A stretch of DNA of 34,272 nt from Bacteroidales bacterium (lineage in GTDB: Bacteria > Bacteroidota > Bacteroidia > Bacteroidales > UBA932): assembly GCA_017453565.1 (NCBI GenBank), contig JAFTEQ010000042.1, positions 1 to 34,272 on the forward strand. Reading direction: 5' to 3'. The position numbers and the translations under genes were made by a program. This document shows, piece after piece, positions 1 through 34,272 of this stretch (position 1 is its first letter; each line of letters begins with the position of its first letter). The notes under the pieces are model-generated. The model was not told the DNA's origin, made no database searches, and saw only the letters and a list, made by a program, of their open reading frames with translations.

Positions 1-566
1 AGGCCGCCGAGGCCCGCGCCTTCGAGAGCCAGGAGATCCAGAACATCTACACCGCCCTGGGCGTGCGTGTGGCCACCGAAGACGAGACGGGCGAAAAGCA
101 CATGGACCTGAGCCGTCTGCGCTACCACAAGGTGGTGATCATGACCGATGCCGACGTGGACGGCAGCCACATCGCCTGCCTCATCCTCACCTTCTTCTTC
201 CGCTATATGTTCGACCTCATCAAGAACGGCTACGTCTATCTGGCCACGCCGCCTCTCTACAAGGTCTCCAAGGGCAAGGAGGAAATCTACTGCTGGACCG
301 AGGAACAACGCGAGGAAGCCGCCTTCAAGCTGGGCAAGGGGAACGACAAGGGCTACACCATCCAGCGCTACAAGGGTCTGGGTGAAATGAGCGAGGAGCA
401 GCTGTGGGATACCACCATGGATCCCTCCAAGCGGCGCCTGCGCCAGATTACCATTGAGAACGCGGCCCAGGCCGAGCGGACCTTCTCCATGCTCATGGGC
501 GACGACGTCCCGCCACGCCGACAGTTCATCGAAGAGAACGCACACTACGCCAACATTGATGCCTGA
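1..566 (+). CDS. gyrB: DNA gyrase subunit B, C-terminal part (5' truncated by window edge)
   Basis: This is the 3' end of the ATPase subunit of DNA gyrase, which introduces negative supercoils with GyrA. The reading frame is open from base 3 and gives about 187 residues before TGA. The metal-binding TOPRIM signature TDADVDGSHI lies just after an LSRLRYHKVVIM stretch and is followed by LILTFFFRYM and YLATPPLYKV. The C-terminal block includes QRYKGLGEM and DDVPPRRQFIEENA, typical of the GyrB tail. ParE is the main alternative, but the ending (HYANIDA) matches the Bacteroidetes GyrB tail as I remember it. The next gene starts 11 nt after the stop, so co-transcription is likely. The N-terminal ATPase domain lies outside the window. 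Confidence 0.95.
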   Translation, partial: AAEARAFESQEIQNIYTALGVRVATEDETGEKHMDLSRLRYHKVVIMTDADVDGSHIACLILTFFFRYMFDLIKNGYVYLATPPLYKVSKGKEEIYCWTEEQREEAAFKLGKGNDKGYTIQRYKGLGEMSEEQLWDTTMDPSKRRLRQITIENAAQAERTFSMLMGDDVPPRRQFIEENAHYANIDA

Positions 567-577
567 TACACACAGTT

Positions 578-1840
578 ATGCTTGACATTTTCGACAGAAT
601 CGCCCGCGACAGCGGCGGCCCCATCGGCCAGTATTTCGAACAGGGTTTCGGTTATTACATGTATCCCCGCCTGGAAGGGGAACTGGGTCCGCACATGACC
701 TTCAACGGAGTGCCCGTGCTCAACTGGAGCCTGAACAACTATCTGGGCCTGGCCAACCACCCCGAGGTGCGCAAGGCCGACGCCCAGGGTGCCGCTGACT
801 GGGGGCTTGCCTATCCCATGGGCGCCCGCATGATGTCGGGCCACACCCGGCTGCACGAGAAACTCGAGCGCGTGTTCGCCGACTTTGAGAAGAAGGAAGA
901 CGCCTTCCTCTACAACTTCGGCTACCAGGGCATCGTGTCCACCATCGATGCGCTCACCGCCCGTCACGACGTGATCGTCTACGACGCCGAATGCCACGCC
1001 TGCCTGCTCGACGGCATCCGCCTGCACATCGGCAGCAAGTACAAATACCGCCACAACAACATCGCCGACTGCGAAAAGGTGCTCGCCCGTGCCTGTGCCG
1101 AGGCTGACGAGAACGGCGGTGGCGTGCTGCTCATCACCGAGGGGGTCTACGGCATGACCGGGGCCCTGGGTAAACTCGACGAGATCGCAGCCCTCAAGAA
1201 GAAGTACAAGTTCCGCATCCTCATCGACGACGCCCACGGTTTCGGCCTGCTGGGTCCGCACGGACGCGGCACTTCCGAGCATTTCGGGGTGATGGACGAG
1301 ATCGACCTCTACATCGGCGCGTTCGCCAAGAGCATGGCCTCCATCGGCGGTTTCGTGGCCGGCCCGCACTATATCATCAACTATCTGCGTGCCAACATGC
1401 GCTCGCAGATGTACGCCAAATCGCTGCCCATGCCGCTGGTGGTGGGCAACCTCAAGCGTATGGAAATCATCGATTCGCCTGAGGGCGACGAGCTCCGCAA
1501 GAAATGCTGGACCATTACCCACGCCATCCAGGAAGGCTTCAAGAAGGAGGGCTTCGACATCGGCGAGGCCGAGGCCTGCGTGACTCCGGTGCACATTTTC
1601 GGCGGCGTGGCCCAGGCCACCAAGATGGCCAAGGATCTGCGCGAGAACTACAGGATCTTCTGTTCCATGGTCATCTATCCCGTCATTCCCAAGGGGATGA
1701 TTATCTTCCGCATCGTGTCTACGGCCGCCCATACCCTGGAAGACGTGGCCTATACCCTCAATGCGTTCAAGGAGATCAAGGCCAAGCTCGACGCCGGCCT
1801 GTACGACGGCGACGATATCGCCGAAATGACCATCCAATGA
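578..1840 (+). CDS. Alpha-oxoamine synthase (serine palmitoyltransferase / KBL / AONS-like, PLP-dependent)
   Basis: This 420-residue fold-type I PLP enzyme belongs to the alpha-oxoamine synthase family, which condenses an amino acid with an acyl-CoA and releases CO2. The PLP lysine is K251 in GAFAKSMASIGGF, the PLP-stacking histidine is H140 in DAECHACLLDG, and the pyridine-nitrogen aspartate with its histidine are D217 and H220 in LIDDAHGFG. The length is normal. The family includes serine palmitoyltransferase, 2-amino-3-ketobutyrate CoA ligase and 8-amino-7-oxononanoate synthase. The overlapping SDR gene downstream would supply a ketone reductase, as in 3-ketosphinganine reduction, so a sphingolipid role is reasonable but inferred. 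The N-terminal part differs from the canonical Bacteroides SPT as I remember it, so the substrate is open. The stop overlaps the next start (ATGA). Confidence 0.9.
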   Translation: MLDIFDRIARDSGGPIGQYFEQGFGYYMYPRLEGELGPHMTFNGVPVLNWSLNNYLGLANHPEVRKADAQGAADWGLAYPMGARMMSGHTRLHEKLERVFADFEKKEDAFLYNFGYQGIVSTIDALTARHDVIVYDAECHACLLDGIRLHIGSKYKYRHNNIADCEKVLARACAEADENGGGVLLITEGVYGMTGALGKLDEIAALKKKYKFRILIDDAHGFGLLGPHGRGTSEHFGVMDEIDLYIGAFAKSMASIGGFVAGPHYIINYLRANMRSQMYAKSLPMPLVVGNLKRMEIIDSPEGDELRKKCWTITHAIQEGFKKEGFDIGEAEACVTPVHIFGGVAQATKMAKDLRENYRIFCSMVIYPVIPKGMIIFRIVSTAAHTLEDVAYTLNAFKEIKAKLDAGLYDGDDIAEMTIQ

Positions 1841-2658
1841 GTCCGGAAGCCTTTTTTCGTGACAAAGTCGTCATCGTGACGGGAGCCAGTTCGGGTATCG
1901 GACTGGCTTCGGCGCGTCTTTTCGGCTCGCTCGGCGCCCGGGTGGTGATGGCCGCCCGCAGGCTCGACGTCTTGAATGCGCTCGCCCCCTCCGTCGCTCC
2001 GGAAGAACGCGTACTTTGCGTGCAGACTGACGTGACCCGTGACGAAGACTGCAAGGCGCTGGTCGACGCCGCCGTAGAGCGTTTTGGCGGCATAGACATC
2101 CTGGTGAACAATGCCGGCATCTCTATGCGGGCTATGTTCCGCGATCTCGACCTTTCCGTGATCCGGCGCCTTATGGACGTGAATTTCTGGGGTACGGTGC
2201 AGTGCACCAAGCACGCCCTGCCGTATCTTCTGGAGCGCAGGGGAGCCGTTGTCGGGGTCATCAGCATTGCCGGTTATTCGGCCCTGCCGGCCCGGACGGG
2301 CTATTCCGCCTCCAAGTATGCCATCCGAGGCTTCCTGGACACGCTGCGCATCGAGCACCTCAAGGACGGGCTCAACGTGCTCGTGTTCGCCCCCGGTTAC
2401 ACCGCGTCGAACGTGCGCAATGCGGCCCTCACGGCCGACGGCAGCGCACAGGGGGAGACCCCGCTCGACGAGGGGAGTCTTATGAGTGCGGAAGACTGCG
2501 CCCGCCACCTCGCGCGCGCCCTCGCCCGCCGGCGCTCCCAGGTGACGCTGACCCTGCTCGGAAAGGCCACCATCCTCATGCACAGGCTCTTCCCGCGATT
2601 CACGGATCGCCTGACCTATTCCTACATTGCCCGCGAAAAAGACAGTCCTTTCAAGTAG
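1837..2658 (+). CDS. Short-chain dehydrogenase/reductase (SDR)
   Basis: This 273-residue classical SDR is an NAD(P)-dependent oxidoreductase with a Rossmann fold. The cofactor loop TGASSGIG is at residues 15-22, the NNAG motif follows in DILVNNAGISM, and the catalytic set is S143, Y156 and K160 in SIAGYSALPARTGYSASK. A fairly hydrophobic C-terminal tail (LTLLGKATILMHRLFP) could contact the membrane. The ATG at 1837 overlaps the preceding stop by 4 nt, which points to translational coupling and favours this start over longer in-frame extensions into the upstream gene. With an alpha-oxoamine synthase directly upstream, it may reduce that enzyme's beta-keto product, for example 3-ketosphinganine. 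That role is inferred; the SDR assignment itself is secure. Confidence 0.92.
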   Translation: MSPEAFFRDKVVIVTGASSGIGLASARLFGSLGARVVMAARRLDVLNALAPSVAPEERVLCVQTDVTRDEDCKALVDAAVERFGGIDILVNNAGISMRAMFRDLDLSVIRRLMDVNFWGTVQCTKHALPYLLERRGAVVGVISIAGYSALPARTGYSASKYAIRGFLDTLRIEHLKDGLNVLVFAPGYTASNVRNAALTADGSAQGETPLDEGSLMSAEDCARHLARALARRRSQVTLTLLGKATILMHRLFPRFTDRLTYSYIAREKDSPFK

Positions 2659-2664
2659 CCTGCT

Positions 2665-4692
2665 ATGAAATCGAAGTCCCTGCTGCATTTCGTACCGCTT
2701 GCCGCCCTGTTCGCCGTGCTCCTGCTGGCGATGCCCAGGGGAGGCAGGTTCAGCTATGAATACAGGAAGGGTACGCCGTGGAAATACGAGACACTGGTGG
2801 CGCCATTCGATTTCCCCGTCTACAAGAGCGAGGCGCAGCTTTCCGAAGAACGGAACGCCGCTTCCGGTCAGGTGCTACCCTATTTCCGTTTCGATGAAGA
2901 GACGGCCGTTCGGAGCCTCTCCGGTCTGGAATCGCTGGATATGGGCGGCTTCGAGGCCTTGCGTGCGACCATCTCCTCTTCGCTGCGCACGCTTCTGCTG
3001 CGGGGTGTCGCCGACGACGGTGCCTTGTCGCCTTCGGCTTCCCAGGCCGGTCTGATCTACATCCAGCGTGACAAACGCGCGGCCAAATACCCGGTTTCCG
3101 AGGTGTACCGTCTTTCGGAAGCCCGCGCCCGGCTGCTGGCCGACCTGCATGCGGCCAACCCGGCCTGCAACGCCGATTCCCTGCTGCGTGCGAGCGGCGC
3201 CTATGCGCTGCTGGTGCCCGACCTGCTCTACGACGCGCAGGCGACCGAGTACATGCATTCCACGGAACTGCGCAGCGTCTCTCCCACCTCCGGTTATGTG
3301 AGGACCGGCGAAACCATCGTGGAAAAGGGAGAGCTTGTGACGGCCGAACTGGCGCAGGTCCTCGATTCCTATAAGAAAGAGTACGAGCAGAGTTTGGGCT
3401 CGAACGGTCCCGTGCTGCGCTATCTGCTGGGGAACGGAATCCTTGCCCTCGTGCTGGTGCTCATGCTCTATTTCGCCATCCGCTTCTCCAATCCCGAAAT
3501 CCTGGAGGACAAGGGGCGTTATCTCTACCTGATCCTCATCACGGGCATCTTCCTGCTGCTGTCTACGCTGGTGCCCCGCATCCATGGCACGCTGGTCTAT
3601 GTGATTCCCTTTACCCTCTGTGCCCTGTTCCTGGAGGCCTTTTTCGACAACCGGCTCATCATCACGGTCTACAGCATCTGCCTGCTGCCGCTCCTTTTCT
3701 ATGCCGACAGCGGCGTGGTCCTTTTCGTGATGTTCCTGACGGGCGGCGTGGTGTCCATTTTCTGCTTCAAGTACCTGTTTAAGGGCTGGAGGCAGTTCCT
3801 GAACGCCTTTATCACCTTCCTGGTGCTGTTCGTGGTCTATCTGGGCTTCCATCTCACCGAGGTGGCGAACGGGAACCTGCTGCGGGTGGGCGCGGCCCTT
3901 CTGGCCGGTTCGATGCTCTCCGTAGCCGGCTATCCGCTGACCTATCTGTTCGAGCGCATCTTCAACCTGGTGTCGGTCTACCGTCTGTCCGAACTTTGCG
4001 ACACTTCGGGCAAGCTCCTGCAGATCCTGGAGAAAACGGCCCCCGGAACCTTCCAGCATTCGCTCCAGGTCATGAACATGGCCGATGCCGCTGCCCGTGC
4101 CATCGGGGCCGATACGCAGCTGATCCGCGCCGGCGCCCTCTATCACGACATCGGCAAGATCCAGAATCCGCTCTGTTTCGTGGAGAACGAATCGATGCTC
4201 ACGGGGGAGAAGCAGCGTTACCATTCCGAACTGAGCCCCCTGCAGAGTGCACAGGATATCGTCCGGCACGTTTCGGACGGCCTGGAACTGGCGCACCGGC
4301 ACTATCTGCCGTCGGTGGTGTCCGATTTTATCCGCACCCACCACGGAACGTCCACGGTGTCCTATTTCTACGACAAGTACCTGACCGAGGGCGGTGACCC
4401 CGCTGAGCGCGATTCCTTCCGTTATCCGGGCCCGCTGCCCGTGAGCCGGGAGCAGATCATCCTCATGCTCTGCGACAGCATCGAAGCCGCTTCCCGTACG
4501 CTCAAGGACTATTCCCGCGAGGCTTTCTCCGATTTCGTGGAGCAGATCGTGGCGGGGAAGATGCAGGAAGGCCAGTTCGACGAGGCCGGTATCACCGTAC
4601 GGGAACTCGGCATCGTGAAAGAGGTGCTCAAGTCTTATCTTGGGCAGATGTATCACGAGCGAATCGCTTATCCTAAAAGGAAAAACAAATAA
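2665..4692 (+). CDS. pgpH: 7TM-HD family phosphohydrolase (PgpH-type, probable c-di-AMP phosphodiesterase)
   Basis: This 675-residue membrane protein has the 7TMR-HDED plus HD layout. An N-terminal membrane anchor (about residues 6-24) is followed by an extracytoplasmic domain to about residue 245, then seven hydrophobic segments (roughly 250-435), then a cytoplasmic HD domain. HD metal ligands are visible as H465 (GTFQHSLQVMNMA), H494-D495 (ALYHDIGKIQNP), H559-H560 (RTHHGTSTVSYFY) and D604 (LCDSIEAASR). Characterised PgpH proteins hydrolyse c-di-AMP, and Bacteroidetes members have the same architecture, so that activity is inferred from family. The gene starts 6 nt after the SDR stop and lies 15 nt before the trigger factor gene. 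No truncation or missing ligand is seen. Confidence 0.9.
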   Translation: MKSKSLLHFVPLAALFAVLLLAMPRGGRFSYEYRKGTPWKYETLVAPFDFPVYKSEAQLSEERNAASGQVLPYFRFDEETAVRSLSGLESLDMGGFEALRATISSSLRTLLLRGVADDGALSPSASQAGLIYIQRDKRAAKYPVSEVYRLSEARARLLADLHAANPACNADSLLRASGAYALLVPDLLYDAQATEYMHSTELRSVSPTSGYVRTGETIVEKGELVTAELAQVLDSYKKEYEQSLGSNGPVLRYLLGNGILALVLVLMLYFAIRFSNPEILEDKGRYLYLILITGIFLLLSTLVPRIHGTLVYVIPFTLCALFLEAFFDNRLIITVYSICLLPLLFYADSGVVLFVMFLTGGVVSIFCFKYLFKGWRQFLNAFITFLVLFVVYLGFHLTEVANGNLLRVGAALLAGSMLSVAGYPLTYLFERIFNLVSVYRLSELCDTSGKLLQILEKTAPGTFQHSLQVMNMADAAARAIGADTQLIRAGALYHDIGKIQNPLCFVENESMLTGEKQRYHSELSPLQSAQDIVRHVSDGLELAHRHYLPSVVSDFIRTHHGTSTVSYFYDKYLTEGGDPAERDSFRYPGPLPVSREQIILMLCDSIEAASRTLKDYSREAFSDFVEQIVAGKMQEGQFDEAGITVRELGIVKEVLKSYLGQMYHERIAYPKRKNK

Positions 4693-4707
4693 TTATCTAT
4701 AGCATTT

Positions 4708-5700
4708 ATGAAAGTAGAGAACAAACAAATCGACGCCCGTCTGAGCGAGCTGACCCTGCATGTGGAAGCGGGCGATTATGCGGAGATTGAACGTAAGAAG
4801 ATTGCTGAACGCAGGCGTACCGCCGACTTTAAGGGTTTCCGTCGCGGAAACGTTCCGGAGTCGCTCATCCGCCGCGTCTACGGGGAGCAGATCCTGGTCG
4901 ATTCGGTCAATGAGGTCATCTCGGCCGAATTGCAGAAATACATCAGCGACAACAAACTCAACCTCCTGGGCGAGCCCCTTTCGAGCGAGCACCAGAAGGA
5001 GGTCGAGTGGAAGGACGGGGCCGATTTCGAATTCGTCTTCGACCTGGCCACCTATCCCGACGTGCAGGTGAAGGCCGGCAAGGACGACGTGGTCACCGCC
5101 TATAAGATCAGCGTATCGGCCAAGGAAAAGGAGGAGATGAAGAAGAACCTGAAGAAATTCTACGAGGAGCGGAAGGAGGAGAAGAGCGAGGAAGATCTCG
5201 AAAAAGAGGTTTCTGAGCGCCTGGAAGGCCAGTATGCCCAGGAAAGCGACTGGCGCCTGACCCGCGACATCCGCAATCATTTCGTGGAGAAGGCCGGTGT
5301 GGACCTGCCCGAAGACTTCCTCAAGCGCTGGCTGTTCGTGGCCAATGGCGGCAAGGTGAGCAAGGAAGACATCGAGAAGGACTTCGACGGCTTCCTCGCC
5401 GACTTCCGCTGGCAGCTGGTGCGGGGTGCCTTCATGAAAGCCTATGGCTTCGAGATCGACAAGAAAGACATCGAGGAGGCTGCGAAGGCCTATGTGACCT
5501 ACCAGTATGCGATGTACGGCATGGGTAACGTGCCCGAAGAGATCCTGGCCGACTCCGTGAAGAACCTGCTCGCCGACAGCAAGCAGGTGGACCGTCTTGC
5601 CGAGCAGGTGGAAGACCGCAAGGTCATGGAACGCCTGCGCAGCGAAATCACCCTCAAGGACAAGAAGATCACGTCCGAGAAGTATCGCGAACTCAAATAA
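4708..5700 (+). CDS. tig: Trigger factor, short form apparently lacking the PPIase domain
   Basis: Trigger factor is the ribosome-bound chaperone that receives nascent chains. The N-terminal ribosome-binding domain is clear, with the signature GFRRGNVP at residues 43-50 and the following YGEQILVDSVNEVISAEL. The C-terminal helical arms are also present (about 162-330: RDIRNHFVEKAGVDLPEDFLKRW, and a YGMGNVPEEILADSVKNLL stretch). The protein has only 330 residues, whereas usual members have about 430-450. Between the N-terminal domain (ending near YKISVS, about 132-137) and the first C-terminal helix there is only a charged linker of about 25 residues where the FKBP-like PPIase domain normally sits. 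The frame is continuous, so this is a domain loss and not a frameshift. Its place before clpP-clpX is the classic tig-clpP-clpX order. Confidence 0.92.
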   Translation: MKVENKQIDARLSELTLHVEAGDYAEIERKKIAERRRTADFKGFRRGNVPESLIRRVYGEQILVDSVNEVISAELQKYISDNKLNLLGEPLSSEHQKEVEWKDGADFEFVFDLATYPDVQVKAGKDDVVTAYKISVSAKEKEEMKKNLKKFYEERKEEKSEEDLEKEVSERLEGQYAQESDWRLTRDIRNHFVEKAGVDLPEDFLKRWLFVANGGKVSKEDIEKDFDGFLADFRWQLVRGAFMKAYGFEIDKKDIEEAAKAYVTYQYAMYGMGNVPEEILADSVKNLLADSKQVDRLAEQVEDRKVMERLRSEITLKDKKITSEKYRELK

Positions 5701-5709
5701 TTGAAGCGT

Positions 5710-6384
5710 ATGGCACGTTCCGGATTCGAAAAATTCGCCGCCGACCGCTGCGGAGTCTCCGAAATGACCCTGCACCGTTACGGAAAGGCCCTCGACGCCT
5801 ACATCAACCCGACCGTCATCGAGGAGCGGCGGCTCAACGCCACCGCCATCGACGTGTTCAGCCGCCTGTTGATGGACCGTATTGTGTTCCTGGGCGTCCC
5901 CGTCGATGACGACGTGTCCAACATCGTGCAGGCGCAGCTCCTGTTCCTGGCGTCCTCCGACCCGTCGGCCGATATCTCGCTCTACCTCAATACGCCCGGC
6001 GGACAGGTTTCGTCGGGGCTGGCCATCTACGATACCATGCAGATCATTGAGCCCGACGTGGCCACCATCTGCACCGGCATGGCCGCATCCATGGGGGCGG
6101 TGCTCCTCTGTGCGGGTGCGAAAGGCAAGCGTTCCGTGCTGCCGCACGCCCGGGTGCTGATTCATCAGCCGCTGGGGGGCGCGCAGGGGCAGGCGAGCGA
6201 TATCCTCATCGCAGCCAAGGAGATTGAGAAGACTCGTACCGAGCTCTTCCGCATCATTGCGGAACACAGCGGCCAGCCCTATGAGAAGGTGGCTGCCGAC
6301 GGAGACCGCGATTTCTGGATGAGCGCCGAAGAGGCGGTGGCTTACGGCGTGGCAGACCAGGTGGTGAAAAAGAAAGCGCGCTGA
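5710..6384 (+). CDS. clpP: ATP-dependent Clp protease proteolytic subunit
   Basis: ClpP forms the barrel-shaped serine peptidase that degrades substrates unfolded by ClpX. Counting from ATG 5710 (224 residues), the triad is S127 in [12 protein letters not shown]152 in [12 protein letters not shown] and D201 in DRDFWM, and the [15 protein letters not shown] block is present. A TTG at 5701, directly after the tig stop, is in frame and would add three residues; I prefer the ATG. The N-terminal extension before the catalytic core ([14 protein letters not shown]...) is of the length usual in Bacteroidetes ClpP. The gene follows tig by 9 nt, and its stop shares one base with the clpX start. Confidence 0.97.
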
Positions 6385-7616
6385 TGGAGGAGAAAAAGCA
6401 GCATAAAGGGCAGAGATGCCTGCTCTGCGGGCGCAGCGCCGGGGAAGTGTCCCTGATGCTGCAGGGGCTCGACGGCTGCATCTGCAGCGACTGCGTACAG
6501 ACGGCGCACGAATATGTGCGCAGCCAGGCGGAACTGTCTGCCAAACAGTCGGTTCCGACTCTTTCCGATGCCCCGAAACCCAAGGAGATCAAAGCCTGGC
6601 TCGACCAGTATGTGATTGGTCAGGACCGGGCCAAGACGGTGCTTTCCGTGGCCGTATACAATCATTATAAACGCCTGCAGCACAACCTGGCAGGCGGCTC
6701 CGACGACGGGGTGGAACTCGAGAAGTCGAACATCCTGCTCGTGGGGCCTACCGGAACGGGAAAGACCCTCATTGCGCGCAGCATCGCCCGGATGCTCGAC
6801 GTGCCCTTCACCATCGTGGACGCCACAGTCCTGACCGAGGCCGGCTATGTGGGCGAAGATGTTGAGAGCATCCTCACGCGCCTGCTTCAGGAGGCCGATT
6901 ACGACCTGCAGAAGGCGGAACGCGGCATTGTGTTCATCGATGAGATCGACAAGATCGCCCGCAAGAGCGACAACCCCTCCATTACGCGTGATGTATCTGG
7001 AGAAGGGGTTCAGCAGGCAATGCTCAAACTGCTGGAAGGCAATATAGTAAATGTTCCGCCAAAAGGTGGCCGCAAGCACCCGGAACAGGATTTCGTGCAC
7101 GTAAACACACAGAACATCCTCTTCATCTGCGGCGGCGCCTTTGAGGGCATCGAGCGGCACATCGCCCAGCGGCTCAATACCCAGGTCATCGGCTTCGGCG
7201 TGTCGGGACGCAGGAAAGTGGACCGTGACAACCTCATCCAGTATGTGGAAGCGCAGGACCTGCGCCGCTACGGCCTCATTCCCGAGATCATCGGGCGCCT
7301 GCCGGTGGTGACCTGGCTCGATCCGCTCGACCGGGACGCCCTGAAGCGCATCCTCGTGGAGCCGAAGAACGCCATCCTGCGCCAGTATGAGAAGATGTTC
7401 GAGATGGACGGCATCCGTCTTCAGATCGATCCTGAGGTGAATGACCTCATCGTAGATACCGCTCTGGCGGGTAAACTGGGCGCCCGCGGTCTTCGCTCCA
7501 TCTGTGAGCGTATTATGACCGACGCCATGTTCGAGGCCCCTTCCGCGCGCAGGAAGACCTTCCACCTTACCCTTGATTACGCCCGTAAACGCTTAGAAAC
7601 CAATAACGACCAATGA
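6384..7616 (+). CDS. clpX: ATP-dependent Clp protease ATP-binding subunit ClpX
   Basis: ClpX is the AAA+ unfoldase that feeds proteins to ClpP. The 410 residues begin with a C4 zinc-binding domain (C12, C15, C34, C37). They continue with the Walker A motif GPTGTGKT at 121-128, Walker B with D186-E187 in [10 protein letters not shown], the pore loop GYVG, the RKH loop (GGRKHPEQ), and the ClpP-contact IGF tripeptide in QVIGFGV. The C-terminal small domain with [10 protein letters not shown] is complete. The start overlaps the clpP stop as TGATG, and the stop overlaps the carA start as ATGA, so translation is probably coupled along the run. Confidence 0.97.
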
Positions 7617-8689
7617 ACGACGCCGCAGGAGCCACCTTGAGACTGGCAAACGGAATGGAGTTCAGGGGCCGGTCTTTCGGTTATGTCGGTCCCTGCGACG
7701 GTGAGGTTGTCTTCTCCACCGCCATGGTGGGCTATCCCGAAAGTCTCACCGATCCTTCCTATGCCGGGCAGATCCTCTGTGTCTGCTATCCGCTGGTGGG
7801 CAACTACGGCGTGCCGGCCGACCGCATGGGCGCCGACGGCCTTTCGGTCGATTTCGAATCGGAGCACATCTGGCCGCGCGGTCTCGTGGTGAGCGACTGT
7901 TCTCCCTCCTACAGCCATTGGAATGCGGCCCGCAGCCTTGACGAATGGCTGCGCGAACATCGTGTGCCTGGCATTTCCGGGGTGGACACCCGTGCGCTTA
8001 CGCAGGTCCTGCGGGATCAGGGGGCCATGACGGGAATGATCGTGCCCGACGGGGTGGAGAAGTCTTTCCCCGTGCCCGATCCTTCCGAAGAGAATCTCAT
8101 CGCCCGGGTGAGCTGCAGCGGGCCCATCCACTATCCGGGTCCCGGGAAACGGGTGGTGCTGGTCGACTTCGGGGTGAAGCACGGTATTATCCGCTGTCTG
8201 CTGCGGCGTGGCGCCGACGTGCTGCGCGTGCCCTGGGACTACGATTTTACGGGCCTCGACTACGATGGCCTGCTCCTCTCGAACGGGCCGGGCAACCCGG
8301 AACACGCGGAAACGGCCGTGCAGCACATCCGTACGGCCCTGCGCGAAGAACGTCCCATCCTGGGCATCTGCATGGGGCATCAGCTCCTTGCCCGGGCCGC
8401 CGGGGCAAAGACCTATAAACTGCTTTTCGGGCACCGCGGACACAACCAGCCGGTGCGTCTGGAGGGCTCCACGCGTTGTTTCGTGACCTCGCAGAACCAC
8501 GGCTTCGCCGTAGACGCCGCCTCGCTTCCGGAAGGCTGGGAGCCCTGGTTCACCAATATGAACGACGGCTCCAACGAGGGCATACGCCACGCCCGCCTGC
8601 CGTTCCGTTCGGTCCAGTTCCACCCCGAGGCCGCCAGCGGTCCTGTGGATACTGAGTTCCTGTTTGACGAATTCCTCTCCGAACTATGA
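7613..8689 (+). CDS. carA: Carbamoyl-phosphate synthase small subunit (glutaminase)
   Basis: CarA hydrolyses glutamine and channels ammonia to CarB for carbamoyl phosphate, the precursor of pyrimidines and arginine. This 358-residue protein has the CarA N-terminal domain (GEVVFSTAMVGYPESLTDPSY and GISGVDTRALT) followed by a class I glutamine amidotransferase domain. The triad is C253 in GICMGHQLLA with H337 and E339 in QFHPEA. The N-domain argues against another class I amidotransferase. The ATG overlaps the clpX stop by 4 nt, and carB overlaps its own stop by 4 nt, consistent with stoichiometric CarAB production. Confidence 0.97.
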   Translation: MNDAAGATLRLANGMEFRGRSFGYVGPCDGEVVFSTAMVGYPESLTDPSYAGQILCVCYPLVGNYGVPADRMGADGLSVDFESEHIWPRGLVVSDCSPSYSHWNAARSLDEWLREHRVPGISGVDTRALTQVLRDQGAMTGMIVPDGVEKSFPVPDPSEENLIARVSCSGPIHYPGPGKRVVLVDFGVKHGIIRCLLRRGADVLRVPWDYDFTGLDYDGLLLSNGPGNPEHAETAVQHIRTALREERPILGICMGHQLLARAAGAKTYKLLFGHRGHNQPVRLEGSTRCFVTSQNHGFAVDAASLPEGWEPWFTNMNDGSNEGIRHARLPFRSVQFHPEAASGPVDTEFLFDEFLSEL

Positions 8690-11600
8690 AGCAGAAAGCC
8701 ATCAACAAGGTCCTGCTCCTGGGTTCGGGAGCGCTCAAGATCGGCCAGGCGGGCGAGTTCGACTACTCGGGCGCCCAGGCCCTCAAGGCCCTGCGTGAAG
8801 AGGGGATAGAGACCGTTCTGGTCAATCCCAACATCGCCACGGTCCAGACTTCGGAGGGGGTGGCCGACCACGTCTATTTCCTGCCGGTGACGCCCGAATT
8901 CGTGACGCGCGTGATCGAGCAGGAGCGTCCCCAGGGGATCCTCCTCTCGTTCGGCGGTCAGACGGCGCTGAACTGCGGGGTGGCCCTTGCACGCAGCGGT
9001 GTGCTGGAGCGTTATGGCGTTCAGGTTCTGGGCACGCCGGTATCGGCCATTGAAGATACGGAAGACCGCGAGCGTTTCGTGCAGCGGCTCAGTGAAATAG
9101 AGGTCCGCACCATTGCTTCGCGCCCGGCTTCTTCGCCCCAGGAGGCCCTGGATGCTGCCGCGGAACTGGGTTATCCCCTCATCGTCCGGGCGGCCTACGC
9201 CCTGGGCGGCCTGGGGTCCGACTTCGTGAACGACGACGCGTCCCTGCGCGCCTGTCTGGAAAAGGCCTTTTCCTTCTCGGACCAGGTCCTCGTGGAGAAG
9301 TCGCTTCAGGGCTGGAAGGAAATCGAGTATGAGGTGGTGCGCGACTGCCACGACAATTGCATCGCGGTCTGCAATATGGAGAATTTCGATCCCCTGGGCG
9401 TCCACACGGGTGAAAGCATCGTGGTGGCCCCCTCGCAGACCCTGAGCAACCACGACTATCATTTCCTGCGGGCGACGGCCCTGAAGATCGTACGGCACCT
9501 GGGGATCGTGGGGGAGTGCAACGTGCAGTATGCCTTCGACCCCGACTCCATGGAGTACCGTGTGATTGAGGTGAACGCCCGCCTGAGCCGCTCTTCGGCC
9601 CTGGCGTCCAAGGCGACGGGTTACCCGCTTGCCTACGTGGCGGCGAAACTCTCGCTGGGCTACGGTCTTTTCGAGATTCAGAACAGCGTAACCCGTTCCA
9701 CACCGGCCTTTTTCGAGCCTGCGCTCGATTATGTGGTGGTAAAGATCCCGCGCTGGGATCTGGGCAAGTTCCACGGCGTTTCCCGGCGGATCGGCTCCAG
9801 CATGAAGTCGGTGGGCGAGGTTATGGCCATCGGCCGCTGTTTCGAGGAGGCCCTGCAGAAGGGCCTGCGGATGATCGGCCAGGGAGCCGTGGGTTTCGTA
9901 TGCAACAAGCCCTATAAGGTGGACGACCTCGACGACGCGCTCTCCCATCCCACCGACACGCGCATCTTCGCCATAGCGGCGGCGTTTGAGTCGGGCTACG
10001 ATGCGGCCCGCATCCATGCGCTCACCCGCATCGACCGCTGGTTCCTGGACCGCCTGGCCGACATTGAACGGAATTACCGCGCCCTGGAGGCCTGCCCCGG
10101 GCTCGATGCGGTAGACAGCGCCCTGCTGCGCGAATGCAAGCGTACGGGCTTCTCCGACCTGCAGTTCGCAAGGGTGTTCGGCATCGGCGAGGCGCAGGTC
10201 CGTGCATGGCGCCTGGAAAGGGGCGTGCGGCCGGTCGTGAAGCAGATCGATACGCTCGCGGCCGAGTTCCCCGCGCAGACGAACTACCTTTATCTGACCT
10301 ATGGCGGCACGCAGAGCGACCTTCCGGCGGAAAGCGGGAGCGTGGTGGTGCTGGGGTCCGGAGCGTACCGGATCGGGAGCAGCGTGGAGTTCGACTCCTG
10401 CTCGGTCGCGTGCCTTCGGGAACTCCGCCGGCAGGGCCGTACGGCCGTGATGGTGAACTTCAATCCCGAGACCGTCTCGACCGACTACGACGAGTGCGAC
10501 CGACTCTATTTCGACGAACTGAGCCTGGAGCGGGTGCTCGATATCATAGATTTGGAACAGCCTTCCGGCGTTGTGGTGTCGGTGGGCGGACAGATCCCCA
10601 ATAACCTCGCCCTGCCCCTGGAACAGGCCGGCGTGCCCATCCTGGGCACCTCGGCGCAGGATATCGACCGGGCTGAAGACCGGCACCGCTTCTCGTCCGT
10701 AGTGGACGCGCTGGGCGTTGCACAGCCACGCTGGGCTGAACTCAGCGGCCGGGAAGACCTCGACCGCTTCATTGCGGAAGTGGGTTTCCCGGTGCTCGTG
10801 CGTCCTTCCTACGTGCTGTCCGGCGCCGCCATGAACGTGTGCTACGACCGGGAAGAACTGGAAAAATACCTGGCGCTTGCTGCGGACGTCTCGCCCGAGC
10901 ATCCCGTGGTGGTGAGCGAATTCCTCTCGCGCTGCCGTGAGATCGAATTCGACGCCGTTGCGGACGGCGGGCGCATCCTCTGCAGCGCCGTGTCGGAGCA
11001 TGTGGAGTACGCCGGCGTGCATTCGGGCGACGCCACCCTGGTTTTCCCGCCCCAGAAGCTCTATGCCGGTACCCTGCGCGCGGTGCGCGCCGATGCCGAA
11101 AAGATCGCCGCCGCGCTGCATATTTCCGGTCCCTTCAACATCCAGTTCCTGGCCCGGGAGGGACAGGTCCGCGTAATCGAGTGCAACCTGCGCGCCTCGC
11201 GTTCCTTCCCCTTCGTTTCCAAGGTAATGCGGCGCGACCTCATCGGCCTGGCTACCCGTGTCATGCTGGGACAGCATCCCGAGCCCTGCGAGACCGACGC
11301 TTTCGCGCTCCCGTACGTGGCCGTGAAAGCTTCCCAGTTCTCTTTTGCGCGCCTGCAGGAGGCTGATCCGAGGCTCGGGGTGGATATGGCGTCCACGGGG
11401 GAGGCGGCCTGTCTGGGCCACAGTTTCGAGGAAGCCCTGCTGGGGGCCCTGCTGTCGGTGGGGCAGCGCATTCCGGCGCGCAGCATCCTCATTTCCTCGG
11501 GCGATCCGCTCCAGAAAGCCGACCTGCTGCCGGCCTGCCGCCTGCTCGCAGAGCGGGGATATGAACTCTACACCACCGAAGGAACCTGGCGCTACCTCTA

Positions 11601-11895
11601 TGAGAACGGCATCCGCACGACGCGGGCACTCTGGCCTTCAGACCGTGGCAATCCTGTGCTCAGCGCCACTTTCCCGCAGGTTCTGGACCTGATAGCGGAA
11701 CATAAAGTAGAGATGGTGATCAACATACCAAAAAACCGTACGGACAAGGAGTTGGATAATGGCTATAAGATTCGGCGAGCAGCCATCGACGCCAATATCC
11801 CGCTCTTTACCGACGCCCGTCTTGCCACGGCTTTCATCGGGGCTTTCTGCCATTGCGGCGAAGATTCTATCGAAGTGAAAGAGTGGTGGGGCTGA
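8686..11895 (+). CDS. carB: Carbamoyl-phosphate synthase large subunit
   Basis: CarB makes carbamoyl phosphate from bicarbonate, two ATP and ammonia delivered by CarA. At 1069 residues it has the normal length and internal duplication. The first synthetase half starts with LLLGSGALKIGQAGEFDYSG and the second with VVLGSGAYRIGSSVEFD; each has an ATP-grasp domain (KEIEYEVVRD in the first, REIEFDAVAD in the second). The C-terminal allosteric MGS-like domain covers roughly the last 150 residues (ERGYELYTTEGTWRYL, INIPKNRTDKELDNGYKIRR). It is the last gene of the run and is followed by about 550 nt without a gene but rich in inverted repeats. Large open frames on the opposite strand here come from codon bias. 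Confidence 0.98.
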   Translation: MKQKAINKVLLLGSGALKIGQAGEFDYSGAQALKALREEGIETVLVNPNIATVQTSEGVADHVYFLPVTPEFVTRVIEQERPQGILLSFGGQTALNCGVALARSGVLERYGVQVLGTPVSAIEDTEDRERFVQRLSEIEVRTIASRPASSPQEALDAAAELGYPLIVRAAYALGGLGSDFVNDDASLRACLEKAFSFSDQVLVEKSLQGWKEIEYEVVRDCHDNCIAVCNMENFDPLGVHTGESIVVAPSQTLSNHDYHFLRATALKIVRHLGIVGECNVQYAFDPDSMEYRVIEVNARLSRSSALASKATGYPLAYVAAKLSLGYGLFEIQNSVTRSTPAFFEPALDYVVVKIPRWDLGKFHGVSRRIGSSMKSVGEVMAIGRCFEEALQKGLRMIGQGAVGFVCNKPYKVDDLDDALSHPTDTRIFAIAAAFESGYDAARIHALTRIDRWFLDRLADIERNYRALEACPGLDAVDSALLRECKRTGFSDLQFARVFGIGEAQVRAWRLERGVRPVVKQIDTLAAEFPAQTNYLYLTYGGTQSDLPAESGSVVVLGSGAYRIGSSVEFDSCSVACLRELRRQGRTAVMVNFNPETVSTDYDECDRLYFDELSLERVLDIIDLEQPSGVVVSVGGQIPNNLALPLEQAGVPILGTSAQDIDRAEDRHRFSSVVDALGVAQPRWAELSGREDLDRFIAEVGFPVLVRPSYVLSGAAMNVCYDREELEKYLALAADVSPEHPVVVSEFLSRCREIEFDAVADGGRILCSAVSEHVEYAGVHSGDATLVFPPQKLYAGTLRAVRADAEKIAAALHISGPFNIQFLAREGQVRVIECNLRASRSFPFVSKVMRRDLIGLATRVMLGQHPEPCETDAFALPYVAVKASQFSFARLQEADPRLGVDMASTGEAACLGHSFEEALLGALLSVGQRIPARSILISSGDPLQKADLLPACRLLAERGYELYTTEGTWRYLYENGIRTTRALWPSDRGNPVLSATFPQVLDLIAEHKVEMVINIPKNRTDKELDNGYKIRRAAIDANIPLFTDARLATAFIGAFCHCGEDSIEVKEWWG

Positions 11896-11906
11896 GGCTT
11901 TGCGTC

Positions 11907-12026
11907 GGCCTCTGTGCCCTGCAGTTCCCCGGGGGAGTTCGCTTCGCTCACCCCACCGTCTTTGACGGTCCCCCCGCTTCCGTGCCGCGGGTGGCACGTC
12001 CCCCGGGGAACTCAGGCACAGAGGCC
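11907..12026. repeat. Long branched hairpin (26 paired bases enclosing two hairpins)
   Basis: Bases 11907-11918 pair perfectly with 12015-12026 (12 bp, ggcctctgtgcc), and 11923-11936 pair perfectly with 11999-12012 (14 bp), separated by a small asymmetric internal loop. Inside are two further stem-loops: accgtc-ttt-gacggt at 11955-11969, and cgtgcc/ggcacg at 11981-11998. The result is a branched fold of about 120 nt, far longer than a terminator needs and without a T-tract. It starts 11 nt after the carB stop. It resembles intergenic REP-like elements more than a known riboswitch; I do not recognise the family. Confidence 0.75.
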
Positions 12027-12068
12027 CGCCTCCCAATTCCGTTTCTTGCGTCCCTGTTGCCGCCCGGT

Positions 12069-12156
12069 CTTCTGCCCGTGCGGACTCCATTCTCGCAGCT
12101 TCGTCCCCGCTGCGCAGGAACTCGCTGCTGCGGGTGATGTCCGCCCTTGGCAGAAG
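12069..12156. repeat. Dispersed structured repeat, copy 1
   Basis: A core of about 60 bases beginning cggactccattctcgca and ending in a ctgctgcgggtgatg block recurs at about 33979-34038 with a few substitutions and one 1-nt indel. In this copy the core is closed by gcggac/gtccgc (12080-12085 with 12139-12144) and by an outer stem cttctgcc/ggcagaag (12069-12076 with 12149-12156). The outer stem sequence differs from that of copy 2, but both pair. Confidence 0.75.
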
Positions 12157-12171
12157 GTCCGGGCGCCTAGA

Positions 12172-12248
12172 TTGCCGCTTCTCCGCGGAGCAGGATTCGT
12201 TGCTGCGGGTGAGGTCGCCTCAGGCGAAAGGCTCTCCGTCGCCGGCAA
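12172..12248. repeat. Degenerate neighbouring repeat unit
   Basis: Directly after copy 1, the tract gcaggattcgttgctgcggg (from about 12190) resembles the gcaggaactcgctgctgcgg part of the repeat core. It is enclosed by the short inverted pair ttgccg (12172-12177) and cggcaa (12243-12248), and contains the palindrome ctccgcggag. It looks like a decayed or variant unit of the same structured repeat. Confidence 0.45.
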
Positions 12249-12260
12249 AGCATCGAGATT

Positions 12261-12380
12261 CCGTGGAGGCTAAATCCTTATGATTCAATGAATAACCCCA
12301 CTATCGGACCCCCTCAAAAGGGGTGCCCTATAGTGCTTCATTATCTTGATGTTCAGTGCTTTAGCCTCCACGGGTTTTTT
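12261..12380 (+). terminator. Terminator-like nested inverted repeat with T-tract, downstream of carB
   Basis: A perfect 14-bp inverted repeat (ccgtggaggctaaa at 12261-12274, complement at 12360-12373) is followed by six T residues at 12375-12380. The long loop contains its own palindrome: cactat/atagtg at 12299-12304 and 12330-12335, with acccc/ggggt inside. The T-tract is on the + side, so it would end transcription from the gyrB-carB run before it meets the oppositely oriented GNAT gene. The wide loop is unusual for a simple intrinsic terminator. Confidence 0.55.
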
Positions 12381-12449
12381 GGACCAGCCGGGCGCACGCT
12401 GTGTGCCTGTCTGTCTACGGGTGCTGCTGCGGATGGGCTGCCCGGGGTT

Positions 12450-12941
12450 CTATCGGGCGGGGCGCTCGGGACCGGGCAACACCAGCTCCATCGAAGTATA
12501 CTGGGGCTGGAGTCCAAGGGATTCATAGAAGGCCCTGGCTACTGGATTGCAGTCCCAGACGTGCAGGGTGATGTTGTAGAAGCCGTTTTGGCTGGCATAG
12601 CTTTGGACGTACCTGAACAAGGCTTTGCCTATGCCCCGGCCACGGGCTGCGGCATCTACGCAGAGATCGTCCAGATAGAGGGTGCGGAGCGGCTTCAGGC
12701 TGCCGCTGTTTTGGCTTCGGGCCGCGCAGAAGGCATAACCCAGGACCGTTGCATCCTCCTCATAGACGAAAACGGGGGTTTCCGGATTGGCAAAGAGGGA
12801 GAGCAGTTCCTCGTCGCTGTATTTCTTTCCCTCTGCCCGGAACAGGTCGGGGCGTCCGTTGTGGTGGATGGCGAGCACCTGTTCCAGCAGCCGGTTTATG
12901 GCCGGAAGGTCCCGTGGTTCCGCTTTTCGAATCATCTGCAT
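12450..12941 (-). CDS. GNAT family N-acetyltransferase
   Basis: This 163-residue protein has the acetyl-CoA-dependent GNAT fold. The acetyl-CoA pyrophosphate loop is RGRGIG at residues 100-105 in VDAAARGRGIGKALF, preceded by the beta-strand LRTLYLDDLCV. The C-terminal block NITLHVWDCNPVARAFYESLG is typical. I chose ATG 12941 because it gives MQMIRKAEPRDLPAI, the usual GNAT N-terminus, with a purine-rich ggaaagcaag tract just upstream; longer in-frame extension adds unrelated residues. A second ATG at 12935 is possible. The acceptor (amino acid, polyamine or protein) is unknown. It is a lone gene, convergent with carB and divergent from valS. Confidence 0.88.
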   Translation of the reverse strand: MQMIRKAEPRDLPAINRLLEQVLAIHHNGRPDLFRAEGKKYSDEELLSLFANPETPVFVYEEDATVLGYAFCAARSQNSGSLKPLRTLYLDDLCVDAAARGRGIGKALFRYVQSYASQNGFYNITLHVWDCNPVARAFYESLGLQPQYTSMELVLPGPERPAR

Positions 12942-13015
12942 CTTGCTTTCCGTTTGTCTGGACCCGCTCTTCCTTCGCCGGGCAAAATGCCGGGAAGACG
13001 GAAGCGTGGCGCCGT

Positions 13016-13023
13016 CAAATATA
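13016..13023 (-). promoter_or_regulatory. Probable -7 element for the GNAT gene
   Basis: On the - strand this reads TATATTTG, matching the Bacteroidetes -7 consensus TAnnTTTG. It lies about 75 nt upstream of the GNAT start. No clear TTTG -33 box is found at the usual distance. Confidence 0.4.
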
Positions 13024-13037
13024 ACGACATTATTTAT

Positions 13038-13045
13038 TATATTTG
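13038..13045 (+). promoter_or_regulatory. valS: Probable -7 element for valS
   Basis: TATATTTG matches TAnnTTTG and ends 20 nt before the valS ATG. It is a mirror of the - strand element at 13016-13023, giving a compact divergent promoter. A -33 box is not obvious. Confidence 0.5.
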
Positions 13046-13065
13046 TAGGATTAAAGAAAAGAAAG

Positions 13066-15702
13066 ATGGAGACGAAAGCCAAGTACAATCCTGCGGAAGT
13101 GGAAGACAAGTGGTATGCCTATTGGGTCAAGAACCGTTGCTTCCATTCGGAACCCGATAACCGTCAACCGTATACGGTGGTCATCCCGCCGCCCAATGTG
13201 ACGGGTATCCTGCACATGGGTCACGTGCTCAACAACACGCTCAACGACGTGCTGGTGCGCAAGGCGCGGATGGACGGGAAGAACGCCTGCTGGGTCCCCG
13301 GCACCGACCACGCCTCCATTGCCACCGAGAGCAAGGTGGTCGCGCGCCTGAAGGAGCGCGGCATCTCCAAGGAGGATATCTCGCGTGAGGAGTTCCTCCG
13401 CTATGCCTGGGAATGGAAGGAGGAGCACGGCGGGATTATCCTGCAGCAGCTCCGCAAACTCGGCGCTTCCTGCGACTGGGACCGCACCCGCTTCACGATG
13501 GATCCCGACCTGAGCCGGGCGGTGATCAACACCTTCGTGCATTTCTACAAGAAAGGCTGGATTTACCGGGGCGTGCGGATGGTCAACTGGGACCCCGTGG
13601 GCAAGACGGCGGTGAGCGACGAGGAAGTGATCCACAAAGACACCAAGAGCCATTTCTATCATCTGAAATACTATGTTTCCGACGGGGCGGGGCATCCCAC
13701 CGACAAATTCCTGGTGATCGCTACCACGCGTCCGGAGACCATCATGGCCGACTCGGCTATCTGCGTGAACCCCGCCGACGAACGCCACCACTGGCTGCGC
13801 GGCAAGAAGGTTCTCATCCCGCTCATCGGCCGGGAGATTCCCGTGATCGAGGACGATTACGTGGAGATGGATTTCGGTACGGGCTGCCTCAAGGTGACGC
13901 CCGCCCACGACGTGCACGACTATGAGATCGGCCTGCGGCACAACCTGCCCGTGATCGACATCATCGACGATGACGGCCGCCTGAACGAAAAGGCGCAGAT
14001 CCTGGTGGGTGAGGACCGTTTCGTGGCCCGCAAGAAGATTGAAAAGATGCTCGAAGAGGCCGGCAACCTGGTGAAGGTGGAGGAGTATACCTCTCCCGTG
14101 GGTTATTCGGAACGCACCGACGCCGTCATCGAACCCAAACTCAGCGCCCAATGGTTCCTGAAGATGGGTGAGATGGCCGCTCAGGCCCTTGATGCGGTGG
14201 AATCGGGCCGGGTGAAACTCATCCCCGACAAATACCGCAACACCTATCGGCACTGGATGGAGAATGTGCGCGACTGGTGCATTTCCCGTCAGCTCTGGTG
14301 GGGCCAGCAGATTCCCGCCTGGTATCTGCCCGACGGCAGCATCGTGGTGGAGGAAACGGCCGAGGATGCCCTCCGGGCGGCTCAGGCCAAGGATCCCTCG
14401 CTCACGGCGGCCGACCTGCGTCAGGATCCCGACGTGCTCGATACCTGGTTCTCCAGCTGGCTCTGGCCCATTTCGGTCTTCGACCCCCAGCGGCCCGGTC
14501 ATCCGGAGCATGCGCCCAACCGCGACCTTTCCTATTACTATCCCACCAACGACCTGGTGACCGGCCCGGACATCCTCTTCTTCTGGGTGGCCCGCATGAT
14601 CATGGCCGGCGAGACCTTCATGGGCGACGTGCCTTTCCGAAACGTGTACCTGACGGGTATCGTGCGGGACAAGCTGGGCCGCAAGATGAGCAAGACCCTG
14701 GGCAATTCGCCCGATCCGCTCGACCTGATTGCCAAGTACGTCTCCGACGCCGTCCGTATCGGGATGCTCCTTTGTTCCTCTGCGGGCAACGACATCTTCT
14801 ACGATGAGAGCCAGGTGGAACAGGGACGCAACTTCTGTGGCAAGATCTGGAACTCCTGGCGCCTGATCGACGGCTGGAGCGTGGACGAGGGCGCGGCCCA
14901 GGGCGAAGCCGCCCGCGTGGCCGTGAAATGGTTCGACAACCTGCTTTCGCGCAGCATCGAGACTGTTGAAGACTGCTATGCCAAATTCCGTATCTCGGAG
15001 GCACTGATGACCATCTATAAACTCTTCTGGGACGACTTCTGCAGCGTCTATCTGGAGTTGGTGAAACCCGCCTTCGGACGGGCTGTGGACGGACATACCT
15101 ATGAAGCCACCGTCCTTTTCTTCGAAAAACTGCTCAAACTCATCCACCCCGTGATGCCTTTCATTACGGAGGAACTTTGGCAGGCCATGGCGCCGCGCCG
15201 CGAGGGCGAAACCATCATGTACCAGCGCACTCCGAAGGCCGGCCCCTACGACGCGGCCTTCCTCGATGCCTTCGACCTGGTGCGTGAGATCGTGGCTGGC
15301 GTGCGCGGCGTGCGGGCCCAGAAGGGGATTGCCCCCAAGCAGAGCCTTCCGCTCCATATCGAAGGGCAACTGCCAGGGGAACTGCTGCCTGTGCTGGAGA
15401 AGTCGGCACTGGTGGAAGTCAAGTCCGGACCGGTGGAGGGTGTCTGCGCCTCCTTCCTCGTGGGTACCGTCAAGTGCAGCGTGCCCATGGAGGGGTTCGT
15501 GAACGTGGATGAGGAACGGGCCAAACTGCAGGCCGACCTTGCCTATCAGCAGAAGTTCCTCGCTACGGCCCGCGCCAAACTGGCCAATCAGGCCTTCGTG
15601 GCCCATGCTCCCGAAGCGGTGGTGGCCGCTGAACGCAAGAAAGAGGCCGATGCCCTGAGCCGCATCGCGGCGCTTGAAACGGCGCTCTCCGCCCTTAATT
15701 AG
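13066..15702 (+). CDS. valS: Valyl-tRNA synthetase
   Basis: ValS charges tRNA-Val and edits threonine. The 879 residues start at ATG 13066 (METKAKYNPAEVEDKWYAYW); in-frame upstream extension is rejected because it enters the divergent promoter and GNAT gene. The HIGH motif is HMGH (residues 50-53) in PPPNVTGILHMGHVLNNTL and the second signature is KMSKT (540-544) in GRKMSKTLGNSPDP. The CP1 editing domain includes TTRPETIMADSA and GCLKVTPAHDVHDYEIG. The C-terminal coiled-coil tRNA arm is visible in the last 70 residues. The motif set separates it from LeuS and IleS. It opens the second nine-gene run. Confidence 0.97.
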   Translation: METKAKYNPAEVEDKWYAYWVKNRCFHSEPDNRQPYTVVIPPPNVTGILHMGHVLNNTLNDVLVRKARMDGKNACWVPGTDHASIATESKVVARLKERGISKEDISREEFLRYAWEWKEEHGGIILQQLRKLGASCDWDRTRFTMDPDLSRAVINTFVHFYKKGWIYRGVRMVNWDPVGKTAVSDEEVIHKDTKSHFYHLKYYVSDGAGHPTDKFLVIATTRPETIMADSAICVNPADERHHWLRGKKVLIPLIGREIPVIEDDYVEMDFGTGCLKVTPAHDVHDYEIGLRHNLPVIDIIDDDGRLNEKAQILVGEDRFVARKKIEKMLEEAGNLVKVEEYTSPVGYSERTDAVIEPKLSAQWFLKMGEMAAQALDAVESGRVKLIPDKYRNTYRHWMENVRDWCISRQLWWGQQIPAWYLPDGSIVVEETAEDALRAAQAKDPSLTAADLRQDPDVLDTWFSSWLWPISVFDPQRPGHPEHAPNRDLSYYYPTNDLVTGPDILFFWVARMIMAGETFMGDVPFRNVYLTGIVRDKLGRKMSKTLGNSPDPLDLIAKYVSDAVRIGMLLCSSAGNDIFYDESQVEQGRNFCGKIWNSWRLIDGWSVDEGAAQGEAARVAVKWFDNLLSRSIETVEDCYAKFRISEALMTIYKLFWDDFCSVYLELVKPAFGRAVDGHTYEATVLFFEKLLKLIHPVMPFITEELWQAMAPRREGETIMYQRTPKAGPYDAAFLDAFDLVREIVAGVRGVRAQKGIAPKQSLPLHIEGQLPGELLPVLEKSALVEVKSGPVEGVCASFLVGTVKCSVPMEGFVNVDEERAKLQADLAYQQKFLATARAKLANQAFVAHAPEAVVAAERKKEADALSRIAALETALSALN

Positions 15703-15709
15703 GATCATT

Positions 15710-16132
15710 ATGGTGTACTACGAAACCGTCCTGCCTGTCCGTTACTATGAGTGCGATCCCATGGGGATCGTGCATCACAGCAATTACATCCGCTTCTTCG
15801 AATGTGCGCGCAGCGCCATGATGGAGGCCTATGGCTATAGCGTCCAGGCCTGTGCCGACGACAAACTGGTCTTTCCCATCGCGGGCATCCAGCTGCGCTA
15901 CCATCATCCGCTCCGGATGGGCGACAGCGTCCGCGTCACGGCGGCGATCCGGAAGATGCCGCTTGCCAAGCTGGAAGTGGAACAGCAGGTGTTCAACCAG
16001 GACGGCGTGCTCTGCTGCGAGGGGACCGTGGTGCTGGGCTTTATGGATGCCGATACGGGCCGGGTGCTCCGCTGTCCGGAGAAGTTCTCCCAAATGCTCC
16101 AGGCCCATCTTTCAGACAAGGACGAGCCATGA
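15710..16132 (+). CDS. YbgC/FadM-type acyl-CoA thioesterase (hotdog fold)
   Basis: This 140-residue protein is a 4-hydroxybenzoyl-CoA-type hotdog thioesterase that hydrolyses acyl-CoA thioesters. The signature is D16 in YYECDPMGIVHHSNYIRFFE, where the aspartate and the GIVHHSNY helix form the active site. The later strand LRYHHPLRMGDSVRV is also typical. ATG 15710, 7 nt after valS, was chosen; an in-frame ATG at 15674 would overlap valS and adds an unrelated N-terminus. The physiological acyl-CoA is not evident. The stop overlaps the ABC-F start by 4 nt. Confidence 0.9.
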   Translation: MVYYETVLPVRYYECDPMGIVHHSNYIRFFECARSAMMEAYGYSVQACADDKLVFPIAGIQLRYHHPLRMGDSVRVTAAIRKMPLAKLEVEQQVFNQDGVLCCEGTVVLGFMDADTGRVLRCPEKFSQMLQAHLSDKDEP

Positions 16133-18048
16133 TTTCGGTAGGGGACCTGACCGTACGTTTCGGCGGCTTCACGCTGCTGGATCACATCAGTTTCCACATC
16201 AGCGAAAACGAGAAGATCGCCTTGGTGGGGAAGAACGGTGCGGGCAAGTCTACCCTCATGAAGATTATCTGCGGCCTCCAGTCGCCGACTTCCGGCAGCA
16301 TCGACAAGCCGGAGGGCGTGCGTGTGGGCTATTTGCCTCAGATCATGGAGCATCACCGGGGCCGCACCGTGCTGGAAGAGACGCTCACCGCCTTCGACGA
16401 GGTGAATGCCGTGGAGCAGGAGCTCGCCCGCGTGACCCGGGAGATGGAGACGCGGACCGACTACGAATCACCCGGCTATCTTCGGCTCATCGAGGAGATG
16501 GGCGAACTCAGCGACCGTCTTTCGGCCTTCCATTCCGAGCCGCCGCGCGTGCAGGCTGAAAGGACCCTCAAGGGCCTGGGATTCCTGCCCGACGAACTGG
16601 ACCGCCGCACCGAGACCTTCAGCCAGGGCTGGAATATGCGCATAGAACTCGCAAAGATCCTGCTGCGCCAACCCGACCTGTTGCTGCTCGACGAGCCCAC
16701 CAACCATCTTGACATCGAATCCATCGAATGGCTGGAGGGTTATCTGAAGAACTGCGGGAGCGCCCTGCTGCTGGTCTCGCACGACCGTAAGTTCCTCGAC
16801 ACGGTGACCACGCGCACCGTGGAACTGGTACTGGGGCGCATCCATGACTATAAAGTACCTTATACCCAATATCTTGCGCTCCGTGCGGAACGCCTTGAGC
16901 AACAGACGGCGGCCTACGAGAACCAGCAGCGCATGATCGAGAAGACGGAAGATTTCATCCGCGCCTTCCGTTACAAGCCCACTAAGTCGAACCAGGTACA
17001 GTCGCGCATCAAGGCGCTCGAAAAACTGGAGCGCGTGCAGATTGACGAAACCGACAACGCCACCCTCACGGTGAAGTTCCCGCCGGCGCCGCGTTCCGGC
17101 GATGTGGTGTTCAAGGCTGAGGGCCTGAAGGCCGGCTATCCGGGCGCGAACGGGCCCAAAGTGGTGTTCTCCGACGCGGCCGTGGAACTGCGCCGGGGCG
17201 AGAAAGTGGCCCTGGTGGGGCGTAACGGTGAAGGCAAGACCACGCTCATGCGTGTCTTGACGGGAGAACTGGCCCCTCTGGACGGCGAGGTCTTCCGCGG
17301 ACACAATGTAAAGATGGGATATTTCGCCCAGAATCAGGAAGACGTGCTCGATCCGCGCGAAACCGTGTTCAGCACCCTCGACCGGATTGCGGTGGGTGAT
17401 ATCCGCAGCAAACTGCGCGACATACTTGCGCAGTTCCTTTTCCGGGGCGAGGACATCGATAAACGGGTGTCGGTACTCAGCGGCGGGGAGCGCGCCCGCC
17501 TGGGCATGGCCAAACTCATGCTCCAGAGCCATAACCTGCTGCTCCTCGACGAACCCACCAACCACATGGACATCAAGTCCAAGGACATCCTTAAGCAGGC
17601 CCTGCAGGCCTACGACGGCACCCTTGTGGTGGTTTCGCACGACCGTGATTTCCTGGACGGCCTGGTAGACAAGATCTATGAATTCCGCGGCGGCCGGGTG
17701 CGGGAGTATCTGGGCGGCGTGCAGGTCTTCCTGGAACGGCGAAAACTCGAATCGCTCCAGGAGCTGGAACGCTCGTCCTCCGCGCCTGCGGCGGCCGATG
17801 AGGCCAAGACGCAGCGCCGGGAGGAGTTCCGGCAGAACCGCGCCCAGGGCCGTGAAGACCGGAAAAAGAAAAACCGGATCTCCTGGCTCGAGACCGAGAT
17901 TGCCCGGCTGGAAGCGCGGCAGAAAGAGATTGAGGCGAAGCTTTCGGCCCCCGGCGAGAACGATGATGTGCTGGAGCTTACCCGGGCTTATCTTGAATAC
18001 AAACGCGAGCTTGATGCCCGCACAGACGAATGGGGGAGCCTGATATGA
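16129..18048 (+). CDS. ABC-F family ATPase (ribosome-associated type)
   Basis: This 639-residue protein has two ABC ATPase domains and no membrane segments, the hallmark of ABC-F proteins that act at the ribosome. Walker A motifs are GKNGAGKST (34-42) and GRNGEGKTT (364-372). Walker B regions read LLLLDEPTNHLD (about 184-195) and LLLLDEPTNHMD (about 470-481). The second signature is LSGGERARLGMAKL (450 onward); the first reads FSQGWNMRIELAKIL, with Q where the SGGW form is usual. The interdomain linker is rich in Arg/Glu/Gln, and the C-terminus (about 545-639) is a charged coiled coil, as in Uup/YdiF-type proteins. Resistance function is possible for the family, but nothing here shows it. Confidence 0.92.
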   Translation: MISVGDLTVRFGGFTLLDHISFHISENEKIALVGKNGAGKSTLMKIICGLQSPTSGSIDKPEGVRVGYLPQIMEHHRGRTVLEETLTAFDEVNAVEQELARVTREMETRTDYESPGYLRLIEEMGELSDRLSAFHSEPPRVQAERTLKGLGFLPDELDRRTETFSQGWNMRIELAKILLRQPDLLLLDEPTNHLDIESIEWLEGYLKNCGSALLLVSHDRKFLDTVTTRTVELVLGRIHDYKVPYTQYLALRAERLEQQTAAYENQQRMIEKTEDFIRAFRYKPTKSNQVQSRIKALEKLERVQIDETDNATLTVKFPPAPRSGDVVFKAEGLKAGYPGANGPKVVFSDAAVELRRGEKVALVGRNGEGKTTLMRVLTGELAPLDGEVFRGHNVKMGYFAQNQEDVLDPRETVFSTLDRIAVGDIRSKLRDILAQFLFRGEDIDKRVSVLSGGERARLGMAKLMLQSHNLLLLDEPTNHMDIKSKDILKQALQAYDGTLVVVSHDRDFLDGLVDKIYEFRGGRVREYLGGVQVFLERRKLESLQELERSSSAPAAADEAKTQRREEFRQNRAQGREDRKKKNRISWLETEIARLEARQKEIEAKLSAPGENDDVLELTRAYLEYKRELDARTDEWGSLI

Positions 18049-19124
18049 TGCTGTTCGACGCCCATTGCGACGCGCCCTCCCAGATGCTGCGCCTGCGGGA
18101 TTTCGGCCGCGACAATGCCTTTGCCCAGGTGGACTTTCCCAAGATGCGCCGGGGCGGGGTTGAGGCTTCTTTCTTCGCCCTGTATGTGCCGGCGCGTCTT
18201 TCGGCGGAAGAAGGGCTGGCCTATTTAGAGCGTTTGCTGGGCAGCCTGCAGGGACAGCTTGCTGCCCATGCTGACCAGGCGGCGCCCGCTATGGACGAAG
18301 AAAGCTTGCGGAAAAACCGCCGCCGGGGCCTGCTGTCACTGTTCCTGGGGATTGAGAATGGCCATCCGCTTACGGCGGGAGGCGATTTTGGCGGTCTGCT
18401 CAGGCGGTTTTACTCGGCCGGGGTGCGCTATGTGACCCTGGTGCACAGCGCTGACAACGCCCTCGCCGATTCCTGTACCGGGAAGGGACGCTGGGGCGGC
18501 TTGAGCCCGCTGGGACGGGAAGCCGTGGCGGAGATGAATGCCTGCGGCATGCTCATAGACCTGGCGCACGCTGCGGCGAAGACCATCGACGATGTGCTGG
18601 CCTGCAGTACGCGTCCGGTGGCGTTTACCCACGGCTGCTGCGCCGCGCTGTACCCGCATCCGCGTAACCTGGGCGACGCGCAGTTGACGGCCATCGCAGA
18701 CCGGGGCGGATTCGTGGGCATCAGCGTGTATCCGGCGTTTTTGTCGAGGCAGTATCAGGAGGCACTGCAGTCGTCCGGCCTTGGGGCGGAACTGGAGGCG
18801 GAAGACGCCTTCATCGCGCATCCGGAAGATCCGGCACGCCGGACCGCCTGGGAGGCGGTGCAGCGCAGGCTGCTGGCGCTTCCGCGCTCCGGCGTGGCGG
18901 ATGTGGCCGTGCACATTGATCATGCCGTACGGGTAGCGGGGATTGAACATGTGGGGATCGGCACCGACTTCGACGGCATTGAGGTGGCCGCCGCGGGGCT
19001 CGACGACATCTCCCGCCTGGGGCTCGTCCTCGATGCGCTCCGAAAACGGGGTTACGGCGAAGACGCCCTTGAAAAGATTGCCTCGGGTAACCTGCTGCGC
19101 GTGCTGCGAGACATACAGAATTAA
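18045..19124 (+). CDS. Membrane dipeptidase family (peptidase M19)
   Basis: This 359-residue zinc-dependent dipeptidase belongs to the renal-dipeptidase family. Expected ligands are present: H7 and D9 in FDAHCDAP, bridging E104 in GIENGHPL, H175 in LIDLAHAAAKTIDDVL, H196 in FTHGCCAA, and D308 in GIGTDFDG. The PRNLGD block is conserved. I start at ATG 18045, which overlaps the ABC-F stop by 4 nt and follows a gggggag ribosome-binding sequence; ATG 18048 is equally in frame, and an ATG at 18030 is less likely. No signal peptide is seen, so a cytoplasmic enzyme acting on dipeptides, perhaps D-amino-acid-containing ones from peptidoglycan turnover, is inferred. Confidence 0.92.
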   Translation: MMLFDAHCDAPSQMLRLRDFGRDNAFAQVDFPKMRRGGVEASFFALYVPARLSAEEGLAYLERLLGSLQGQLAAHADQAAPAMDEESLRKNRRRGLLSLFLGIENGHPLTAGGDFGGLLRRFYSAGVRYVTLVHSADNALADSCTGKGRWGGLSPLGREAVAEMNACGMLIDLAHAAAKTIDDVLACSTRPVAFTHGCCAALYPHPRNLGDAQLTAIADRGGFVGISVYPAFLSRQYQEALQSSGLGAELEAEDAFIAHPEDPARRTAWEAVQRRLLALPRSGVADVAVHIDHAVRVAGIEHVGIGTDFDGIEVAAAGLDDISRLGLVLDALRKRGYGEDALEKIASGNLLRVLRDIQN

Positions 19125-19147
19125 TTAAGATAAGACACTGAAACTAT

Positions 19148-20254
19148 ATGAAAAAGAGTCTATTCCTGCTTTTTGCTCTGAGTCTTGTTTTTGCGCTGAG
19201 CCCAGTCCGTGCCCTGTCGGCCCCGCCCAGGGAACTGCATTATACGGACGCCGCGGCTTTTCCGGTGCACGGCCAGGTACTGCCCGAGACTTCGGGCCGC
19301 TACACCCGTCTTCCCGAGTCGATGCACGGAGCGGTTCCGGAAAAGCTTTGGAACCTGGGCCTGAACAGCGCGGGTCTCTACTTTCGTTTCCGCAGCAATT
19401 CGCGCACCATTGCCGTGCGTTGGGAGAATCCGTCATCCAGCCAATACCCCAAACTTACGGCCGGTGCGACGCGCGGCCTCGACCTCTACGGCCGCATCGA
19501 CGGCAGCTGGTGGCATTTCGGGGTGGCCCTGCCCAAGAAGGGATCGTGCGTGAGCGAACACGTGTTCGCCAAATCGCTCGACGGTCAGATGCGGGAATAC
19601 ATCCTCTATCTGCCTCTGTACGGTTCCGTCAACAAGATTGAAATCGGCGTGGAAGAGGGGGCCGTGCTGGAAAACTCCGACGACCCGCATCCCGATCGGC
19701 GCAAACCCATTGTGATCTACGGGACCAGCATCCTGCAGGGCGCCTGCGCTTCGCGTCCGGGGGCGACGGCCACCAACATCCTCTCGCGTCGGCTCGACCG
19801 GGAAGTCATCAACCTCGGCTTTGCCGGCAGCGCCCTGCTGGAGCCCGAAATGGCCCGGTGGATGGCCGCGTGCCCCCATCCGTCCGTGTTCGTGCTCGAC
19901 AACCTGCCCAACGGCACCCCAAAACTGATTGAAGAGCAGGAGGAGAACTTCTTCCGGATCCTGCGCAAGGCGCACCCCAAGGTGCCTGTTGTGTTCGTGG
20001 AAGTGCCCTACTATCCCGGCGTGCGTTTCGATCCGGGCCGGAAAAAGACTTGTGAAAGCAAGAACCAGGCTTTGAAGAAGATGTTTGACGGCCTGGTGGC
20101 CAAAGGCGAGACACGCATCTATTACGTCGCGTCCGACACGATGATCGGCGACGACGGCGAGGCCACCTACGACGGCATACACTTCACCGACGTGGGCATG
20201 GTGCGTTACTGCGACCTCCTGTATCCCGTACTGAAGGAAATAATTGAAAAATAA
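19148..20254 (+). CDS. Secreted SGNH/GDSL esterase with GxDLY N-terminal domain, copy 1
   Basis: A signal peptide (about 1-25, MKKSLFLLFALSLVFALSPV) exports this 368-residue protein. An N-terminal beta-domain contains the GxDLY motif (GLDLY, 110-114), followed by an SGNH hydrolase domain with nucleophile S194 in IYGTSILQG, a block with LDNLPNG, and D342/H345 in DGIHFTD. Families of this type remove ester groups, often acetyl, from glycans or lipids; no substrate is proven. It is a close tandem paralogue of the next gene (SILQG, NILSRRLDREV, ENFFRILR, HFTD.GMVRY all shared). Copy 1 reads LGFAGSALL where copy 2 reads LGFSGNALL, so the block II region has diverged. The gene lies 23 nt after the dipeptidase. 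Confidence 0.88.
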   Translation: MKKSLFLLFALSLVFALSPVRALSAPPRELHYTDAAAFPVHGQVLPETSGRYTRLPESMHGAVPEKLWNLGLNSAGLYFRFRSNSRTIAVRWENPSSSQYPKLTAGATRGLDLYGRIDGSWWHFGVALPKKGSCVSEHVFAKSLDGQMREYILYLPLYGSVNKIEIGVEEGAVLENSDDPHPDRRKPIVIYGTSILQGACASRPGATATNILSRRLDREVINLGFAGSALLEPEMARWMAACPHPSVFVLDNLPNGTPKLIEEQEENFFRILRKAHPKVPVVFVEVPYYPGVRFDPGRKKTCESKNQALKKMFDGLVAKGETRIYYVASDTMIGDDGEATYDGIHFTDVGMVRYCDLLYPVLKEIIEK

Positions 20255-20265
20255 ACGATTGAGAT

Positions 20266-24500
<4,235 letters not shown>

Positions 24501-24513
24501 ATGAAATCGCCTT

Positions 24514-25332
24514 ATGCCTGTCAACGAAACCACCAGGATCGACCTTGACGATATTGTCCGCAGCCGTTTCGGCGCCGGAAAGGTGCCGCAGTTCCTGCTG
24601 AACGCCCTGAAGCGCTTCATCCATCAGGACCACCTGAACGGCTATCTGGAAAAGGGCTATCTCGGCGTTGAATTTGCCGAGAAACTGCTCGACTACTACG
24701 ACGTGCATCTCACGGTGGAAGGACTGGAGAACCTGCCCGAAACGGGCCGCTACACCTTTGCGGGCAACCATCCTCTGGGTGGGATCGACGCCATGAGCGT
24801 CATCGGCACGGTGGGGCGCAGGTACGACGGAAACATCGTGGTTCCGGCCAACGATTTCCTCATGGCCATCAAACCCATTGCGGAGTATACGATCCCGGTG
24901 AACAAGATGGGGGGACAGAGCGCGGCGCTTTCGGGCCTCATCAACGAGGCTTTCCAGTCCGACAGGCAGGTGATCATCTTCCCTGCGGGCCTGTGTTCGC
25001 GCAAGATCGACGGTGTGGTGCAGGACCTTCCCTGGAAGAAAACCTTCATCACCAAGAGCCGCCTTTCGCAGCGTGACGTGATTCCCGTGTGGTTCAGCGG
25101 CTGCAATTCCAAACGCTTCTATCGTCTGGACCGGCTGCGCAATTTGTTGAAACTCAAATTGAACATTGCCATGCTGACCCTCCCGGACGAACTCTATAAA
25201 TGCCAGCACAAGTCGTACAAGCTGGTTTTCGGAAAACCCATTCCCTGGCAGACCTTTACCACCGACAAGCGCGACGTGGAGTGGGCAGCCTGGGTGCGGG
25301 ACAAGGTTTATGAACTGAAAAAGGACGATTGA
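24514..25332 (+). CDS. PlsC-like O-acyltransferase, GlsA-like (glycine lipid synthesis candidate)
   Basis: This 272-residue lysophospholipid-acyltransferase-like protein has the catalytic block NHPLGGID (N85, H86, D92). The spacing is H-x5-D and not the H-x4-D of standard PlsC. A second block, FPAGLCSRK, fits the phosphate/acceptor motif (FPEG type). There is no strong signal peptide, and association with the inner membrane face is expected. The next gene is an OlsB/hemolysin-type N-acyltransferase overlapping by 4 nt. The same two families form the glsA/glsB pair described for glycine lipids in Bacteroides thetaiotaomicron, so an O-acylation step in an acyl-oxyacyl amino-acid lipid is inferred. 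Confidence 0.82.
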   Translation: MPVNETTRIDLDDIVRSRFGAGKVPQFLLNALKRFIHQDHLNGYLEKGYLGVEFAEKLLDYYDVHLTVEGLENLPETGRYTFAGNHPLGGIDAMSVIGTVGRRYDGNIVVPANDFLMAIKPIAEYTIPVNKMGGQSAALSGLINEAFQSDRQVIIFPAGLCSRKIDGVVQDLPWKKTFITKSRLSQRDVIPVWFSGCNSKRFYRLDRLRNLLKLKLNIAMLTLPDELYKCQHKSYKLVFGKPIPWQTFTTDKRDVEWAAWVRDKVYELKKDD

Positions 25333-26339
25333 CTGTGATACAGGAAGAAATCATCGCCCCGGTAGACAAGGAACTGCTGAAGGCGGAACTCACGGAAGCG
25401 CATTTCCTACGTGATACCAATCATGCAGGTAACAAGCTCTACATTGTTGATAACCAGTGCGCTCCGAATGTGCTACTGGAAATTGGACGTTTGCGGGAAA
25501 TCTCTTTCCGCGCCGGTGGCGGAGGGACGGGGAAGGCCGCCGATCTGGACGCCTTCGATCTGGACGCCGCATTCAAGTACAAACAGTTGGTGCTGTGGGA
25601 TCCGGAAGCCGAGTGCATCATTGGCGGTTACCGCTATGTTCTTTGCGACGAGGTGATGTACGACCGTTTCGGCCAGCCCATCATGCCTTCCGCGCACCTG
25701 TTCCGCTTCACGCAGCGTTACCTGAAGGGCGATTTCCTGAAGACCATCGAGTTGAGCCGTTCCTTCATCAGGCCGGAATACCAGATCGCCGAGCACGGGA
25801 TGAAGAGTCTCTATTCGCTTGACAATCTGTTCGATGGGCTCGGTGGTCTCATCTTATTGTATAAGGGAAGGATGGAGTTTTTCTTCGGTAAGATGACTAT
25901 CTATCCATCTTTTCCGAAGGAGGCCCTGCAGATGCTGCTCTACTTCATTAAAAAGCATTTCGGCATCAAGAAAACCGAGGAACTGCGCAGCCGTCTGGAC
26001 AAGATGGTGGTGCCCAAGAACCCTGTCAAGCTGGAATTGCCGCAACGGTACGGACAGATATTCACGGAATCCGATTTCCGGGAAGACTACAAGATCCTCA
26101 AGCGCGAGATCCAGAAGCAGGGGGTTAACATCCCGCCGCTCGTCAATACCTACATGAACATGTCGCCCACCATGAAGTCTTTCGGTGCCGGCATCAATGA
26201 TGAATTCGGCGATGTGATCGAAGCGGGCATCCTCATCAAGTTCGACGAAATGCATCCGGAAAAGACCCGTCGCCATCTCTCCATTCCCAACTTCGAAGAG
26301 CTTCGAAGCCGCCTGATGCATCTGATCCGGACGCACTGA
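25329..26339 (+). CDS. GNAT-like N-acyltransferase, GlsB/OlsB-like (hemolysin family)
   Basis: This 336-residue protein resembles the Acetyltransf_5/OlsB group, which N-acylates amino acids with 3-hydroxyacyl chains from ACP. Recognisable blocks are LEIGRLREISFR, a FDLD-like segment (AFDLDAAFKYKQLVLWDPE), IIGGYRYVL, and IELSRSFIRPEYQ. No ATG exists near the N-terminus. TTG at 25329 gives a 4-nt overlap (TTGA) with the preceding stop, mimicking the ATGA overlaps elsewhere; GTG at 25335 is the alternative. Coupled with the preceding acyltransferase it fits glycine-lipid (GlsB) synthesis; ornithine lipid is the other option. It is the last gene of the second run. Confidence 0.82.
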   Translation: MTVIQEEIIAPVDKELLKAELTEAHFLRDTNHAGNKLYIVDNQCAPNVLLEIGRLREISFRAGGGGTGKAADLDAFDLDAAFKYKQLVLWDPEAECIIGGYRYVLCDEVMYDRFGQPIMPSAHLFRFTQRYLKGDFLKTIELSRSFIRPEYQIAEHGMKSLYSLDNLFDGLGGLILLYKGRMEFFFGKMTIYPSFPKEALQMLLYFIKKHFGIKKTEELRSRLDKMVVPKNPVKLELPQRYGQIFTESDFREDYKILKREIQKQGVNIPPLVNTYMNMSPTMKSFGAGINDEFGDVIEAGILIKFDEMHPEKTRRHLSIPNFEELRSRLMHLIRTH

Positions 26340-26378
26340 TACTCCGGGTGTAAATGCCTGTATCTGCGCCGCGAGATT

Positions 26379-26422
26379 TATCGTAAAACGATATTAACAA
26401 AAATGTTCGTATTCGGAACATT
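26379..26422. terminator. Probable bidirectional terminator between converging genes
   Basis: Two hairpins lie in the short convergent gap: tatcgt-aaa-acgata at 26379-26393 and aatgttc/gaacatt at 26402-26408 with 26416-26422. The second is followed on the + strand by cttgtttt and on the - strand by a T-rich tttttgtt tract, so it could end transcription from both the glsB-like gene and cinA. Confidence 0.6.
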
Positions 26423-26451
26423 CTTGTTTTATCGCTTGTTTTACAGAGTTT

Positions 26452-27714
26452 TTAAAGTTCAATGATGTAACGTCGCAAAAAATCAAGCGCCGAGGCCGAA
26501 AAACGCTCGATATTGCGTTTACGATCGTTCTTGTAATTGAATTTCCGGCAGCGTGTACCCTGCGGTCCGGCTACGCCGACCCAGACCGTGCCGCCCGGTT
26601 CGTGCCCGTCTCCCTCGCCTTCGGCCCAGCCCGTGGTGGCAAGCGATACACCGCTGCCCGTAAGGCGCCGGACTCCCTCCGCCATGGCGGCGGCAACTTC
26701 GGCGCTCACGATTCCGAATCGGTCGATGGTGTCGGCCGGAACACCCAGTACCTTTTCTTTGACGGCCACGGCGTACGAGGTGACGGAACCCAGGAAATAG
26801 TCGGACGAGCCGCTTACCGTAGTGATGAGGTGGGCGATCTCTCCGCCCGTGCAGGATTCGGCGACACTCAGGCTGAGTTCCTTTTCGCGCAGCAGGCGCC
26901 CGATAACGGCCTCCAGCGTGTCGTCCTGCTCTGAATAGAGGTCTTGCCCCAGAATCGGCTTAAGGGCCTGAATTTGGCCCGAAATGCGCCTTTCCGCGTC
27001 TTCCTGCGTTCCACCGTAGACCGACAGGCGCAGGCGCACGCCGGTCAGGGGATTGGGCAGGTAGGCGAGGTGCATATCGGCGGGCAGGGTGTCCTCCCAG
27101 GCTGCAATGCGCTGCGCCAAGGCCGATTCTGCCAGTCCGTAGGTCATCAGGGTGCGGTGGGTGATGTGTTCGAGCGTGTGGTGTGTGCGGATATCTTCCA
27201 GCACGTCGGGCAGCGCCCCTGTGGCCTCGAACGGCACGCCGGGTAGGGCGTAGAGCGTCGCCGGGTGCCCGAAGCGCTCTTTGGGAAAGCGGAAAACCAT
27301 GATGGGCGCCGTTCCCTTGCGGTTCAGGATGACTTCGCACCGTTCCGGCACCAGAGCCTGACGGAGGTTGCATTCCAGCACTTCGAGGCCGCGGGAATGA
27401 AGGATATTGTAGATAATCTGTTCCTGAGCCTCGTCCTTTCTGTATTTGCGACTGCCAGAGAGTTCGGCCAGAGCATCCTTGGTGATATCGTCCTTGGTGG
27501 GACCTAGCCCGCCGGTTGAAATCACGATGTCGTGGGCGGAAAGCTCAGACTTAAGCAGGGAAATGATTTCCGCACGGTCGTCGGGCAGGGAAATCATGCG
27601 TGTACAGCGTATGCCCAGGCTGCCCAGGGCGCGGGTAATCGCGGCTGAGTTGGTGTCTACGATCTGACCGATCAGAATCTCGTCGCCAATGGTGCAGATG
27701 GACGCTGAGAGCAT
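26452..27714 (-). CDS. cinA: CinA family protein (nicotinamide-nucleotide amidase)
   Basis: CinA proteins combine an N-terminal MoCF-like (COG1058) domain with a C-terminal PncC-type NMN deamidase that recycles pyridine nucleotides. The 420 residues start ASICTIGDEILIGQIVDTN, with the diagnostic ISTGGLGPTKDD further on and YALPGVPFE in the N-domain. The C-domain contains SVAESCTGGEIAH and SSDYFLGSVTSYAVAVKEKVLGV. The glycine-rich stretch usually read as T-G-x-AGPGGG is here TTGWAEGEGDGHEPGG, a clear deviation. The gene starts 3 nt after the stop of the DHODH-like gene, so they are co-transcribed on the - strand. Confidence 0.93.
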   Translation of the reverse strand: MLSASICTIGDEILIGQIVDTNSAAITRALGSLGIRCTRMISLPDDRAEIISLLKSELSAHDIVISTGGLGPTKDDITKDALAELSGSRKYRKDEAQEQIIYNILHSRGLEVLECNLRQALVPERCEVILNRKGTAPIMVFRFPKERFGHPATLYALPGVPFEATGALPDVLEDIRTHHTLEHITHRTLMTYGLAESALAQRIAAWEDTLPADMHLAYLPNPLTGVRLRLSVYGGTQEDAERRISGQIQALKPILGQDLYSEQDDTLEAVIGRLLREKELSLSVAESCTGGEIAHLITTVSGSSDYFLGSVTSYAVAVKEKVLGVPADTIDRFGIVSAEVAAAMAEGVRRLTGSGVSLATTGWAEGEGDGHEPGGTVWVGVAGPQGTRCRKFNYKNDRKRNIERFSASALDFLRRYIIEL

Positions 27715-27717
27715 AAG

Positions 27718-28461
27718 CTATTCGTTGATTTTCAAATCTTTGAGTATCTTTCGACCCCGCAGGAGGCCTTTCACCTCCGGCCCCCGGCAGTCGAGTTCCA
27801 CCAGGCTGGCGCCCTCCCGGAGCAGGACAGCTACGTCGGCAGCCGAGCGGATGCGGTCCGTAGCAATGACAGGATAGCGGCCCTGCGTGATCCTGTGCAC
27901 GTTTTTCAGGGCGTCAAGCCCGTCTACGGCCACGCCGTCCACGCCGTTCATGCGGCAGTAGTCCAGTATATCTTCCAGACTGCGCAGGGGGAGTTCCCGA
28001 TGCAGGCGCAGTACGACGGGCCGGTAATTCTCATAACTTAGGCGAGCGTCTAAAACCGGGTCGCTAACATCCTTAATAAAAGATGGTTCTAGTACCGCAC
28101 CTGTATTTCTGATTGAGAAATCGAGCAGAAAGAGGGTGGCGAAATCGTAGGCGGATGCGAAGGTGGAGAGATAATCGTGCGCAATGGCCTCTTCCGTGGT
28201 GCTGTGTGTTTGTTTTACAATGTCCACGAACACGGGACCTGTAGGTGCGTTTTCCTGGAACAGATCAATGATATGCCGGATTCCGGAGTGCGGAGCACAG
28301 GAGACGGGGCCGACCGTGGCAAAGCCGAAACCGAGCTTGAGGTAACGGTTGTAGTGGCGTCCGTCCGGATCCATGCCCGACCGGATCCCGACCGGGTGCC
28401 GGAATGTGCGTTCAAACGCCTCCCGGTGCAGCTCTTTGCGATCGATTCCGTAAAACAACAT
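27718..28461 (-). CDS. Dihydroorotate dehydrogenase-like TIM-barrel protein lacking hallmark residues
   Basis: This 247-residue protein resembles class 2 dihydroorotate dehydrogenase in several blocks: HPVGIRSGMDPDGR (usual PVGLAAGFDKNGE), LGFGFATVGPVS (usual GFGFxEVGTVTP), RPVVLRLHREL (usual PVLVKIAPDL), NGVDGVAV, and the C-terminal ASLVELDCRGPEVKGLL. It is shorter than the usual 330 or more residues. It lacks the FDKNGE lysine (P32 here), the NRMGFNN and SSPN motifs, and the GGI phosphate loop is weak. Orotate production is therefore doubtful. ATG 28461 is chosen; a TTG three codons earlier is less likely. Its neighbours are an XRE regulator upstream (gap about 18 nt) and cinA downstream (gap 3 nt). 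Confidence 0.7.
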   Translation of the reverse strand: MLFYGIDRKELHREAFERTFRHPVGIRSGMDPDGRHYNRYLKLGFGFATVGPVSCAPHSGIRHIIDLFQENAPTGPVFVDIVKQTHSTTEEAIAHDYLSTFASAYDFATLFLLDFSIRNTGAVLEPSFIKDVSDPVLDARLSYENYRPVVLRLHRELPLRSLEDILDYCRMNGVDGVAVDGLDALKNVHRITQGRYPVIATDRIRSAADVAVLLREGASLVELDCRGPEVKGLLRGRKILKDLKINE

Positions 28462-28467
28462 ACGGTG

Positions 28468-28475
28468 CAAAGATA
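28468..28475 (-). promoter_or_regulatory. Possible -7 element directly before the DHODH-like gene
   Basis: The - strand reads TATCTTTG, matching TAnnTTTG, only 6 nt before ATG 28461. If active it would give a very short or absent leader. No good -33 box is seen, so it may be chance. Confidence 0.3.
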
Positions 28476-28479
28476 ATAC

Positions 28480-28899
28480 TTATTTGAGTTCCTGGAACGT
28501 TCCGTCGGTGTAGAATACCACAATCCGTTCGATGCTCCGTTGGGGAGCAGCGGCTTCAAAATCGGGGTTCTGCGGGGCTGCAGGGATGTTATTGTCGCTG
28601 AAGAGCGTTTCCGGAACCGTCTCAGGAGCGGAAAACTCCTCCTCAGGGGCGGGAAGGGATTCTGATATGGGCGCCTCGTCACGGTACGCATCTTTGAACA
28701 TCCGGCCCTTGCCGGTTACAAACCAGTCGAGATTCAGGGCAGGGTAGTGCCGTGCCATGCTCTCAATGAACTCGAAGCCCGGTTTATTGCGGCCAGACAG
28801 GATATGGGAGACACTGGCCCGAGCCACGCCCAGGTTGTCCGCGAACTGCGACTGTGTGATGTTCTCGACGCTCAAAAACTGTTGCAACCTTCTGTTCAT
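28480..28899 (-). CDS. XRE-family helix-turn-helix transcriptional regulator
   Basis: This 139-residue protein has an N-terminal Cro/C1-type HTH (about residues 14-40, ITQSQFADNLGVARASVSHILSGRNKP), then LNLDWFVTGKGRMF, an acidic proline-rich linker, and a conserved-looking tail ERIVVFYTDGTFQELK. The start at ATG 28899 (MNRRLQQFLSVEN) is placed 20 nt downstream of a -7 box; an in-frame ATG 33 nt earlier would lie upstream of the predicted transcription start. It precedes the DHODH-like gene and cinA on the same strand and diverges from the QueA-family gene across an AT-rich region. The target operator is unknown; autoregulation is a reasonable guess. Confidence 0.9.
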   Translation of the reverse strand: MNRRLQQFLSVENITQSQFADNLGVARASVSHILSGRNKPGFEFIESMARHYPALNLDWFVTGKGRMFKDAYRDEAPISESLPAPEEEFSAPETVPETLFSDNNIPAAPQNPDFEAAAPQRSIERIVVFYTDGTFQELK

Positions 28900-28918
28900 T
28901 TTGTAAATTGATTTTTCA

Positions 28919-28949
28919 CAAATGTAGAACAAATTTCTGAAACCGCAAA
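28919..28949 (-). promoter_or_regulatory. Bacteroidetes-type promoter of the XRE-DHODH-like-cinA run
   Basis: On the - strand TTTG (28949-28946), 19 nt of spacer and TACATTTG (28926-28919) match the Bacteroidetes sigma consensus TTTG-N19-TAnnTTTG exactly. Transcription would begin about 10 nt before the ATG at 28899. Confidence 0.8.
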
Positions 28950-29250
28950 ATAATAATTGTAATCAATCGACAATGCCACGATAGGGAATAGACGTTATAT
29001 ATAGCAAGTATTGGTTTAGGTAATTATTATCAAATTACTGATTATTATAATAGTTAACATGATTATTTATATAAATTCGTATATTCCCTGTTGTCTGTCC
29101 GTTGCGAGATACGCCCACGGCCTTATTAATAGATGTAGATAAATTCTATAACTTCTTGATTTCTTTAATATTATCTTTTATATACATCATTTATCAATTT
29201 TTGTTATTTAACATAACTAAACTAATTGGCGGCTGGGAGAATATTATTGA

Positions 29251-29264
29251 ATTTGTATACAAAT
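29251..29264. promoter_or_regulatory. 14-bp perfect palindrome, operator candidate
   Basis: atttgtatacaaat is a perfect 14-bp palindrome in the divergent region between the XRE regulator and the QueA-family gene. A related shorter palindrome, ttgtacaa, overlaps the QueA-family start at 29355-29362. Both could be binding sites for a dimeric HTH protein. Confidence 0.35.
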
Positions 29265-29349
29265 GTGACGTAAAAATGCGGTTGTTTTGTCTCTGTTGTT
29301 TACAGAATGAAATCAAAGAAAAACGATTCGGAAATCGCCGGAAACTTGC

Positions 29350-29357
29350 TACATTTG
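29350..29357 (+). promoter_or_regulatory. Probable -7 element abutting the QueA-family start
   Basis: TACATTTG matches TAnnTTTG and ends only 4 nt before ATG 29362. A TTCG at 29327-29330, exactly 19 nt upstream, is one mismatch from the TTTG -33 box. Transcription would begin at or next to the start codon, suggesting a leaderless mRNA. Confidence 0.55.
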
Positions 29358-29361
29358 TACA

Positions 29362-30579
29362 ATGATACCGGAGATTCATATCTCGGATTATTCCTATCCC
29401 CTCACGGATGACAGGATCGCCAAATATCCCCTCTCCGAGCGGGATGCGTCGAAATTGCTCGTTTACCGTGACGGAACGGTCACCGAATCCAAATTCCGGA
29501 ATCTCGCCGGGTATCTCCCCGAGTCGGCTCTCATGGTGTTCAACGATACGCGTGTGGTGCCGGCCCGTCTTTTTTTCCGACGCACGAGCGGTGCGCTCAT
29601 AGAGATATTCTGTCTCGAGCCTGTTTCTCCCGTCGAATACAATCTCGCTTTTGCCGCTACGGATCGTTGCAGCTGGAAGTGTGTGATCGGCAATGCGAAG
29701 CGTTGGAAAGACGATATCCTTCTTTTCGATTGCCCGGAGGGGAGTGAAGCCGCCGCTTTCCGCCTGCAGGCCCGTCTGCTGGAGCGGACCGACCGGACCG
29801 GTACGGTAGAATTCACCTGGACAGGCGCCCAGCCTTTCTCCCGCGTGCTGGAATGCTGCGGCCAGGTACCCATTCCTCCCTATCTGAACCGGCGTACGGA
29901 ATCGATCGACAAAGAGCGTTATCAGACCCTCTACGCGCACATCCGCGGTTCGGTGGCCGCACCCACGGCCGGTCTGCATTTTACGCCAGAGGTGCTCTCT
30001 GCCATCGATGCCCGCGGTTTGAAGCGGGAAACGGTCTGTCTGCACGTTGGGGCGGGCACGTTCCTGCCGGTCAAGGGAGACCGCGTACGGGAGCATGCCA
30101 TGCACCGCGAACCCTTCTACGTTCCGCTGTCGCTGCTGCGCGATCTACGCACGAGGAGAGGCTGCGTGGCTGTGGGGACCACCTCCGTGCGCACGCTGGA
30201 ATCGCTCTACTACATGGGCGTGCACTGTATCGAAGAGGGGGCTCCTGCCGATGTAGAACAATGGGAACCCTACGAACGCAGCTATCCTTACTCGACGGAC
30301 GAGGCGCTCGACGCGCTCATCGGCTGGATGGAAGGGAAGGGGCTCGATACCCTCGAGGCGGGCACCCGCATCATCATCGTACCCGGCTTCCGCTTCCGTC
30401 TGACCGAGGCGATGGTCACCAATTTCCACCAGAGCGAGAGTACGCTCATCCTGCTGGTCGCCGCCTTCGTGGGCGAGGACTGGCGCAAGATATACGATTA
30501 TGCCCTGTCGCACGACTTCCGTTTCCTGAGCTACGGCGACAGTTCCTTACTTTACAGAAATTCAGAGATTTATGGATGA
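29362..30579 (+). CDS. QueA family protein (S-adenosylmethionine:tRNA ribosyltransferase-isomerase-like)
   Basis: QueA transfers the ribosyl part of SAM to preQ1-modified tRNA to form epoxyqueuosine. This 405-residue protein has the family blocks DDRIAKYPLSERDASKLLVY, LMVFNDTRVVPARL, GSVAAPTAGLHFTPEVL, LHVGAGTFLPVK, VGTTSVRTLESL and NFHQSESTLILLVAAFVG. It is longer than canonical QueA (about 350) and resembles, from memory, a second paralogue found in Bacteroidetes, so I give no gene symbol; it could have a different substrate. No other queuosine gene lies nearby. The stop overlaps the downstream acyltransferase by 8 nt. The start codon lies almost on the predicted transcription start. Confidence 0.88.
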   Translation: MIPEIHISDYSYPLTDDRIAKYPLSERDASKLLVYRDGTVTESKFRNLAGYLPESALMVFNDTRVVPARLFFRRTSGALIEIFCLEPVSPVEYNLAFAATDRCSWKCVIGNAKRWKDDILLFDCPEGSEAAAFRLQARLLERTDRTGTVEFTWTGAQPFSRVLECCGQVPIPPYLNRRTESIDKERYQTLYAHIRGSVAAPTAGLHFTPEVLSAIDARGLKRETVCLHVGAGTFLPVKGDRVREHAMHREPFYVPLSLLRDLRTRRGCVAVGTTSVRTLESLYYMGVHCIEEGAPADVEQWEPYERSYPYSTDEALDALIGWMEGKGLDTLEAGTRIIIVPGFRFRLTEAMVTNFHQSESTLILLVAAFVGEDWRKIYDYALSHDFRFLSYGDSSLLYRNSEIYG

Positions 30580-31705
30580 ATTTGAAGGCATCAGCCCCTA
30601 CACTGACGAAGAAGCCGTAGAGGCGCTGCGGCGGGTTTCCAACCATCCGGCCATCCCCGTCATTTCCAAATATCTGTTCCCCGATATGCCGCTGGGAACG
30701 TTCCGGAATCTTATCCGGAGCGTAAACAGCATCGATGAATTCCAGCAGACCGTCATGTCGCGTGTGGTAGCCGCCGTGGTAGAGAAGACCTCTGCCGGCT
30801 TCACCTTCTCGGGGATTGAGCATCTTCAGGAGCTTGGCGGGGCCAAGTTCCTGGCGGTTTCCAACCACCGTGACATCATCCTCGACCCGGCCCTTACGCA
30901 GTGGATGCTGCTCCGCAGCGATATTCCCATGACGGAGATCTGCGTGGGGAGCAATCTGCTTTCTGGGCGCATCGTGGAGGATCTGCTGCGCTCCAACCGC
31001 ATGATCAAGGTCATCCGCGGCATTTCCGCCCGGGAACTCTATCTTTCCTCGCAACTCCTGTCGCGTTACATCCGCCAGGCCGTGACCACGGGTCGCTCAT
31101 CGGTTTGGATCGCGCAGCGTGAAGGACGTACCAAGAACGGGCTCGACATCACGGAGCAGGGCCTGCTCAAGATGTTCGATATGAGCGGAGAGGCCGATTT
31201 CAAGAGCAATTTTATGGCGCTCAACATCGTGCCCATGAGCATTTCCTATGAGTATGAGCCCTGCGACGCCCGCAAGGCCCGCGAACTGCTCATCTCCCGT
31301 ACGCAGAAATATGTGAAGAAGAAAAACGAAGATATGCACAGCATCCTCACCGGCATCCGCCAGCAGAAGGGGCACATTCATTTGGAGATCGGCGCCCCAC
31401 TCACCGAAGAGGAGATCGGACGGGCTTCGTGGTACGACAAGAACGACCGCTACCAGGCCATCCGCCGCGCCGTCGACGACCGCATCGTGAATGGGTATAA
31501 GTTATGGAAAACCAATTATATGGGCTACGATCTCATGAACGGAACCAGCCGTTATTCAGACCGTTATACGCCCGAAGACCTGGAGGCGTTCAAGGCCTAT
31601 ACGGAGCACAAACTCGAGAAACTGGAAAAGCGTCTCGACCGCGCTGAACTGCGCGATATTTTCTGGCATATCTACGGCAATCCGGTCGTCGCCCGGGAAG
31701 GGTAG
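30572..31705 (+). CDS. PlsB/PlsC-like glycerol-phosphate acyltransferase family protein
   Basis: This 377-residue protein carries the acyltransferase block SNHRDIILDPAL (H99, D105; H-x5-D spacing) and the acceptor block WIAQREGRTKNG, comparable to the EGxRS/T motif of PlsB/PlsC enzymes. It has no signal peptide. The N-terminal helical part (1-75) and the C-terminal charged helix (about 330-365, AYTEHKLEKLEKRLDRAEL) lie outside the catalytic core. It likely acylates a glycerol-phosphate-type acceptor in membrane-lipid synthesis; the exact substrate is unclear. It overlaps the QueA-family gene by 8 nt, which couples the two transcriptionally for no obvious metabolic reason. Confidence 0.85.
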   Translation: MDEFEGISPYTDEEAVEALRRVSNHPAIPVISKYLFPDMPLGTFRNLIRSVNSIDEFQQTVMSRVVAAVVEKTSAGFTFSGIEHLQELGGAKFLAVSNHRDIILDPALTQWMLLRSDIPMTEICVGSNLLSGRIVEDLLRSNRMIKVIRGISARELYLSSQLLSRYIRQAVTTGRSSVWIAQREGRTKNGLDITEQGLLKMFDMSGEADFKSNFMALNIVPMSISYEYEPCDARKARELLISRTQKYVKKKNEDMHSILTGIRQQKGHIHLEIGAPLTEEEIGRASWYDKNDRYQAIRRAVDDRIVNGYKLWKTNYMGYDLMNGTSRYSDRYTPEDLEAFKAYTEHKLEKLEKRLDRAELRDIFWHIYGNPVVAREG

Positions 31706-31761
31706 GGGGCCGAAAATGCGGAAAGTCAGCGGGTACGCGCGCGTAAATCAAAAAAAATGAA

Positions 31762-31769
31762 TATATTTG
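31762..31769 (+). promoter_or_regulatory. Probable -7 element for the outer-membrane protein gene
   Basis: TATATTTG matches TAnnTTTG in an A-rich tract 19 nt before ATG 31789. The expected -33 position does not hold TTTG. Confidence 0.5.
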
Positions 31770-31788
31770 GGAAAATTTTAACACTTCT

Positions 31789-32700
31789 ATGAAAAAGACC
31801 ATCCTCATGATTTCTGCGGCAGTCCTTGCCTTTGGCGTGTCTCTTCGCGCCCAGGAGGCCCCGCAGGTAGTGAATCAGCCCGCCGAGGCTCCTGCCGGAC
31901 AGCAGGAGGAACAGAAGGTTCCGGAGTACAAGTATTTCAACCACCTCGGAATCGGCATCGGCGGCGTCCTCTTCGACGGCCCCAGCATCTCCATCTCCGC
32001 GCCCATCAGCCCCTATGTGCAGATCCGGGTGGGTTATGCCGCGCTGAAGCCGTTCTGGAAGTACTCCCAGGTCGTCGACCTCGGAGAACTGGGTGCGTCC
32101 ATCGCCGGCCGTGACCTCAGCAACATCAACTGCGAGGCGTTCCTGACTTCCTCCTACTATGGCATTGCGGATATCTATCCCTTCAAGAAGCGCGCGTTCC
32201 ACCTCTCGGTGGGTGCGTACGGCAGCAGCAACGGTGACATCGTGAATCTCTCGGCCGACCTGAGCAAGGTCCTCACGACCGACGAGTACGCCAACCTGGC
32301 CGTCACCATCAAGAACGACGCCGGTACCGAGCAACTGAAAGTCACCTCCGACGAGGAAGGTTTCCTGCGCGCCGGTCTCCGCGCCAACAACGCCATCCGT
32401 CCCTACTTCGGCCTTGGCTGGGGCAGGGGAGCCAACATCAAGCACCGCGTGAGCGTGAGCTTCGACCTGGGCCTCGAGTATGCGGGCGGCGTGAAGCTGT
32501 ATGCCACCAACTTCAAGAACGGCGAAGATGGTTTTGTGACCAGCGCCCTGCTCGACCACAAGGACAAACTGGACGACGCGCCCATCGTCGGCACCCAGGA
32601 AGATATTGTTGACCAGATGGCCGAGGGCAAGTTCCTGGGCGGTTTCTTCAACAAGTTCTGGCCGGTCATGAAGTTCGGCATCAACGTCCGTCTCTTCTAA
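31789..32700 (+). CDS. Secreted probable outer-membrane beta-barrel protein of unknown function
   Basis: A signal peptide with likely cleavage after SLRA (residue 21) precedes a Pro/Glu/Gln-rich linker (about 22-45) and then alternating amphipathic strands with many Gly and aromatic residues (HLGIGIGGVLF, YVQIRVGYAAL, HLSVGAYGSS, IRPYFGLGWGRG, RVSVSFDLGLEYAGGVKLYA). The protein ends in FGINVRLF, with a C-terminal phenylalanine typical of outer-membrane barrels recognised by BamA. The 303-residue length fits an 8-12 stranded barrel. I do not recognise a specific family. It is followed 29 nt later by a lipoprotein gene and probably forms a transcription unit with it. Confidence 0.75.
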   Translation: MKKTILMISAAVLAFGVSLRAQEAPQVVNQPAEAPAGQQEEQKVPEYKYFNHLGIGIGGVLFDGPSISISAPISPYVQIRVGYAALKPFWKYSQVVDLGELGASIAGRDLSNINCEAFLTSSYYGIADIYPFKKRAFHLSVGAYGSSNGDIVNLSADLSKVLTTDEYANLAVTIKNDAGTEQLKVTSDEEGFLRAGLRANNAIRPYFGLGWGRGANIKHRVSVSFDLGLEYAGGVKLYATNFKNGEDGFVTSALLDHKDKLDDAPIVGTQEDIVDQMAEGKFLGGFFNKFWPVMKFGINVRLF

Positions 32701-32729
32701 TTTGGAATAATCAATCAACTTAACACATT

Positions 32730-33650
32730 ATGAAACTTATCTACAAATTCGCTATGGTCGCTGCGGCGGTTGCCGCTCTGACCCTGGTTTCCTGCGGAGA
32801 CAAGAACAAGGGTGGAAAGGAAGAGGAAGAGTACGCTCCCCTCGAGAAACCCGTCAACACGGCAGTAGCTGCCAAGGTTGTGCTTTCCGAGACCGTTACC
32901 CTGGATTCCCGTCCCGGCCGTAAGCTCAAGAGCCTCGAGTTCACCGAGACCGACCGTGCCATCATTACCGAAGATGTCGAAAGTGGTCCGTCCGCTCCGG
33001 CTCAGGGCTATGCCGCTCCCGGCGACAGCCAGACCGAGGTGACTGTGACCACCTACACCTTCAGCGCTGGAACCTACCACATTCCCGGTTTCGGTAACGT
33101 GACGCTTAAGAGCGCCAGCGTGACCATCGTGGAAGAGGGCAAGACCGAGGCCGATGCCCAGGAGCCCGCAGCCGAGGTGACCAAGACCGCAGAGACCTCC
33201 GGGCAGCCCCAGGTGAACAACTCGCTTTATCGCGCCTGGAAGATCGTTGAGACCACCATCGAGGCCAATGGCCCCAAGGTGGAGGTCGAGATGACCTTCA
33301 AGCACGGCGACCTCGACAAGATTGCCGCCTGGCTCAAGGATCAGGGTGTTAAGATCCCCGAGCAGATCAAGGGTTACAATGTCAAGACCGTCCAGTTCAC
33401 CAAGGCCGGTTCCTTCATCGTGGAATTCACGCAGGCTCCCGCCTTCAGCGGTGACTTCAGCCTCGTGGGTGAGGAGTTCTCCTATGACCTGCAGGTGGAG
33501 GGTAACTCGATCATCAACGCGCATGCCGACGGTACCGTCAAGGTTGACGATCCCAAGTGCTACGTGAAGATTGTCGGTGAGGTTAAGAACGGTTCCGAGA
33601 AATGGACCACCGGTCTGTACCTGACCCTTGTTGACGCCGACGCCAATTAA
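32730..33650 (+). CDS. Lipoprotein of unknown function
   Basis: This 306-residue protein starts with a lipoprotein signal peptide; the lipobox is LVSC with lipidated C22, followed by GDKNKGGKEEEEY. The acidic run a few residues after the cysteine resembles the export signals described for surface lipoproteins of Bacteroidetes, so surface exposure is possible but inferred. The mature part is beta-rich, with many Thr/Val strands, and an acidic, Ala/Pro/Glu-rich linker near 133-160. I do not recognise a domain. Its position behind the barrel protein and before a strong terminator suggests a two-gene envelope unit. Confidence 0.75.
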   Translation: MKLIYKFAMVAAAVAALTLVSCGDKNKGGKEEEEYAPLEKPVNTAVAAKVVLSETVTLDSRPGRKLKSLEFTETDRAIITEDVESGPSAPAQGYAAPGDSQTEVTVTTYTFSAGTYHIPGFGNVTLKSASVTIVEEGKTEADAQEPAAEVTKTAETSGQPQVNNSLYRAWKIVETTIEANGPKVEVEMTFKHGDLDKIAAWLKDQGVKIPEQIKGYNVKTVQFTKAGSFIVEFTQAPAFSGDFSLVGEEFSYDLQVEGNSIINAHADGTVKVDDPKCYVKIVGEVKNGSEKWTTGLYLTLVDADAN

Positions 33651-33674
33651 GGTTTAACAGCCTCATTTTCAGAT

Positions 33675-33706
33675 AAGAGGACGGCCATGAGGTCGTCCTC
33701 TTTTTT
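33675..33706 (+). terminator. Intrinsic terminator after the lipoprotein gene
   Basis: A perfect 9-bp stem (aagaggacg at 33675-33683, cgtcctctt at 33694-33702) with a 10-nt loop runs straight into a T-tract (33701-33706). It lies 24 nt after the stop. Confidence 0.9.
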
Positions 33707-33709
33707 ATT

Positions 33710-33741
33710 CCCGCAGCAGGGACGCCGGATGCGAGAATGGA
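33710..33741 (-). repeat. Dispersed structured repeat, inverted and internally deleted copy
   Basis: Read on the + strand, cccgcagcag followed by ggacgccggatgcgagaatgga matches the reverse complement of the repeat core with the middle missing. The 14 bases at 33728-33741 are the exact reverse complement of 33984-33997 in copy 2. Confidence 0.5.
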
Positions 33742-33847
33742 AAGAGCCCCGCTGGGAGGACCGGGCCGCCGAGTATGAATTGACTGATAAATAGTTATGC
33801 TCCATGCGGAGCCGTATCGTCCTATAATTGGTTTACATTTTAGTGCT

Positions 33848-33928
33848 GGTAGTCTGCCTTCTGAATGTACCACTACCGTCAAAATCGGCCCAAAATGACG
33901 GTAGTCTGTCGTTAGTTTGCACCACTAC
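33848..33928. repeat. 52-bp spaced direct repeat containing a hairpin
   Basis: ggtagtctg occurs at 33848-33856 and 33900-33908, and accactac at 33869-33876 and 33921-33928, both 52 bases apart. Between them, actaccgtc (33872-33880) and gacggtagt (33897-33905) form a perfect 9-bp inverted repeat with a 16-nt loop. Confidence 0.6.
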
Positions 33929-33966
33929 ATACACTCTGGGAGAGATAATGATGTGCCGGCCTGGGC

Positions 33967-34056
33967 CTTCCACCGTGGCGGACTCCATTCTCGCATCTTC
34001 GTCCCGGTCAAGGCAGGAACTCGCTGCTGCGGGTGATGCCCGCCGTTCGGTGGAAG
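33967..34056. repeat. Dispersed structured repeat, copy 2
   Basis: The core (about 33979-34038) matches that of copy 1 near 12.1 kb at most positions. It is closed by ggcgg/ccgcc (33977-33981 with 34040-34044) and an outer 9-bp stem cttccaccg/cggtggaag (33967-33975 with 34048-34056), which differs in sequence from the outer stem of copy 1. Confidence 0.75.
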
Positions 34057-34129
34057 CCGCAGGCCGGTATCAACCCTATGTGTTACCTAATTTATATTAT
34101 GTTAACTTATGTGTATAGAAACAATCCCC

Positions 34130-34272
34130 TGTGTACTGCTACCTAAAAGTAGACACTAAAAATTGTTAAAAATGATGATTTTGGATAAATGTTAGACAAA
34201 AATACTAATTTTTGAGAAAATCAATTCTCGAAAGTAGACATAAAACGCAATTTTTGTCGGTTTTCGTTTCAT
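34130..34272. mobile_element. Possible insertion-sequence end (cut by window edge)
   Basis: From tgtgtactgctacctaaaag (34130) the sequence turns AT-rich and carries three related motifs: aaagtagaca at 34146-34155, gttagaca at 34191-34198, and aaagtagaca at 34231-34240, each followed by A/T-rich tracts. Multiple short terminal repeats inside an element end starting with TG are typical of IS21-like elements. No transposase is visible because the window ends here, so the call is tentative. Confidence 0.35.

Follow-up and report, generated by a model that had tools for sequence, protein, structure and literature searches.

A dispersed palindromic element with a conserved tip and variable arms, found in both orientations at shared sites in one genus of Bacteroidales

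Introduction

Two copies of an intergenic repeat are present in a contig of a Bacteroidales bacterium (the window, i.e. the whole stretch of DNA analysed, 34,272 nucleotides), with flanking stems that differ in sequence between the copies and are paired in both. In the preliminary description of this locus, such compensatory change was taken to argue for selection on structure, as in a structured RNA or a REP-like mobile hairpin family. This raises the question of what kind of element is involved and what keeps arms of changing sequence complementary. The reading considered probable here is that of a short non-autonomous mobile palindrome with a conserved tip on long inverted arms, spread by a putative enzyme and inverting in place, with pairing of the arms at the DNA level.

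Two copies in the window

Both copies (12069-12156 and 33967-34056) were found in the sequence as described, including the arms cttctgcc (12069-12076) and ggcagaag (12149-12156) of copy 1 and the inner closing pairs that differ between copies 1 and 2. These positions are right but the extent is short, since the predicted stems span 12061-12165 in copy 1 and, in copy 2, 33956 to at least 34067, where the folded stretch ended. The following features were located:

12061..12165, + strand: copy 1, full element, subfamily A (sequence, DNA search, folding)
12061..12076, + strand: copy 1, 5' arm of the outer stem, pairing with 12149-12165 (folding)
12149..12165, + strand: copy 1, 3' arm of the outer stem (folding)
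12086..12137, + strand: copy 1, conserved tip TCCATTCTCGC...GCTGCGGGTGA (tip pattern)
12180..12216, + strand: 3' remnant of a second copy, matched weakly with E 0.008 (DNA search)
33719..33768, - strand: truncated copy, 5' half only (DNA search)
33956..34067, + strand: copy 2, full element, subfamily A, close to the contig end (DNA search, folding)
33984..34036, + strand: copy 2, conserved tip (tip pattern)

Folding z-scores were -4.47 for copy 1 and -3.75 for copy 2, with 0 of 200 shuffles as stable for either. Out of six sequences folded, five gave 0/200 and the copy on contig C77 gave 3/200.

Judging by eye, the neighbours of copy 1 are presumably a carB-like ORF (ending at 11895) on one side and GNAT-like/valS-like ORFs on the other. 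Just upstream of the copy, another multi-hairpin repeat, CCTCTGTGCC...GGCACAGAGGCC with inner stem CCCCGGGGGAG...CCCCCGGGG, occupies 11904-12027, and parts of it also adjoin element copies on contigs C11, C20 and C77 of the same genome. Downstream, at 12263-12371, lies an inverted repeat GTGGAGGCTAA...TTAGCCTCCAC; similar GTGGAGGYTAA sites come after several further copies of this genome (L002, L007 and L009). Elsewhere in the window, the adjacent ORFs 19148-20254 and 20266-21354 contain DNA stretches that are 74-80% identical and 1106 bases apart, likely a tandem gene duplication to judge from this identity.

Copies in the source genome and distribution

The genome of the window (G000) measures 1.95 Mb in 80 contigs and is 77% complete. 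With the 106 bases of copy 1 as query, copy 2 was matched with an E value of 4e-19; at E<=1e-3 the genome yielded 20 places, copy 1 itself and truncated pieces counted, which fall into two subfamilies. A covariance model built from 14 copies gave at least 16 matches in G000, at least 15 of them full and a further one interrupted by the end of its contig. The preliminary description had made its case depend on further copies in the genome, and at least 15 full ones are there. Its label 'intergenic' is right for the window and extends to G000, where 0 of the 15 full copies lie in ORFs reading through the element, with a long open frame on one side of L004 and L014. A contig end is no more than about 1 kb away from seven of the 16 copies matched by the model (C20, C21, C52, C61, C63, C77 and the window end), as if the assembly broke near these repeats. 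Among 300 genomes of the genus, the closest DNA identity to G000 was 69% at carB, which is too distant for a test of orthologous sites.

At E<=0.01 the covariance model matched 41 of the 300 genus genomes, G000 included, the weakest matches being unsure, and G000 only among 393 genomes drawn from the order; both surveys ran strict filters and the order draw contained few congeners. Some of the weak matches are probably due to chance, L095 being unlike the element. The plain tip pattern occurred in 33 of 400 genus genomes, G000 among them, and reached 30 copies in one (G228: 14 + 16); the reversed tip pattern, taken as control, had 0 matches in the same 400. An earlier pattern had given 11 matches in the collection, of which eight outside Bacteroidales and L047 lacked the second half of the tip by eye and were rejected; L037 and L046 remain. 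The Bacteroidales MAG JAAYJQ also carries the element and belongs among the congeners, G041 and G061 sharing match positions. The element is a family of palindromes found here in one genus only, which may be Cryptobacteroides, and dispersed in some species. No report of it, nor of in-frame palindromes in Bacteroidales, was found in the open-access PMC literature.

Tip, arms and covariation

The final set comprised 155 copies, of which congeners contributed 142 and G000 the other 13. The element is about 90-115 bp long. In its shared part, the tip, TCCATYCTCGC and GCTGCGGSTGA are separated by a variable inner loop, which has 3 bases in many congeners and is longer in G000. Outside this tip stand two arms of some 25-30 bases each, which differ from site to site. 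Hairpins of like architecture with another tip, CATTTACCCGGATAGGGCGCGAAGCG, were also observed (L132, L197, L317 and L303), in some cases at sites of this family or close to them.

Since MAFFT/RNAalifold misaligned the outer stems of the first 14 copies, covariation was counted on 61 congener copies with a 25-nt tip, deduplicated at 88% identity, in which the arms align with few gaps. Left out were copies without an intact tip, those whose tip is not 25 nt long (52 of 155) and near-duplicates of more than 88% identity. Over 22 pairs in 61 copies, 81.8% of 1342 cells held a standard pair against a shuffled mean of 64.7, and 219 two-sided cells were observed against 74 in the shuffles. Four of five covariation measures were reached by 0 of 500 shuffles; the fifth, which counts the pairs showing a two-sided change, was 19 against 16.3 and was reached by 13 of 500. 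When the partners were slid by 1-3 columns, pairing amounted to 25-43%; relatedness among the copies is allowed for by this slide test and not by the shuffle test. The covariation test that the preliminary description had proposed is thus positive, the arms covarying far above shuffled and slid controls in these 61 congener copies.

Five of the 61 rows form fewer than 11 of the 22 pairs. An arm is lost in L121 and L137, while L111 (one copy), L141 and L142 are bulged at other places. Copies with unpaired flanks had been named as evidence against a structural family. In G000 such flanks were seen only in truncated pieces, but among the congeners L121 and L137 combine an intact tip with the loss of one arm.

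Copies within genes

A copy was counted as lying in a gene when an ORF read through the element and stayed open for 150 nt or more to either side of it. This applied to 108 of the 142 congener copies (62 minus, 46 plus), and in the first collection to 72 of 118 copies. Several reading frames and both strands are used, with no single-frame conserved peptide. Pfam families were matched by all 10 host ORFs tested, which had been picked because they looked recognisable: ABC_tran (ABC-F type), GH95, PriA, TruB, ABC exporter, Mur ligase, response regulator with LytTR, DnaG, AcrB and RrnaAD. The element stands between domains in some hosts (receiver/LytTR and TruB_N/TruB_C) and inside the domain match in others (GH95 and Mur ligase).

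Comparison of loci, read by eye, showed sites with and without the element. The 17 distinct loci read at the ABC-exporter site divide into five with the element, 11 that are short (29-56 nt between the anchors, one being the scar L232) and one with another repeat. The LytTR site is filled in three of 11 loci, short in five and occupied by other inserts in three, and at the TruB site 11 of 13 loci contain the element, two of them decayed, and two are short. At each of seven sites the anchor distances differ by multiples of three only. The priA site of L254-L258 is occupied by another REP-like repeat, TGTCATTCTGAGCGGAGCGAAGAATCT (with 3 mismatches at most), the spacing likewise being kept in multiples of three. 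Because scars (L232 and L313) and decayed tips (L302, L228 and L264) occur, old copies are not protected. One 9-base direct repeat was seen as a candidate target-site duplication when the copy L244 was compared with L243; as this copy is degenerate, the duplication is not claimed. None of the full and empty sites compared formed a clean pair to the base, and neither target-site duplication nor precise excision was established.

These sites bear on the proposal that the tip inserts into pre-existing palindromes, the arms then belonging to the target. Such an origin would account for arms that vary by site, and L066 does resemble a terminator-type stem. It is nevertheless very improbable, given that one common type of arm, GCCGGACAGCCG..., is met again at unrelated sites and that the short ABC and LytTR sites hold no comparable palindrome by eye, except for the scar L232.

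Inversion at shared sites

Orientation was compared for 153 of the 155 copies, all with intact tips, two copies with short flanks having been dropped. Both flanks are shared by 158 pairs, 82 in the same orientation and 76 inverted, pairs within a group not being independent. At flank identities of at least 95%, five of 10 pairs are in the same orientation and five are inverted. Of 25 groups of orthologous sites, 15 contain both orientations. Clean inversions were found in L175/L330, L183/L305 and L091/L122, where nearly the same sequence is turned round, arms included, and which are therefore not fresh insertions. The arms differ in L174/L222 and L224/L225, and from their sequences these may represent replacement by another copy.

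Orientation that is near random even between near-identical genomes, together with whole-element inversion that conserves the asymmetry, could point to a regulated invertible element, flipped as a genetic switch by a site-specific recombinase. This is quite unlikely, as the arms differ between sites and template switching needs neither a recombinase nor a common crossover site. Template switching between inverted repeats homogenises arms and inverts spacers in yeast coding genes, according to the available text of PMC8604942, and yields compensatory changes in hairpins in that of PMC8794818. The inner arms have a fixed asymmetry that is kept through inversion, and the breakpoints must therefore be in the outer arms; inner ones would also be possible under plain template switching.

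Changes in the arms were followed in intact copies with a 25-nt tip, the orthologous pairs not being independent. Between copies in the same orientation with flanks at least 90% identical, 29 one-sided changes and 1 two-sided change were counted in 308 cells (0.8 two-sided expected). Since one-sided changes dominate among these close orthologues, pairing is not restored at once. At 80-90% flank identity the two-sided changes rise to 22 against 7.5 expected, and inverted pairs show 16 against 3.0 (at least 90%) and 67 against 28.6 (80-90%). These counts by flank band suggest that mismatches arise singly and that pairing returns later, more often with inversion. Two-sided changes are more frequent in inverted pairs, but some of these pairs (L174/L222 and L224/L225) look like replacements, a point against the favoured reading.

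Probable pairing at the DNA level

The covariation is real, but does not by itself prove the selection on structure that had been argued from the compensatory changes, because changes between near orthologues in the same orientation are almost all one-sided, the elements invert, and template switching can homogenise arms. The direction of the mismatches gives a further indication. In the sense of the host mRNA (52 of the 61 rows, those with a host ORF), 41 G.T and 42 A.C cells were counted in the arms. On the core strand of all 61 rows there were 37 G.T against 59 A.C (p 0.03), a slight excess of A.C that points away from RNA of that strand. As G.U has no advantage over A.C, the folding of an RNA is unlikely to be what keeps the arms paired. 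With both strands used in genes as well, we infer that the paired stems are a DNA-level feature and that RNA structure is not the cause.

A structured RNA, either a cis element or a small RNA whose fold is kept by selection, would fit the strong covariation of the arms, the stable predicted folds and the intergenic location of the G000 copies. Against it stand, besides the neutrality of G.U, the presence of both orientations within genes and the decay of tips at orthologous sites. Moreover, Rfam gave no match at gathering score in the window, and none that is credible under relaxed thresholds at the element (copy 1, L009, L037 and L046). The RNA part of the original proposal is therefore dropped as very unlikely.

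Search for a mobilising enzyme

Y1_Tnp matches were obtained in 106 of the 300 genus genomes at E<=1e-6, many of them near that limit, and such genes are what would be expected if the conserved-tip hairpin, present in many copies, were a REP element that a RAYT (Y1 transposase) mobilises and that spreads as single-stranded hairpin DNA. However, a full element within 1 kb was found at only one of 20 Y1_Tnp loci read (L282, at G205:C17), and this copy lies inside the neighbouring RrnaAD (rsmA-like) ORF; the candidate link was rejected. By eye, most of eight pairs of Y1_Tnp flanks show palindromes of their own, different from the element and AT-rich. G000, with at least 16 matches to the element, has no Y1_Tnp at E<=1e-6, in a genome that is 77% complete. 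Mobilisation by a RAYT is consequently regarded as unlikely. The many copies, the patchy occurrence in one genus and the empty sites support, in kind, the notion of a REP-like mobile hairpin family; its RAYT partner is not supported, none being linked among the 20 loci. By eye, the RAYT genes at L284, L288 and L289 are flanked on either side by AT-rich palindromes that match each other, and these are likely a separate cognate REP system.

For the mobile palindrome favoured here, a putative trans-acting enzyme recognising the tip or the hairpin would spread the element. After insertion, it would be turned round by an exchange between its outer arms or by a polymerase switching template from one to the other, and inversion together with copy turnover would keep the arms complementary while their sequence drifts. 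By analogy with the published cases, template switching and copy turnover appear the likeliest cause of the continued pairing.

Comparison with known repeats

Rickettsia palindromic elements (RPE) are palindromes of about 150 bp which lie in frame within unrelated genes or outside genes and are translated through, as the available text of PMC10969869 states. The present element shares with them the class of dispersed palindromes of about 100-150 bp in many copies and, in 108 of 142 congener copies, insertion in frame in unrelated genes, G000 itself having 0 of 15. To our knowledge, RPEs are restricted to their lineage, and we know of no mobiliser for them. Unlike an RPE, the element occurs in a different phylum, its arms vary between sites, it is read in several frames and both orientations instead of as one conserved peptide, and it inverts in place at 15 of 25 shared sites. 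By this comparison it seems to work much like an RPE and is not filed as a member; site-specific arms and frequent in-place inversion are what appears distinctive.

With REP/RAYT systems, including GTAG- and CGTC-tagged REPs, the element has in common that it is a high-copy hairpin repeat, but it is longer than the 20-40 bp of REPs, has a conserved tip in place of a tetranucleotide tag and is not linked to a RAYT. Like the MITEs ERIC, Correia and BOX it is non-autonomous, short and made of inverted repeats, whereas it has no fixed terminal inverted repeat. Correia elements are among the MITEs sometimes found within genes, and such locations of MITEs are mentioned in the available text of PMC10969869. 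Inversion of the spacer at orthologous sites also resembles small inversions by template switching at hairpins, but the inverted spacers in the available text of PMC8604942 and PMC8794818 are of a few bases, while here about 70-90 bp, nearly the whole element, are turned round at many loci. Small inversions in plastids are hairpin-associated and of like kind.

Stems that differ and yet pair are routinely read as a sign of selection on RNA structure, and over some 150 copies this family would provide a counter-example, which rests on in-place inversion, pairing at the DNA level and the neutrality of G.U. It is unlikely that these hairpins invert themselves genome-wide in conserved genes (priA, truB, dnaG, ABC transporters and response regulators), each flip swapping in-frame peptide inserts of about 28 residues; were this true, proteins would vary reversibly at a large number of loci simultaneously. 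Palindromes inserted in frame had been reported in Rickettsia and are now seen in an unrelated lineage, where near-identical genomes allow the flips of the element to be followed.
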